From Chthoniobacteraceae bacterium (GTDB taxonomy: Bacteria > Verrucomicrobiota > Verrucomicrobiia > Chthoniobacterales > Chthoniobacteraceae): a stretch of 57,835 nucleotides of DNA. A model generated the notes under the pieces. That model did no database searches, was not told the DNA's origin, and was given only the letters and a program-made list of their open reading frames with translations. The translations under genes were made by a program, and so were the position numbers. Of the stretch, positions 1 to 57,835 are shown in pieces (the first letter of the stretch is position 1; each line of letters starts with the position of its first letter). The stretch spans positions 1-57,835 of the forward strand of contig JAQGOL010000001.1 of the NCBI GenBank assembly GCA_028293625.1, given 5' to 3'.

Positions 1-2755
1 GCGCCATCGGATGTGGCCCCGTGGTGAGACCTGTGCCGCGGTAGTCAGCCTGAAGTCGTTCGCCCGCATTCATCGCATCAAGGGGCGAGGCGCTATTTTC
101 CGAAAGGCCGGCAAAAAGATCGTCTTCCGGGAGTTGCGTCTGTTCGATTTGCCAGAGCGCATCGCGGCGGTGTCCGGCCAGGGGATTTAATGCGCCGATT
201 TCGGCCAGGAGACGCAATTCGTCCTTATGCAATGGGACACGCGCTTTCAGATCGGTGATCGACTTAAAAGGCCGCTCCGACCGGCGGGCGAGAAGTTCTT
301 CGCCGCGTATTTGGGAAAGGCCTCGCACCAGACACAAGCCAAGCCGCAGGGCGCTATCGGCTTCCAAAAAACAGCGCCACTCTGACTGCACAATGCAGAC
401 CGGCCGGACCCGGATTTTATGGCGGCGCGCATCTTCAATGAGCGTGGCTGCGGAGTAGAATCCCATTGGCTGATTATTGAGCAGGCTGGCAAAAAATTCG
501 GCGCCCCGATGCACCTTCAGCCAGGCGCTGCCATAAGCCAGGATCGCAAAGCTGATCGCGTGCGACTCGGGAAATCCGTAAAGGGCAAAAGAACCGACCG
601 ACTTGGCGATCCGTTCAATGACATGTTGGGCAATCCCTTTTTGCGCCATGCGTTCACATAATTTGAGAGTTACTCTGGCCATCCGCTCCGGGGAGCGATG
701 AAAGCTCAGGGCGCGCCGCAACTCCTCGGCTTCACTTCCGGTAAAGTCGCCCATGACCATCGCGATTTTAAGGAGTTGCTCCTGAAAAAGCGGGACTCCA
801 AGTGTGCGTTCAAGCACGGGTATAAGACGTTCATCATCATATTGCGCAGGTTCTTTGCCGGTGCGGCGCGCCAGATAAGGATGAACGAGGTCGCCCTGGA
901 TCGGGCCGGGCCGGATGATGGCCACCTCAATGCAGACATCGTAAAAACAGCGGGGCTGCATCCGGGGAAGGGTGGCCATTTGCGCGCGGCTTTCGATTTG
1001 AAAAACGCCGATCGTATCGGCCGCGCACATCAGGTCGAAAACGGCGGAGTCATCCTTTGGAATGGTGGCCAGGTCGACGGGGCAACCCCGCTGGCTGCAG
1101 AGCTCCACGGTATCCTGAAGCACCGACATCATTCCCAGCCCAAGGAGATCGACCTTGATGATGCCGAGGCTATCGCAATCTTCCTTGTCCCATTGCGCCA
1201 CGCTGCGGTCCGGCATGGAAGCGTTCTCGAGCGGCACGATGGAGCTGAGTTTCTCTTTGCAAATAATCATGCCGCCCGAGTGCTGGCCAAGGTGCCGGGG
1301 CAGACCGTAAATGGATTGGTAAAGGGAAAGAAAAGCCGGCGTGCGCGGATGCTCGGGCGGGATGCCGGCCTCAATCAACTGGGCTTCCAAAGGGAGCGTG
1401 TGCGGATAGTCGCCGCTTGAGAAAAGTGCGCTGAACCGTTCAATGAGCGACTCGGGAAAGTTGAGCGCCTTGCCGATTTCCCGCGCCGCGCTGCGTCCCC
1501 GGTAAGTAATGACATTGGCGGTCATGGCGGCCCCGTGCCGGCCATAGCGCCGATAGACTTCCTGAATGACGCTTTCCCTGCGATGCCCGCTTGGCAGGTC
1601 AAGATCGATGTCGGGCCAGCTTGTGCGGCCTTCGCTTAAAAAACGCTCAAAGAGCAATTTGCATTCAACCGCATCGACCGCAGTGATTCCCAAACAATAA
1701 CAGACCGCGCTGTTTGCCGCGCTGCCGCGTCCCTGGACGAGGATGTTTTGACTGCGGCAAAAATTCACCAGATCCCAAACGATGAGGAAATAACCGGCGA
1801 AATTAAGGCGATTGATCAGCTCGAGCTCGTGCCGAAGCTGGCGAAGCACGTTACGCGGAATGCGTTTGCCATAACGCCGATGAGCGCCTTCCAGAGTGGC
1901 ATATCGAAGGAAATCGGCCTGGGAACTATCGTCTGGGGTGTCGTAATGCGGGAATTGGTAACCGAGGTTTTCGAGGGAAAAAGTAAGCCGTTCCGCCAGG
2001 CTCACAGTATTGGAAATGGCTTCGGGATAATCGGGGAAAAGGGTCCCCATTTCGATACCCGATTTAAGGCGCCGTTCGCTGTTTGGACTTAGGAGCAGGC
2101 CTGCCTCGTCGAGATGGGTATGGGCGCGCAAACAGGCGAAAACATCGAGCACCTGGCGCCCTTGAGCCGTGGCATAAAGGACTCCATTGGTGGCAAGAAG
2201 CGGGAGTCCGCGTCGGCGGCCAAGTGCCGCGAGCTGGTGCAATACCCGATTTTCTCCACGAATAAGATGGCGTTGGAGTTCCAAAAACACGTTGCCCGGG
2301 CCGAACAGGCGGCTGAGTTTTTGAAGCACTGCGTCCGCTTCGGATGGCCCAATTTGAAAGGCGCGGCGCAACGGCCCTTCTTCGTCGCCGGTCAGTGCGA
2401 TAAGGCCTTCGCAAAATCCCGGCAATTCCTCCCACGCAATCGCGCATCCGCCCTTGGGCGCTCGCAAATGCGCAAGGGAAAGAAGCGTGCAAAGATTCCG
2501 GTAACCCCGTTCGTTTTCCACGAGCACGGGCAAGATAGTCCCATCCTCCATGGTCAGCTCGCAGCCGGTAATCGCACGCACTCCTTTTTCCCGGGCGGCG
2601 CTGGAAAAACGCGGGATGCCGTAAAAGCCGTTGCGATCACACACGGCAACGCTTTGAAGCCCGATTTGAAGGGCTCTCTCCGCAAGATGTTCAGGAAGCG
2701 ATGCGCCCCGCAAAAAGCTGTAAGCGGTGCGTGCGTGAAGCTCAACGTAGTTCAT
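1..2755 (-). CDS. dnaE2: Error-prone DNA polymerase DnaE2 (ImuC), C terminus cut by window edge
   Basis: Catalytic subunit of the ImuA-ImuB-DnaE2 mutasome, a C-family polymerase that copies past DNA lesions during the SOS response. The frame runs unbroken from ATG 2755 off the left edge: 918 codons are visible and roughly the last 130-180 residues of a normal DnaE2 are missing. The protein opens with MNYVELHARTAYSFLRGAS, the family N terminus and start of the PHP domain. The palm aspartates are present in PDIDLD (D382, D384) and KVDLLG (D536), so the enzyme looks active. At the edge the segment GTGLTTGPHPM matches the region ahead of the OB fold. The start lies 10 bp after the imuB stop, which puts it in one operon under the LexA box at 4977-4990. 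There is no sign of a frameshift. Confidence 0.95.
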   Translation of the reverse strand, partial: MNYVELHARTAYSFLRGASLPEHLAERALQIGLQSVAVCDRNGFYGIPRFSSAAREKGVRAITGCELTMEDGTILPVLVENERGYRNLCTLLSLAHLRAPKGGCAIAWEELPGFCEGLIALTGDEEGPLRRAFQIGPSEADAVLQKLSRLFGPGNVFLELQRHLIRGENRVLHQLAALGRRRGLPLLATNGVLYATAQGRQVLDVFACLRAHTHLDEAGLLLSPNSERRLKSGIEMGTLFPDYPEAISNTVSLAERLTFSLENLGYQFPHYDTPDDSSQADFLRYATLEGAHRRYGKRIPRNVLRQLRHELELINRLNFAGYFLIVWDLVNFCRSQNILVQGRGSAANSAVCYCLGITAVDAVECKLLFERFLSEGRTSWPDIDLDLPSGHRRESVIQEVYRRYGRHGAAMTANVITYRGRSAAREIGKALNFPESLIERFSALFSSGDYPHTLPLEAQLIEAGIPPEHPRTPAFLSLYQSIYGLPRHLGQHSGGMIICKEKLSSIVPLENASMPDRSVAQWDKEDCDSLGIIKVDLLGLGMMSVLQDTVELCSQRGCPVDLATIPKDDSAVFDLMCAADTIGVFQIESRAQMATLPRMQPRCFYDVCIEVAIIRPGPIQGDLVHPYLARRTGKEPAQYDDERLIPVLERTLGVPLFQEQLLKIAMVMGDFTGSEAEELRRALSFHRSPERMARVTLKLCERMAQKGIAQHVIERIAKSVGSFALYGFPESHAISFAILAYGSAWLKVHRGAEFFASLLNNQPMGFYSAATLIEDARRHKIRVRPVCIVQSEWRCFLEADSALRLGLCLVRGLSQIRGEELLARRSERPFKSITDLKARVPLHKDELRLLAEIGALNPLAGHRRDALWQIEQTQLPEDDLFAGLSENSASPLDAMNAGERLQADYRGTGLTTGPHPMA

Positions 2756-2765
2756 TGCGCCGCGC

Positions 2766-4226
2766 CTAATCGTAGATGCCTTCCAGAAACCATGCGCCGT
2801 CTTCTTCATAAATGCGGCAGAGCACGCTTTCGTGCAGTTGCACATCCCACTCGTTGTGGCTCCAGGGCGCTCCATTCCACCAATTGCCAGAAAGGCGTAT
2901 CGGCCCAAAAGAATCGATAATGGCGCCGCTCACTTCCACGCTCTGTAAAAATACGGGCCGCTTTTTAAAAAGAACCTGCGCGGGCCGGGCGGGGCGAAAT
3001 CGGCGAAATGACAAACCGGCCATCGGCGCTTTGGTGGCGGATGGTTCAGCGGTGATTCTGCGCCGATCGGAAAGTTCTCCAAAGATGACGGGGCCGATGA
3101 AAAAAGCATCGGGCCGATGGGTCGAAAACAAATTCGGCGTGCCGACGTGGCCTTCGCCAAGGAGCGCGCCAAGGCGTGCGAGCGTTTCAAAAAACTGATT
3201 CGGATCACGCAACGCACTTTCAAAAAGTCCGAATTGCTGGCGCCATGGCCGGCTGGGAGTCGCTGTCAGGCGCAGCGAAATAATCGGATGTTCAGCGCGG
3301 AAATTTTCGAGATGTGTGTGAAGCATTCGAAAAAGCACATCCACATCGCAGGTGGGCGAGGGGATATCGAAGCGGCGTCGATAGAAGGCGCCGATTGTAA
3401 ACCCAAGGCGCAATTCAAGTTCCGATGCCACAAGCCAGGCCGTCTCCAAACGCAACGCGATCTGTTCCAAAAACCTGCGCAGGATAAAAAGGAGCGGCTC
3501 AAGGGTTTCAATTTCATTTTCAAACTCAATGCTTTCCTCAAAAATTTCCGGTGGCGGGATGCAGCGCAATGGCCGGTCAATGCGTCCCGATGCGCGGTCA
3601 AAAAAAGGAAGGATTTCCGCGCCAAGCCGTTCCGCAAGCGAGTCGCGCCCCAGGGCGACAAAATCGCCCAAAGTATGGATTCCCCATTTGCCAAGCACAC
3701 TGAGGAGATGCGGCGGGAGGGCAAGTATTTCAATGGGGACCGCGGCAAGGTCGCGTGCAGCGCGCACTTCGCGGCAGGAATCGGCACTTTGGGCGGCAAG
3801 CAACGCCAGATCGGCGTTGGGCGCGATCCCAAGCCGCGCACAAAGGTGCACCGCCGCCAGCTGCACAAGCGGACGCTTTTTCTGGCTCGCGGGCCACTCC
3901 GCATCCCAGCGCAATGTGCAGATTCCCGCGGCGGTTTCCTCCACAAACGGGGAAAAACTGCATGCACATTCTACCAATGCCGCCCGCGCTACCCGTTCTG
4001 CATCAGGGGATTGGATTTTTATGATCAGCCCATTGCAGCGCGCCACGGCCTGGGTAGGGGTCATGCCTTGAGTCACTCCGGCGGCATGCGCACTCGGCGT
4101 CATTTGCAAAATGCGCGTCTTCTTTTCCGCGATTAAAACCACGGTTTGCGCGCGCAGCTCAGGTGTGTTCCTCAGAACTGCCTGCAATGCAAAGTCCGGC
4201 ACAAAAATCACCGCATACAGATTCAT
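2766..4226 (-). CDS. imuB: ImuB, non-catalytic Y-family polymerase-like mutasome hub
   Basis: ImuB links the mutasome to the replication clamp and recruits DnaE2. The 486-residue protein has the Y-family fold pattern but lacks the catalytic acids: the N-terminal strand reads VIFVPDFALQ where an active DinB has D-x-D, and the usual S-x-D-E motif is replaced around SFSPFVEETAAG (residues 90-101). A helix-hairpin-helix-like region follows at about 165-200. QFGLF at residues 331-335 is a good clamp-binding motif. The C terminus ends GAWFLEGIYD, the usual ImuB tail. It lies between imuA (61 bp upstream) and dnaE2 (10 bp downstream), the standard order. Loss of the active site is normal for ImuB and does not mark a pseudogene. 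Confidence 0.93.
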   Translation of the reverse strand: MNLYAVIFVPDFALQAVLRNTPELRAQTVVLIAEKKTRILQMTPSAHAAGVTQGMTPTQAVARCNGLIIKIQSPDAERVARAALVECACSFSPFVEETAAGICTLRWDAEWPASQKKRPLVQLAAVHLCARLGIAPNADLALLAAQSADSCREVRAARDLAAVPIEILALPPHLLSVLGKWGIHTLGDFVALGRDSLAERLGAEILPFFDRASGRIDRPLRCIPPPEIFEESIEFENEIETLEPLLFILRRFLEQIALRLETAWLVASELELRLGFTIGAFYRRRFDIPSPTCDVDVLFRMLHTHLENFRAEHPIISLRLTATPSRPWRQQFGLFESALRDPNQFFETLARLGALLGEGHVGTPNLFSTHRPDAFFIGPVIFGELSDRRRITAEPSATKAPMAGLSFRRFRPARPAQVLFKKRPVFLQSVEVSGAIIDSFGPIRLSGNWWNGAPWSHNEWDVQLHESVLCRIYEEDGAWFLEGIYD

Positions 4227-4287
4227 GGCCGCGCGGTTTGAAGCTCCGGAGAAGAAGCCTTCTTAATGCCTTTAAAAAGAAAAGGAT

Positions 4288-4953
4288 TCATACGGCCGCC
4301 TCCATCTGTTCTGTCCAGCGGGTCGCGGAACGTTTCCGGGAAATACTCAAACTCAGCTGCGGCAGGAGAACCTCCTGTTCGTCATCAAGGGATGCGAGTT
4401 TGAAATGGCCTTCCAATAGAAGCCGGACATCGGCGCACATAATAAGAGGACGCGGGGTCAGCGCTACCAATGCAACCGACGTTGGCTCAATGGCGCGCTG
4501 GAGCCGATACCAGTTTGAAGAGGAAATGGCGGCCAGCTCGGTGGCCGGGTTGCCGCGCAGATCCAAAAAAAGGAGCGGCAGATTGCCGTCGCGTAACAAC
4601 AAATCGACGCTGCGAATGGCATCCCCTGCCTTTTTACACCGGATCCAAAGCAGATTTTTGAGCATCTGCGCGCCTGCGGATTGGGGGTCAAAGGAGTCAC
4701 TTCCATCAATCAGCGCCGACCAGCGCCCTTCTTTGGCCGCGTGGCGCAGGATGGTGCGCATTAAAAAAGACGCGCCGCTGGTTTTTGCCTCGCAGGTCAA
4801 TTCCACAATCCCGCCCTTCCACAGCCCGCCTGCGAGCAGCTTATCGAGCGAAGGGACCCCTGTTTCCAGATAAGCACGGTGCTGCGCAGGCGGCGCGGAG
4901 AGGTGCTGCTGAATGCGGGCACGCAGCTCGATGAGTTTTGAACTCTTGGACAT
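4288..4953 (-). CDS. imuA: ImuA, RecA/SulA-like mutasome component
   Basis: First gene of the damage-inducible mutasome operon; ImuA proteins are RecA-like and are needed with ImuB for DnaE2-dependent mutagenesis. The core contains GVPSLDKLLAGGLWKGGIVE (RecA-like start of the fold), then a degenerate nucleotide loop CEAKTSGASF, and a strand LPLLFLDLRG. The longest frame begins at a GTG at 4983, but that codon lies inside the LexA operator, so it cannot be the natural start. ATG 4953 (MSKSSK, 221 residues) is chosen; ATG 4965 (MLSC) is possible. No Shine-Dalgarno is seen. It is about the usual ImuA length (220-270). Function is inferred from position in the imuA-imuB-dnaE2 order as much as from sequence. 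Confidence 0.85.
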   Translation of the reverse strand: MSKSSKLIELRARIQQHLSAPPAQHRAYLETGVPSLDKLLAGGLWKGGIVELTCEAKTSGASFLMRTILRHAAKEGRWSALIDGSDSFDPQSAGAQMLKNLLWIRCKKAGDAIRSVDLLLRDGNLPLLFLDLRGNPATELAAISSSNWYRLQRAIEPTSVALVALTPRPLIMCADVRLLLEGHFKLASLDDEQEVLLPQLSLSISRKRSATRWTEQMEAAV

Positions 4954-4976
4954 GCAAGAGAGCATACTGGAAAATA

Positions 4977-4990
4977 TGTTCACTTGAACA
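4977..4990 (-). promoter_or_regulatory. LexA operator (SOS box) of the imuA-imuB-dnaE2 operon
   Basis: Perfect palindrome TGTTCACTTGAACA, that is TGTTC-N4-GAACA, the LexA motif I recall for Verrucomicrobia. It lies 12-25 bases ahead of the imuA ATG at 4965 and next to a possible -10 element (TATTTT on the minus strand, 4976-4971), so a bound repressor would block the promoter. The role as SOS operator is inferred from motif and position. Confidence 0.85.
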
Positions 4991-5183
4991 CATTTCCATT
5001 GTTTCCATTCACAACACGCCCTTTTGGCGCATCCTGGCGGATGCGCCCCCTCAATGATTCGGGTTTCCTTTCATTCCCATTCAAAGAGCCCGTCCATGCA
5101 GTCTTTGATTTTTCGACTAGCTGTCCGTTCGTTTGTGGGTTGATGATGCATCACCCCGTCTTTCCACGTCTCGTTCCCCATTT

Positions 5184-6497
5184 ATGAATACCACACGCCG
5201 GTCCTTTATTAAATCTTCCGCGGCAGCTGTTTTAGGATTTCCCGCTTTTGTCCGGGCCGCCAACCTGAATTCCACCTTGCAAGTTGCCGTGGTCGGCTGC
5301 AGCGGCCAGGGATTGTCCGATCTTATGCAGATTGGGTCACATCCAAAAGTGAAGTTCACCGGATTTTGCGATGTGGATACCGCGCGTTTTGGCGGCGTGG
5401 ACGCAAAGTTCCCCGGGGTGGCGCATTTTCAGGATTTCCGTGAAATGTTCAGTTTATTGGGCGATAAATTTGATGCGCTGCAAGTCTCCACGCCCGACCA
5501 CATGCATGCCTTCATATCGTTGGATGCAATGCGGCTTGGCAAACATGTCTATTGCCAGAAGCCGCTTACTCATACGGTGTGGGAAGCCCGCCAGATGCGG
5601 TTGCAGGCAGCCAAATCAAAGGTGATTACTCAAATGGGCAACCAGATCCATTCCGATTCAACCTATCGGACCGGAGTAAAGCTCTTGCGCGACGGGGTTA
5701 TCGGCAAGATCAAGGAAGTTCACTCCTGGCAGGGCAATCACGGCAACGGGAATACCAGGCTGACTGCGCTGCCGCCGTCGGGGCCCGTCCCCGAGTCTTT
5801 GAATTGGGATGCGTGGCTGGGCGTGGCCGCGCTGCGCGATTTTGCTCCCGATGCCTATCATCCTTTCAAGTGGCGGGACTGGCAGGAATTCGGCGGCGGC
5901 ACGATGGGCGATTTTGCCTGCCATATCTTTGATCCTGTTTTTACCGCGCTTGAACTTACCGCGCCCCTGACTATTCACGCCGAAAACGAGGGGCTTAATT
6001 CGCAAACATGGCCTTTCGCGGAGACTATTAGTTATCTCTTTCCCGGCACTGCATTTACCGCGGGTAAAACCATCCCGGTTATTTGGTACGATGGAGGACG
6101 CAAGCCTGACATTTCACTTGCACAGATGCCAGCGGACAAGGTGCTTCCCTCCGCAGGTTCCCTCTTTATAGGAGAAGGAGGAGTGCTCATCCTGCCGCAT
6201 TACGCGATGCCGCAGCTTTATCCGCAGGAGAAGTTTGAGGCCTTCAATAAAGTAGCCGGCGCCAATCACTACCACGCCTGGGTTGATGCAGTCATTGAAG
6301 GGAAACAGACGACTGACAGCTTTGAGTACGCCGGCCCGCTAACCGAGGCGGTGCAGCTTGGCAACGTGGCTACAAGAACTCCCGGGGTTACCCTGCAATG
6401 GGACGCTGCCACAATGCGAATCCCCAATCAGCCCGAAGCGGAGCGATTGCTTACAAAACAATACCGCGAAGGATGGAAGATTGCCGCCGTGGAGTAG
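5184..6497 (+). CDS. Tat-exported Gfo/Idh/MocA family oxidoreductase
   Basis: NAD(P)-dependent sugar-type dehydrogenase acting outside the cytoplasm; substrate unknown. The chosen start (ATG 5184, 437 aa) gives a textbook twin-arginine signal, TRRSFIK, followed by AAAVLGFPAFVRAA; the longer frame from 5133 would bury this signal, so it is rejected. A Rossmann strand follows (LQVAVVGCSGQG, about residues 33-44). The usual E-K-P catalytic motif appears as CQKP, with glutamine replacing glutamate, a variant I have seen in Planctomycetes and Verrucomicrobia members. The C-terminal half has the family features, including GGGTMGDFACHIFDP and NHYHAWVDAV. These genes are often numerous in PVC genomes and linked to polysaccharide use, but nothing nearby points to a substrate. 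It converges with the next gene with a 9-bp gap. Confidence 0.9.
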   Translation: MNTTRRSFIKSSAAAVLGFPAFVRAANLNSTLQVAVVGCSGQGLSDLMQIGSHPKVKFTGFCDVDTARFGGVDAKFPGVAHFQDFREMFSLLGDKFDALQVSTPDHMHAFISLDAMRLGKHVYCQKPLTHTVWEARQMRLQAAKSKVITQMGNQIHSDSTYRTGVKLLRDGVIGKIKEVHSWQGNHGNGNTRLTALPPSGPVPESLNWDAWLGVAALRDFAPDAYHPFKWRDWQEFGGGTMGDFACHIFDPVFTALELTAPLTIHAENEGLNSQTWPFAETISYLFPGTAFTAGKTIPVIWYDGGRKPDISLAQMPADKVLPSAGSLFIGEGGVLILPHYAMPQLYPQEKFEAFNKVAGANHYHAWVDAVIEGKQTTDSFEYAGPLTEAVQLGNVATRTPGVTLQWDAATMRIPNQPEAERLLTKQYREGWKIAAVE

Positions 6498-6506
6498 CTT
6501 GCCTGC

Positions 6507-6932
6507 TCACTGACCACCTAGGATGTTAGGCGGCATCACGAGGTTCGCGTTGGTATTAAAATCGAGCCTCGGGATGATCCACTCGGTGCCGGGCTTGTAA
6601 CAGTCAAAAGACATCCATGCCGCGCCCTTCTCAAATTTCGCGACCGCATAAACGCGGCGGGTTGAGGGGGAGAGTGCGATGGCACGAATGATTTCATAAC
6701 CGATCATTCGTCCGAACACGGACTGCACTTTTCCCATGCGCCTTACCACCTGGTCTTGCAGGTCGTCCTCGGATTCAATCGCCGATCCTGAAAGCCAGGC
6801 GTTGAAAGCCGCCAGCGAGCCATGTTTTTGGTACTCATCAAAACCTCTTGCAACCACTTCCGGGACAACGGCTTCCGCGGCGTGCGAAAGCGATGAGAAT
6901 AAGACGATAAAGAGAGAGAGAATCAACTTCAT
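6507..6932 (-). CDS. Small secreted protein of unknown function
   Basis: The product (141 aa) begins with a clear Sec signal peptide, MKLILSLFIVLFSSLSHAAEA, with probable cleavage after SHA. The mature part of about 120 residues starts with a helical segment (FDEYQKHGSLAAFNAWL) and then a beta-rich region (RVYAVAKFEKGAAWMSFDCY). It has one cysteine and no lipobox. I do not recognise a family. The start ATG 6932 is supported by the signal peptide; there is no Shine-Dalgarno. It is transcribed away from the 330-bp gap and converges with the oxidoreductase. Confidence 0.7.
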   Translation of the reverse strand: MKLILSLFIVLFSSLSHAAEAVVPEVVARGFDEYQKHGSLAAFNAWLSGSAIESEDDLQDQVVRRMGKVQSVFGRMIGYEIIRAIALSPSTRRVYAVAKFEKGAAWMSFDCYKPGTEWIIPRLDFNTNANLVMPPNILGGQ

Positions 6933-7262
6933 AGGGATTAGGGTTAAGCATTTAAGCTAACGGACCACTCCCAAAATTGAAACCGTCCTGTTTGAAAAAG
7001 CCTGAATGAGTCAACCACTCTTCTGGCTCGTATCCGAACATGTAGACCGGCCTTGCTGCACGGATCCCCGAGCCGGACTCTCGACCTGAATCAAGTTCGC
7101 CGCCTACTTATCGAGCACGCCGAACTCATTCATTTTTGTTGTTGACTTTATGATCCAAGACGATTCGGCTCCGGCTGAAACGCGCTGGTTAAGTGATTTG
7201 TAAGAGCCTGAAAATAAGGTGATTGTGAAACTGTTTGTGGCCGGTTTATCTATCCAATTTCC
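6933..7262. other. Divergent intergenic region, no gene seen
   Basis: This 330-bp stretch separates two divergent genes and should carry both promoters. I see no open frame with support, no tRNA-like fold and no strong palindrome. A weak promoter candidate for the downstream operon is TTGTGA (7223-7228), an 18-base spacer and TATCTA (7247-7252), which would start transcription almost at the ATG at 7263. Confidence in that promoter is low. Confidence 0.4.
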
Positions 7263-8033
7263 ATGGCTCCGGGTTTTGTTGACAGTGCCCGGCCGCGAGT
7301 TAGGCTAGGCGCCGAATTGAAAACTAATCACGCAGTCGCGCTGGGGACGATTCTCCTTTGGGCGGTGATGACATTCTCTCTCGGCGCTGCCGAATCGGAG
7401 AAACCGCCGGGTATTGGTTTGACGATAGTCTATGATACCTCCGGCAGTATGAAGGAGGCTGTCGTGGCGAGTGATGGAAAGCGTGTTCCAAAGTTTCAGA
7501 TCGCGAACCGCGCTTTGCTAAGCGTGGTCGACAAGTTGGAAGCCTTTCAGAAGAGCAACCCCGCTCAATTACTTCGCACAAGCCTTGTTATTTTCTCAAG
7601 AGAGAGCGGCCGCGTTGTTGTTCCTTTGGAGAACTTCGATCCCAAGCTATTTCGGACATGGATTCAGGGATTTGGCGTGCCTGATGGCGCGACTCCTTTA
7701 GGCGCTGCGATGCGTGTGGCTGCTCAACCGCTTCTTGATGGAAAGTTGCCGCGCTCGCATATCCTCGTTATCACAGACGGCGCAAACACAGTTGGTCCTG
7801 ATCCGGCCGCAGTCATTCCAGCCCTTCTTGCGGCGGCATCCGCGAGCGGCATCGGACTTAATATTCACTTTATCGCGTTCGATGTAGAGGCACGCGTGTT
7901 TGAACCGCTTAAGAAGCTGAATGTGACATTGCTCTCGGCTTCAAACGAAAAGCAGTTGGATGCGCAGCTTACATTGATCCTGGAGAGGAAAATCCTTCTT
8001 GAGGACGAGGAGACGCGGCCAGGGAAGCCGTAG
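7263..8033 (+). CDS. Exported von Willebrand factor A (vWA) domain protein
   Basis: First gene of a seven-gene envelope operon. The vWA fold is a metal-dependent protein-binding module. Its MIDAS motif is complete: DTSGS (D58, S60, S62 counted from ATG 7263), a threonine in DGATPLG, and TDGAN. Before it sits a hydrophobic export segment, LGTILLWAVMTFSLGAAES. The first 18 residues fit poorly as a signal peptide; an in-frame TTG at 7317 (giving KTNHAVALG) would give a cleaner one, so the start is uncertain. The protein probably works outside the inner membrane as an adaptor. The gap to the PspA gene is 36 bp. The partner is unknown. Confidence 0.8.
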   Translation: MAPGFVDSARPRVRLGAELKTNHAVALGTILLWAVMTFSLGAAESEKPPGIGLTIVYDTSGSMKEAVVASDGKRVPKFQIANRALLSVVDKLEAFQKSNPAQLLRTSLVIFSRESGRVVVPLENFDPKLFRTWIQGFGVPDGATPLGAAMRVAAQPLLDGKLPRSHILVITDGANTVGPDPAAVIPALLAAASASGIGLNIHFIAFDVEARVFEPLKKLNVTLLSASNEKQLDAQLTLILERKILLEDEETRPGKP

Positions 8034-8069
8034 TCGGCTACCGATCTATTTCACCTAACTACCACAACT

Positions 8070-8825
8070 ATGTTCAGAGCCATCAAAAGAATATTCATCT
8101 ACCTCGGGCTGTTAGCCGAGAAAGCCACGGAGAACGATGCGGTTAATCAAGCTGTCGTGGAGCGCGGGATTCGTGATGCGAAGGTTAAAGCGGACAAGGC
8201 TCATTACGCCAACGGTCAGCTGGCCAGTCAAATTGCAGTGCTAAGGGACCAGGTTAAACGGCAGATGCGCCAACGCGACGAGCTTCAGGGGATGTTGCAG
8301 GCAGCCGCGGCTGCAAATGATGAGGCGAATGGTGCCCATTACGCCGAGGAATTGGCCACCATGGATCAGGATATTGCCGATAACGAAGGGCAGCTCAAAA
8401 GTTTGGAGGAGCTTTACCACCAAAATACTCAGATCATCGCGCAGAGCCTCCGGGAAATTCAGAAATTCCAGCGCGAGTTTGAGACTGTCAAAGCGCGTGT
8501 CGCCGTGGGGCGTTCCCTTGAAAATCTTGCCGGCCTCATGAAAGGCTCAATCACCGAGCTTCAGGGCATGATGGGAGATGATCTTTCCCAGTCGATGCAA
8601 CAGTTGCGCCAGAGTGCTGCCGTCGGTGAGGGGCAGATGCGTGCCACCTTCGATCTTGCCAGGGAAATGGGCTCAAACGTCCAGCGTAAACAGGAGATGA
8701 AGCAGGCGCGCGGCGCCGCGCTTTTTCAGGAGTATAAAAAGAAGATGGGGCTCGTTCAGGGCGACGCCGCACCATCCACGGAGTCTGCTGCGCCGGTTGA
8801 GCAGCGACAGAAAATCGCGGAATAA
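8070..8825 (+). CDS. PspA/IM30 (Vipp1) family membrane-binding protein
   Basis: Long, charged helical protein (251 aa) with almost no breaks between residues 25 and 220, as expected for the PspA/IM30 family, bacterial relatives of ESCRT-III that polymerise on the inner membrane and stabilise or remodel it. The N-terminal amphipathic helix MFRAIKRIFIYLG fits the membrane-inserting helix 0. The tail (residues 228-251) is polar and probably disordered. PspA is normally controlled by PspF or a two-component system; none is next to it. Here the neighbours are an ABC importer and a AAA+ ATPase, unlike the classical psp operon, so I do not assign the pspA symbol. The following gene starts 17 bp downstream. 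Confidence 0.85.
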   Translation: MFRAIKRIFIYLGLLAEKATENDAVNQAVVERGIRDAKVKADKAHYANGQLASQIAVLRDQVKRQMRQRDELQGMLQAAAAANDEANGAHYAEELATMDQDIADNEGQLKSLEELYHQNTQIIAQSLREIQKFQREFETVKARVAVGRSLENLAGLMKGSITELQGMMGDDLSQSMQQLRQSAAVGEGQMRATFDLAREMGSNVQRKQEMKQARGAALFQEYKKKMGLVQGDAAPSTESAAPVEQRQKIAE

Positions 8826-8842
8826 CCCTCACCAAACTAACC

Positions 8843-10585
8843 ATGACATCACTCGGAAAGTTCGTTCTAACGCTTCTTATTCTGGCGGTCGTCGGATTTG
8901 GAATCACCCGCTGGTGGGACAAGATAGCGCCGGCTTCCTCACAGCAGCAGCAGGGAGTCTCGATTGATCCCAATGCATTAAAAGAGACGCTCGCCAAGCA
9001 GGGCGACAAGGAAAACGCCGTGGCGAACAAGTTGCTTGCCGGCGACAAGGCAGTGTCGTTGGTGGATGGCTCCGCCATTCCAGCCGTGGCTGGTGTGAGT
9101 GACTACGATAAGCCGATGAAGGACGGTAAATTTGTCGTCCAATTTCCAATCAACGTCTGGCCGGGGTGGGCGCCGATTATTGCCGCCAACAACGGGATGG
9201 AACCGAACCAGGAAAGTCTGTTTTTCAAAAAATACGGATTCTATGTGAAGCTCTCCCTTGTGGATGACCCGGTCAAAGCGCGCGACCTCTTCGCGAGCGG
9301 CCACAGCCATGTGCTCTGGGGCACCCTTGACATGATGGCTCTTTTTGCGCCTGAGCTGGCCAAGGATTCCCGCACGGTCCCCGTCATCTGCCAGCAGATC
9401 GACTGGTCAGCAGGCGGCGATGGAATCGTCGCGCGCGGTGATATCCGCTCAATCAACGATTTTCACTCCAAAGGCGGCAAACGGCGCAAAGTGGTATTGG
9501 CCCAGAATTCGCCCAGCCATTACTTCATCATTTCGCTGCTCGTGGACGCGGGAATTGATCCTGCCGAAGTAGACTTTCGTTGGGCGGGAGACGCGCCTGC
9601 GGCAGCCAAAATTTTCGTTCAGGACAAATCTTTTGATGCATTTATTGGCTGGTCTCCTGACATCTATACTGTGTCCGACCAGCTCAAGGATACGCGCCTT
9701 GTTTTAAGCACCGGCAGCGCCAACCATCTCATTGCCGATGTCTGGGCTGTGCGAAACGATTTCTACCGTGATCACCCGGACATTGTTGCCAATCTCGCAC
9801 GGGGCATTTTTGAAGGCATGGACATCGTGCGCAAGAACGTGCCCAACGCCGCGAAGTTGCTTTCAGCTGCTTACGGTTTGCCGGTGGAAGATTGCACCTC
9901 GATGATCGGCAAGGATGGCGGCGTCGCCGAGGGAGATGCGCATCTCGCCAACTACCGCGAGAATGCCAACTTCTTTCTCGATCCGATGAACCCCTCGAAC
10001 TTCGAGGTTGTTTGGAACCGTGCTTCCACCATTTATAAGAGTCTGGGGGCGATCAGTGCGCCGGTACCCGCCGCCAAGGTCAAGGCCGGTCAGGTCATGG
10101 CCAAGATGGCCGATGAATACAAGGAAGTGCGCGATCTTTCCCAGGCAACTTTTAAGCCCGGTGCGCTCTTTAAGAACGCGGAGGCGGAGAACGGGGAGAT
10201 CCTGACAAAATCGGTGATCATAACCTTTCCTCCAAACAAGTCAGTGCTCGATACCAACTACGACGCGAACATCCCAACGGTTTTGGAAGAAGTAGGCAAA
10301 CTTGCCGGATCTTTTGGCAATGCTTACATCGTCATTGAAGGGAACACGGATGGAAGTCGAAAAGGAATCGTGCCGGCTGATCTGGTTCGGCAATTGAGCT
10401 ATGATCGCGCCGATTCAGTCAGAAAGACCATTCTGGAAAAATACAAGTTCGATCCGAACAAGTTTAAGGTCATCGGCAACGGCTGGGAAAATCCCGTCGC
10501 CGGAATGAACGATGCGAGTAATCAGGAGCATAATCAGAAAAACCGTCGCGTTGAGATAAAAGTGTTCCCTTTGGAAAAAGAATAG
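8843..10585 (+). CDS. Membrane-anchored solute-binding protein fused to an OmpA-like peptidoglycan-binding domain
   Basis: The 580-residue protein has three parts. Residues 5-23 form an uncleaved-looking transmembrane anchor (FVLTLLILAVVGFGITRWW) with no lipobox. About 95-400 is a type II periplasmic-binding fold of the SsuA/NMT1 kind (INVWPGWAPIIAANNG, later GSANHLIADVWAVRND). About 445-577 is an OmpA-like domain, with EGNTDGSR, LSYDRADSVRKTI and NRRVEIKV, the peptidoglycan-binding signature. ABC importer binding proteins are usually soluble or lipid-anchored, so tying one both to the inner membrane and to the cell wall is unusual. The permease and ATPase genes follow, separated by a stem-loop at 10598-10639. 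The ligand is unknown; nitrate, sulfonate or thiamine-precursor binding is family precedent only. Confidence 0.88.
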   Translation: MTSLGKFVLTLLILAVVGFGITRWWDKIAPASSQQQQGVSIDPNALKETLAKQGDKENAVANKLLAGDKAVSLVDGSAIPAVAGVSDYDKPMKDGKFVVQFPINVWPGWAPIIAANNGMEPNQESLFFKKYGFYVKLSLVDDPVKARDLFASGHSHVLWGTLDMMALFAPELAKDSRTVPVICQQIDWSAGGDGIVARGDIRSINDFHSKGGKRRKVVLAQNSPSHYFIISLLVDAGIDPAEVDFRWAGDAPAAAKIFVQDKSFDAFIGWSPDIYTVSDQLKDTRLVLSTGSANHLIADVWAVRNDFYRDHPDIVANLARGIFEGMDIVRKNVPNAAKLLSAAYGLPVEDCTSMIGKDGGVAEGDAHLANYRENANFFLDPMNPSNFEVVWNRASTIYKSLGAISAPVPAAKVKAGQVMAKMADEYKEVRDLSQATFKPGALFKNAEAENGEILTKSVIITFPPNKSVLDTNYDANIPTVLEEVGKLAGSFGNAYIVIEGNTDGSRKGIVPADLVRQLSYDRADSVRKTILEKYKFDPNKFKVIGNGWENPVAGMNDASNQEHNQKNRRVEIKVFPLEKE

Positions 10586-10597
10586 GTCCGGTTGGCA

Positions 10598-10639
10598 AGA
10601 TGCGCCGGGTGGAGCGGTTCCTGCCGCGCCGGCGCATTT
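10598..10639 (+). other. Strong stem-loop between binding-protein and permease genes
   Basis: The arms AGATGCGCCGG (10598-10608) and CCGGCGCATTT (10629-10639) pair over 11 bp with one G-U. The loop contains a second 4-bp pairing (GCGG 10614-10617 with CCGC 10624-10627). Only a short T run follows. In ABC operons such a hairpin after the binding-protein gene often protects the upstream mRNA or lowers readthrough, so the binding protein is made in excess; that role here is inferred. Confidence 0.6.
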
Positions 10640-10672
10640 CCGACCTTTGATAGCGCTTCACCTTTGCCTGTT

Positions 10673-11530
10673 ATGATTGGATTCTTTGCATTCGCCATTG
10701 GGTTCTCGCTGTTACTGACTATTTTGGTTCGCGTTGCGGGACTAAACGTCCGGCGCGGTTTGCCAAAACAAAATCAGGCGCTCTTAACCCTGAGTTTTAT
10801 TGGACTTGTGATATTGGCCTGGTGGCTATTCACGCGCGGCGACCGGATAGAAGAGCGTATGATTGCGCCATTGATTCTACCGAGTCCGTCGGAAGTCATG
10901 CATGCCTATCCAAAGCTGCATTTCGAGCAGGCTCTTGTGCGGAGCGCCTTGCAATCATTTGAGCGGGTTACAATCGGCTTTACACTCGCCGCCATTGTGG
11001 CCGTGCCGCTTGGTGTTTTTATGGCCAGTTTTGGCGCCGTGGCCGCCTTTTTCCGGCCACTCGCCTTGATGGGGGCCTATGTGCCGATTGTTGTATTTAT
11101 CCCGCTTTCGCTGGCTTGGTTTGGATTGGGCGAAACGCAGAAGATCGGGTTTCTTTTTATTGGTTGTTTTGTTGCGCTCCTCCCGCTCGTGATCCGCGCC
11201 GTGGATGATGTGCCTCGGGCGTTTCTCGATGTGGCGGTCACCAAGGGCGCCACGCAATGGCAGTTGGTCTGGCATGTCCTTTTTCCCGTCGCGCAAGCGC
11301 AGATTTGGGAGAACCTGCGCGCCGTCTATGGCGTGGGCTGGGGGTGGATCATATTGGCTGAAGTAGTCAATGCGCAGGCCGGTCTTGGCTACTTGATCTC
11401 CATCTCCGAACGGCGCGGCCATACAGCGGCTATCTTCGCCATCATCTTCGTCATTGTCCTGATCGCGGTAGCTTGCGACCAATTATGGCGGCTCGGAGCC
11501 CGGTTGTTGTTTCCCTACCGGTTCAAGTAA
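10673..11530 (+). CDS. ABC transporter permease, SsuC/TauC type
   Basis: Inner-membrane permease of the importer encoded here. From ATG 10673 it has 285 residues with about seven hydrophobic segments, beginning MIGFFAFAIGFSLLLTILV. A longer frame from a TTG at 10592 would put the stem-loop inside the gene and add a non-hydrophobic leader, so the ATG is preferred. The EAA-type loop that docks on the ATPase is visible as DVAVTKGATQWQLVWHVLFP, and the segment LPSPSEVMHAYPKL resembles the start of the SsuC/TauC core. One permease gene implies a homodimer. The ATPase gene starts 18 bp downstream. Confidence 0.9.
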   Translation: MIGFFAFAIGFSLLLTILVRVAGLNVRRGLPKQNQALLTLSFIGLVILAWWLFTRGDRIEERMIAPLILPSPSEVMHAYPKLHFEQALVRSALQSFERVTIGFTLAAIVAVPLGVFMASFGAVAAFFRPLALMGAYVPIVVFIPLSLAWFGLGETQKIGFLFIGCFVALLPLVIRAVDDVPRAFLDVAVTKGATQWQLVWHVLFPVAQAQIWENLRAVYGVGWGWIILAEVVNAQAGLGYLISISERRGHTAAIFAIIFVIVLIAVACDQLWRLGARLLFPYRFK

Positions 11531-11548
11531 TTCAACAGCGCTTTTTCT

Positions 11549-12478
11549 ATGAGCACGGACAATCCCGTTCCCAATCCGCCCTCTTCTTCCAATCCTCCCC
11601 TGGAGTGCGCAACACTTTCCGCATCCGGCAGCGAAGCCGGCTTGCCGGAGGTGGTTACCTTTCGCAATGTCAGCAAATCGTTCGGCTTCGGTCCCGAGGA
11701 GAAGGTTGCCATTAAAGACGTCTCATTCATCGTCCACGACCTTCCCGGACAAGGTGAGCTGGTTTGTCTTGTGGGTCCGTCGGGATGCGGAAAATCGACC
11801 GTGTTGCGGATTATCGCCGGTCTTTCCCCGCAGTTCCCGCCAACGAGTGGTGAAACGCTCGTGTTTGGACAACCGATCAGCGGCCCGAGCGCGGAGCGCG
11901 GCGTTGTGGACCAGAAGTATTCGTTGCTGCCGCATCTTACGGTAATTGAAAACATTGCATTTGGACTGATGCTGCGCGGCATGCCGCTCAAAGAGCGACG
12001 CGCTTTGGCGGGGGATTGGGTGAAAAAAGTCGGGCTTGAAGGTGCCGAAGGAAAATATCCTTCGGAGCTCTCCGGCGGCATGCAACAGCGCGTGGCAATC
12101 GCCGCGACATTGATTCTTCGGCCGAAGATTCTATTGATGGATGAGCCGTTTGGCGCGCTCGATCCCAAGATCAGGCTGCGGATGCAGGAACTGCTGCTTG
12201 AACTCTGGAAAGAGCAGGAAGGAACGGTTTTCTTTGTTACACATTCCGTGGAGGAAGCCGTCTATCTCGGGGACCGTGTTTTTCGAATGGCGGCCAATCC
12301 CGGGCGTTTGGTGGAGGAACTTCGGGTGGAACGGCCCGATGAACCGTTGATGGGGATGCGCCAGCGTCCCTGGTTTATGGAACTGACACAGGAATTGCTG
12401 CACCGGCTTGAACATGATGCTTTGGCATCAGGCGCCTTGCGTGGTTCGCGTGTTGTGCCCCATCTTCATTCCCGATGA
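11549..12478 (+). CDS. ABC transporter ATP-binding protein, SsuB/TauB type
   Basis: Cytoplasmic ATPase that powers the adjacent permease. All motifs are intact: Walker A GPSGCGKST, Q-loop VDQKYSLLP, signature LSGGMQQR, Walker B ILLMDEPFGALD and the H-loop THSVEEA. The first 33 residues are a proline- and serine-rich extension not usual in the family. The C-terminal 60 residues after the H-loop (RVERPDEPLMGMRQRPW) match the SsuB/TauB group. Its stop overlaps the start of the next gene by 4 bp (ATGA), so the coiled-coil protein is translationally coupled to the transporter. Confidence 0.93.
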   Translation: MSTDNPVPNPPSSSNPPLECATLSASGSEAGLPEVVTFRNVSKSFGFGPEEKVAIKDVSFIVHDLPGQGELVCLVGPSGCGKSTVLRIIAGLSPQFPPTSGETLVFGQPISGPSAERGVVDQKYSLLPHLTVIENIAFGLMLRGMPLKERRALAGDWVKKVGLEGAEGKYPSELSGGMQQRVAIAATLILRPKILLMDEPFGALDPKIRLRMQELLLELWKEQEGTVFFVTHSVEEAVYLGDRVFRMAANPGRLVEELRVERPDEPLMGMRQRPWFMELTQELLHRLEHDALASGALRGSRVVPHLHSR

Positions 12479-13416
12479 GTGAAAGTGATTCACCTGGTTA
12501 TCACCTTGAGTTTTTAAAAAGTCCGCACCACGGCTGGCTTGGATTGCTGACTCTGGGCATGGGATTTGTGACCGGGCACGCGTTGCCGTTGGTGCTCGGA
12601 GCCACCGCCTACGCCATTGGCTGGATCTACGTGCCCGACCTCCCGTTTTTCCGCCATTGGGTCGATCGCCGGCGCGACCAGAGCGTTCGAGCCGTGGAAG
12701 AGGCGAAAGTCGTGGAATTTAAAAAAAGGCGCGATGCGTTGCTGGGCTCGCTTGCAGCCGAGCGGCTTGGCCGTTACCAGGCGCTCGCCGCGGTTTGCCA
12801 AAATATCGAAGTGGCCAGTGCCGAAAGCGCGCTTGGAGGAAATGGATTTGACCCGCGCTTGCGCAAGCTCGACGAACTGATGTGGACCTATTTGCGGCTT
12901 CTTTCAATTGAAGAATCGCTGGAGCGCTTTGTGGAAACCGAACGGTTGGAAGGGGTTCCATCACTGGTGCATCAGGCTGAGGGCGAAGTGGCGCATCTCG
13001 GCGCGGAAATTGAAAGCCTCAAAGCGCAGGGCGGCAAGTCGCTTGAAAATCGGGAGCGTTTTCTTGCCTCCAGAATGGAGCGTCTTGAGGTGCTTCATAA
13101 GCGGCTCGAACGCAGCCAGCAAGCCACTGACAACCTGGCCCTGGTCGTCGCTGAAGAGGAACGCCTCGATCAACAGATTAAACTCATCCGCGCCGATGCC
13201 GTGGCTTCCCGAAATGCCGGCGCTTTAACGGCCCGGATCGATGCCACCGTGGAGCACCTGGATGAAACCAATCGATGGCTGTCAGAAATGGACGAGTTTA
13301 AGGATCTGGTTGGCGACCTTCCAAATACGGAACTGCGGGTCGGTTTTAGTCCATCCACAATGCCTCCGCCCATCCCGCAATCCCGGCCGTCGGCCCGAGG
13401 ACGAATCCGCCAATGA
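12475..13416 (+). CDS. Membrane-anchored coiled-coil protein of unknown function
   Basis: The product (313 aa) has two hydrophobic segments near the N terminus (about residues 19-35 and 38-55, TLGMGFVTGHALPLVLGATAY onward contains both ends) followed by about 220 residues of charged helix rich in heptad-like spacing, then a proline-rich tail (STMPPPIPQSRP). Topology suggests that the coil faces the cytoplasm, where PspA and the AAA+ ATPase act. I do not recognise a named family. It overlaps both neighbours by 4 bp (ATGA at 12475 and at 13413), so it is made in step with the ABC ATPase and the AAA+ protein. A scaffold or adaptor between membrane and ATPase is an inference from architecture. 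Confidence 0.7.
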   Translation: MSESDSPGYHLEFLKSPHHGWLGLLTLGMGFVTGHALPLVLGATAYAIGWIYVPDLPFFRHWVDRRRDQSVRAVEEAKVVEFKKRRDALLGSLAAERLGRYQALAAVCQNIEVASAESALGGNGFDPRLRKLDELMWTYLRLLSIEESLERFVETERLEGVPSLVHQAEGEVAHLGAEIESLKAQGGKSLENRERFLASRMERLEVLHKRLERSQQATDNLALVVAEEERLDQQIKLIRADAVASRNAGALTARIDATVEHLDETNRWLSEMDEFKDLVGDLPNTELRVGFSPSTMPPPIPQSRPSARGRIRQ

Positions 13417-15164
13417 ATCCCGCTGAAGTTTCACCACTCCCATTGCGCGGATGGGCCATGGAACTGGCACGCCGATGGAATGGCGCCACCTATTCACTCT
13501 TCATTCTTCACGGCAATATCTTCGACGTTTTTCCCGTGCAGGAGGCAGGCGGCACCGCCTATGTGCCGCTTAAAACATTCCTTTCGCGCCGGCTGTTTCC
13601 CGATCGCGGTTTTCTCCTTTTTTACGATATCAGCGACGGGCTTACCTTCGGAAACGCGGAAATGCAGAAGCTCTTTTTCGAATGGCTTGCGGTTTATGAC
13701 CAGGTCGAAAATACCGCTTTTCGCCAGCAGGGCCCGCCGAGGGAATTCACGCGCATCGCACCGCTGCTTCGCCGTTTTTTTCTTCACGCCGCCGAACAAA
13801 ATAAAAAGAGCATCACACTGGTCATCGATTTTCCTGAAAAAATCGTCCCGGCTTCCGCCGACGCGCATTCGAGCATCGATGAACGGATGGCGCTGGTGAC
13901 ACTCCTGAAATGGGCGACCGAGATGCGGCGTCTCGATATCGGTCTGCTGCTGGTGACCGAAGCGTCAGCGAAACTTGCCGGTGATTTGCTTCAAAATCCG
14001 CACGTCGCGCAGGTCGCCATCGAATTGCCCGAAGCCGGGGAACGCCTTCGTTTTTTGCAAGCGTACGCGGCGGCGAGAAACCAGCCGGTCGAAGCGTGGA
14101 GCGACTTTTCTCTTGAAGAATTGGCCGGGCAGCTTTCCGGGCTCAATCTCAGCCGCATTGAGCATCTACTGGCGGAAGCGGTTGGCAACGGCGGACGCAT
14201 CACGGCGCAACATGTTGGTTTGGGTAAAAAGCGTCTCATCGAGGAGTACTGCCAGGGGCTTGTGCGGTTTAAGAATCCAAAGCCGGGAATGAATCTCGAC
14301 GCGGTTGCCACTCATGGTGCGGCCAAGGCGCGGCTCCGGGAGCTGGCATGGCTGATCGCCAACGGCAAACGCGACGTCCTTGAACGCGGCGTCCTTCTGC
14401 CGGGTCGTGTTGGGGTTGGAAAATCGTTCCTCGTTGATTGTTTTGCCAGTGAGTGCGGGCTGCCCATGATGGAGCTTGGCGAATTCCGCTCGAAATGGGT
14501 GGGCGACACCGAACTCCAACAAGGGCGCATCCTGATGACCATCCGCGCGTTGGGTCCGGTGATCGTGGTCGTTGATGAAGCCGATGCCGTCTTCGGCACC
14601 CGCGAGGCCGACGGCGACAGCGGGGTTTCCGGCCGCGTTTTTGCCGCGTTCGCGGCGCATTTGGGCGATTCAAGTCTACGCGGCCGGGAGCTTTGGATCG
14701 CGATGACTTCGCGTCCTGATCTCCTTTCCATCGATATGAAACGTCAGGGCCGGTTCGGGTTGTGCATCCCGCTTTTTCCCGCCCAGGGCCACAACGACGT
14801 TCTTGAGCAATTTAATGCCATCGCCAGTTTTAAAAAAATCACGCTCACCGAGCCGATGCTGGCGTTCGTCGACGAAACGCTCGGCGCACGGGCGCTGACA
14901 GGCAGTGATGTGGACGCCATGCTTACCAGGGCCAAGGAACGTGCCGTTCTTGCGGGCCGCGACCAGAGTTTGGAAGTCGTTGATCTTCAGGAGGCGGTGA
15001 ATTCGTTTATCGATCCGCTCGATCCGCAGTTGCTTGCGCTTCAGGAACTGGCAGCCGTGCTGGCTTGTTCAGACCGTCGATATTTGCCCGATCATTACGC
15101 GAACGCGGATCGTGCCTCGCTTTCCGCCAAGTTTGCGCTTCTGAAGGGACGCTTGCGCAGGTAG
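13413..15164 (+). CDS. AAA+ ATPase with degenerate N-terminal AAA-like half
   Basis: The product has 583 residues. The C-terminal half is a classic AAA module: Walker A GRVGVGKS (331-338), a pore-loop-like KWVGDTE (361-367), Walker B VIVVVDEADAVFG (D388, E389), sensor-1 region AMTSRPD and arginine-finger region RQGRFG (R444, R447), with a small helical lid after about 470. The N-terminal half (about 25-260) has a AAA-like strand order (ITLVIDFPEKI, then LLLVTEAS) but no Walker A lysine, so it is probably structural. FtsH, spastin and Vps4-like AAA domains share these features. It has no membrane helix or protease domain. It is last in the operon with PspA, suggesting remodelling of PspA polymers or of the membrane complex. 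Confidence 0.82.
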   Translation: MNPAEVSPLPLRGWAMELARRWNGATYSLFILHGNIFDVFPVQEAGGTAYVPLKTFLSRRLFPDRGFLLFYDISDGLTFGNAEMQKLFFEWLAVYDQVENTAFRQQGPPREFTRIAPLLRRFFLHAAEQNKKSITLVIDFPEKIVPASADAHSSIDERMALVTLLKWATEMRRLDIGLLLVTEASAKLAGDLLQNPHVAQVAIELPEAGERLRFLQAYAAARNQPVEAWSDFSLEELAGQLSGLNLSRIEHLLAEAVGNGGRITAQHVGLGKKRLIEEYCQGLVRFKNPKPGMNLDAVATHGAAKARLRELAWLIANGKRDVLERGVLLPGRVGVGKSFLVDCFASECGLPMMELGEFRSKWVGDTELQQGRILMTIRALGPVIVVVDEADAVFGTREADGDSGVSGRVFAAFAAHLGDSSLRGRELWIAMTSRPDLLSIDMKRQGRFGLCIPLFPAQGHNDVLEQFNAIASFKKITLTEPMLAFVDETLGARALTGSDVDAMLTRAKERAVLAGRDQSLEVVDLQEAVNSFIDPLDPQLLALQELAAVLACSDRRYLPDHYANADRASLSAKFALLKGRLRR

Positions 15165-15182
15165 CACCCCGGGCGTGCTGTC

Positions 15183-16796
15183 CTACTCGGAAACAACCTG
15201 TGCAATGGCGGATTTGAGCCGCTCCGCGGAGACCGGCTTTTCAAGGAGCAGATCGACCCCGGCAGGACGTTTGCCATCCGGGAGCATCATCTCGCCAAAA
15301 CCGGTCGTCATGATGATAGGAAGGGCCGCATCGATTTCCCGCGCCGCATGGGCCAGCTGCCCGCCGTGCATTTTTGGCATCGAGAAATCGGTAAGCAGCA
15401 GATCAAACTTCTGCGACTGAAGGGTTAGCAACGCTTCGTGACCGTCACTTGCGGTGGCCACGATATGACCGGCGCGTTCAAGTATCTCTGAGAGGATCTC
15501 GCGGATTTGTTCATCGTCGTCGACGATCAGCACCTGCAGGGAACGGCGCATCCTGCTGCTTTGGGCCGCGGCCACCATCGCCGGCGCCCCCTCCTGTGGC
15601 AGGGAGACCCGAAACGTGCTTCCGACTTCCGGCTCGCTTTCAATCTCCACGCTCCCGCCATGGCGCCGGACAATGCCGAATACCATCGCAAGCCCCAGGC
15701 CGGTCCCTTTCTCTCCTTTGGTCGTATAAAACGGTTCAAGGCAGCGGCCACGCACTTCCTCGCTCATTCCGTGGCCCGTGTCACTGATCTCAAAAACGGA
15801 GCGGTTGGCGGCCGCCCCGGTGCGCAAGGTGAGCGTGCCGCCTTCAGGCATCGCGTCGATGGCATTGAAAATGAGGTTGATCATCACCTCGCGCATTTCC
15901 GAAGGGTTGCATGCGATGGCCGGCACTTTTTCCAGTTCCAGTTTGACTGTGATGACACGTCCTTCAGCCAGCGCCTGGTCTTTCCAACGCGGTTTGCTAA
16001 GGTGCGATGCCTGATCAAGAAGCATCCGCAGATCAGCGATTTCAAACAGATCATCCTCGTGCCGGGGCCGATAAAAATGGCGCAATCGGCGGACGACCTG
16101 CGCCGCATCCTGGGAGGCGGTATTCATTGCCTGGATGCATTTAATGGTCCGCTCGCGGCTGTTCAGGATATCGGTTTCAAGCAGCAGATCGCTGTAGCCG
16201 AGCAGAATTCCCAGGCTGTTGTTAAAGTCGTGCACCACGCCGCTGGCCATCTCGCTAAACGCGTGGAGCCGTTCCTGCAGGATGGCTTGTTGCTGGCTTG
16301 TTTTCAACTCAGCCAGGGTTGACTCCAGTTCTTTTGTGCGTTCCGCCACCACGGCATCGAGGCGCCGGTTCTGATTTTGCAATCCGCGATGCAGATAACG
16401 CAGTTCAAGCAGATTTCTGACCCGCAAATGGAGTTCAGTCGCGTCAAAAGGCTTGGTTAAAAAATCGCGCGCCCCGGCGGTCAGCGCCCGTTTTTTTGTG
16501 CCTGGCGAAACGTCGGCGGTAAGGACGATGATCGGCAGAAACTGATCGGGAGCAATGCGGCCAAGCAACTGTTCCATGACGGCAAATCCGTCAAGATGCG
16601 GCATCATCAGGTCGAGCAGGATAATGTCGGGCTCAAACTTTTCAAAAAGCGCGAATGCCTGGCGTGGATCGGTCGTGCTGCAAAAATGAAGCTGTCCTTC
16701 CGCTTCAAGATTGCCTTCGAGCAGCCGCACATTGGCCAGCTCATCGTCGATGATCAGGAAACGTGCGTCCCGGATGAAATTGTGGAGAGCGTTCAC
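15183..16796 (-). CDS. Hybrid sensor kinase: REC - coiled coil - histidine kinase - REC
   Basis: Soluble phosphorelay protein (537 aa). It has an N-terminal receiver with phospho-acceptor D62 (ILLDLMMP), a coiled linker (about 135-175), a HisKA segment with H189 in VVHDFNNSLG, an ATPase domain (N box around N307-N311, DTGHGMS, GTGLGLAM) and a C-terminal receiver with D470 (LLLTDFSMP). There is no membrane segment. It starts at a GTG (16796) that overlaps the TGA of the upstream kinase, so the two are translationally coupled. No DNA-binding output domain is present in either protein. The signal probably enters through phosphate transfer from the upstream LOV kinase to D62. It converges with the AAA+ gene; the gap is only 18 bp. 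Confidence 0.9.
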   Translation of the reverse strand: MNALHNFIRDARFLIIDDELANVRLLEGNLEAEGQLHFCSTTDPRQAFALFEKFEPDIILLDLMMPHLDGFAVMEQLLGRIAPDQFLPIIVLTADVSPGTKKRALTAGARDFLTKPFDATELHLRVRNLLELRYLHRGLQNQNRRLDAVVAERTKELESTLAELKTSQQQAILQERLHAFSEMASGVVHDFNNSLGILLGYSDLLLETDILNSRERTIKCIQAMNTASQDAAQVVRRLRHFYRPRHEDDLFEIADLRMLLDQASHLSKPRWKDQALAEGRVITVKLELEKVPAIACNPSEMREVMINLIFNAIDAMPEGGTLTLRTGAAANRSVFEISDTGHGMSEEVRGRCLEPFYTTKGEKGTGLGLAMVFGIVRRHGGSVEIESEPEVGSTFRVSLPQEGAPAMVAAAQSSRMRRSLQVLIVDDDEQIREILSEILERAGHIVATASDGHEALLTLQSQKFDLLLTDFSMPKMHGGQLAHAAREIDAALPIIMTTGFGEMMLPDGKRPAGVDLLLEKPVSAERLKSAIAQVVSE

Positions 16797-19666
16797 GTCG
16801 CTGGAGTGAGGTAACGGCTGAAGAGGCGGAGGATGCTTTCCACTTCGATCGGTTTGGTGATGTAGTCGTTGGCGCCGGCCGCCAGGAGCCGGTGCGCCTG
16901 CCTGCTCATCGCATCAGCGCTAATGATGACAATGGGCGTGCCGCTTAGAAGCCGCTCGTCGCGAAGCTGCGAGAGCACTTGTTCGCCGCCGAGATCGGGC
17001 AGATGAAGGTCGAGCAGGATCAACGCGGGCCGATGGGCCAGCGCCAATGGCAATGCGTCGCCACCACGCGTGGCGGTGATAAGCCGCACCCCCGCATGTT
17101 CACTTGCGACGTGTTCCATTAAACGCAGGTTTGCCGGGTTGTCCTCCACGTAAAGCACATTCCGCTTGGTGCGGAACCGGCCGTTTTCTCCATAAAAAGC
17201 GGATTTTTCTTTCGGGAGACTTAACTGCGCGTTGGCGGCCATCGGCAGAACAAGCGAGAACGTGCTGCCCCGGCCCACCTCGCTTTGTACCTCAATGACG
17301 CCTCCCATGAGCGTCGCCAGCTGCCGGGAAAGCGCCAGTCCGATCCCGTGTCCTTCAATTCCTTCGTGTTCGGCGCCCAGACGCTCGAACGGGACAAAAA
17401 GCCGCTCCATTTTTTCCGCGGAAATGCCGCGGCCGGTATCGTGGATGTGAATGCACAAAAGCGCGGGCAACCGCTTTTGACAGTCGACGCTCACTGTGCC
17501 GCCGTCGTGATTATACTTGATGGCATTGGAGAGGAGGTTCACAAAAATCTGTTTGAGCCGCTGCCTGTCGGCGGTAACAAAACGGTCTGCCATATCTATC
17601 AAATTGACATCAAATCGAATCGCACGCGATTCGGCCAGATTTTGAACCAGGCTGAGGCTTTCCTCCAGGGCATCGGATATTTCCACCGATTCGGCGGAGA
17701 TGCTCGTATTGCCGGATTCAATGCGGGTCAAATCAAGCACCTCGTCGATGAGATCGAGCAAATGGCGGCCGCCTTTGGCGATGAAACCGACGCTTTCAGT
17801 TTGCCGTTCATCAAGTGGGCGACGTTGTAAAAGCTGGCTGAAACCGAGGATCGCATTGAGCGGTGTGCGCAGTTCGTGGCTCATGCGGGAAAGAAACGCG
17901 CTTTTGGCCGCATTGGCGCGTTCGGCTTCCGCCTTCGCCTGTTGAAGTTTTTCCTCGACCTGTTTGCGTGCGGAGATGTCGCGCATATGGCCGGTGAACA
18001 TGGGCGGCCCATCGCTCACGATCCGCATAATGGTGAGCTCGATGGGAAACTCACTCCCATCGGAGCGCATCGCGGAGAGCTCCAGGCGTTTGCCCAGCAC
18101 GGGGCCTTCGCCGGTTTCCAGAAAACGCCGAATCCCATTCCGATGCGCTTCCCGGTACTGGGGCGGCACGATGAGCATCGCCATCTCCTTGCCGATCATT
18201 TGCGCGGCGCTGTAACCGAAGATTGTCTCCGTGGCGAAATTGATTTCCACCACGCATCCCTGGTGGTCGATCGTCAGGATCGAATCGAGGGAGGCTTCCA
18301 AAATTGCTGTGTGGCGAGCCTTGCTTTGATGCAGCGCTTCCTCAGTCTGTTTACGGGCGGTAATGTCGGTGGAAATTCCACAGAGCGCATACGGCTGCCC
18401 CTCGCTGTCGCGCAGCGGGAATTTAAGAGAAAGATACGTATGCGCCCCGTCGGCCTGCATGACGGTTTCCTCAAATTCCAGCGAGCTGTTTGTCGCGAAC
18501 ACGCGCCGGTCGTTTTCGTGCAGCAATAACGCGATCTGCGGGGAGTGAAACGCCGAGTCGGTGTTTCCCAGGATAGCCGATTCGCCTTGCGGAGAAAACA
18601 ATGTGCAGAATTGCCGGTTCGCCAATAGATAACGGCCGCCGGTATCCTTCACGTAAATGAGCGACGTGGTATTATCGAGGATCGCTTGCAAGCGGGCTTC
18701 GCTCTCTCTGAGTGCCTGTTGGGCATTGACCCGCGCCGTCACGTCGTTCTGCAATCCCACGAAGTTCAAAAGCGTTCCATCGGCGTCAAAAACCGGGTTG
18801 ATCATCAGCTCATTCCAAAAGGAAACCCCGCCTTTTCCGTAATTTAAGAGCAGCCCGTTAAAAGGCCGGCGCGCGGCGATGGCTTCGCGCATTTTCCGAA
18901 CTATTTCGCGATCCGTGCCGGGCCCCTGCATGAAGCGGCAGTTGTGCCCCAGGACATCCTCGGATTTGTAGCCGGTGATCTTTTCAAAGGCCGGGTTGAC
19001 GAAAACCGCCGGGTTGTCAGGAAGATTGGGATCGCTGACGAGCACTCCCACATTGGTGCTGTTGATGGCGGTGCTTAAAAGGCTGTTTCGGCGCAACGCC
19101 AGACGCAGCTCCTTGTTCGATTTCTCAAGCTCCGCCGCGATCGACTTTTTTTCGGCCAACTCAGCCTGCAACCGTTTTTGACTGCTCCGAAACTCCAACT
19201 CGTCGACAACGAGCGCGGCCAGATCGGCCAGAGTCGCCTCTTCAAGCAACGAAAATGCGCGCGCTTTCATGTCGACAAGGCAGAGTGTGCCTATGGAGTG
19301 GCCATCCGCTGTCTTGAGCGGTGCGCCCGCATAAAAACGGACGCCCGGCGGACCTGCGACCATCGGATTATCCGCAAACCGCGGGTCGAGGGTCAGGTCT
19401 GGCACGGTGGTGACTTTTGTTGAGAGGATAGTGTGGGCGCAGAAAGAAATCTCGCGGCCGGTTTCTTTCAGATCGACTCCAAAACACGATTTGAACCACT
19501 GCCTGTTGGCGTCAATGAGCGAAACGAGCGCGATTGGAACCGAGAAAATCCGCGCAGCCAGCGAAGTAATCCGATCAAACGGCGCCTCCGGCGGTGTATC
19601 GAGAATATTGTAACTAATTAGCTTAAGTAGACGCTCGGTTTCAGCGGGTGGATTTGGAGGACGCAT
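16793..19666 (-). CDS. GAF-LOV-PAS-PAS hybrid histidine kinase, probable blue-light sensor
   Basis: Large soluble sensor kinase (957 aa). The domains run: GAF (about 20-160), a LOV-type PAS (195-315), two further PAS domains (about 320-440 and 445-570), HisKA with H597 in MSHELRTPLNA, an ATPase domain (DTGRGIS, GHGIGLAL) and a C-terminal receiver with D886 (LILLDLHLPD). The LOV domain has the full flavin set: GHNCRFMQGPGTD with the photo-adduct cysteine C243, then NYGKGG (N275), FWNEL (N285) and GLQNDVT (Q306). This is the signature of FMN-binding photoreceptors, so blue light is a likely input, with the GAF and PAS domains adding others. It is the first gene of a two-gene operon. Confidence 0.92.
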   Translation of the reverse strand: MRPPNPPAETERLLKLISYNILDTPPEAPFDRITSLAARIFSVPIALVSLIDANRQWFKSCFGVDLKETGREISFCAHTILSTKVTTVPDLTLDPRFADNPMVAGPPGVRFYAGAPLKTADGHSIGTLCLVDMKARAFSLLEEATLADLAALVVDELEFRSSQKRLQAELAEKKSIAAELEKSNKELRLALRRNSLLSTAINSTNVGVLVSDPNLPDNPAVFVNPAFEKITGYKSEDVLGHNCRFMQGPGTDREIVRKMREAIAARRPFNGLLLNYGKGGVSFWNELMINPVFDADGTLLNFVGLQNDVTARVNAQQALRESEARLQAILDNTTSLIYVKDTGGRYLLANRQFCTLFSPQGESAILGNTDSAFHSPQIALLLHENDRRVFATNSSLEFEETVMQADGAHTYLSLKFPLRDSEGQPYALCGISTDITARKQTEEALHQSKARHTAILEASLDSILTIDHQGCVVEINFATETIFGYSAAQMIGKEMAMLIVPPQYREAHRNGIRRFLETGEGPVLGKRLELSAMRSDGSEFPIELTIMRIVSDGPPMFTGHMRDISARKQVEEKLQQAKAEAERANAAKSAFLSRMSHELRTPLNAILGFSQLLQRRPLDERQTESVGFIAKGGRHLLDLIDEVLDLTRIESGNTSISAESVEISDALEESLSLVQNLAESRAIRFDVNLIDMADRFVTADRQRLKQIFVNLLSNAIKYNHDGGTVSVDCQKRLPALLCIHIHDTGRGISAEKMERLFVPFERLGAEHEGIEGHGIGLALSRQLATLMGGVIEVQSEVGRGSTFSLVLPMAANAQLSLPKEKSAFYGENGRFRTKRNVLYVEDNPANLRLMEHVASEHAGVRLITATRGGDALPLALAHRPALILLDLHLPDLGGEQVLSQLRDERLLSGTPIVIISADAMSRQAHRLLAAGANDYITKPIEVESILRLFSRYLTPAT
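18722..19084 (-). other. LOV domain coding segment of the hybrid kinase
   Basis: Approximate DNA span of the LOV domain, residues 195-315 of the 957-residue kinase. The cysteine codon expected to form the flavin adduct is TGC at 18940-18938 (minus strand). The cysteine, two asparagines and the glutamine that normally hold FMN are all present. Confidence 0.85.
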
Positions 19667-19733
19667 CAGTGGGACAAATTCTGCAATGAGCAGCCGTCAA
19701 GCCAGCGGGCCGCGGCATGGGCGAAAAAATCGC

Positions 19734-20780
19734 TCAATGCGCCAGCCGTCCCGCCGAACGATCCGCGAACTGGCCGATCATCCCATCAAGGGTCACGACC
19801 AATTCAGAAAGCGCTTCACGGTACGGCGTTGGCGGAAGCCCCTCGATCTGCGCGCCTGCTTCCTGAAGCATCTCACGGCCCGTGGCCACGGCGGCTTTGA
19901 CAGCACCCGCCTCGACCGCGCGCTCAAGCAGAATGTGAAGTTCCGCGTCGCTCCCGCTCAGGATGATCTCACTGAGCTCCTGGCGTTCCTTTGGACTGCT
20001 GTGGTGGAGCAAATGGAGGATCGGCAGCGTGAGTTTGCCTTTGCGCAGATCACTTCCAAGCGATTTGCCCGCCTCCGCTTCGTTGCCAGCCAGATCGAGG
20101 CAATCGTCGTAAATCTGGTAGGCCGTGCCGAGGCGCAATCCGAACGTTTTAAGAGCCGCGATCGTTTCCTCAGGCGCTCCGTTGATCAACGCGCTTAGCT
20201 CGGTTGCCACGCCAAAAAGCGCGCCCGTTTTCATCTCCAGAATTTTATAATAATCGGGCACCGTCAGGCTCAGATCAAACCGGCGCTGGGTCTGAATGAT
20301 TTCCCCGGAACAAACATCGCTGGCGGCGGTCGCGATTCTCCGGCAGATCTCGCCATTCTCGAAATTGCTCGAAAGTTTCAGCGCGTGCGCAAAAAGGCAG
20401 TCGCCAAGAAGGACGGAAATCGCGTTGCCCCATTTGGCATTGGCCGTTGGCTGGCCGCGCCGCTGGTCGGCTCCATCGAGAATGTCATCATGGACCAGGG
20501 TGGCCGCGTGAATGAGTTCCACGACGACGGCCAGGTCAAAGTGACTTTGCACGATCTGCCCGGTGGCGCCTCCGGCCAGCAACGCGAGCGCAGGGCGCAG
20601 CCGTTTGCCGTGGCTCTCCACCGCATACGCCACATACCCTTCCACTGCAGGGTCAAATGCGCGTGCCTGCTCGCGAATCCGTTCCTCAACGAGCACCAAC
20701 TGCGATTGGATTAGCTCAAATGTAGGTTTGAGCGCCTGCGTTGTGTCAGCGGAAGGTTCGAGATTCACGGATTTTTTCAC
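19734..20780 (-). CDS. Trans-polyprenyl diphosphate synthase (IspB-like)
   Basis: Builds long-chain isoprenoid diphosphates, most likely the quinone side chain, by adding isopentenyl units. Both aspartate motifs are present: DDILD (residues 98-102, counting from GTG 20780) with the following GADQRRG, and YDDCLDLAGN. GKRLRP is the substrate-binding segment. The longest frame begins at a TTG (20915) and would add 45 residues of low-complexity leader unlike the family; GTG 20780 gives 348 residues, the normal size, and lies just after a good promoter (20788-20815). GTG 20768 is an alternative. It is divergent from the metallo-beta-lactamase gene and stands alone. Confidence 0.9.
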   Translation of the reverse strand: MKKSVNLEPSADTTQALKPTFELIQSQLVLVEERIREQARAFDPAVEGYVAYAVESHGKRLRPALALLAGGATGQIVQSHFDLAVVVELIHAATLVHDDILDGADQRRGQPTANAKWGNAISVLLGDCLFAHALKLSSNFENGEICRRIATAASDVCSGEIIQTQRRFDLSLTVPDYYKILEMKTGALFGVATELSALINGAPEETIAALKTFGLRLGTAYQIYDDCLDLAGNEAEAGKSLGSDLRKGKLTLPILHLLHHSSPKERQELSEIILSGSDAELHILLERAVEAGAVKAAVATGREMLQEAGAQIEGLPPTPYREALSELVVTLDGMIGQFADRSAGRLAH

Positions 20781-20787
20781 CGCGCGC

Positions 20788-20815
20788 AGAATAGGAGTGG
20801 GGGTTTGGAAGTCAA
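20788..20815 (-). promoter_or_regulatory. Candidate sigma-70 promoter of the polyprenyl synthase gene
   Basis: On the minus strand TTGACT (20815-20810), a 16-base spacer and TATTCT (20793-20788) resemble -35 and -10 boxes. Transcription would begin near 20781, essentially at the proposed GTG start, which implies a leaderless or nearly leaderless message. This rests on motif reading alone. Confidence 0.35.
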
Positions 20816-20992
20816 TGCGGGGCGCCAATCGCTCACTGAAAGAGCACGCGGCACGTGGGAAGCAACCCGCGCCCGCGGCCTTTGAATCGTTCCGATTTGC
20901 GCTTATTTGCGGCAATTCTCGGCTAACTCGCTTGGCCGCGCCACAATACCGTTGCCAAGCGAGGCCCCCCTCCGCATCGTTCGCGGCAGAAA

Positions 20993-22378
20993 ATGGGCTC
21001 GATAACGTTTACAAATCTCACGCGCGCGGTGGAAATTGGCGCCAACTCCTACTTATTGCAGATCGGCGCGAAAAGGGTGGTCCTCGATTCAGGTCTGCAT
21101 CCGCGCATGGAGGGGGAGGCGGCTCTGCCCAATCACGATTTGCTCGCCGACAATTCCGTCGATGCCATTGTCGTCTCGCATGCCCATCAGGACCACGTCG
21201 GTTCGCTTCCCGTTCTGATGCGACGCCAGCGCCGCGCCCCGGTTTTTATGACCGAAGGCACCCGCGCCCTTAGCGAGGTGATGCTTCATAACTCAGTCAA
21301 TGTGATGCTGAAAAAGCGCGACGAGGGAGTCGTGTCGTATCCGCTTTTTACCCATCGCGAAATAGACATCAACAGCCGCCGCTTTTCCAACATCCCGGTG
21401 CGCCAGCGGTTTGATCTGAATGGGGAAAGGCTTTCCCCCAACGAGAACGTCGACATCGAGTTTGAGTTTTTTGACGCCGGCCACATTCTTGGTTCCACCG
21501 GCACGCTGATCCGCGCCGATGGACGCACGATTTTTTATACGGGTGACGTTAATTTTGACGCCCAGACCCTCATGCAGGCCGCCACGTTCCCCGAGGAGCC
21601 ACTCGATGTGCTCATCATGGAGACCACACGCGGGGATCGCGCCACACCCGAGGGATTTACCCGGGCCGGTGAGGAACTCCGCCTTGCGGAAGCATTCAGA
21701 GACGCATTTGAACGCGGCGGCTGCGTGCTTCTCCCGCTTTTTGCCCTCGGCAAGACCCAGGAAATGCTCGCGCTTTTTTATGAGTTCCGACGCAGCGGAT
21801 TATTGCCTCGCGATTGCCCGATTTATATCGGTGGTCTCGGCACCAAACTGACCGAACTCCACGATCGGCTCGCTCCCCGCAGCATCCGGCAGCGGCGCGG
21901 CCTCCAGCTTCTCGATGAAGTCGCCCCATTTGTCGTGGGTGGCCAGGATGCCCAGACGCTGCCTATGAAAGCCGGCCGCATTTATGCGCTTTCAAGCGGC
22001 ATGATGAGTGAGAAGACGCTTTCCAATACGGTCGCGCGTCTGGTGCTCAGTGAACCCAATCACTCCCTGATTTTTGTCGGTTACGCCGATCCGGCGTCGC
22101 CCGCCGGCAAAATCCGCAGCGCCGAGCCCGGGGAGACCGTCCAGCTCAGCGCCGAGATGCCGCCGCAAAAGCTGCGTTGCAGGGTCGATAAGTTTAATTT
22201 CAGCGGCCATTCCTCGCGGGAAAGCTTGCGGGCATACGCGAATAAAGTGCGCCCCAAAAAGATCGTGCTCGTCCATGGCGATGTCGACGCAATGAACTGG
22301 TTTCGCGAAGTGCTCAGCACCGATCTCCCTGGAACGGAGATCATTACGCCGACCCCCGGCGAACCGATCGAATTTTAG
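20993..22378 (+). CDS. Metallo-beta-lactamase / beta-CASP family hydrolase (RNase-like)
   Basis: Zinc-dependent hydrolase of the CPSF73/YSH1-like group, probably an RNA-processing nuclease in the cytoplasm. The zinc motif is SHAHQDH (H63, H65, D67, H68), followed by DAGHILGS, GDVN (metal-bridging aspartate), and the C-terminal beta-CASP elements FSGHSSR and LVHGD. Length (461 aa) fits the bacterial single-domain members; no KH domains as in archaeal relatives. The start ATG 20993 gives MGSITFTNLTRAVEIGANSY. It stands alone, divergent from the polyprenyl synthase gene, with 71 bp before the next gene. Substrate is not evident from context. Confidence 0.9.
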   Translation: MGSITFTNLTRAVEIGANSYLLQIGAKRVVLDSGLHPRMEGEAALPNHDLLADNSVDAIVVSHAHQDHVGSLPVLMRRQRRAPVFMTEGTRALSEVMLHNSVNVMLKKRDEGVVSYPLFTHREIDINSRRFSNIPVRQRFDLNGERLSPNENVDIEFEFFDAGHILGSTGTLIRADGRTIFYTGDVNFDAQTLMQAATFPEEPLDVLIMETTRGDRATPEGFTRAGEELRLAEAFRDAFERGGCVLLPLFALGKTQEMLALFYEFRRSGLLPRDCPIYIGGLGTKLTELHDRLAPRSIRQRRGLQLLDEVAPFVVGGQDAQTLPMKAGRIYALSSGMMSEKTLSNTVARLVLSEPNHSLIFVGYADPASPAGKIRSAEPGETVQLSAEMPPQKLRCRVDKFNFSGHSSRESLRAYANKVRPKKIVLVHGDVDAMNWFREVLSTDLPGTEIITPTPGEPIEF

Positions 22379-22449
22379 GCCGCGGTTCGGCGGGCGCGAA
22401 CCCGCTTCCGGAGAGGGCCGCTGCAGGGGTTTCCCCCGATGTTTCTATC

Positions 22450-23394
22450 GTGAAAACGCCTTCCCTGACCCTTGCATTTTTGACGCTTGGTTTGCTCCCT
22501 GTTTGCGCTGAAAAACCGAATCCCGAGGGACTCCGCGTGCAGGTCTTCCTGGACCGGGAAAATTTCGGGCCGGGTAAAATCGACGCAGAGGGCGGTGAAT
22601 TTACCAAAAAAGCCATTTTGCGTTACCAGCAGGCGCATGGACTTAAAGCCGACGGGAACGTAAAATCCCTTCCAATTGACCAGGATCTGCCCGGGACCAT
22701 CGATTACACCGTGACCGCCGAGGATCTGGAACAGATCGGGCCGGTGCCTGAAAAGCCGGAGGAACAGGCAAAACTCAAGGCGCTTCCATACGGCTCGGTG
22801 AGCGAACTGCTGGCTGAGAAATTTCACGCCAGTGAGAAGTTTCTGAAAGAGCTTAATCCGCAACTTAAAGGTAACGATCTAAAATCGGGCGATGTCGTAA
22901 AAGTGCCAAATGTAAAACCGTTTGACATGGCCGCCGTTGAAGCCAAACGGACCAAGGAAGAGGCGTCCGCCGCGAAGGAAAGCGCCGAGGGCGCATGGCT
23001 CGATGTCGATGTCGCCGAGGAGATGCTGGAGGTTAAAGAAGGCGAAAAAATTCTCGCGGCCTTTCCAATTACGCCCGGTTCCTCATCCCTTCCCGCACCA
23101 AAAGGGAATTGGCATATTGAAACGATCAATTACATGCCTGTTTTCCGGTTCGATAAAGAGATGCTCTATCACGGCCGCCGAGGGGAAAATGGCGTCCTCA
23201 CTCCGCCCGGACCAAATAACAGTGTCGGCGTCATGTGGATGTCGATCAACAAGAAGGGGATCGGCATCCATGGCACCAACGAGCCTGAAACCATTGGGCG
23301 CGCCGCCAGCCACGGATGCATCCGCCTTGCCAATTGGGATGCAGTCCGCGTCGCGGCAATGATCAAACCCGGTGCGCGGGTCGTGATCCGGTAG
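22450..23394 (+). CDS. L,D-transpeptidase (YkuD) with LysM-like and peptidoglycan-binding-like segments
   Basis: Periplasmic enzyme that makes 3-3 peptidoglycan cross-links or attaches proteins to the wall. The catalytic motif is HGTNEP...SHGCIR with nucleophile C290 and H288, near the C terminus as in YkuD domains. The N terminus from GTG 22450 is a signal peptide (TPSLTLAFLTLGLLPVCA). Residues 27-60 resemble a peptidoglycan-binding domain (GGEFTKKAILRYQQAHGL) and 105-155 a LysM-like repeat (LLAEKFHASEKFLKELNP, then LKSGDVVKVPN). No canonical ATG is available at this position. It converges with ychF, leaving 9 bp. Confidence 0.9.
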   Translation: MKTPSLTLAFLTLGLLPVCAEKPNPEGLRVQVFLDRENFGPGKIDAEGGEFTKKAILRYQQAHGLKADGNVKSLPIDQDLPGTIDYTVTAEDLEQIGPVPEKPEEQAKLKALPYGSVSELLAEKFHASEKFLKELNPQLKGNDLKSGDVVKVPNVKPFDMAAVEAKRTKEEASAAKESAEGAWLDVDVAEEMLEVKEGEKILAAFPITPGSSSLPAPKGNWHIETINYMPVFRFDKEMLYHGRRGENGVLTPPGPNNSVGVMWMSINKKGIGIHGTNEPETIGRAASHGCIRLANWDAVRVAAMIKPGARVVIR

Positions 23395-23403
23395 GGCCGC
23401 GAT

Positions 23404-24573
23404 TTACACGTTAAAGCGGAACTCGATGACGTCGCCGTCCTGAACGGTGTATTCCTTGCCTTCGATCCGCAGTTTCCCGGCCTCACGCGCCTTTGGGAAG
23501 GTGCCAAGGGTGACGAGATCGTTGAAATGCACGGTTTCCGCGGCAATGAATCCGCGTTCAAAGTCGCTGTGAATCACGCCGGCGGCGGCAGGCGCCTTAT
23601 CTCCCGCCTTGATTGTCCATGCGCGGGTTTCCTGTTCGCCGGTGGTCAGGTAAGTGCGCAGCCCAAGCAGATGATAAACGGCGCGAATGAGCGATCCGAC
23701 TCCGCTGCTCGCCACGCCGAGTCCGCGCAGGTATTCGGCGGCTTCTTCTTCTGCGAGCCCGGCCAGTTCGCTCTCAATCTGGGCACTGATGACGATTGCT
23801 TCGGTGGCAAAATGCGCGCGCGCATAGTCCTGGACCGACTTGACATAACGGGCGGCCGGAGTCAGCTCAACGGCTTCGGATGGCGTCCCGCCTTCGTTTT
23901 CATTGGCCGCTTCTACCAGCGCCGACACATTGCCAAGATCAGATTCCGCCACGTTGCAGGCGAAAATCGTCGGTTTGTTGCTGAGGAGGAAAAATTCTTT
24001 GACGATGCGCTGTTCCTCTTCGTTGAGGGAAAGGGTGATTGCCGGTTTGCCTTGATCGAGATGCGGAATGAGTTTTTCGCAAACGGCCAGCTCGGCTTTG
24101 GCCTGTTTGTCGCCCGAACGTGCCAGCTTGGTTTGTTTATCCGCCCGTTTTTGTGTCGCCACCAGATCCGAGAGCACCAACTCGGTATTGATAATCTCAA
24201 TGTCCCGGACCGGATCGACCGTTCCGCTGACATGATGGATGTCGTCATCCTCAAAACAGCGCACCACCTGCACAATCGCGTTCACTTCCCGGATATGGCT
24301 CAGGAATTTGTTGCCAAGTCCTTCGCCTGCGCTCGCGCCTTTGACCAGCCCCGCGATGTCAACAAACTCAATGGCGGCCGGCACCAATTTTTTTGAATTC
24401 GACAATTTGCTCAGAACCGCCAGGCGCGGATCGGGCACAACGACAATCCCGACGTTGGGATCGATCGTACAAAACGGATAATTGGCCGCCTGCGCCTTTT
24501 GCGTGCGGGTGACAGCATTAAAGAGGGTCGATTTGCCGACGTTCGGGAGACCAACAATTCCTGCGGAGAGCAT
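23404..24573 (-). CDS. ychF: Redox-regulated ribosome-associated ATPase YchF (OLA1 family)
   Basis: Universal P-loop NTPase of the Obg group that prefers ATP and binds ribosomes. Motifs are intact: G1 GLPNVGKST (residues 8-16), G3 [17 protein letters not shown], and the altered G4 NVAE that explains ATP preference. A coiled-coil insert (about 130-200) and a C-terminal TGS domain ending [13 protein letters not shown] complete the family layout. Length (389 aa) is slightly above the usual 363. The ATG at 24573 directly precedes [10 protein letters not shown], the expected N terminus. It stands alone; 261 bp of intergenic DNA separate it from the divergent LEPR gene. Confidence 0.95.
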
Positions 24574-24834
24574 GAGAGAGAAAAAAAGGGTGAATGACTA
24601 AATGGAAATGGATGCGCGCGAACGGCAACCGCGAAAAGGGGGAGCGACTTGACTGCATCCCTGGGAATCGAGCAATCCAAATCGCGGATTGGCTCCGCGA
24701 ATCGCCGCGATGCATCGCTGAATGCCATGCCCAGGTCCCCGGTTTTACTGCCGGAAAGCGTGCCGCTTTGACGAAATCATTGCCGCAAACCGTGGAGGCT
24801 TGAATTGGAATGATTTTCGCTTATCACGGAGGGC
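24574..24834. other. Intergenic region upstream of the LEPR repeat protein
   Basis: Divergent promoter region of 261 bp. It holds a perfect 7-bp inverted repeat, TCGCGGA (24682-24688) and TCCGCGA (24694-24700), with a 5-base loop, which could be an operator. GGAGG at 24828-24832 sits only 2 bases ahead of the GTG start of the next gene, too close for ideal initiation. No supported small gene is seen. Confidence 0.35.
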
Positions 24835-27800
24835 GTGGAACTACTTGAACCCCGGATCGCCCCTGCGACTCTCACATTTGTTGATCTTGATGGCGACATG
24901 GTCACCGTTAAAACCAGCAAGGGCTCGGACGCTGAGTTGGCTGCGGTCGCGCATCTTGTTGCCGATCCGGCGGATGCCACTCATTTTCAGCTCCAATTTC
25001 TTGGGCTCAAAGAGAACTCGGTGTTTGCCCGCACTGACCTGACCATCACCGCAAAAAGTGCAGGCGGCGCTCCAAGCAGTGTGAATGTCGGCTTTATCAA
25101 TGGCGATGGAATCGACCTTGGAAAAGTGCGGGTCGACGGCGACCTGGGAAGGATCGCCGCGGGGGACGCCACATCGGTCACCCCGGGGTTGAAATCGCTT
25201 GTTGTAAAATCGATGGGATTGCAGGGGCTGAGCACCCAGGATCCGGGAACCGCTTCGTTTGGGAGCCGGGTGATCGGTGCCCTCGGCTCGTTGACCGTGC
25301 GCGGCGATTTTAAGGATGTCAGCTTGCAGGTGCTCGGCGTCGCAACGGATCCGAATCCCGACGTCAGCGACGAAGTGGATGGCAATGGGAAAATCGGATT
25401 CATTCGCATCGAAGGCTCCATCATAGGCGGCGCTTTGGAGAGCAGCGGTGCCATCCTGGCCAAAGGAAAAATCGGCGCCATTTTTATCCAGGATTCCATT
25501 GTTGGCGGGGCCGGAGCGTTCTCGGGCAGCATCATTACCGAGCGCACTATCCAGGGCGTGTCGGTTGGCGGAAGTGTCAAAGGCGGCGCCACGAGCGGTG
25601 CATCTGATTTTAGCGGCCGCATCTTTGCCGCCATCGGAATGGGTGCCGTGACGGTCGGCCACGATGGCGCGGATGACGGGATCATTGGTGGCACGGGCAA
25701 GGAATCCGGCTCTGTCTCCTGCGGACTGGGAGTTGGTGCGGTAACCATTAAAGGGAAGGTGACCGGCGGCTCCGGAGAATCGAGCGGCTCGGTCGGGAGC
25801 GGCGGCAGCATTGCCACGCCCGAGAGCACGGCGATTGGAGGAATCGGGAAAATTTTGGTCACTGGCGACGTGACCGGCGGAGATGGCAAAGGGAGCGGTT
25901 CAATCCGCAGCACGACTGCGATGAAAGCGGTGAATCTGGGCGGCAATTTGCAGGGTGGCATCGGTATACTCTCCGGGGTCATTGCCTCGCAAACCACCAT
26001 CGCAAGCCTGACCGTGGACGGCTCAATCATCGGTGGGATCGGCTCCGGCAGCGGCTCGGTTGGCAGCACAACGCCGCTTGGCGCGGTGCATGTTCGTGGC
26101 GATTTGATCGGCGCGTTTGGAAGCAGCTCGGGACAGATTGTCAGCGGTGGCACAATTAAAAGCGTCGTGATTGAAGGCTCGGTAAAAGGCGGAACCGGTT
26201 TTGAAAGCGGCGCGATTGGCAGCCGGACCGGACTTGGCCCAATTGAGGTCGGTCACGATCTGATCGCCGGCATCGGGGCGCGCTCGGGATTGATCGTGGC
26301 GCAGGCGGGCGACCCGGAGACCGGGGCTACTTCCCCCGGGATCACAAGCGTAAAAATAGGCGGTTCAATTATCGGCAAACCGGAGAGTGGAACCGCCGGG
26401 CAATTCAGTTCATTCAGCGGCGCCATTGTGGCGGAAGGCGTGCTCGGCCCGGTCGAAGTGCAGCACGATCTGTTGGGTGGCGATATCGATCAGACCGGCA
26501 TCATTTATAGTTATTCCACCATCAACAGCGTCACCATTCACGGAAGTCTCAAAGGGGGTCAGGGCAATTTAAGCGGCCAGATCAGCGCGCGGGATTCCCT
26601 GAAAAGCGTCACGATCGACGGGAATATTGCCGGTGGCGCGGGCACTGAATCAGGGGCGGTAGTGAGTGCCGGCGATATCGGGAAAGTCACTGTGCAAGGT
26701 TCCGTTCTGGGCGGCGTCGGCGATCGTAGCGGCGAAATTAATCTGCGTTCAAACAGAGAGTCCGGAACCGGGGACATCGACACAGTGACGATTAAAGGTG
26801 TTTTAACCGGCGGGTTCGGTGCGCATTCCGGCCAAATCGCCAGCGGCGGAAAAGTCGGCACCATCATCGTTGGCGGATTGCTGGGCGGCGAGGGGACTGG
26901 AAGCGGTTCCATCAGCGCGTCCGACGATTTGGAAAACGCGTTCGTGCGTGGCAATGTCGAGGGTGGCCTTGGCGATCATTCGGCCTCCATCACCACGTTC
27001 GGTAACATGGGAACCGTGCTCATTGAGGGAAGCGTGATCGGAGGCTCCGGCTCTTACGACGATGACTCCGGGCTGGTGGGACAAATCTCCGCCGCGGGCC
27101 AGATCGGTTCGATCCGTGTCGTCGGCGATGCGGCGGGAAATTTTGCGGGTGAACTTGACGGTGGAACCGGAGTGGCTTCCGCGCAGGTTCGCGCAGGCTC
27201 AATCCGGAATATTTTCATCGCGGAGTGCATTCATGGAGACGCTTTTGGAAGCGGTTCGATCATCGCGACAAACGGGAACCTGGGCACGGTCGTGATTGGC
27301 GAAGAGATTGAGCCGGGCCCGAATGGGATTTCTGCGCAGATCAGCTCCGCCCATTTCATCGAATCGCTCACAGTCGGCTCGATCCTCGGTTCAAGCGACG
27401 GACGCGCCTTAATCACTGCCGTCGACGGAATCACAAAGCTGACGATCAAGGATTCCGTTCATTACGCCGATATTCTTGCCGGCTACAACGAATCCGTTGA
27501 GCTCGTTAAGGGTGGCTCGCAGATTGGCTCCGTGGTGGTTGGCGTGGGCAGCGGTGACGGGAATTGGGAAGCGACAAATCTGGTTGCCAGCGTCTTTGCT
27601 AATACAAAAGGCCTTTCCTTTGGCAATGCCGGCGATTACGCGGCAGCCTCGGATAATCCGCAGACGACCGTTTCCCGAATCGCCAGTTTGATCATCAAAG
27701 GCAAGATTCTTTCCAGCGGCCAACCCGGCGGAGCGCGGGCAGCAGCCGGGATCTTCGTTAACGGCTTTTTTTCGGGCGGCCAATTTGGGATCGAGGCAGA

Positions 27801-27951
27801 GGTGATCGGTTCGGCAAGCGTCAATGGAACCAAGTTGGATCTTGTCCAGGGGGCGCATAATGATTCCAGAAGGCCGTTGCCGAGCTCGGTATTCGATCAT
27901 CTGCCACAGGATACATACCTGTTTGAGGTGAATCTGGGGGAAGTCGTCTAA
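24835..27951 (+). CDS. LEPR-motif surface protein with about 25 glycine-rich 26-residue repeats
   Basis: Large repeat protein (1,038 aa). It opens with VELLEPRIAPA, the LEPR N-terminal motif found on big surface proteins of Verrucomicrobia and Planctomycetes. A non-repeated region (about 12-180) precedes repeats of the form [VI]x[VI]xGx[IV]xGGxGxxSGxI with 26-residue spacing, and a C-terminal region of about 150 residues. The regular short strands and glycine turns suggest a beta-helix or beta-solenoid. There is no classical signal peptide, transmembrane anchor or PEP-CTERM motif, so export may be non-classical or directed by the LEPR region. GTG 24835 is the only plausible start after the in-frame TGA at 24811. 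Adhesion or surface-layer function is inferred. Confidence 0.8.
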   Translation: MELLEPRIAPATLTFVDLDGDMVTVKTSKGSDAELAAVAHLVADPADATHFQLQFLGLKENSVFARTDLTITAKSAGGAPSSVNVGFINGDGIDLGKVRVDGDLGRIAAGDATSVTPGLKSLVVKSMGLQGLSTQDPGTASFGSRVIGALGSLTVRGDFKDVSLQVLGVATDPNPDVSDEVDGNGKIGFIRIEGSIIGGALESSGAILAKGKIGAIFIQDSIVGGAGAFSGSIITERTIQGVSVGGSVKGGATSGASDFSGRIFAAIGMGAVTVGHDGADDGIIGGTGKESGSVSCGLGVGAVTIKGKVTGGSGESSGSVGSGGSIATPESTAIGGIGKILVTGDVTGGDGKGSGSIRSTTAMKAVNLGGNLQGGIGILSGVIASQTTIASLTVDGSIIGGIGSGSGSVGSTTPLGAVHVRGDLIGAFGSSSGQIVSGGTIKSVVIEGSVKGGTGFESGAIGSRTGLGPIEVGHDLIAGIGARSGLIVAQAGDPETGATSPGITSVKIGGSIIGKPESGTAGQFSSFSGAIVAEGVLGPVEVQHDLLGGDIDQTGIIYSYSTINSVTIHGSLKGGQGNLSGQISARDSLKSVTIDGNIAGGAGTESGAVVSAGDIGKVTVQGSVLGGVGDRSGEINLRSNRESGTGDIDTVTIKGVLTGGFGAHSGQIASGGKVGTIIVGGLLGGEGTGSGSISASDDLENAFVRGNVEGGLGDHSASITTFGNMGTVLIEGSVIGGSGSYDDDSGLVGQISAAGQIGSIRVVGDAAGNFAGELDGGTGVASAQVRAGSIRNIFIAECIHGDAFGSGSIIATNGNLGTVVIGEEIEPGPNGISAQISSAHFIESLTVGSILGSSDGRALITAVDGITKLTIKDSVHYADILAGYNESVELVKGGSQIGSVVVGVGSGDGNWEATNLVASVFANTKGLSFGNAGDYAAASDNPQTTVSRIASLIIKGKILSSGQPGGARAAAGIFVNGFFSGGQFGIEAEVIGSASVNGTKLDLVQGAHNDSRRPLPSSVFDHLPQDTYLFEVNLGEVV
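25399..27444 (+). repeat. Tandem 78-bp-period coding repeats (26-residue units)
   Basis: About 25 degenerate units encode a strand-GG-SG-strand pattern. Most are exactly 26 residues (78 bp), for example those beginning LTVDGSIIGG, VTIHGSLKGG and VTIDGNIAGG; some carry 5-12 residue insertions after the SG. Units are diverged at DNA level, so the array is old and functionally constrained rather than a recent expansion. Confidence 0.8.
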
Positions 27952-28090
27952 ATTCGCCTGCCGGCCTCGCAGCGTATTGGATTCTCCCACACTTCGTCTT
28001 TGGACGCCGTTCGGCCGGAGTTGGCGGCCCGTTCCGGGCATGTTTCCCTTTTCTCAAAACGCTGCTTTGTGCCGGGTATAACTCCTGAAA

Positions 28091-29524
28091 ATGGGAACTG
28101 AGCCGCTGCTTTCAAAGGATCTGTTGCGCGAAGTGCGCCCGGAATTTTTCCGGCTTTTATCGGGCTCCTCCGCGCCGTTGTATATCGACGTGCTCGATGC
28201 CTTGGAAGTGGCCGCCTCGCACGTAAACGGCGGATTGCCCCGCGATGAAGCGCTCTCCATTGCCGAAAGCGTGATTGAGTCGCACGGTGAGGTGATCCTG
28301 GAGGATGAAAGCGCCGCCGAACCGTTTTCCGCGCGTGAAAAGGCGCGGCTTCTCCTTGATCGTCTGCTGGGCGCAGGCTGGCTGGAGGAAGAACAGCGCG
28401 CGGACTGGCAGCGGCTCATTTTCTTTGATCCCAATGGAGTCACCCTCACCCATGCGCTCCGGAAAATGGCGCGCCCGGAAGCGGCGGTTTTCTCCGACAA
28501 GATCGTGAATGTCTGCGTGACACTGGCCAGCCGCGATGCCGTGGCCGCGCAGCCTTGGGCGCAGGTGGAAAGCTGTGTGGCCAATCTTCAGGCCGGGCTT
28601 GGCGAGTTGCGCGCGATGCAAAAGTCGATTGAACGCCATATTCGCCAGCAACTCGTCGCCACGACTTTAAAACAGAGTCTCTCGGTGCTTTTTGATCAGT
28701 TCGCCCCGCGTTTTGGCCGTGGTTGTTATGCGGAATTGGTTCGCGCGCGATTGCCGATTCGTTTGGCTGAAGCGCGCCGGGGAGTGGATGAACTTGCCAT
28801 CGATCCGGCCATGCTCTCGGCCATGCAAACCGAGGTGTTGCGCCGGGAACCGTTTATCGATGTCGATTCGGCCATGCGCCGGGTTCAGGCCCGTTTGGAT
28901 GAGCTTTCCGAATTGCTCGATCAGGTCGTGCCGCTTGCCGATGCCGTCGACCGGCGCACCGCTGAATTCACTCGCCGTTCGCTTGCCCGGTTTCGTTATC
29001 TGCAGGAAGTGGCGGGCGAAAATCGCAGCCGGGTGCAGCTCTTTTTTGAGACGCTCAACCAGCGGCTCGCAGGGCAGCGTCTTAACGAGGTCGATGCTTT
29101 GGAAATCCCGGCCATGCGCGTCCACGATGTCCGCTACTTGGCCGGGCTCGATTCACTTTACACGCCGCGATTGCGCCGGTCCGCGGCGGAGATTGAACCG
29201 CTCGACGACGAAACCAGTGAGAGCCAGCAGGGGCACGCCCTGGGACAGCTTCGCTCGGCGATGCGCGATTCGCTCACTGTCGGCCGTGCCAACCGGTTCG
29301 TGGAGTCGCTTCCCGCAAAACTGGGGAGCCGCATTCATTCGCAGGATTTGCCAATGCATACCGAAGACGATCTGGCGGACGTGATCGCCTGCCTGCTCCA
29401 TGCCCACGCCTCGGATGCGGTTTTTCAAATCGAGGTTCCGCGTGCCGGTGATGATGCGGCTCTCATCACAAGCGACGTGAAGCTCTGCTACCGGATCGAA
29501 CGCTTTGTCCTGGTAAAGAAATAA
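28091..29524 (+). CDS. jetA: JetA/MksF-like kleisin subunit of a Wadjet-type SMC complex
   Basis: First of three tightly ordered genes. The product (477 aa) starts LLREVRPEFFRLLSGSSAPLYIDVLDAL-like (written here in part), resembling JetA proteins of the DUF5716 kind. It is almost all helical, with a winged-helix-like N-terminal region, long coiled segments (about 165-330) and an acidic linker (EPLDDETSE), which fits a kleisin that bridges the SMC heads. Its C-terminal part again looks like a winged helix. The following gene lies 40 bp downstream. In Wadjet, JetA works with JetB, JetC and the nuclease JetD to restrict plasmids; JetD is absent here, so a chromosome-organising Mks-type role is also possible. 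Confidence 0.72.
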   Translation: MGTEPLLSKDLLREVRPEFFRLLSGSSAPLYIDVLDALEVAASHVNGGLPRDEALSIAESVIESHGEVILEDESAAEPFSAREKARLLLDRLLGAGWLEEEQRADWQRLIFFDPNGVTLTHALRKMARPEAAVFSDKIVNVCVTLASRDAVAAQPWAQVESCVANLQAGLGELRAMQKSIERHIRQQLVATTLKQSLSVLFDQFAPRFGRGCYAELVRARLPIRLAEARRGVDELAIDPAMLSAMQTEVLRREPFIDVDSAMRRVQARLDELSELLDQVVPLADAVDRRTAEFTRRSLARFRYLQEVAGENRSRVQLFFETLNQRLAGQRLNEVDALEIPAMRVHDVRYLAGLDSLYTPRLRRSAAEIEPLDDETSESQQGHALGQLRSAMRDSLTVGRANRFVESLPAKLGSRIHSQDLPMHTEDDLADVIACLLHAHASDAVFQIEVPRAGDDAALITSDVKLCYRIERFVLVKK

Positions 29525-29564
29525 GGGCGGCCATCCGGTCGCTGTTTCCTTCCCTCTTTTTTCC

Positions 29565-30221
29565 ATGTCCTCTGAAATTCCTCTCGCAACCGATCGCCTT
29601 TTGAGCCGGCTTTCCTCGCACGACCGTGAACGGCTTGGCGAAGCGCTGCGGCGCCTGCTTGCCTACGGCTCAATCCTTGGATTTGAAACCGGCCAGGCGG
29701 ATCTTTACCATTGGGGTTATCAAAACCGCGATTGGCTTGAAGAGATTGCCGCGCTTCTGGATCTGAAACTGTTCTGGGAGCACGAATTGCGATTGGTGCA
29801 GGCCATTCCGCAGCGGGGCGATTTCCTCCTGCGTCTGAAACTCGATGCGACCCTCGTATTGCTCACCCTTTGGTATGAATTTGATACCGCGATCCGCGAC
29901 CGCGGTGAAACCCCGCCCGTCGCGCTGACTGCCGAGCAGCTCAACGATTCATTGCGCTCAAAATTTGAGCCGCTTAAACGGCATCTGCCAAGCCCGACAC
30001 GGCTCCGCGAGATCCTGATCCAGGCACAGCGCAAAAACCTCGTGCGTTTTACTCCCGATGCCGATTTTCCGCGCTCACTCATTGAAATTCTTTCCACTCT
30101 CAAGCGCGTAATCCCTTTTCAGGATTTGGAAGATTGGAGCCGCCATGTGGAACGGCAATTGGCCTCCTCGAACGCGGGCACGACCGCGGAAACAGAACCC
30201 GAAGAAGAAGCACTCATTTGA
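29565..30221 (+). CDS. jetB: JetB/MksE-like subunit (kleisin-interacting winged-helix protein)
   Basis: Small helical subunit (218 aa) of the SMC complex. The sequence RLGEALRRLLAYGSILGFE followed by EIAALLDLKLFWEHELRLVQ and LLRLKLDATLVLLTLWYEFD resembles MksE/JetB proteins, which dimerise and bind the kleisin. The acidic C-terminal tail (ETEPEEEALI) is typical. Size matches known JetB (about 200-240 aa). It sits between jetA (40 bp) and jetC (52 bp to the chosen start). The call depends strongly on this gene order. Confidence 0.75.
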   Translation: MSSEIPLATDRLLSRLSSHDRERLGEALRRLLAYGSILGFETGQADLYHWGYQNRDWLEEIAALLDLKLFWEHELRLVQAIPQRGDFLLRLKLDATLVLLTLWYEFDTAIRDRGETPPVALTAEQLNDSLRSKFEPLKRHLPSPTRLREILIQAQRKNLVRFTPDADFPRSLIEILSTLKRVIPFQDLEDWSRHVERQLASSNAGTTAETEPEEEALI

Positions 30222-30262
30222 AAGCGACAAAAAACGACTCCATTCGGACAACCGCACTCTTT

Positions 30263-30268
30263 GGAAGG
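30263..30268 (+). promoter_or_regulatory. Shine-Dalgarno of jetC that decides its start
   Basis: GGAAGG lies five bases ahead of ATG 30274. The open frame extends upstream to 30145 and overlaps jetB, but this good ribosome site, and the family-like N terminus MSRAIRLTRIHALNW, mark the real start. Clear Shine-Dalgarno sites are scarce elsewhere in the window. Confidence 0.65.
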
Positions 30269-30273
30269 ATCCG

Positions 30274-33200
30274 ATGAGCCGCGCGATTCGACTGACCCGT
30301 ATCCATGCCCTCAACTGGTATGGTTACAAGGATTCCATTCCCGTTGAAGGCAACCTGCTGCTTGCCGGATTGACCGGTTCAGGCAAGTCGATCCTCATGG
30401 ATCTGATCCAAATCGTGCTCGTGGGCGATCAGCGGCTCGTGCGCTTTAATCAATCGGCCACGGGCGACCGCTCCGATCGGACTCTGAAGGGTTACGCGCT
30501 GGGCGATACCAAACACGAGGAAAACGGGGTGACGCAATACATGCGCAACTCGGCCATCAGCTATGTGGCGTTGGAATTTACCTGGCCCAAAGGCAAAAAG
30601 GTTGAGACCTGGGGGCTGCGGGTGGAGTTTGCCAGCGCCGCCGAGGTGCATGGACGTGTCACGCCGTTTTTAATTCCCGCGCAGCTAAACCGCGCCGATT
30701 TCCTCGATGCCGATCGAAAGCCGCTTGAGCTTGCGGCGTTTAAGGCGCTTGCGGAGTCTAAGACGCGGGCGGATGGGAAAGTAAAAGGGCGCCTCTATCC
30801 CGGTTTGGAGGAATATCTGCGCGACATGGCGCACAACGATCATTTAAATTTCGATCGTTCCGTTTTGCGCGGGCTGCTGCCAACGGCGATGTCGTTTACG
30901 TTCCTCAAAAGTTTTAACGATTTTTGCCGGCATTTCATCCTCCCCGCGGACCGCCTCGACGTAAGCGATGTCACGGCAAGTTACCGGACATTTCTTCGTT
31001 ACGAAAGCGATCTCAAGGAGTTGAACGATCAGTTTGCACGGCTCGGCGAGATCCGCGATTTGTTCACTCGCCAGAACGGCGCGCTCCGCGACAAACTGCT
31101 CGCGCGCTGGCTGGAAGCCGATTTGCGGCATCGGCATTCGGTTGAATGCGTGCGCGACGATGAACAACGGCTGGCGGCGCTCCATGTCGCGTGCGCGGCC
31201 GAGGAAAGCCGTTTGGAAGAGCTCGTGGCCCGAATCAGTGAGCGGCGCACAGGCCTGGATCAACTTAAAACCCTCATCAACGAGACACCCGAGGGGAAAC
31301 TCTACAGTTTCATCAAAAGCCGCAATGCGGAGCTCGCCCGAAAAGTCTCGGATCTGCAACAGGCCGGCAGCTCGATCGAACAGGCGCTCGGGCTTCGGGT
31401 AAAAAATTGCAATGAATGGGTGCGGCAATTGCGGGCGCTGCCGTTTGAATTCGATTCAGCGGGAATCGACGCGGTAGAGCAGGGAATTCGCCATTTTGAA
31501 AACGGCGGAGTCGCCGAAGCTGCAGCCCGGATCCGCTCATTGCAGGAGTTGTCGCAAAAGGCGGCGCTGGAGGTCAGCCGCGCGGTGGCGCCGGTGCAGC
31601 GGCAGTTGGGCGAGATTCGGGCGCATCTGGGCTCATTGCGCGAGGAGGTTGGTGCGTTAAAGATCGGCAAGCTTCCTTTCCCGACGCGCCTGCTCGACGC
31701 CCTTAACAAGGCGTTGCCATCGCAAGGAGGTGAGCCGGCCGCGCAGCCGCTATGCAAACTGTGCGAAATCGTCGATGAACGCTGGCGCCCCGCCATCGAA
31801 GTGACTTTTACCCGCAAATTTGCCGTCGTGGTGGCGCCGGAACAGTACGACGCGGCGGAAAAGATCTATCATCAGTTACGCGATGAAGCCCGCGGCGAAT
31901 CGCTCATTCATCCCGGCAAAGCCCTCAAACTTTCGCGCGCGCTTAAACCCGGATCGCTGGCGGAAAAACTTGAGGCGCGCAATCCGGTGGCCCGCGCGGT
32001 GCTTTCCCAACTCTTCGGCGATCTTGTTTGTGTCGAGCGCCGGGAAGAATTGCGCGATCACGATTACGCGATTTTACCCGATGGTTTTACGGCCCGGGGC
32101 GCGTTTGTTGATCGGGCGCGGCATTACGATAATCTGCCGTTTATTGGTAAACGCGGACTCGAACAGCAGCTCTTGTGGAAGGAAAAACTCCTGGCCGATT
32201 TGGAGGCGGAAGAACGCAAGCTGCGTCCGCTGGCCGATGAAGCGGACGCGGTCCAACAGCGCTGGCGTGAACTTTTCGAAACCATTCCGCACTCGTTTTA
32301 TCAGGACCTCGCCCGCGCGCAGGAGCTGCCGGCCGCCCGGCGTGAACTCGACGAAAACATCGCCAAGTTGAATACGATTGATCGCGCCCGCTTCGATGAT
32401 CTTGCCGAACAACAGGCGGCAATCGAACGCGAACTGCCGGCACTTGAAACCGAAAGGCGTGCGCTGGATCGAAGCGAGAAACGCGTGCAGATCCGCCAAT
32501 TGGAAGCTCATGTGGCCGGGTTGCGTGAAGAAATTGTGCGGTCCGCCGATCGGTTTCAAAAGATCCAGGCCGAAGCTGATATTTCTCCGTGGACGGCCCG
32601 TATCGAAGAACTGCGCGCCGGGATGCTGGCGCGGCAAATTTCGATGGAAGCGGCAGCCGGCGAGTTCAATGCGCTCTTCAACCGTTGCGACAAAGAGTCC
32701 GTGATTTTATGGGAAAAACTTTGCGCCTCGCGACGCGATCTTGCCCTGGCTCATCCCAGATTCGACGAGCTGGTCGTCGAGGCCCCCGATAACGATGGTT
32801 ACGAGAAGCAACTCGCCCGTCTGGCTCAAAGTGATATTCCCGATTACCGCGAAAAAGCCGAGCGCGAGCGGCGCAGCTGGGAGGGACTCTTCCGGCGTCA
32901 GGTCCTTGAGAAATTGCGGACCGCGCTTTTTGAAGTGGAAACCATCCGCACACTGCTCAATGGCTATTTAAAATCGCCGATCGGGATCAATCGTTATCAG
33001 ATCCGCAAATGGCAAAACCCGGATTTCCGCCTCTACCATCGCCTGCTCGATGCGAGCGCCATGGCGAGTGCCGATGATCTTTTTTTCGCCTCGGCCGATG
33101 CCGAATTGCGCGACGCCATCGGGCATTTCCTGAGCATGCTGACTGATCAGGCCGATAGCGTGGAAGCCGCGCGCCTGCTCGATTACCGTCATTACTACGA

Positions 33201-33639
33201 ATACGACATGGAGGTGGAGGATCTCACTCAGCCTGGCGCCCCGGTGACGCGCGTCGACAAACAGAGCGGCAAGTTCAGCGGTGGCGAGAATCAATCCCCT
33301 TATTTCATCGCGATCCTGGCGAGTTACCTGCGCGCTTATAAACGCCACGATTCACGCCGAAAAGAACCGTCCCTTGGCATCGTTCCAATCGATGAAGCGT
33401 TCTCGAAACTTTCCGGCGAACGGATCAAGGATTGTATCCGCGCGCTCAAATCGCTCGATCTACAAGGCATCTTTTCGATGTCGACCGGTAACATTCCATA
33501 CGCCTTTGAGCATTGCGACAGTCTGGTGGTCGTGGCTAAAGAGGAACGCCGCGTTGGTAAAAAGACCGAGATCCGCAATGTGCCGGTGACACTTTCCAAA
33601 GACTCCGATGAAGCGCGACGGTTAGTCGGGAATTTGTAA
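30274..33639 (+). CDS. jetC: JetC/MksB-like SMC ATPase
   Basis: Motor of the complex (1,121 aa). Walker A is GLTGSGKS (residues 32-39), the ABC signature is FSGGEN (about 1001-1006) and Walker B is GIVPIDEAF (D1040, E1041), so head domains lie at the two ends. The middle is long coiled coil (about 270-480 and 690-930) around a globular hinge region (about 530-680, DERWRPAIEVTF, PDGFTARGAF). This is the layout of short-armed SMC proteins of the MksB/JetC group, which extrude DNA loops. The last gene of the operon is this one: no JetD-like toprim nuclease follows, only 84 bp and then a small HTH gene. Confidence 0.85.
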   Translation: MSRAIRLTRIHALNWYGYKDSIPVEGNLLLAGLTGSGKSILMDLIQIVLVGDQRLVRFNQSATGDRSDRTLKGYALGDTKHEENGVTQYMRNSAISYVALEFTWPKGKKVETWGLRVEFASAAEVHGRVTPFLIPAQLNRADFLDADRKPLELAAFKALAESKTRADGKVKGRLYPGLEEYLRDMAHNDHLNFDRSVLRGLLPTAMSFTFLKSFNDFCRHFILPADRLDVSDVTASYRTFLRYESDLKELNDQFARLGEIRDLFTRQNGALRDKLLARWLEADLRHRHSVECVRDDEQRLAALHVACAAEESRLEELVARISERRTGLDQLKTLINETPEGKLYSFIKSRNAELARKVSDLQQAGSSIEQALGLRVKNCNEWVRQLRALPFEFDSAGIDAVEQGIRHFENGGVAEAAARIRSLQELSQKAALEVSRAVAPVQRQLGEIRAHLGSLREEVGALKIGKLPFPTRLLDALNKALPSQGGEPAAQPLCKLCEIVDERWRPAIEVTFTRKFAVVVAPEQYDAAEKIYHQLRDEARGESLIHPGKALKLSRALKPGSLAEKLEARNPVARAVLSQLFGDLVCVERREELRDHDYAILPDGFTARGAFVDRARHYDNLPFIGKRGLEQQLLWKEKLLADLEAEERKLRPLADEADAVQQRWRELFETIPHSFYQDLARAQELPAARRELDENIAKLNTIDRARFDDLAEQQAAIERELPALETERRALDRSEKRVQIRQLEAHVAGLREEIVRSADRFQKIQAEADISPWTARIEELRAGMLARQISMEAAAGEFNALFNRCDKESVILWEKLCASRRDLALAHPRFDELVVEAPDNDGYEKQLARLAQSDIPDYREKAERERRSWEGLFRRQVLEKLRTALFEVETIRTLLNGYLKSPIGINRYQIRKWQNPDFRLYHRLLDASAMASADDLFFASADAELRDAIGHFLSMLTDQADSVEAARLLDYRHYYEYDMEVEDLTQPGAPVTRVDKQSGKFSGGENQSPYFIAILASYLRAYKRHDSRRKEPSLGIVPIDEAFSKLSGERIKDCIRALKSLDLQGIFSMSTGNIPYAFEHCDSLVVVAKEERRVGKKTEIRNVPVTLSKDSDEARRLVGNL

Positions 33640-33669
33640 TTCTGCTAAGTTGGCCGCGAGGCGATTTTT

Positions 33670-33696
33670 GAAGGAGCGACAATCGACGGCTCCTTC
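33670..33696. repeat. Inverted repeat after jetC
   Basis: GAAGGAGC (33670-33677) and GCTCCTTC (33689-33696) form a perfect 8-bp stem with an 11-base loop, between the jetC stop and the HTH gene. The 3' side has only a weak T run, so it is either a poor terminator or an operator for the HTH protein encoded just downstream. Confidence 0.4.
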
Positions 33697-33723
33697 TTGC
33701 CGCGCCCGGATCAACCAGTAAGA

Positions 33724-34203
33724 ATGGGCGTCGTGAAATCCCATCAGCTTTTCCGCGAACTTTTTCTGCATACCAATCCCAAGGAACTGGCAGCGGCTCT
33801 CGGACTCTCGACTTCCATGATTTACAAGTGGGCCGAGCCAACCGGAGAGGGTGGCAGCGGCTCATCCAATCCGCTGGACCGGATTGCACAGCTCCTGGAG
33901 ATCACAGGCGATCGGCGCATTGCCGAATGGATCTGCGATCGGGCCGGTGGTTTTTATATCAAGAGTCCGGAAGTAACCGGGATTAGCTATAGCAGTTCCG
34001 TAGTTAGCTCGACAAACTACATTGTGCAGGAGTTCGCACAGATGCTTGGCGCCATCGCAACCGCCGCACTCGATAACTCGATCACTGAAGCGGAGACCAG
34101 GGATATCCGCAAACGCTGGCAGGAGCTCAAATCGGCAACCGAAGAGTTTGTTTGTTGTTGCGAGAAAGGGAACTTTACAGCAATCCAGCAAACGGCCCAA
34201 TAG
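33724..34203 (+). CDS. Small helix-turn-helix protein, CII-like
   Basis: DNA-binding protein (159 aa). The N-terminal part holds a helix-turn-helix, ELAAALGLSTSMIYKWAEP (about residues 19-37), followed by NPLDRIAQLLEITGDRRIAEW and a helical C-terminal region (about 90-150). It resembles phage CII-like regulators, but there are no phage genes around it and I recall close relatives in other PVC chromosomes. The start ATG 33724 gives MGVVKSHQLF; the TTG at 33697 is less likely and overlaps the inverted repeat. It may regulate the preceding Jet operon or act alone; 84 bp separate them. Converges with the M48 protease gene. Confidence 0.7.
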   Translation: MGVVKSHQLFRELFLHTNPKELAAALGLSTSMIYKWAEPTGEGGSGSSNPLDRIAQLLEITGDRRIAEWICDRAGGFYIKSPEVTGISYSSSVVSSTNYIVQEFAQMLGAIATAALDNSITEAETRDIRKRWQELKSATEEFVCCCEKGNFTAIQQTAQ

Positions 34204-34249
34204 CGTGGATTTTAGAGCCGCGAGGTTTGGTGAGTCGTGGCGATGCCGC

Positions 34250-35062
34250 TTAGTTAGCGTGGCTGGACTTCTTGTATTCCTCGAGCGCCTTTGGCATCCA
34301 CTCCTCAAGCTGGCGAATGCGCGTTTCACCGGAGGGATGGGTTGAAAGAAATTCAGGTTGCTGGCGGCCTCCGGCGGATTCTTCCATTCGCTTCCAGAAA
34401 CGAATGCTCTCCTGCGGATCGTATCCGGCCCGCGCCATATAGGTAAGGCCGATGTGGTCCGCTTCGGATTCATGGTCGCGGCCAAATGGCATCAGGATTC
34501 CATACTGCGCGCCGGCACCGAGCGCGCCCATGACAGCGCGTTGTTTCCCATAGTCCATATCAGAGAGTGAGATAGCTACACCCGCCATCGCGGTCTGCGA
34601 GATGTTCTGTTGAAGCACACGCTGGGCTCCATGCCGGGAGGTGGCGTGCGCCATCTCATGACCCATGACGGTTGCAAGTCCGGCTTCATTCTTGGCCACC
34701 GGCAGGATGCCTGTATAAACCACGATCTTGCCACCCGGCAGGCAGAACGCGTTGACCTGATCGCTTTGTACCAGCGATACCCGCCAGTCAAATTCCTTTG
34801 CCGCCGGCCCGGTCACTGCCGCCAACCGCTTTGCGACGCGCGTCACCAACTCAAGCTCCGGCCCTGAGTCGATCGTTTGGGATTGATTAAGGACTTGCTT
34901 GTAACTTTGCAACCCCAGCTCGGATTCCTGGGCGGGTGAAAGTCCCACGCGGCTTTTTTTCCCGGTCTCCGGGTTTACAAATTTTTCCGAGGAGAGAAAC
35001 TGATACCCGGCAAACAACAGGGCCAGGATGATCGGGAGGATTTTAAGGTGATTTCGGTTCAT
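34250..35062 (-). CDS. M48 family zinc metallopeptidase (BepA/LoiP-like)
   Basis: Membrane-anchored or exported protease, probably for quality control of envelope proteins. The active site is GHEMAHA (H135, E136, H139 counted from ATG 35062), and the third zinc ligand lies in HESEAD (197-202). The chosen start gives MNRNHLKILPIILALLFAGYQFL, an N-terminal signal anchor; the frame from 35290 adds 76 residues without export features. No TPR domain follows, unlike BepA. Length 270 aa suits the short periplasmic M48 proteins. It is divergent from the hydrolase gene with 176 bp between, so it has its own promoter. Confidence 0.9.
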   Translation of the reverse strand: MNRNHLKILPIILALLFAGYQFLSSEKFVNPETGKKSRVGLSPAQESELGLQSYKQVLNQSQTIDSGPELELVTRVAKRLAAVTGPAAKEFDWRVSLVQSDQVNAFCLPGGKIVVYTGILPVAKNEAGLATVMGHEMAHATSRHGAQRVLQQNISQTAMAGVAISLSDMDYGKQRAVMGALGAGAQYGILMPFGRDHESEADHIGLTYMARAGYDPQESIRFWKRMEESAGGRQQPEFLSTHPSGETRIRQLEEWMPKALEEYKKSSHAN

Positions 35063-35238
35063 GTTTTTATACGCAGGTGATAGCCGGTTCCCGGTGTCGC
35101 ACGGAAAAGGGAGGGGTTGTGAAGAAATTCGTGGCCGCGCGCTTCCTTGGGCGTCGACAAGCTTGCGATGAATAAACTCACGCGGCAGGAACCGTTTTTT
35201 GCTTTGGTTTAAGGCGGAAAAATCTTTACCCCTCACAT

Positions 35239-36126
35239 ATGAAGTTCCCCCAAGTTCTCGCCCTCGTTTTCTGGCTGCCGCTTCTTGCACTCCATGCCGA
35301 ATCGCCCGCCGGTTTCACTCGCATTGAGGACGTGATTTACGGACGGAAATCCGGAGTTGCCCTCACCATGGACGTCATTCAGCCGGTCAAAGGGAGCAAC
35401 GGCCATGGCGTGGTTTTCATGGTAAGCGGTGGCTGGTATTCAAGCCATGACGCTGTGAACCCGGGCGCTTATGCGCCATTTCTGGATCACGGATACACTG
35501 TTTTTGCCGTGGTGCACGGCTCGCAGCCGAAGTTCACCATTACCGAGATCACGCCCGATATTCACCGCGCTATCCGATTTATCCGGTTCAATGCGAAAAA
35601 ATGGGGCGTCGATCCCGATCACCTTGGCATCTCGGGCGGAAGCGCCGGCGGCCATCTCTCCCTGACGATGGGCACGCAAGGCGGCCCGGGAAAAGCCGAC
35701 GCGAAGGATCCCATCGACAGGGAAAGCAGCGCGGTCCAGGCAGTCGGCTGTTTTTATCCGCCCACAGATTTTCTCAATTACGGCATGGAAGGCGAAGATG
35801 CGGTCGGGGTAGGAATTTTAAAGGATTTCAAAGCGGCTTTCGGAGCCAGGTCCGAGAGTGCTGAGAGCCGCCAGCAACTCGGCAAGGAGATTTCCCCGAT
35901 CTACTTTATTAACGCAAAACTGCCGCCGACCCTGATAGTCCATGGCGATGCGGACAAACTGGTGCCAATCCAGCAATCACAATCCTTTGTCGAACGTGCC
36001 ACGCAGGCTGGAGCCGAGGCGAAATTGATTGTCAAAACCGGCGGTGTTCACGGTTGGGCGCATCAGGAAGTTGAAGCGGCGCAGCTGGCCGACTGGTTTG
36101 ATGCGCATCTGCTTGAGAAAAAATAG
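35239..36126 (+). CDS. Secreted alpha/beta hydrolase (esterase-like)
   Basis: Periplasmic or secreted esterase of the acetylesterase/lipase group. The signal peptide is FPQVLALVFWLPLLALHA, cleaved before ESPAG. The nucleophile elbow is GGSAGG (S135), the oxyanion region is FMVSGGWYSS, and the acid and base are in HGDADKLVP and GGVHGW. Length is 295 aa. Only 3 bp separate it from the next gene, so they form an operon with the cytochrome-like protein. The substrate is unknown; family members deacylate carbohydrates or small esters. Confidence 0.88.
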   Translation: MKFPQVLALVFWLPLLALHAESPAGFTRIEDVIYGRKSGVALTMDVIQPVKGSNGHGVVFMVSGGWYSSHDAVNPGAYAPFLDHGYTVFAVVHGSQPKFTITEITPDIHRAIRFIRFNAKKWGVDPDHLGISGGSAGGHLSLTMGTQGGPGKADAKDPIDRESSAVQAVGCFYPPTDFLNYGMEGEDAVGVGILKDFKAAFGARSESAESRQQLGKEISPIYFINAKLPPTLIVHGDADKLVPIQQSQSFVERATQAGAEAKLIVKTGGVHGWAHQEVEAAQLADWFDAHLLEKK

Positions 36127-36129
36127 AGC

Positions 36130-37311
36130 ATGCGGACCAGGGCGTATCTGATTATCACCGGGGCGTTGCTAGGGCTGATCGCAGCGATCCAGGCTGCCGT
36201 GGTCGCATTCAAAGTTGGCGATCTGGTCCGACTCACGCGCAGTGAGACGCTTCTTTTTAAAGGCGAAACCTTCCTTGGCGCTCCAAAAGGCCAGGAATTT
36301 AATGTGCTCAAACAGGACGCCGCCCAGGTTTATGTCAGCTTTTTTAAAGCCGACGGCACACAGATCGCCGTGACCGTGCCCGCCGACGCGCTCGAATCGG
36401 TTCCGCCCAATGCATGGAACGATCTGCTTGGCGCCGTGGAGGGATTGCGCACCCAGCGTTATGACGATGCCCGCAAGCTTCTGGTCCGGGCCGGCCAGGA
36501 TCCGCAGTATCGCTCAGCGGCCTCCCTTTTGATGGGCCGTGTCAACATGATGGTTGCCGGTAAAAACAGCCCGGCCGTTTTGCAAGGATTACGCGAGAGC
36601 TCCGAGCAGCTATGCAAACTCGGTTATTTAAGCCTGGCCTTGCCGATGGAGGAAACCGCCGACCGCCTCGCCGCGCAGGGAGGGAATGCCGGGCCGCCTT
36701 CGAAAATAGACCGGGCTGATCTGCTCAGGCGCGTCACCCTCTCAAATCGCGCCGTGGCGCGCACCCGGCAAGCCGTGGCACTGCACCGTCTCGTGGAAGC
36801 TTCCGCCCTTGTCGCGGAAGGGCTCGCTGCCGAACCAGGCCGTGTTGAACTCAAAACGGCCCAGGCTTATATCGAGAAAAAAATTGCCGATTCCGAGGAC
36901 GACTACCGGCTGGCCGATTCATTTAGAAAAAAACAGGGTGGCGTCGTCCATGCGCTGTCGGCCCTTCAGGATGGAATTAAACGGTGCGCCGATCACCCAA
37001 AGCTTCTCGCATTAAGGAAAGAGATGAGCGAAGCGCTTGAAGAACGGACGTCGCCGCCGGTGACACCCGAATTTCTAAAAGCCGCCGGTGTCACCGTCAG
37101 CGCTTCAAAAAATCTGGAGGAAGGCCATCGAATCTACACCAGCCGCTGCACGGAATGTCACGACCTGGAGATGCTTGATTCGCGCTCCATCAGCGGCTGG
37201 CAGAAAATGGTGGCCAGCATGGCGCGCCGTGCCGGGATTAACGAAACCCAGCAGGCTCATGTGATCGAATATCTTGCCGCCGCGCAAAACAGCGTCGAGT
37301 CGGCCAAATAA
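36130..37311 (+). CDS. Exported protein with C-terminal single-haem cytochrome c-like motif
   Basis: The product (393 aa) starts with a signal segment (AYLIITGALLGLIAAIQAAV). An SH3-like beta region follows (about 28-95, KVGDLVRL), then helical repeats that look TPR-like (about 95-310). At the C terminus CTECH (C340-H344) is a haem c attachment motif within a small cytochrome-like helical domain; M349 (DLEML) or M361/M365 could be the sixth ligand. This domain order is uncommon. A haem-based sensor or electron-transfer role in the periplasm is inferred; the function is unknown. It is in an operon with the upstream esterase and its stop touches the convergent thpR stop. Confidence 0.72.
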   Translation: MRTRAYLIITGALLGLIAAIQAAVVAFKVGDLVRLTRSETLLFKGETFLGAPKGQEFNVLKQDAAQVYVSFFKADGTQIAVTVPADALESVPPNAWNDLLGAVEGLRTQRYDDARKLLVRAGQDPQYRSAASLLMGRVNMMVAGKNSPAVLQGLRESSEQLCKLGYLSLALPMEETADRLAAQGGNAGPPSKIDRADLLRRVTLSNRAVARTRQAVALHRLVEASALVAEGLAAEPGRVELKTAQAYIEKKIADSEDDYRLADSFRKKQGGVVHALSALQDGIKRCADHPKLLALRKEMSEALEERTSPPVTPEFLKAAGVTVSASKNLEEGHRIYTSRCTECHDLEMLDSRSISGWQKMVASMARRAGINETQQAHVIEYLAAAQNSVESAK

Positions 37312-37848
37312 CTAAAACTCCCGCCGCATCTCCACGGTATAGCTGGCGCTTTCGCCCGTGAGCACGCTTGAGAAAAGCACAAAGCCCGTTACTTCCCACA
37401 ACCCCAATTCCGCTTCAGCGTTCTTGCGCAAAAATGGCTGCAGCAGCGCGCCTGAAACGCTCTTTACCCGCGCAACCGTGATATGCGGCTGGAACGGCCT
37501 CAGATCCGGCTCAAGGCCCGCCGCCAACAACGCATCCTGCAAATGCTTGTGCAATGCATAGAGATGCGGGTGCCCTTTTCCCACGCCTGCCCAAACCACG
37601 GTCGGATGCGCTCCGCCAAAAACGCCGATTCCTTCAATAGGGAGGAAAAACGGCGGCACGCGCACTTCAGAAAGTGCTTTCCGTGCTGTGGCCTCGTCGG
37701 AGTGCGAAAGGGTTCCAAGAAAACTCATGGTCAGATGAATCTGCCCGGAATCGATCCACCGGACCCCATTGATCTTGGGATCGAGATTCACCAAGGTTTC
37801 CCGGCAGCTTTCCGGCAACTCCAACCCGACAAAAAGGCGCTTAGGCAT
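37312..37848 (-). CDS. thpR: RNA 2',3'-cyclic phosphodiesterase ThpR (LigT)
   Basis: Two-histidine phosphoesterase that opens 2',3'-cyclic phosphates on RNA ends. Both catalytic motifs are present: HLTM (H38, T40) and HITV (H122, T124), spaced as in the family, in a 178-residue protein, the usual length. The start ATG 37848 gives MPKRLFVGLELPE, a typical beginning. The stop codon immediately adjoins the convergent cytochrome-like gene, with no gap. Its own upstream gene lies 38 bp away on the same strand. Confidence 0.93.
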   Translation of the reverse strand: MPKRLFVGLELPESCRETLVNLDPKINGVRWIDSGQIHLTMSFLGTLSHSDEATARKALSEVRVPPFFLPIEGIGVFGGAHPTVVWAGVGKGHPHLYALHKHLQDALLAAGLEPDLRPFQPHITVARVKSVSGALLQPFLRKNAEAELGLWEVTGFVLFSSVLTGESASYTVEMRREF

Positions 37849-37886
37849 TGCTTAAACTACACCGGCGCCGTTCGCTGCCAATACGC

Positions 37887-38612
37887 TCAGCGGATCACGG
37901 ACGGAGTTTCGGCGGCATTTCGTTCTGCCTGGGCAAAGGCTTCCCATCCCCAGCGCATCCGGAAAAGCGCCTCTTCCTCCGTGAACCCGCCGGTTTTTTT
38001 GTTCCTTTCGCGCCAGCGCTTGAGCGAAGAGCCAGCCGAAACCTCCGCCGAAACCTGCGCGAACTCAGGTTCAATGACCAGATCAAGCCCCACATTTTTG
38101 CCCTCGGGCGAGAGGACAACATTTTCAACCGTCACGCGGTTTCCACCCACGGCCATGCTGCTGCCGGGCGCCGCAGCATCGACGGCAACTGCCGGCAGCG
38201 CATTCAACGCAATGCGTCCGCCTCGCCGACCGGCGCTGATTTGAGTGGCTCGTTCCGGTTCCGCCGATTCCGCGACGTCAAACTGCGCGTCAGCAGGTTC
38301 AATCCAGGGCGCGGCAACCTCCACAGGCTTGATCTCGCCGATGTCCGGTAACGCTTTCACATCCTTAACAAAAGGAACGAAGGGCTCCGCACCGGACACG
38401 GCGGATGCCGCTTCTATCTGTGAAGCGCCAACGGTCTCATTGGCGGCCCGCTCAGACTCGGCGGTCTCAACAATCAAAGAAGCCGCGGATACGCTCGGCT
38501 GCGGAGTCAACTCGTGCGATTGGACCGGTTCCCAGAGAACGTGGCCGATGAGGCATGCGTTTAAAAGCAAGCTTCCACACACAAAGGTCACGAATGTCCG
38601 CGACCCGCTCAT
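37887..38612 (-). CDS. Membrane-anchored protein of unknown function
   Basis: The protein (241 aa) has an N-terminal hydrophobic segment (FVTFVCGSLLLNACLIGHVLW) that could be a signal anchor, then about 120 residues of low-complexity Ala/Glu/Pro/Val-rich, probably unfolded sequence, and a C-terminal conserved-looking part (about 150-241) with a basic helix and the end ERNAAETPSVIR. I do not recognise it. It overlaps the upstream periplasmic-binding-like gene by 4 bp (ATGA at 38612-38609), so the two are translationally coupled, suggesting a shared task. Confidence 0.6.
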   Translation of the reverse strand: MSGSRTFVTFVCGSLLLNACLIGHVLWEPVQSHELTPQPSVSAASLIVETAESERAANETVGASQIEAASAVSGAEPFVPFVKDVKALPDIGEIKPVEVAAPWIEPADAQFDVAESAEPERATQISAGRRGGRIALNALPAVAVDAAAPGSSMAVGGNRVTVENVVLSPEGKNVGLDLVIEPEFAQVSAEVSAGSSLKRWRERNKKTGGFTEEEALFRMRWGWEAFAQAERNAAETPSVIR

Positions 38613-39922
38613 TTCAGTGTGACTGGCCCGCCATCCTGGAAACGTTCGACACGGAATGACGCGTCATCCTTGAGGCCGCCGCCGACCGTGGCATCGGTGT
38701 TTTTGATCTGGTCACGAAGAGCGTTGGCGAACGTCAATGGCAATCCTGTAAGGCCGGATTTTGGTGTAAGCACACGATTATATACCCAGGGAGTATAGCT
38801 TCCATTTTGGACATTCGCCGGTGTGTAATCCACACCGTTATACTTGAGCAATACGCCCCGGTTGGCTGCCGCAACCACCCCACCCAGCACACGGCTGTTC
38901 GCATCATTTGGAGTAAGATATCCAATGTAATAGCCAGCAGTCGCATTCGGGAAAATGAAGTCATTTACCGAGGCGTCGAAAAGCTTGTAAGCGTTGGGTC
39001 CAAGCACGCTCGTCAAAGCGGGGGCAAGATCGGCTCCCGTGCCGAATCCGCCGTTGCCGGGCGATCCGCTGTCAATTCCGCTGACGATTTCCTGCGGCCA
39101 AAGAACGTGGGAGTTGGCTGTTCCTCCGTAAACCACATTGCTGGGATCAGTCGTCGCGCCGGTGATCGACGGTTTCCAAACCTGGACAGCCGTCGTGGTG
39201 CCGAGGCCGATCTCGGTGTAGGTGCCATAACGCTGGCCCGCATCCGTGTTTCGGCCAATCGCGTAGACAATCTTGTTCTCATCGGCCGGAAGACCGGTAA
39301 ACAAGGAAAGCGGCGCGAATCCGTTTTTATAGAGCTGCTGCGCGAGCTGCGTCGTGATGTTCGCCGACGCGGCGGGAAAGCCCGGACTCGCAACAAATAC
39401 CAGCGGTGAAATTCCCACCTTCTCCTCGGTAACCTTATTGTAGGTCACGCCATTTACCACGCCGTTGAATGGCGAAGTCGCCTGGAAATTCGTGGAAAGG
39501 CCAAAGTCCGCGAAGCCTTGTTCGTAATCCGTCCCTTCAGTGGTGCCGGTGCTCGGATTTGGCACGGCACCGGTCCCTGTTCCATTGCTCACGACAAACC
39601 GGTTGAGTGTGTGCCCTGCAACGGCGGCAATGCCAGCCAAAGCGCCCGCATACGATGTTTTGATCACTACCGAGTTACCGGCATAGGTTCCTTTCCACGC
39701 GCCGAAATTGGAGTTCACCGCCACGCTTAGTGTTCCCGAAGAAGATGTGCTTCCTCCAATGCCCTGGTAGGTCCAGCCCGAAGCCAATAGCTTTGAAATG
39801 GCCGTCTGTGTCGCGCCGCGGTCGCCATTGGAGGCGACGATCCGGATCACTGTCTGGGCCGATGCCGCGCCGGCGGTTGCCAGAACAAGTGCGCCGATTG
39901 CAAGTGTATTAATTAGTTTCAT
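38609..39922 (-). CDS. Exported periplasmic-binding-like protein (PstS-type fold suspected)
   Basis: From ATG 39922 (MKLINTLAIGALVLATAGAASA, a clear signal peptide split here from AQTVIRIV) the protein has 437 residues. The mature start VIRIVASNGDRGATQTAISKLL and later KVGISPLVFVASP and ADFGLSTN resemble phosphate-binding-type type II binding proteins, although no PstS-defining phosphate motif is certain. No permease is nearby. It follows a PEP-CTERM gene by 37 bp and overlaps the next gene by 4 bp. The cargo, if any, is unknown. Confidence 0.62.
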   Translation of the reverse strand: MKLINTLAIGALVLATAGAASAQTVIRIVASNGDRGATQTAISKLLASGWTYQGIGGSTSSSGTLSVAVNSNFGAWKGTYAGNSVVIKTSYAGALAGIAAVAGHTLNRFVVSNGTGTGAVPNPSTGTTEGTDYEQGFADFGLSTNFQATSPFNGVVNGVTYNKVTEEKVGISPLVFVASPGFPAASANITTQLAQQLYKNGFAPLSLFTGLPADENKIVYAIGRNTDAGQRYGTYTEIGLGTTTAVQVWKPSITGATTDPSNVVYGGTANSHVLWPQEIVSGIDSGSPGNGGFGTGADLAPALTSVLGPNAYKLFDASVNDFIFPNATAGYYIGYLTPNDANSRVLGGVVAAANRGVLLKYNGVDYTPANVQNGSYTPWVYNRVLTPKSGLTGLPLTFANALRDQIKNTDATVGGGLKDDASFRVERFQDGGPVTLK

Positions 39923-39959
39923 TAGGTGCTTAGGTAAAAAGTGAACTGTGCTCGTTAAC

Positions 39960-40742
39960 TCAGGCGGCCGTAGTCGGCCGGCGAAGCCGGATGCTTCCAA
40001 CCAATGCTCCTGCAAACGCCAGCAAAAGCAGCGATGCCGGCTCGGGAACCACAGTAAAGGTCAGCGCCCCCGAATCGTTGATCGTGAAGTAGCCCGGACT
40101 GGTAACCGCGCTTGGACTGATTTTATAAAAGTCCAAAGCCGTGTTGGTGATTCCGCTCGTGCCGATTGCTTCAATGCTATCCCATTGGCTGCTTCCCCCG
40201 AAGTCCAGCACCCCAGGCGTGGCAACCTGGAAATTGTAGCTCGCCGAACTGCTGTCGTTTGACTGCGTGATGGCAAATGGACTGTTCGAAGTTGAGTTCT
40301 TGCCATTGTAAGCGTTGCGGACACTGTTGATTTGGGAAAGGGTTCCGCTTCGCCCGCTACTGTTAAGAAGGGGCCACGGTTCGCTGGCAACCTCCAGACT
40401 CAGCCGTTGCCTTGATGCATACAAGGTAGCCGCCGGTCCCGAACCGAGAGCGCCGAAAATTCCAATTGAAAGATCCGCACGGCTGCTCCAGTTCGCCCCG
40501 TAAAGGGACTGCAGGTCAGCTCCGAGATTACCCAGCGATGTCAGCGTAAAAGTCCCTGTCGCATTCGTGAACTTCGTGTCCGCGCCCAAATCGACCAGAT
40601 AAGAAGAGGCTTGCCCGGTGCCTCCACTCACACGGACTCCCAGGAAAATATCGCCGCTTTGATAGTTCGAGACGACCGCCGCGCTGACTTGCGAGCCTGC
40701 CAGTGCTAGGAGTGCGAAAGGCACCAGTCTTTTGATTTTCAT
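39960..40742 (-). CDS. PEP-CTERM sorting-domain exported protein
   Basis: The chosen start ATG 40742 gives a signal peptide (IKRLVPFALLALAGSQVSAA); the longer frame from 40853 hides it. The 260-residue protein ends with the PEP-CTERM tripartite signal: VPEPASLLLL, a hydrophobic helix and the basic tail RLRR. Exosortase is expected to cut there and fix or release the protein at the surface, often with exopolysaccharide. No exosortase gene is in the window. The mature part is a beta-rich, Ser/Gly/Asn-rich domain (GDIFLGVRVSGG, YLVDLG) found in many PVC PEP-CTERM proteins. It lies 237 bp downstream of the giant haemagglutinin. Confidence 0.88.
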   Translation of the reverse strand: MKIKRLVPFALLALAGSQVSAAVVSNYQSGDIFLGVRVSGGTGQASSYLVDLGADTKFTNATGTFTLTSLGNLGADLQSLYGANWSSRADLSIGIFGALGSGPAATLYASRQRLSLEVASEPWPLLNSSGRSGTLSQINSVRNAYNGKNSTSNSPFAITQSNDSSSASYNFQVATPGVLDFGGSSQWDSIEAIGTSGITNTALDFYKISPSAVTSPGYFTINDSGALTFTVVPEPASLLLLAFAGALVGSIRLRRPTTAA

Positions 40743-40917
40743 AAGTATAGATAAATAAATGGGAGTGGAAGCGATCGGAGGAAAAGGGCGCCTCGGGAAA
40801 ATCAAACGCATGACCTGCTCGATTAGGCGATGAATGAATCCATACTGATCCAATCAACTTACGTCAAAGTAATCTTGCGGGTAGCGCAAAAATTTTGCCG
40901 GTCCGCTCCAGTCCGCG

Positions 40918-40953
40918 CTTTATTTAACGACGCGTTAAATCGACTTTATTTAA
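40918..40953. repeat. Palindrome flanked by direct repeats downstream of the giant gene
   Basis: ATTTAACG (40922-40929) and CGTTAAAT (40933-40940) form a perfect 8-bp inverted repeat with a 3-base centre. CTTTATTTAA occurs at 40918-40927 and again at 40944-40953, 26 bp apart. The AT-rich block lies between the giant gene and the PEP-CTERM gene, so it could be an operator or promoter region for the latter. No tested function. Confidence 0.45.
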
Positions 40954-40979
40954 ACACAAGCGGGAAAATGACCCGATTT

Positions 40980-43900
40980 TTAACGAAGCGCCGCTTCGAT
41001 CTTCCTGCGCTCCTCGTCGTCCTCGTCACTGGTCCCGCTGCCGCCTCCATAGCCGAGCACCTCCACGGTGATTATAGAAGGCAGTTCCTCCTCTGGATTC
41101 GCCTGGGTGCGAGCCTTTTTGGCAGCTTCTTCCGCGACTGTGCTGTTGGCAGCCACCGAACTGGAAGGCGAGATAAGGCCGCCCAGGCTTGGGACTGCAA
41201 CGGCCGAGGCGGCGGGCGTTCCCGCGCTCGCGCCTGCGACCTGGATGTTATCGGCGTTGAGCAACTGAACCGCGGCCACGTTAAGATTGCCCGATACGCG
41301 GATTCCGGCGTCACCGGCGTCGATGGTGCCTTTGGGGGCAATCAAATCGACGTCGCCGGGGGTAACGCCTTGGATCGTGGCAAGCACACCGATGCCGCCT
41401 CCGGTTGCCAGACCTGCCAGATCGGTTTGCACAGCCGCGCTTTGAGGGTCAATGAGAACCCGGGTGGGAGGCGCGCTCTGAACCGTCTTCGCAGAGGCGC
41501 CGGCGGCGATGCCACCCTGGGATGACCAAATGATTTCATTGCCGCCACGCAGCGTAAAGATGCGACCAATGCCGATATTGACGTCCGCGTCGGCAAAAAT
41601 GGAGATGTTGCCGCCGCTTTCAGTCACGATCCCGGGAGGTGAAAGCGGGTTGCCGATCGTCGTTTCCGCCAAAGTAAGAGAGCCACCTGGAGTAAAGATG
41701 CTGATATTTCCGCCGCTCCGCGTTCTGATGTCACGAGCCCGGGTAAGGATATCGCCGTTATGCCCGGCACCGCCGAAAAGCGACTGAATAGCAGCCAGAC
41801 CGCTTTCGTAATTACCGGAAGTCGCGAAGTTTCGTCCCGCGTCGCGAAGGAAGAGGTAGAAGGCTTCAAGAGCAATCCGATCGCGTTCATTTTCCGGCAG
41901 CGAATCAAACATGCCGCCTTGAACTTCATCAAGGTAACGTGTGCCTTCGGGGCTTTCGAGGAACTCTGAGATAAACCCGTCAAAATCAAGGGAGCTAGAG
42001 GCCAGGCCGTTTGCCTGCCCGATTCCGGCGCCGATGACGATATTGGCGCCCTGGCTTCCTAAATACGGGTTTCGCGCATTGCCGATACTTGTAATTCCAA
42101 CGCCTGTGCCGTCGTCTGAATTCAGTCCTGTTCCCAGGTCAATATTTCGTCCAGCAAGCACCTGGAGTGTGCCGGAACCACTGATTTGTATATCGCCGGC
42201 CAGCGGGCCGCTGTCCAGGTTTGGAGTATTGCCGGTCCGGTTGGCTGCGACGCGAGCGGGGGAGTTGGCATTGTATGGGAGGAGGTCGCGTGAAGCGCTT
42301 ACAATGCTTGGTTCGTTCTCGTCGGTATTCTGGATATAGAGAGCTACATCAAGGATGTCCTGGCCGGCAAATAGACGGCTTGCCTTGGGCGCAAAAAGTG
42401 TCAGTCCCGAGATATCTCCGGTGTCGGTATAAAAATGGATCGGGGCAGAGTCATTTAGATGAAGGAGGCCGGGGGAATGAAGGGCTTGTTTGGTTTGCAA
42501 GGCAGTTCCCAGCGTGCCGCCGGATTCAAGGAAGAGCTGGTCAATGAAGTCCAGGTAGTCGATGCCTGTCTGACGCGCTTGTCCAAGCGAGATTCCAACA
42601 ACGGTCTGATACGCATAAGGCGATGCGATACCCGGGATTGCATCCGGATTGGCATCCGAGATATTGATCCGCGCGGCGCCCCAGGATGTCGTAAGCCCCG
42701 AGGCAAGCGACACCGATCCGTTTGCCTGAAGACCATTGATTGCGCCGCTTGCAAGCAGGTCCATGGTGCCAAGCGGCGCCGGAGAAAGGGTCAGATTGCC
42801 AACCAGATTGATGTCGCCGCTAAACGCAGTCGCCCGCAGGGTGGGAGGCATCAAGGCCACGGCCGTTGCAAAAGGATCGACACTGTTTTCATTTAACCGC
42901 AGCCACGGCTGATAGAATGAGGCCGATTCCGGATTGAGGGTCAGTAACAATTGTTTCTCAATCCAAGTCTGCAGGAGCGAAACCGCCGTCCCCGCACCCG
43001 ACGCAGGCAGCGTGGCCCCTTGGCGAATTGTGACCGCGCCGCCCAGGGAGGATATATTGACAAAGCTATCCGGGGAGTAGGTCGAAAATGTCGTCTTGAA
43101 CCAGAACGTATTATTGATTCCCTCGGGAAGCAGAAACGCATTGGCGACCGGGCCAAGTGTAAGCGCTCCGCGCGAGGTTACATCGAATCCGCCTTTGCCC
43201 AAAAACAGAGTGGTAGGCAACCATGTATGCGGATCGAGCGTGTTACTGCTTGAGAGATTGGTAAGCGATGGTGAGCGGGTGGCGTTTGTCGTGATTTCTT
43301 TTCCGGCTGCAAGCGTGCCGTGGCCGCGCTCAACATAGTAAACGCCGGCATCGATATTGTTCCCGGCGCGCACCGTGAGATCGCCGCCTCCGAGTTCGAG
43401 AAGATTGCCCGCATTGGGAAGCCCTTTGGCCATGCGGGCATTGGTTGGAATCACGCCATCCACGTTGCTGATATTCTGGCCCGCGATCATCGTCACGTTG
43501 CCTCCGCCGAGTGCGCCAACACCTTGGAAAAAGTTGCTGAAGTCGACCCACCACGTAGTTGAGGCAATCCCCCCAAAACGGCCGGCCCCAAATTCTCCCG
43601 TTGTTGGATCAACGAATCCGCGTCGGTAAAGCCAATTGGTTGGCAGCTCGCGTTGCGAATCGGGCACAAGGAGGTTGTCGGCATTTCGGGTAAGATGCTC
43701 GATATCCTGGCGTGCAGTGATGCTTACATCGCCTCCGGCCATGCTGTATTGCACCACGGCGTTGGCGGTGGTTTGTTGCGGCGATCCGAGTGTGACGTTG
43801 CCACCGGTCTGGTTGAGGATAGGAACATCAAACGTGCCGTCCAACGTGGGATTGCTTACCCGGGTTCCAGCTGTGTAGATCGACGCGAACTGGTTAAGTA

Positions 43901-46900
43901 GTTGCGCACTGCGTCCGGTATGAATGGAAATGTCGCCGCTGCCGGTACGGATAACCTGAAAGCGGTTTGCCAGCGCAGGTGCCGTGAGGGCTCCTTCGCC
44001 CGGTGCATTGTTGCTGCCGTTGCTGTCGGACGAATTTGAGCCGTTGTTTTTGCCTAGTTGCAGGAAGCCTGCGGAAGCATTCAGGCTGGACGGCGCCACG
44101 GTTTGTCCAAAATCCGCGGCAGTCATATCCGCCCCGGAGGTCAGGCGGTAAGACCAGGACTGCGTATTGATAGGAAGTGCCGCGTTTTGAGAGAGTAACT
44201 GAGCGTTGTAAGCGCTCGTTGCAAAGCCATCACTGAGCGTATTGAAGAAAGTCAGGTTGCCGGAGGCCCGCATTGTCAACACCCCCGGCGCGCTTTTCGA
44301 CCCGAATCGGAAAGTGGAAAGATTCCAGTCGCTGGCAGCCGTCGAACCGGCAGCCCCCAGCACAAGATCGCCACTGCGGTTAATAATCTCAGCTCCCGGG
44401 GCGAGCACCGTTACCGTCCCAAGATCCGGATTGGCTGCCAGAAGCCGCTGAAGTATCGCCCCATCTCCGCCCGTAGCTGCTCCGGGCGCTCCAAGAAAGG
44501 CGCGTCCATTGTTCTGAATACTCAATTGCAGGGCACTCCCGATTGTCCCGTCGGATCCGGTCAAATCATAGATTCGGTACCCTTCAACAAGAATGCTTGA
44601 GGCGCCTAGGACCGTGCCATTGATGGGAGCCACAAGCAGATCTGTGGAGCTCACGTTTTGTGGAGCGCGAAGGTGAAGCTTGCCGCCAAACTCTCCCTGA
44701 TAGGCGCTGCTGCCGGGCGTGAGGGCATCGCCCGCGATGAGCGATGCAACCGAAAGATCAAGCGTTGAGCCCGTCTGGATGTCGACGCTTCCCGCTCCTG
44801 CAATGCCGTTCCTTTGCGTCCCTGCCTCAAGGGTGATGGTTCCGCCTTTTCCTGCGCTGCTGAAATCATGGCCGGCAACTGTCAGGCGTGCGTCTTTTTT
44901 AAGGATGACGCTTCCGTTTGCCGCCAACGAAATTGCACCGCCCGTCTGACCCGACGCGTCGAGTTCTCCTGTGACTGCAATGGAGCCTTGATCAGCGGAG
45001 AGTATGAACGTGTGGGACCGGATCGTGCCGTCAATCGTTACGTCTCCGGTTCGGACACGGATTGTCTGGCTTTCATCGAGGGAAGCCATTGCAAGGGATT
45101 CAGCGAGGGAGGCCGTTGAAGGCAACACCGCTGTATCGAGCTCAAAGCTGCCATTTTTTCCGTTTAATCCACCTTTTCCTAGTAAAGTTCCGGCCGAGAG
45201 GAACGCCCCGTTAGCGGTGGAAACAACAAGGCTGCCCGCGTCCCCGCCTCCGGGGTGAGCTGCGATATTTAGGATGGATGTGTCGCTCAACCTGACATCT
45301 CCGTGATCGGCAATCAGCTGAATCTCGCCCGCATTGGTGTATTTGAGGACGTCATAAAAACTAAGCGCTGATCCGCGAACGTTCAGTTCCCCTGTTACAT
45401 TGAGGTTGCCGGCCGTCGCCCGGATTGACAGGGATCCGCTCGGCAGGCTGATATCGGTGTCCGCGTTTACTTCAGTACCGGTTAATGCAAGCGTGGAACC
45501 GAGTCCGCCAGGGATGCCTGCACCCGGAGCATCCGCTTTCAGACTTAAGACACCGCCCGCCGTCAAGGAACGATCAGCCCCTGCAGCTCCCGTGAGCATC
45601 GGCGTGAAGAGAGTGAGCGCGGCCTGCGTGGAAAGCCCGCCATTTCCAGTTCCAATCACTCCTTTTGAAGCGCTTAGAATGACTTCAGAATACCGATTGA
45701 GCGCCACCTGATTTGCTCCGAGGTAAAGCGACTGGGAGTTGAAGGAAAGTGTGCCGGAAGGAGCCGTGGTGGCATTGGAACCCAATGCCTTGGATGAATT
45801 ACTTAAAAAAATCGTTCTGGCGTTAAATCCGGCCACTCCGTTTTGCTGATTGAATCCTCGGATCTCCCCCGCGCTCAATGAAAGCTTTGCCAGGCTGCCA
45901 TTGCCGACCTGGCCCGTGCCGTAAACATCAAGGGTCGAATAGCTCAACAGGGAAAGAGAACGTGCTGACTGGAGATTCCGGAAAGGATTGCCGGCCAGGA
46001 CCAGGCCCGGCTCATTGAGCAGTTCGCCTGGATTTTCCAACTGCAAACTAATCCGGCCGCTGTTGATCGAATAGGCGCGGGCAGCCAGAGTCGCCGATGG
46101 ATCAAGGCTCATGAGAGCTGTCGAATCAAGCGTCAGGCTTTGTCCGGAGATTTGAGCGCCGGCTTCGACAACCAACGACGGTGAGGTGGAAGGAGTAACA
46201 GTCCGCACAATCGTTGCGGAGACGTCTTCCGAGACGCGCAGCAATGCGCCGTCACCGCTTATCAGGAGTGTTTCGGCGGGCGACGAAAGTGCACCACTCG
46301 ATTTTACCTGTGCCCCGGCCGCCAATGTCAGCTTGTTCTTTGAAGCCAGGATCAAATCGGGCGCGGCGAGGGGAGTGCCGGCATTGTCAACAGTGATACC
46401 AGCGCTTTGGACCGATACCGTGGTTCCGATCGCGCTTTGGGTTCGCCGGCCGCCTATTAAGAGGCTCTCGGCACCAAAGCTGTTTAAAGTGGAAGCGTCG
46501 AGGGAGACCACATTGGCCGCGCCATTGGAGCTGTGATTGGAAATGACGATTTCAAGCGGAGTATCGATGTCAATCCAGGCGCCGCGGCCCCCGGAGATGG
46601 ATTGTGATGCAACGGTGCCCAGGAGGTTCATTGAGTGGGTCGCCTGGAAAAGCAGATAGCCCGAATCCGTTGGAAGGCGGGGGAGTTCCACATTCAAATC
46701 GCGCGCGCTTTCCTTTAAGAAAGTGCCGGCCAAATACTCATCATACTGCGCCCGCGCCCGAACCACTTTACCTCCAGCAACTTCAAACCTTGTCGCGGTA
46801 GTCGGCACGGCCCGCGAATTATTAAGATCATTAAACCGGTAACCAGAGACAAGGCTCGAGCCATCGGGTAACTCGATCGTTCCCGCCGGGATGCCGCTTT

Positions 46901-49900
46901 TCGGAGTCACAAGAACCGCGCCCGGAATCAGCGCGTATCTGGCGGGAAGTAACGTATAAAATCCGGATGGCAATGATTCACTTGCCCCGAGGTAAATGCG
47001 GTCCCCGGCGCTGAGCTTCCCATTGATATAACCCTGGTCCGCACCAGCGATCAGGTTGGCCGCCTGCAGCGAGGTATTGTAAGGAGCGTAAGGCGAGAAG
47101 TTCGAAGAATAATCGGGAATCACTGCGAAGCTCTGAGCGGAGGCAAGAATATCGGTTTGCCCTCCGTTGCCTGCCACCCAGCGATACGCAAGCAGATCGC
47201 CTCCGCCCCGGATGTCGACGAAAGCGCCATTTTCCATCAACAAATTGCCGCCCGAGAACTTGATGCTTTTTTCAGGCAACCCGCCGGCCGTGATATTAAC
47301 GCCGCGCGGATCAATCCATGAGTTTCCATCCAGACTCAGCCCGTAAGGAACAAGGATTCCGAGGCCGGTGACCGGGTCGATGGCAGAGACTGAAGTAATG
47401 CTGCCGGTGCCTAGCGACACCGTAGCGGTTCTCGGAAATGCCAGCTTATCGCCGGTTAACAAATCGACAGGAGCGTTTCCTGAACCATCCCAGCCAAGTG
47501 TAATTGTCCCGAAAGGTGCGCGGAGCACGCCATTTTGTTTGATGGTTGATGCGTAAAGCGCCAAGGAGCCGCCGGCTGAAAGCGGAACAATGCTCCGGCT
47601 GGTTCCTTCGACAGTGATGGAACCGCGCTTGATTAGATCGTCGTTTGTATAGTCATACGCCACGAGGTTGAACTCAGCCGCTGTGGTGGGATAGATCTGG
47701 CTGGCTCGCAATGTGAGTTTGCCGGCGATGTCAAAGGTGCCATTGCCGCGAATATCGCCGTTGCCAGCGGAGATGGTGGCGCGGCCTATATTCTGTAACG
47801 AGATAGTCCCAAGGTCGACCAGATCGGCAGTAACAATCAGGCTGCCCGCGCCGTGTGTAGGAGCAAAGGTGACGGGATTAAATGGGCTCGTTTTGTCTTC
47901 CGGGCGAAGAGGCGATTGAAACGGAATTCCAAGAGTCACATAAGGCGCACTCAGCCGCACAATGGAATCGGCAAAAAGCACTCCGCCATCGGCAATTTTT
48001 AGCGTGCTCCGAGCGTCGATGTTAACCGGCCCTGTGAACTCAACGACCCCCGCAAGTGAAAGCGAATCAAACCCGCCCTCTTCAAATGTGTCCGCGGCGA
48101 AATAACCACGGCCGATTACAGGTGCCCCATGGGCGCTTGTTAAAGCTTCCCCGACCTTGCCGGGATGACTCGGAAGCGGCACGCGGCTACTCGTGCGGTT
48201 TTGGGAGACAACAAGCGTGGAATCATACGGGAATGCAGTAACTCCCGGCGCATAGAATCGCCCCGAAGAAATGCTCAGATTTCCGCCCATGGCCGTTGGA
48301 CCGCCCGCGTTGCCTTCGAGCGTCGCTTCTGAAAAGAGCATTTGCCCGCCACCAAGGAGAATTGTGCCGCCATCGCTATCAAGTCGGGTCGGAACCGTGC
48401 GCAGGCTGAATAGCTGGGCGGTGATTCCGCTATTGGTCGGGATTTGGAATTGATCGACTGGTTGGATTACGAGTGGCGAAAGATCGAGCGTGCCAGTCGT
48501 GCCGGAAACATCCAGACGGGCGCCTGAAGAAGCCACCAGGTTTCCCGTCACAGAAATAATTCCTCCGGGCAACACGGAGCCGGTCTTTCGGCCAAAAGGA
48601 TCAGGAGTCAGCAGGGTGGTTCCGGTGGCGGATAACACACTTGTCGAGCCGATATAGACTGTAGTCACCGCGCGATTCTTATCCTCGAACAGGGCGCCTG
48701 AGTTGGTTCCACCACTGATTGAAATCATGCCGGCAGGCGCATCGATCGAACCGAGGATGCTCACTGTATTACCGCTCAGGGAAACAGTGGACTGAGGGTC
48801 TACGCGAATTAGTGAATCTTTCCCAAGCTCTATGTCGCCACGAACGGCAATTCCCCCCGTGAAGGCGTCTCTGACACCCGGGGCTGTAAGTTCAATGCTG
48901 ACGGGTGTCCGCTGTCCGACCCCTTTTGGGACAACTTTCAGAGCAAGCCCGGTGGAGGAATTCCGAATTGCGACAAGACTTTCGGCAGTTGGCTCCAAAA
49001 CCGTCCCTTCTGCCAAAAGAACGGCTGGAATAAACTCGTCAGGTATCCCTGTGGAGGCGCCCAGTCCGGACAAGGTGAAGTGTCTGAATCCGCCCTGATT
49101 AAAGAAGCCGGGCTGAAGGAGCAAAGTCCCGGGACGAGCCGAGCTGCCGCCTATCTGTGCAAGCGGGGCCTGGATGGCAAGGGTGCCGCCTTTGCTTCCT
49201 GAAAAACCGCGCAACTCGGACTCCAAAGTAAGCGTCCCACCCAACACAGAGGCCAGTGTGAAATCCTGCCCGGTTTTGATCGAAATGCTGCCACCGTCTC
49301 CATAAGTCGTCGCGTTTCGGGCTGTTAATGCAACTCCGCCGGATACATCCATCACACTCCCTTTGGCAAGGTTGGCTGTAAATGCGGCAACGTTGATAAC
49401 TCCTCCCTTGGGCGCAATCGGCATTATACCTTGAGTGCGCGATTCGGGGCGATCATCGGTTAAAAGTCCTGCTGTGCTAAGCAAGGCACCGTTCGAGAGA
49501 GTAAATATGCCGCGGACAGGATTCGCCACCGGAGTTTGTGGCACGGTCGATTCGGCAATGATTGCTGCCCGATTGGGCGAAATATTGAGCGTGGTAAAGG
49601 AAAGGGTTCCCGCCGGTGAAACCACGCTTCCATCAATCTGGATGTTTGCGGCTGCGAATGAAATCGCTCCTCCGGCCACGGTCTCCAATTTGGTTTCCTT
49701 CGGAACGATGATAGTTCCTTCTTCGTTCCTGATCATCAGTGAACCGAATCCGTTCTTTGTTAAGAGTTCGGGGGAAAGATAGACTGTTGAGCGCCTCTTT
49801 TCATCCAACTCCAAAGGATCGTTATTGGAATCAAGCGCAAAGCCTGCCGGCGCGCTTCGCCCGTTGCCCGAAGCAAACAGAATCTTGAGCGCGTCAGGAA

Positions 49901-52409
49901 AAGTGGTGAGGTAGTTAGGCGATACAGGGTCCTGTGCCCGGAATGAAAGACTTAGGGATGCCGCCTTCGGAAGCGCACTTGAAACCTGCGTGTCACGCGA
50001 TTGTAACGGTCCTGTAACATTCTTCCCAAGCAAACTGCCGTCCAGCACCATCGCGGGAGCGGTGATCGAGATATGGCCTGCGTCGGCTCCCTGGATATAT
50101 GCCTCTTGAAAATGTTCGCCAGTCGGTGCAAGCGGGAGAGAATAGGTTTCAGTGACTCCCCATTTAGGATGCGTGACGGAGGAAGTGCCGGTGAAAATTC
50201 CGCTATAAACCCTGTCGGGAGTTGCATCGGCAATGTCTACAAGGCGGCCTTCGCTAAAAAGCCGCGTCGTGCGCACAATTCCTCCCTCATATTGAATCCA
50301 ACCGCCTGAAACATCGAGTAGAGAGCCTTTTTGAAGGACTACGGAACTTCCGGCCGTGATTGAGAGCGAGCCGCCCACCGTGGTTAACTGGCCAACTCCA
50401 CGTTCCACCAATCCAAGATACCCGGTCACATCGCCAAGCGGCGTTCCAATCCACTGGCGGCCCTCGAAAGTTCCCCTTCTGCGCAGATCCACGGTCAGGG
50501 TTGGTCCGCGGAGAATTCCGTCGCGTTGAAGCGGTGATGGGGCAAGTTCCGCTCCACGAAGTTGAAGTGAGAGAAGGTTCTGGGATAGCGGCGCGGAAAC
50601 GCCCGTGCTGCCCGCTAAATTGATGAACGCACCGGATTCAAGATAAACCTGTCCGCCAGAAGAGATGAAGGTCGATGCCGGTTGTGGCGTTTCGACAAAA
50701 CTCCACTTGCCCGCCTGCAACGTAACATTGGCATTTGGAGCGAGCATCATCGCGTCGGTATCGAAATGAATATTGTGCCCCTGAATGTGAACAGCGGAGC
50801 GAAGCGCGAGTTCGGTTCCTACGGTTGTTGCTGAATTCCATGTCTCCGGGAGAGTGCTGATGACGCTTCCTTCTCCCAGCTCCACGTTGCCGGCCGATTG
50901 AAAAAGAAATGGCGCGCCGGTCGTAGGATCAGCGGCATTGTAACGTGTATTATAGATCGCGTCGTAGTTTGCCGCGAGATCGATCCGGCCATTGAGCGAC
51001 ACGGAGGTCGTGCTGTCGATTGCGCCCGATTGATTGACTACTTTTCCAGAAATGGAAACCCCGGCTCGTTCAGCCCTGATAAGGCCCGAGTTGGTTGCCA
51101 CGCCGCTTCCTTGATCGACATGACCGACATAGACGTCAAGACCGCGCAGGCTCGGATCTTTGCTATCGTGGGCAACAAGCCCGACCTGTCGTCCGGCGGC
51201 AAGAATTGTTTGGCCTTCCGGAGTCGAGATCGTTCCGGCGTTGTTAACATTGGGGCCGACCAGGGCGATCTTTCCATTGCCGTTTCCGGTCGTCGATGAG
51301 GTCGACAAAACAGCGCCTTTTTGAACCGTCACGGCTCCGCCAAGCAGGGTATATGTCACGCTGACAGATTCATTCCCGATTTTAGCCAGCGCACCCTCGC
51401 TAAAAGTGGCGGTCGTCTTTCCACTGCCATCTTTGCCCAGTGTGTAGTCAACGCCGGCTGCCAATCGAGTGGAGCTTCCGCCGGGCGGCACATAGCTGAA
51501 TACAGGCGCGGTTTCCGCCGCTACTTTCTGACTCAGTGTGTAAGCGGAAGCCGTTGCGCTGACTTTGAAAGCCGGATCGGTTACACGCGACGAAAAAAGA
51601 AATGGCGCGTTGGAAGTTGTATTGAGGAGACCTTGGCGGATTAACGTCTCATTGATAGGAAGGGAGGAAGCTACCAGACTGTGCGTGTTGACCTGCGAAC
51701 TGCCTCCGAAAATAATGCCATTTTGGTTAATTATATAAACCTGTCCACCTGCCTCGATGGCACCGAGGATCTGTGAAGGAACGCCCGTGGGATCATTAAC
51801 TCGATTAAAGGCAATCCATTGATCCTGGCTGGCGCCGCCCTTGCTCTGGTCAAACTTTAACGTCGTCTCTTTCCCGATATTAAACGTTTTCCACGATAGC
51901 AGCGCCTGCTGGCTGGTTTGCTTGATCGTGACGGTTGTCTTTCCCCCGGCAACATTCTCTTTTGGCAGAGTGGCGCCCTGCCAGAGTTTAATATCCTCGC
52001 CCGGGCCGGGTTTAGCCAGATTCACCGGCACACCAGGCGCCACCTGAAGGCCGCCTGGCACCAGCCCATTTGGCACATTGGGTAGAGGCCGGCCCGGCTG
52101 ACCGAGGTTGTTGGGACCGCTTCGCGCCAGGTTGCGCGCGGCAGTCTGCATCGCCTGCACCGCCTGTACCGCCTGGGTTGTACGCGAGAGTGCATCCTTC
52201 GCGCTTGCGCGTGCGCGAGCACTGCCGGCGTCGCTTATACTCCCGGCTCCACGGCCGCCATGCGGCGCTCCCATCGGCGTGCCACCCCGCAAAATATCGC
52301 CGCCTTTTGCCGTTGCAAGCGTCGCCGCAAGCGTGAATGAGACGCCAAATGCCGCGGCGATTTGATAGAAATTCGACGCGTTGTTGGATCGGTGGGAAAT
52401 TTTTTTCAC
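40980..52409 (-). CDS. Giant filamentous haemagglutinin-type exoprotein (TpsA-like, DUF3739-like C terminus)
   Basis: A single frame encodes 3,809 residues. A signal segment (about 15-36, IAAAFGVSFTLAATLATA) is followed by an Ala/Arg/Gly-rich stretch (37-135) and the two-partner-secretion domain (about 136-260) with ALLSWKTFNIG, WIAFNRVNDPTG and INQNGIIFGG (229-236), the NPNGI-like motif. The body is a long beta-helix-like array. The region about 3400-3740 (GGNISIFTPGGSL, GDVDLIAPKGTIDAGDAGIR) matches my memory of DUF3739. The C terminus ends in acidic DEDDEERRKIEAALR with no barrel, so it cannot self-transport. It starts at GTG 52409, overlapping the upstream TGA (GTGA). No TpsB gene is seen. 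Probable surface adhesin or fibre. Confidence 0.9.
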   Translation of the reverse strand: MKKISHRSNNASNFYQIAAAFGVSFTLAATLATAKGGDILRGGTPMGAPHGGRGAGSISDAGSARARASAKDALSRTTQAVQAVQAMQTAARNLARSGPNNLGQPGRPLPNVPNGLVPGGLQVAPGVPVNLAKPGPGEDIKLWQGATLPKENVAGGKTTVTIKQTSQQALLSWKTFNIGKETTLKFDQSKGGASQDQWIAFNRVNDPTGVPSQILGAIEAGGQVYIINQNGIIFGGSSQVNTHSLVASSLPINETLIRQGLLNTTSNAPFLFSSRVTDPAFKVSATASAYTLSQKVAAETAPVFSYVPPGGSSTRLAAGVDYTLGKDGSGKTTATFSEGALAKIGNESVSVTYTLLGGAVTVQKGAVLSTSSTTGNGNGKIALVGPNVNNAGTISTPEGQTILAAGRQVGLVAHDSKDPSLRGLDVYVGHVDQGSGVATNSGLIRAERAGVSISGKVVNQSGAIDSTTSVSLNGRIDLAANYDAIYNTRYNAADPTTGAPFLFQSAGNVELGEGSVISTLPETWNSATTVGTELALRSAVHIQGHNIHFDTDAMMLAPNANVTLQAGKWSFVETPQPASTFISSGGQVYLESGAFINLAGSTGVSAPLSQNLLSLQLRGAELAPSPLQRDGILRGPTLTVDLRRRGTFEGRQWIGTPLGDVTGYLGLVERGVGQLTTVGGSLSITAGSSVVLQKGSLLDVSGGWIQYEGGIVRTTRLFSEGRLVDIADATPDRVYSGIFTGTSSVTHPKWGVTETYSLPLAPTGEHFQEAYIQGADAGHISITAPAMVLDGSLLGKNVTGPLQSRDTQVSSALPKAASLSLSFRAQDPVSPNYLTTFPDALKILFASGNGRSAPAGFALDSNNDPLELDEKRRSTVYLSPELLTKNGFGSLMIRNEEGTIIVPKETKLETVAGGAISFAAANIQIDGSVVSPAGTLSFTTLNISPNRAAIIAESTVPQTPVANPVRGIFTLSNGALLSTAGLLTDDRPESRTQGIMPIAPKGGVINVAAFTANLAKGSVMDVSGGVALTARNATTYGDGGSISIKTGQDFTLASVLGGTLTLESELRGFSGSKGGTLAIQAPLAQIGGSSARPGTLLLQPGFFNQGGFRHFTLSGLGASTGIPDEFIPAVLLAEGTVLEPTAESLVAIRNSSTGLALKVVPKGVGQRTPVSIELTAPGVRDAFTGGIAVRGDIELGKDSLIRVDPQSTVSLSGNTVSILGSIDAPAGMISISGGTNSGALFEDKNRAVTTVYIGSTSVLSATGTTLLTPDPFGRKTGSVLPGGIISVTGNLVASSGARLDVSGTTGTLDLSPLVIQPVDQFQIPTNSGITAQLFSLRTVPTRLDSDGGTILLGGGQMLFSEATLEGNAGGPTAMGGNLSISSGRFYAPGVTAFPYDSTLVVSQNRTSSRVPLPSHPGKVGEALTSAHGAPVIGRGYFAADTFEEGGFDSLSLAGVVEFTGPVNIDARSTLKIADGGVLFADSIVRLSAPYVTLGIPFQSPLRPEDKTSPFNPVTFAPTHGAGSLIVTADLVDLGTISLQNIGRATISAGNGDIRGNGTFDIAGKLTLRASQIYPTTAAEFNLVAYDYTNDDLIKRGSITVEGTSRSIVPLSAGGSLALYASTIKQNGVLRAPFGTITLGWDGSGNAPVDLLTGDKLAFPRTATVSLGTGSITSVSAIDPVTGLGILVPYGLSLDGNSWIDPRGVNITAGGLPEKSIKFSGGNLLMENGAFVDIRGGGDLLAYRWVAGNGGQTDILASAQSFAVIPDYSSNFSPYAPYNTSLQAANLIAGADQGYINGKLSAGDRIYLGASESLPSGFYTLLPARYALIPGAVLVTPKSGIPAGTIELPDGSSLVSGYRFNDLNNSRAVPTTATRFEVAGGKVVRARAQYDEYLAGTFLKESARDLNVELPRLPTDSGYLLFQATHSMNLLGTVASQSISGGRGAWIDIDTPLEIVISNHSSNGAANVVSLDASTLNSFGAESLLIGGRRTQSAIGTTVSVQSAGITVDNAGTPLAAPDLILASKNKLTLAAGAQVKSSGALSSPAETLLISGDGALLRVSEDVSATIVRTVTPSTSPSLVVEAGAQISGQSLTLDSTALMSLDPSATLAARAYSINSGRISLQLENPGELLNEPGLVLAGNPFRNLQSARSLSLLSYSTLDVYGTGQVGNGSLAKLSLSAGEIRGFNQQNGVAGFNARTIFLSNSSKALGSNATTAPSGTLSFNSQSLYLGANQVALNRYSEVILSASKGVIGTGNGGLSTQAALTLFTPMLTGAAGADRSLTAGGVLSLKADAPGAGIPGGLGSTLALTGTEVNADTDISLPSGSLSIRATAGNLNVTGELNVRGSALSFYDVLKYTNAGEIQLIADHGDVRLSDTSILNIAAHPGGGDAGSLVVSTANGAFLSAGTLLGKGGLNGKNGSFELDTAVLPSTASLAESLAMASLDESQTIRVRTGDVTIDGTIRSHTFILSADQGSIAVTGELDASGQTGGAISLAANGSVILKKDARLTVAGHDFSSAGKGGTITLEAGTQRNGIAGAGSVDIQTGSTLDLSVASLIAGDALTPGSSAYQGEFGGKLHLRAPQNVSSTDLLVAPINGTVLGASSILVEGYRIYDLTGSDGTIGSALQLSIQNNGRAFLGAPGAATGGDGAILQRLLAANPDLGTVTVLAPGAEIINRSGDLVLGAAGSTAASDWNLSTFRFGSKSAPGVLTMRASGNLTFFNTLSDGFATSAYNAQLLSQNAALPINTQSWSYRLTSGADMTAADFGQTVAPSSLNASAGFLQLGKNNGSNSSDSNGSNNAPGEGALTAPALANRFQVIRTGSGDISIHTGRSAQLLNQFASIYTAGTRVSNPTLDGTFDVPILNQTGGNVTLGSPQQTTANAVVQYSMAGGDVSITARQDIEHLTRNADNLLVPDSQRELPTNWLYRRGFVDPTTGEFGAGRFGGIASTTWWVDFSNFFQGVGALGGGNVTMIAGQNISNVDGVIPTNARMAKGLPNAGNLLELGGGDLTVRAGNNIDAGVYYVERGHGTLAAGKEITTNATRSPSLTNLSSSNTLDPHTWLPTTLFLGKGGFDVTSRGALTLGPVANAFLLPEGINNTFWFKTTFSTYSPDSFVNISSLGGAVTIRQGATLPASGAGTAVSLLQTWIEKQLLLTLNPESASFYQPWLRLNENSVDPFATAVALMPPTLRATAFSGDINLVGNLTLSPAPLGTMDLLASGAINGLQANGSVSLASGLTTSWGAARINISDANPDAIPGIASPYAYQTVVGISLGQARQTGIDYLDFIDQLFLESGGTLGTALQTKQALHSPGLLHLNDSAPIHFYTDTGDISGLTLFAPKASRLFAGQDILDVALYIQNTDENEPSIVSASRDLLPYNANSPARVAANRTGNTPNLDSGPLAGDIQISGSGTLQVLAGRNIDLGTGLNSDDGTGVGITSIGNARNPYLGSQGANIVIGAGIGQANGLASSSLDFDGFISEFLESPEGTRYLDEVQGGMFDSLPENERDRIALEAFYLFLRDAGRNFATSGNYESGLAAIQSLFGGAGHNGDILTRARDIRTRSGGNISIFTPGGSLTLAETTIGNPLSPPGIVTESGGNISIFADADVNIGIGRIFTLRGGNEIIWSSQGGIAAGASAKTVQSAPPTRVLIDPQSAAVQTDLAGLATGGGIGVLATIQGVTPGDVDLIAPKGTIDAGDAGIRVSGNLNVAAVQLLNADNIQVAGASAGTPAASAVAVPSLGGLISPSSSVAANSTVAEEAAKKARTQANPEEELPSIITVEVLGYGGGSGTSDEDDEERRKIEAALR

Positions 52410-53041
52410 GGCTTGATCTTCTGGTCGGCGAGCTTGTCGCCGTACTCCTGAATAAGGTTCTGGAGCTTGACGCGGGTGATGCCTGTAAACGGTTCGCGCG
52501 CGATGATCGCTTCGCCAAGGCCAAACTTCTCATACCGGCTCAGTATTTCGCTGCCGGTCTTATATAATGCGATGTTCTTGGTGCGTTGATCAGCCACGAT
52601 CCGATCAAGCACGATCACACGCGCGGCCAGCTTCGCACGCTCGGCTTCTTTTACTCCGCCAACCTCCACGGCTTTCTTAAAGTCCGCCTGCGATTTCTCC
52701 AGGCTCGCGCCCGTTTGCAGCAGATCGCTTTCTAGCTTCGCAACACGCGCCGTCAGCGTGGTGATTGATTTGTCGGAGGCGGCGCGCTCGGCCACGCTTT
52801 GTTTATTAATAAGGTCCACCTGCGCTTCAAGCGCCTTGATCTTCTCCTCGCTCTCCAGCTTCGCGGCCTGCAGCGTGGCGCGCTCGGCATCGGCGCTGCG
52901 CAGTTGCAAGGTGGTGGCGCGCAGCGCCTCGCGCAGTTTGGCCTCGGCGGCGCCGGGCTGTTCGGCGCACTGGGCGAGCCGCGGTGTCGCGGCGATTAAA
53001 AGCAGCGATGCGAGCGCGGGCAGTAGTAGGAAGCGGGACAT
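52406..53041 (-). CDS. Periplasmic coiled-coil protein
   Basis: From ATG 53041 (MSRFLLLPALASLLLIAATP) there is a signal peptide, probably cleaved near QCA-EQ, then about 130 residues of heptad-rich coiled coil (residues 30-155) and a short C-terminal domain (about 165-211, TGSEILSRYEKFGLGEAII). The frame from 53149 overlaps the porin gene and begins with Ser/Thr-rich noise, so it is rejected. It is 19 bp after the porin gene and translationally coupled to the giant haemagglutinin by a 4-bp overlap, which suggests a chaperone or spacer for it. I know no named family. Confidence 0.75.
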   Translation of the reverse strand: MSRFLLLPALASLLLIAATPRLAQCAEQPGAAEAKLREALRATTLQLRSADAERATLQAAKLESEEKIKALEAQVDLINKQSVAERAASDKSITTLTARVAKLESDLLQTGASLEKSQADFKKAVEVGGVKEAERAKLAARVIVLDRIVADQRTKNIALYKTGSEILSRYEKFGLGEAIIAREPFTGITRVKLQNLIQEYGDKLADQKIKP

Positions 53042-53060
53042 AGAAGAAGAAGTGGAAAGG

Positions 53061-54959
53061 CTAGAACTTGCCGTTGATGTCGAACTGCAAGGTGTCGTTG
53101 CGGTAGCGCGGTCCATCGATGCTGTCGGCACTAAGCCAGCGCAGCCCAAGGGAGATCCGTTTTGAGAGGGCCACCGAGGCGCCCAGGGTGTAGCCTTTTA
53201 GATTGGTGCCGCCGTTGCCAAAATCCGAGTCGGTAAATCCATCGACTACGGCGTCGCTTTCCACGTAACGATAGCTAAACGCCACGTTCCAGTCCCAGCG
53301 TTTCTCAAGCGCGGCGTGCCCGAGTTTCAGTCCGATGATCCATGCCGTGTCGCCGCCGGAAAAGGAGCCAAGGGTTCCATTGGCCTGGTCGGCGCCGCGG
53401 TTGTTGACGGCAACCAGGTCGATGTCGTTGCTATCAAACGCGACGTTCCTGACATACTCGCCAAAGAGGAGCGCGTTGAAGGGTTCAAAGTGCGTGAAGT
53501 TGAGCCGCGCGGTGAGCGCCACTTCGCGAAACGCGGTGGCGAGTCCGAAGTATTGGAACTGGTTGGTGGTTCCAAAGTTGTTGCTCGCATTGGGCACGAT
53601 GTTGCGGATCGGACGGTAGGTGTTGCCTTTCTGGGCAAAGGAAGGACGGCTGTTGTCGGTGTTGCCGGCATCCTGCGCGTTGAGCGGCGTGAAAGGATCA
53701 GAGAGTTTGCCTTCTATATTTTCAAAGTCGTAGAAGGCGGCTCCGATCTTGAAGTTCCATTCCTTGTTGATCTTCCAGTCGGCGCCGATCTGTCCGCCGT
53801 AGAGCCATTTGTCTTCGCTCTTGAATTTGGAAGGCTGGTTGGAGGCGAAGTTGAAGTCGGTGTTGAAGACCGGGAACGCGCCCGCGGTTAAGAACGGGGT
53901 GACCCCTTTGCCTACTTCGTATTTGGCCTGGAGCACCGCGCCATCAAAGCCGATGTCGTCATCCCAGATGATCTCGGTGGTAAAGAACGGGTTGTCAAAA
54001 CGGCCCACGGTAATAGCGAGGTTCTTGTTAGGCAGCCCGCCAAGTTCATACTTGAGGAATGCGCGATCGAGCCAGATGGCGTATTTGCTGAAGTTGCCGC
54101 CCTGGCCCTGGTTGGCAAGGCCGAGGCTTTGATTGGTGGTGACCGGGGAGTTGTTCTCGCCGGTGGCAATGCGCAGGCCCGCAGTGAACCCTTCGGCGAG
54201 ATCGACCTCGGCGCCTACCCGCGCCCGGAGCCGGATGCGGTTGCGATCCTGGTCGACGTTGAGCTGGGGCGAGAAGAGCGTGCCGCTCACGTCGTAGGGC
54301 GCGCCGGTGTTGATCGCGTTGAAGTTGGGAAATGCGCCGGTGTTATCGTTGCCATCGGGAAAGTAGTTCCCTTCAGCCCGGACCCGGATGTCGCCGCTGA
54401 TCTTAAAGCGAGTGACCCATTCGGGCACGATATTGGGCGCGGCCCAATGTTCGTTGCGCGCCTGCGCCATGACATCGGCCCGGATCTCATCGCGCATCTG
54501 CGCTTTGACTACCTCGGGAATATAGGTGACGCGCACCGTGCTCTCATCGGGCTCGGGCGGATGCGGCGCCGTGGCAAGATCGGGCGCAAGCGCAAGGGTT
54601 TGCAAACTACTCTGGGCGGCTTGCGCGCTGGCTACTGCCTGCGCGGCGGCCGATTGGGTGGCCACGGCCTGGGCGCGTGCTTCGGCGGCATCGGCCTCGG
54701 CCATTTTGATCAGGTCGGCCGCGTCTTCCTTGGGTAATACTCCGCGTTCAACGAGGCGATTGATCAGGTTGATAGTAACGTTTTGCGATGGCGTGGCGCG
54801 CGGAGTTGCCGTAATCGGCGCCGTTGCCTCGGCCGGGAGCACCGGCTCGGCAGCATGCGCCTGCACGGAGGCCGCTGCCGCGGCGGAGGCGGCAAGGAGA
54901 AGGAGGATGCGCCGTTGCGGCCCGCCTCGTGCGGTAAGTATCTGCCTGTAGTCTGACAT
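53061..54959 (-). CDS. Putative outer-membrane porin
   Basis: The 632-residue protein has a signal region (RILLLLAASAAAAASVQAHA), an Ala-rich helical stalk (about 60-125, EAAEARAQAVATQSAAA-like) and a long beta-rich part (about 165-632) with alternating hydrophobic strands, ending in the terminal phenylalanine of INGKF, which is the outer-membrane barrel signature. It resembles verrucomicrobial 'putative porin' proteins (FKISGDIRVRAEGNYF). No TonB box or plug domain is seen, so it is not a TonB-dependent receptor. It lies 14 bp after tonB and may give the haemagglutinin or its partners a path across the outer membrane; that is inference. Confidence 0.85.
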   Translation of the reverse strand: MSDYRQILTARGGPQRRILLLLAASAAAAASVQAHAAEPVLPAEATAPITATPRATPSQNVTINLINRLVERGVLPKEDAADLIKMAEADAAEARAQAVATQSAAAQAVASAQAAQSSLQTLALAPDLATAPHPPEPDESTVRVTYIPEVVKAQMRDEIRADVMAQARNEHWAAPNIVPEWVTRFKISGDIRVRAEGNYFPDGNDNTGAFPNFNAINTGAPYDVSGTLFSPQLNVDQDRNRIRLRARVGAEVDLAEGFTAGLRIATGENNSPVTTNQSLGLANQGQGGNFSKYAIWLDRAFLKYELGGLPNKNLAITVGRFDNPFFTTEIIWDDDIGFDGAVLQAKYEVGKGVTPFLTAGAFPVFNTDFNFASNQPSKFKSEDKWLYGGQIGADWKINKEWNFKIGAAFYDFENIEGKLSDPFTPLNAQDAGNTDNSRPSFAQKGNTYRPIRNIVPNASNNFGTTNQFQYFGLATAFREVALTARLNFTHFEPFNALLFGEYVRNVAFDSNDIDLVAVNNRGADQANGTLGSFSGGDTAWIIGLKLGHAALEKRWDWNVAFSYRYVESDAVVDGFTDSDFGNGGTNLKGYTLGASVALSKRISLGLRWLSADSIDGPRYRNDTLQFDINGKF

Positions 54960-54973
54960 GGGGTGGTATTTTC

Positions 54974-55750
54974 TTACTTGGGCCGCTGCGCATTGACGCG
55001 CATGACAATGGGCATCTTCATTTCCGGGGGCGGCGGTTCATCGAGCCGCTGGCCTACGAGCACTTCATTCTTAATGGCGTTGCTTACAGAGCTATCGCTC
55101 GCATCACCTATAAACTGCGCGCGCGTGATCTGGCCGCCCGCGTCGGCCCAGATGCGCACCTCGCCTTGAAAGCTCGCGTTGCGCGTCTTGCTATTGGCAC
55201 GCATGACGTTGCTGATCCGGTTCTGGACTTTATAGGCATAGGCGCCGTATTTGCTCCCGCGGCTTGAGCCCGATCCAAACCGGCCGCCGCCACCGCCGCC
55301 TGATCCGCCCAGGCCAAAGCCATCGGCGGGCCCATTGCCTTTGATGCCGGTGCCAAGGGCCGGGGCTTCATCGGCCTTTGGCGCCTCGGGTTTATCCTCC
55401 GGTTTTTCCACCGGTGTCTGTTCCTCCATCTTTTCTTCTTTTGGAGGCTGTATCCGCGGAGCCGGTGGTGGTGGGGGAGGCGGCGGCGGTGGCGGCAACT
55501 GGATGGCTACCATGACGCGTTCAGGCGCCTTGCGAACCGGCGCGCTCGGGCCGGGAAGCGATTTACTGACCACAACACCAAACACGGCCAGGATCCCCAC
55601 CGAAAGGCACTTGCCCCAGTGGCGGCGCAGGAAGCTTTCTTCCTGTTCTTCTTCTACTACCACTACTTTGGATTTTGCTTCCCTGGCCGGCGCATGGATG
55701 GCGTCCATGTGGCTGAGTGCTTTAAGCGATTTGGGATCTGCAACGTTCAT
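54974..55750 (-). CDS. TonB-like energy transducer
   Basis: Inner-membrane protein (258 aa) that would transmit ExbB/ExbD energy across the periplasm. It has a cytoplasmic N-terminal tail, a helix (about 49-63, LSVGILAVFGVVVSK), a run of eleven prolines (86-96), a Pro/Lys/Glu-rich linker (100-130), an odd Gly/Ser-rich segment (139-166, GSGGGGGGRFGSGSS) and a C-terminal TonB-type domain (GEVRIWADAGGQI, residues 196-208). The classical TonB YP motif is not evident. The gene is 2 bp from exbD, so the three are co-expressed. Confidence 0.85.
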   Translation of the reverse strand: MNVADPKSLKALSHMDAIHAPAREAKSKVVVVEEEQEESFLRRHWGKCLSVGILAVFGVVVSKSLPGPSAPVRKAPERVMVAIQLPPPPPPPPPPPAPRIQPPKEEKMEEQTPVEKPEDKPEAPKADEAPALGTGIKGNGPADGFGLGGSGGGGGGRFGSGSSRGSKYGAYAYKVQNRISNVMRANSKTRNASFQGEVRIWADAGGQITRAQFIGDASDSSVSNAIKNEVLVGQRLDEPPPPEMKMPIVMRVNAQRPK

Positions 55751-55752
55751 GG

Positions 55753-56154
55753 TTACTTGGCGGGTTGCGTGGCGAGTCCGATCTGGGTGATTCCAAGGCG
55801 GCCAACGACATCGAGCACGTCCATGACACCCTGGTATGGCGTCAGGTTGTCGCCCCGGACTACAACGGGAAATTCCGGGGTCCGTGCTTTAAGGGCGGTT
55901 AGCTTCTCTTCCAGCTCGGCCAGGGTAACGGGGATCGTGTTGAGCGCGCACTTGCCTTCGTTATTGATAGTAATGGCCTGGGTCTTTGGGCCTTCCATCT
56001 TGGTGGAGGCGGCGCCGGCCTTTGGAAGATTTACTTTGATACCCTGCACGCCCGCCGTGGTCATGATGATGAAAATAAGCAGCAGCACCAGGTAGAGATC
56101 GACCATCGGCGTGACGTTGATGTCGTCGTAGGATTTATCGGAGTCAACTTGCAT
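55753..56154 (-). CDS. exbD: ExbD/TolR biopolymer transport protein
   Basis: The 133-residue protein has one transmembrane helix with the conserved acidic residue that carries protons: NVTPMVDLYLVLLLIFII, with D19. The periplasmic domain follows (VRGDNLTPYQGVMDVLDVVGRLGI). With ExbB it forms the proton-motive-force motor for TonB. It is 13 bp after exbB and 2 bp before tonB. ExbD and TolR cannot be told apart by this motif alone; the adjacent TonB makes ExbD more likely. Confidence 0.92.
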   Translation of the reverse strand: MQVDSDKSYDDINVTPMVDLYLVLLLIFIIMTTAGVQGIKVNLPKAGAASTKMEGPKTQAITINNEGKCALNTIPVTLAELEEKLTALKARTPEFPVVVRGDNLTPYQGVMDVLDVVGRLGITQIGLATQPAK

Positions 56155-56167
56155 GGCAGAGAGGTGG

Positions 56168-57835
56168 CTAGTCGTTGGAAGGATAGAACTCGGCGATCTT
56201 GGCTAGGAACTCTTCAATGAAGTTGTGCATCTCGCCGACTGAATCCTTGATGCGCGCGCTCAGGTAGCTGTAGGCAAAGAGCGCGGGAATGGCGACCGCC
56301 AGCCCCGCCACGGTGGCCAGGAGCGCGCCCGCGATGCCGGGTGCAATCGAGTTGATTTCCACTTCGCCGGACTTGGCGATGACGGCAAAGGTGATCATGA
56401 CGCCGATCACGGTTCCAAGCAGCCCGAGGTAAGGTCCGCCCGCGATGCCGATGGTAAGAAATACAATGTTGCGGTTAAGCCGTTGCACTTCGCGAAAGAG
56501 GCCGCCATCGAGCGTCACGCGGATCGCCTGGATGGAGCGCTCGGAGAGCCCTTTAAATCCGTCCCTGGCGTTTGAAATGCGGTGGCTGATTTCCTGCGAG
56601 CCAATATGGTAGATGTGAAAAAGCGGCGACTCGCGCATGAGCTTTTGCGTGCTCAGACTGGCGCTGCCGCCCATGCTTTTAATGGCCTGATCGTCGCTGT
56701 GATCGAGCGCGGTCAGATCCGAGGAGATTTGCTCCCATTGTTTGCGAAAGGCGGCCGTCGCCTTGTGGATTCGGTTAAGGTAGAAGAACTTTGAAAGCGC
56801 CACGCCCCAGCCGATCACGGCCAGAATCGTGCAAAGGCCGATGACGACCCAGCCATCGAAGGTAAGCGATTTTGAGATTTCACTAAACAAGGAGAGATGC
56901 TCCATGAGCTCGCCTCCGCCGGCATGCGCGCCCGCTTCTTCTTTTCCAGCCACCAGAAGCTTGCCCGCGCTATCGCTGCCGCTTTGGCCAAGCGCGCAGA
57001 GTTTTAAGTAACCGGCCGGGCGGGCTGCTTTGGCGATCTGCAACTCATCGAGTTCACCCGTGAAGCTTGCGGTTTGCGCGTCGTCCTTGCCGAGCACCAG
57101 CGGACTATTCAGCGGGGGCAGCCCGGCGTTGAGCGTCGCGTAGGACTCGCCATTTAGATAGAGCGTGATCCTGCCGGCCTCAGCCACCACGGCAAGGTGC
57201 CGCCATACATTGACCACGAGCGGCGCGCCCTCCTGCGTGCGCTGGGTGGCGCCGGCATTGGTGACCTCGACAAAAGGCACTCCGTTGTTCTCGCCAATTA
57301 AGAAAGCATTGCCGCCTTCGCGCCGGCTAAATAACACGGCATCGGCATGAAAAGCCGTCGGCTTAATCCACGCCGACCAAGTGCTTGCGGTGCCTTCTTT
57401 CCATAGAAGCGAAGCTGAAGCCGGAACGGTGACCGAGTTCTGCCCTGTAAGCCGGAGTCCGTTTCCTATGATGGCCGTGGCGGCTGGTGTCCCCGCCTTG
57501 TCGGCCTTGTTGCCGGCCGCGGAGAAATCAACGGGCGCGGTCCCATTTTCTGAGAAATGATAGACGAGGACTGTCTCGGCGTCATAGGTGGCTTTGGAAT
57601 CCTCGGTGCGCACCGCCTTGTCGCCGAGGTTGCCGTGGTAAAGCCAGAAGGTGGTTTGAGCGCTTGCTTTTAGGTCGGGAAGTTTAACCCAGACAAAGGC
57701 TTCATTAAGAACGGCATCGTAGCGTTCAAGATGATGTGTGAGCAGGGTCTTATCATCGGCGGCGACAAAGCGCAGATCGCTGCCGTCCTCTTTGCCGGCG
57801 GCGAACTGGAAGTTCCCATCGTGAAGCCGCACGAG
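56168..57835 (-). CDS. ExbB/TolQ-type proton channel with N-terminal DUF2341-like and LamG-like domains; 5' end beyond window
   Basis: The reading frame is open to the right edge, so its start lies outside; 556 codons are visible. Residues 1-85 of the visible part resemble DUF2341 (LHDGNFQFAAG, FWLYHGN), about 105-275 is a LamG/concanavalin-like sandwich (SWSAWIKPTAFHAD, GELDELQIAKAA), then a helix (about 325-348, GLCTILAVIGWGVALSKFF) and the ExbB/TolQ core with two further helices (FLTIGIAGGPYLGLLGTVIG; GIAGALLATVAGLAVAIPAL). The exported domains would sit in the periplasm, possibly gating the motor or binding glycan. It begins the ExbB-ExbD-TonB-porin-coiled coil-haemagglutinin operon. Confidence 0.88.
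   Translation of the reverse strand, partial: LVRLHDGNFQFAAGKEDGSDLRFVAADDKTLLTHHLERYDAVLNEAFVWVKLPDLKASAQTTFWLYHGNLGDKAVRTEDSKATYDAETVLVYHFSENGTAPVDFSAAGNKADKAGTPAATAIIGNGLRLTGQNSVTVPASASLLWKEGTASTWSAWIKPTAFHADAVLFSRREGGNAFLIGENNGVPFVEVTNAGATQRTQEGAPLVVNVWRHLAVVAEAGRITLYLNGESYATLNAGLPPLNSPLVLGKDDAQTASFTGELDELQIAKAARPAGYLKLCALGQSGSDSAGKLLVAGKEEAGAHAGGGELMEHLSLFSEISKSLTFDGWVVIGLCTILAVIGWGVALSKFFYLNRIHKATAAFRKQWEQISSDLTALDHSDDQAIKSMGGSASLSTQKLMRESPLFHIYHIGSQEISHRISNARDGFKGLSERSIQAIRVTLDGGLFREVQRLNRNIVFLTIGIAGGPYLGLLGTVIGVMITFAVIAKSGEVEINSIAPGIAGALLATVAGLAVAIPALFAYSYLSARIKDSVGEMHNFIEEFLAKIAEFYPSND

Follow-up and report, generated by a model that had tools for sequence, protein, structure and literature searches.

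The window, a stretch of 57,835 nucleotides from a Chthoniobacteraceae bacterium, carries seven genes in which a divergent PspA-type protein is encoded together with a AAA+ ATPase, a coiled-coil protein, a wall-tethered binding protein, an ABC transporter and a vWA protein. We read this operon as an ATP-driven machine of the ESCRT-III kind that remodels the inner membrane through PspA and is regulated by the peptidoglycan-tethered binding protein, an interpretation to which we give about even confidence. The observations behind it are the gene set, its order, its co-inheritance and modular structure, the intact ATPase motifs and the PspA-like fold. Sequence comparison divides the genes into two modules, a core of P, C and A and a detachable set of S, m and a (gene letters as in Table 1).

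Organization of the locus and assignment of its genes

All seven open reading frames are present on the forward strand (7263–15164), and because the frames on either side lie on the reverse strand (6507–6932 before, 15183–16796 after), the directon consists of exactly these seven genes. The gaps between consecutive genes are 36, 17, 6 and 18 bp from gene 1 to gene 5, and genes 5 and 6 as well as genes 6 and 7 overlap by 4 bp each; frames, gaps and domain matches bear out the earlier note, which had described seven same-strand genes with short gaps or 4-bp overlaps. Alignments of close orthologues of gene 4 begin at residue 28, and its true start is probably the corresponding ATG at 10673, which would widen the gap between genes 3 and 4 to 87 bp. 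In sequence scans, promoter-like and terminator-like sites were not above shuffles and 6933–7262 gave no promoter match, so that a single transcript for the seven genes is likely only as a prediction.

Table 1 Genes and intergenic region of the seven-gene operon
Feature	Description	Position	Strand	Basis
Intergenic region	Divergent, 330 bp, presumed site of the operon promoter	6933..7262	.	Position between divergent genes
Gene 1 (V)	Exported vWA-domain protein, 256 aa	7263..8033	+	PF13519 E 1.3e-8; complete MIDAS motif; hydrophobic stretch at residues 24-42 near the N terminus
Gene 2 (P)	Divergent PspA/IM30-type protein, 251 aa	8070..8825	+	PF04012 sub-threshold; hhalign; Foldseek
Gene 3 (S)	Inner-membrane-anchored TauA/SsuA-type solute-binding domain with C-terminal OmpA domain, 580 aa	8843..10585	+	Family matches
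Gene 4 (m)	ABC permease, TauC/SaoP type	10592..11530	+	PF00528 E 3e-17; NF040733 E 2.3e-30, below cut-off
Gene 5 (a)	ABC ATPase, TauB/SaoA type	11549..12478	+	PF00005 E 2.7e-28; NF008421 E 3.1e-62, below cut-off
Gene 6 (C)	Protein of 313 aa with a pair of short helices near the N terminus and a long helical, coiled-coil region	12475..13416	+	AlphaFold2; no named family
Gene 7 (A)	Cdc48-type AAA+ ATPase, 583 aa; C-terminal AAA domain intact, N-terminal one degenerate	13413..15164	+	PF00004 E 1.6e-17

The assignment of gene 2 to PspA/IM30, made in the earlier note, stands on profile homology and fold, whereas the sequence match itself falls under the Pfam cut-off (PspA_IM30: 16.6 bits against 33.9, E 0.0063), and for this reason membership rests on the two former comparisons. 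The same family was matched at E up to 0.01 by 19 of the 27 operon homologues of P (best 6.8e-36). With hhalign, the gene 2 clade aligned to operon PspAs of other phyla (probability 99.1, E 5e-19), and an alignment merging both matched Vipp1/PspA structures in a profile search of the PDB (E 1e-16); the gene 2 clade alone gave no PspA match there, the broader alignment being needed. Foldseek with the gene 2 model placed Vipp1/PspA at ranks 1–8 (best E 4e-3, probability 1.0), with no match reaching E 1e-3 and a mediocre underlying model (pLDDT 68). Gene 2 thus shows both the profile homology and the helical-hairpin fold of PspA/Vipp1. With just 14–20% identity to the PspAs of such operons elsewhere, P in the Verrucomicrobia clade may be a replacement.

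The Walker A pattern was found in the C-terminal half of 79 of 81 homologues of A and in the N-terminal half of only one, HGN-x-x-D standing at the expected position in A itself, and D388-E-A-D, R444 and R447 are kept in all 81. The two AAA domains of A resemble each other weakly (hhalign probability 2.8). A is nearest in sequence to VCP/Cdc48, which also gave its best PDB matches, and matches TIGR01243 at E 2.8e-16 without reaching the cut-off; it has a classical-clade AAA domain as in Cdc48/VCP, but the pair of active AAA domains is missing and no CDC48_N match was listed. Vps4 grips ESCRT-III through its MIT domain, and for A no MIT match was listed at E up to 1; its family matches likewise include no sigma-54 activator or HTH domain, as PspF would have. 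Judged by sequence, A belongs to the Cdc48 type of ATPase, lacks an MIT domain and is not a Vps4. That it may act on an ESCRT-III-superfamily polymer is suggested solely by its co-occurrence with PspA.

For gene 6, domain-family searches gave no match better than E 0.01, and among 32 homologues only single members matched assorted unrelated families. Its AlphaFold2 model (mean pLDDT 90.5) consists of helices at 17–33, 36–55, 57–92 and onwards to 189–245. We read the two short N-terminal helices by eye as a probable membrane hairpin; no 19-residue segment exceeded the hydropathy threshold. We considered a Snf7/PspA homologue (hhalign to PspA, probability 0.6) and an ESCRT-III fold (of 649 PDB matches, the best at E 0.088, the 50 listed contained no ESCRT-III chain) and saw support for neither; gene 6 is not demonstrably a Snf7 homologue.

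In gene 1, D-x-S-x-S, T and D, which we take to be the MIDAS residues, are invariant in 13 of 13 aligned members. Gene 3 combines a SsuA/TauA-type binding domain (TIGR01728, E 6.5e-9, below the family cut-off) with an OmpA domain (PF00691, E 7.7e-9), in which D503 and R522 are nearly invariant among 22 sequences and the TD and RA motifs correspond to those of Omp38 (3td3). In OmpA domains this Asp and Arg hold diaminopimelate, and the domain of S is predicted to bind peptidoglycan in the OmpA manner. The ligand of S is assignable at the family level only (TauA/SsuA/NMT1-like), and every listed score of S, m and a lies below the curated TauABC/SsuABC equivalog cut-offs. In the genome of the window, a second C follows a protein in which a solute-binding domain is joined to a vWA domain; this hints at joint action of V and S.

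Conservation, co-inheritance and two modules

We examined 80 named A loci, the top-ranking ones among at least 375; counts among them are therefore not frequencies. P, S, m, a, C and A are all held by 18 of these loci, from five phyla. The order P-S-m-a-C-A is kept in 16 of the 18, in Verrucomicrobiota (with Lentisphaerae-named bins), Acidobacteriota, Elusimicrobiota and Myxococcota, and both permuted loci belong to Planctomycetota. V is present in 11 complete loci, first in 10 and inside in one, and missing from seven. The set is thus conserved beyond the strain, a check that the earlier note had named beforehand. Genes were called as the longest open reading frames; in high-GC loci such calls are prone to error (some frames were joined, as in L117, L118, L146 and L147), and gap lengths there are therefore approximate. 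Alignments A4 (without fragment L089), A5 (without L062) and A6 (without fragments L069, L105 and L125) omit the rows indicated. The P profile was seeded by eye with six divergent P-like proteins (L019, L050–L054), whose loci match P by construction and stand outside the 80-locus counts.

The operon genes are co-inherited even when they are scattered. In the family of the window, strong P matches (36 genomes searched) and A at >60% identity (40 genomes) fell in the same five genomes, as did C and full-length S among 22 searched; P, A, C and S lie on four contigs in three of the five and on two contigs in one. Weak P matches in G001, G011 and G022 (E 1e-6 to 2e-4, 23–27% identity) were not counted with the five strong ones. 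Altogether A was found in 6 of the 40 family genomes and was absent from 34. In a phylum sample of 288 genomes, C was found in nine and A in 17, and all nine C genomes hold A (p 7e-13, kinship uncorrected); eight of the 17 have no C at E 1e-15. In one genome of this sample, a single contig, C and A are 1.7 Mb apart. In all these genome searches, scores were given only to the best candidates of the first look.

A stands alone in 37 of the 80 loci, or in 26 of 55 when at least 6.5 kb upstream is available. We searched 24 genomes of these 26 loci (L099 and L134 omitted) and found C elsewhere in 19 and none detectable in five. In 13 of the 19, a same-strand PspA match precedes C by 256–816 bases, and two further genomes hold P-S-m-a-C together. 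One genome is shared between the lone-A and family searches, as L068 seems to be G028 (same C and S coordinates). Because A is so often alone and five of the 24 genomes have no detectable C, it may have other jobs as well.

Distance correlations favour the split into P-C-A and S-m-a, which was the best of 10 splits and came out again in 464 of 499 bootstraps (shared ancestry uncorrected), with r of 0.91–0.96 among S, m and a. Some variants have S without m and a beside it, and in 13 genomes in which P adjoins C and A is alone, the S search gave no match at E 1e-20. Where Verrucomicrobia lack m and a next to S, the S proteins form their own subfamily, 60–86% identical inside and 27–31% to S of the window; in two loci, L070 and L071, P is 76%, C 49% and A 61–64% identical to the window. 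The earlier note had proposed an envelope machine of all these parts. The joining of PspA, wall-tethered binding protein and AAA+ ATPase is upheld by gene order and co-inheritance, but the ABC importer, missing beside S in variants while P, C and A occur without detectable S, seems to be detachable and not central.

Relation to described systems

The earlier note also suspected that parts had already been catalogued, and this was right. Passages of an mSystems article of 2024 (PMC11237479) describe an operon of PspA, a TM-coiled-coil protein, a two-AAA ATPase, ABC ATPase, permease and PBPB-OmpA (example OGG56892.1), that is, six of the seven components; there too the N-terminal AAA copy is called inactive and membrane remodelling linked with solute binding is proposed. 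In contrast to the present operon with V, vWA and Willebrand have 0 occurrences in its main text. The passages also mention Snf7 homologues that carry a TM segment; should gene 6 be meant, we did not find this similarity. Beyond them, the present analysis adds the modularity, the transporter-less S subfamily, the split genomes and the co-inheritance. A literature search of open-access articles found no experimental study of the operon.

As in the ESCRT-III/Vps4 (CdvB/CdvC) systems of archaea and eukaryotes, an ESCRT-III-superfamily protein is here encoded beside a classical AAA+ ATPase. However, the operon is bacterial, has PspA instead of Snf7 and a peptidoglycan-binding OmpA domain, and its ATPase has a degenerate N-terminal domain and no MIT domain. 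A solute-binding protein, ProX, is reported also for archaeal Meth_adaptin ESCRT loci (PMC11188069, in the part cited). The classical Psp system (pspABC-pspF) shares a PspA-type and a AAA+ protein, but neither PspB nor PspC is among the seven and A is not a sigma-54 activator. The importers TauABC, SsuABC and NrtABC share the families of binding protein, permease and ATPase, whereas S is membrane-anchored and fused to a wall-binding domain, with scores below the curated cut-offs.

Proposed mechanism and alternative explanations

In the proposed machine, P would polymerize on the inner leaflet of the inner membrane, where C would sit by its helical hairpin and hold P and A at the site with its cytosolic coiled coil. 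A would form a AAA+ ring with a dead N-terminal scaffold domain and an ATP-hydrolysing C-terminal domain, and pull on or extract P subunits, which would drive turnover of the PspA coat. S, fixed in the inner membrane and gripping peptidoglycan with its OmpA domain, would report a small solute or the wall state through its binding domain, helped by V; in the full seven-gene form it would also feed the ABC transporter, which might import the ligand or relay the signal. All contacts, the direction of signalling, the ligand and the remodelling activity are what we infer.

The operon might instead be a sulfonate/taurine-type importer with a wall-tethered binding protein, P, C and A merely assembling, protecting or recycling the transporter complex. 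The resemblance of S, m and a to the TauABC/SsuABC set, albeit below equivalog cut-offs, and their joint distances are consistent with this; nevertheless, we consider it unlikely in view of the 13 genomes without an S match and of the transporter-less Verrucomicrobia, where S diverges while the P, C and A proteins encoded at L070 and L071 remain close to those of the window. Equally doubtful to us is a stress circuit, with A as a PspF-like regulator of PspA or as a Cdc48/FtsH-like quality-control unfoldase for membrane proteins that uses PspA as adaptor. The nearness of A to VCP/Cdc48 and the lone A loci would fit, but A has neither a sigma-54 activator nor an HTH domain, no protease domain occurs among the seven proteins, and C had no chaperone or protease match in the domain-family searches.

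vWA and AAA+ proteins are reportedly recurrent in conflict systems, and the patchy distribution of A in the family could point to an anti-phage or other conflict system of vWA, AAA+ and membrane parts. This is very improbable: no nuclease or toxin family is among the seven proteins, gene order is kept across loci of four phyla, and the PADLOC matches (mad3, E 7e-28, gene 5; IetA, E 1e-6, gene 7; ZorB, E 2e-5, gene 3) map to regions of the ABC, AAA and OmpA superfamilies. No complete PADLOC system was found, only mad3/mad8/AriA-like (ABC ATPase), IetA-like (AAA) and ZorB-like (OmpA domain) matches, and a known defence system was rejected. Coincidental neighbourhood or a strain-peculiar operon, which the 34 family genomes without A might suggest, deserves practically no credence, being already refuted by a gene order that 16 of the 18 complete loci share and by the co-inheritance of scattered genes.

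Returning to the PspA-remodelling machine, we suggest more tentatively that P-C-A is a bacterial ESCRT, in which a PspA polymer would be served by a membrane adaptor and a dedicated Cdc48-type AAA+ disassemblase not derived from Vps4; to this core several phyla would have added a ligand sensor tethered to peptidoglycan, and the timing of inner-membrane remodelling would then be set by a solute or wall signal. The cited parts of PMC8281802 and PMC11746142 call it an open question whether PspA/Vipp1 in bacteria works with an ATPase comparable to Vps4, the latter naming chaperones or PspF as possible partners. A is a defined candidate for such a partner, co-inherited with PspA and the membrane adaptor even when unlinked, and the operon would allow a test of whether bacterial PspA polymers have their own motor. 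The three-protein core is purifiable, and natural variants with and without the transporter genes or the sensor separate the parts.

Operon layout and the seven proteins

The earlier note had claimed an envelope operon of seven genes, and the ORFs of the window bear out their positions: V (vWA protein), P (PspA/IM30-type), S (anchored solute-binding protein with an OmpA domain), m (ABC permease), a (ABC ATPase), C (membrane coiled-coil protein) and A (AAA+ ATPase). The intergenic spacings from first gene to last are 36, 17, 6, 18, −4 and −4 bases; the third becomes 87 bases if m begins at the ATG at 10673, which is likely its true start. Because the ORFs on either side run in the opposite direction, the directon consists of just these seven genes. 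The small upstream protein (141 aa) is probably exported; its gene is divergent from the operon with the upstream region in common, and no credible Pfam or NCBIfam match to it was found. At the operon's end, two large sensor kinases point towards it; one combines two receiver domains with a HATPase domain, and the other has GAF/PAS-like parts as judged by eye.

P scores under the Pfam cut-off for PspA_IM30, and a profile of the window's P clade alone did not find Vipp1/PspA structures. This clade aligned over its full length with same-operon PspAs of other phyla (hhalign probability 99.1, E 5e-19), and the joint alignment matched Vipp1/PspA structures at E 1e-16. The AlphaFold2 model of P has a mean pLDDT of 68, with hairpin blocks at 79-96, and its PDB matches 1-8 were all Vipp1/PspA (best E 4e-3, probability 1.0). 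For C, no family match was found in the Pfam/NCBIfam search; its AlphaFold2 model is confident (pLDDT 90.5) and all-helical, with two short N-terminal helices that, judged by eye, resemble a membrane hairpin, and a long coiled coil. Comparison with solved folds found no close match (best E 0.088), and by profile C showed no likeness to PspA.

The C-terminal half of A keeps the Walker A pattern in 79 of 81 homologues and D-E-A-D with two arginines in all 81, and the N-terminal half has Walker A in 1 of 81. The closest solved structures are VCP/Cdc48, and an MIT domain is not among the domain matches listed. S runs from an N-terminal hydrophobic anchor through the binding domain to OmpA, and no lipobox was found on inspection by eye. 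The Asp and Arg of its OmpA wall-binding site are nearly invariant among homologues; the MIDAS residues of V are invariant (13/13 members).

Features of the operon, its flanks and related loci
Feature	Position	Strand	Genome	Content or family	Basis
Operon	window 7263-15164	+	G000	V-P-S-m-a-C-A	
V				vWA family	domain search
S				TauA/SsuA-type binding domain + OmpA	domain search
m				TauC/SaoP-type permease	family search
a				TauB/SaoA-type ATPase	family search
A				classical AAA	domain search
Upstream flanking ORF	window 6507-6932	−	G000	small protein	
Downstream flanking ORF	window 15183-16796	−	G000		
Two sensor kinases	window 15183-19666	−	G000		
Divergent relatives	L050:831-11532; L054:9516-19998; also L051, L053			up to nine genes	
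Paralogous trio	L178:8284-11961	−	G000:C26		
Paralogous trio	L180:8015-11724	−	G013		
Separate transporter set	L179:8277-11183	+	G000:C32		
Separate PspA	L016:9565-10745	−	G000:C39		
P adjoining C	L143:6577-11354; L151:4395-10425; L152:7340-11543				

Conservation and co-inheritance

When named genomes were scanned with an alignment of A, at least 375 relatives came up, and each of the best 80 was scored with all seven family profiles. Of these best 80 loci, 18 combine P, S, m, a, C and A, and 16 do so in the order P-S-m-a-C-A; the exceptions were P-A-S-m-a-C (Planctomycetaceae) and C-A-P-S-V-m-a (Sedimentisphaerales). V was present in 11 of the 18 and was the first gene in 10. By name, the 18 loci belong to Verrucomicrobia and Lentisphaerae, Acidobacteria, Elusimicrobia, Planctomycetota, Kofleriaceae (Myxococcota) and one "uncultured bacterium", and Planctomycetota are not among the 16 in standard order. 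A Gemmatimonas locus (L105) is truncated, S-m-a-C-A. Loci L063, L065 and L066, three of the 18, are genomes G214, G171 and G217, the same and not independent evidence. Where at least 6.5 kb lay upstream of A (55 of the best 80 loci), A stood alone in 26, with P-A in 6, P-C-A in 3 and C-A in 3.

Within the window's family, the search for P covered 36 genomes and that for A 40; C and S were sought in 22 of those 40. Besides the window's own genome, P (68-75% identity) and A (66-67%) were found in the same four, G008, G013, G028 and G031; C and full-length S were found in these same five genomes among the 22, with partial S-like binding proteins in two more. The family's only other A in the 40 genomes (G001) is of a different P-A subtype, about 30% identical. 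Of the five carriers, only the window's genome has a single operon: G008 holds P-S and C-A apart, and in G013, G028 and G031 each of P, C, S and A sits on a separate contig.

In a phylum sample of 288 genomes, C was found in 9, spread over seven families, and A in 17, including all 9 with C (chance p 7e-13, calculated as for independent genomes, although those of the sample are related). Eight A genomes had no C at the search threshold, and 5 of these belong to a divergent group (the L050-L054 kind). When 24 of the 26 lone-A genomes were searched, C was elsewhere in 19; in 13 of the 19, C has a same-strand PspA a short way upstream, and no S match was found in these 13 at E 1e-20. Two Planctomycetota among the 19 (L146, L147) have P-S-m-a-C in order.

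P also adjoins C in three Rhodothermales/Bacteroidetes-named loci. In L152 a CNNM/GldE-like protein then follows (TIGR03520 E 1.2e-64), and flotillin FloA is near in L143 (NF010186 E 4.9e-164) and, by eye, in L151 and L152; these neighbours hint at a link of P-C to membrane microdomains. The window's genome has a single PspA over the Pfam cut-off, at L016. No NCBIfam match was found for the 151-aa protein beside it, and the pair is reminiscent of the CesT/Tir-PspA dyads of PMC11237479.

Two modules and the relatives of S and V

Evolutionary distances compared across the 18 complete loci and the window correlated at r 0.96-0.98 within P, C and A, 0.91-0.96 within S, m and a, and 0.84-0.92 between the groups, with shared ancestry still contained in these values. 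The P-C-A versus S-m-a split was the best of ten, topped 464 of 499 bootstraps and was also best in the 12 loci outside the window's clade. Several Verrucomicrobia (L042, L043, L070, L071 and L015, the last from G008) have no m and a beside S. Their S forms a separate subfamily, with 63-86% mutual identity, 60% to L019 and 28-31% to the window's S; in L070 and L071, P is 76%, C 49% and A 61-64% identical to the window's. S thus seems to have a role that does not need an adjacent transporter, which favours a sensor or tether. Elsewhere in the window's genome (L179) lies a separate set of relatives of S, m and a, coding for a binding protein, a permease and an ATPase; the similarity of its 322-aa binding protein to S is confined to the binding part.

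The divergent group contains S, V, a second anchor protein with OmpA, and A; its P- and C-like genes were identified by eye. The C profile did not detect the C-like gene, nor did Pfam find PspA in L050's P-like protein. Transporter genes are present in L050 and L054 and absent from L051 and L053; L052 is truncated. With up to nine genes, these relatives can encode two proteins that bear OmpA or an anchor, vWA, the C-like and P-like proteins, an additional binding protein, permease and ATPase, and A. A second, distant C occurs in G000 and G013. Each time it completes a trio, standing behind a 555-562-aa fusion of a solute-binding domain with vWA (SBP_bac_11 + VWA) and another anchored SBP_bac_11 protein. 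Within 17 kb around the trio neither P nor A was matched, and the trio may constitute a separate, related system. The fusion hints that V and S work together.

Proposed mechanism and relation to known systems

In the most likely mechanism, P would coat the inner leaflet, C would hold both P and A at the membrane, A would use ATP to turn P over, and S (with V) would regulate the process from the side of the wall; an added arm, for output or import, would be formed by m and a. We infer the contacts, ligand and direction.

The window's operon belongs to a kind described in passages of section 18 of PMC11237479 (mSystems 2024), where PspA and TM-bearing Snf7 homologues occur with an ATPase of two AAA copies, the N-terminal one inactive, longer operons add an ABC ATPase, permease and PBPB-OmpA protein, and ATP-dependent remodelling tied to solute transport is suggested. 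vWA was not found in its main text, and those passages mention neither scattered-gene co-inheritance, nor a P-C-A core, nor an S subfamily without transporter. Which ATPase serves PspA is left open in passages of PMC8281802 and PMC11746142. According to passages of PMC11188069, Vps4-ESCRT systems occur only in archaea and eukaryotes; one archaeal ESCRT locus there has a ProX-like binding protein, a parallel to bear in mind.

The operon is real, widespread, co-inherited and largely catalogued already. What it offers is a candidate motor for bacterial PspA that can be put to the test.
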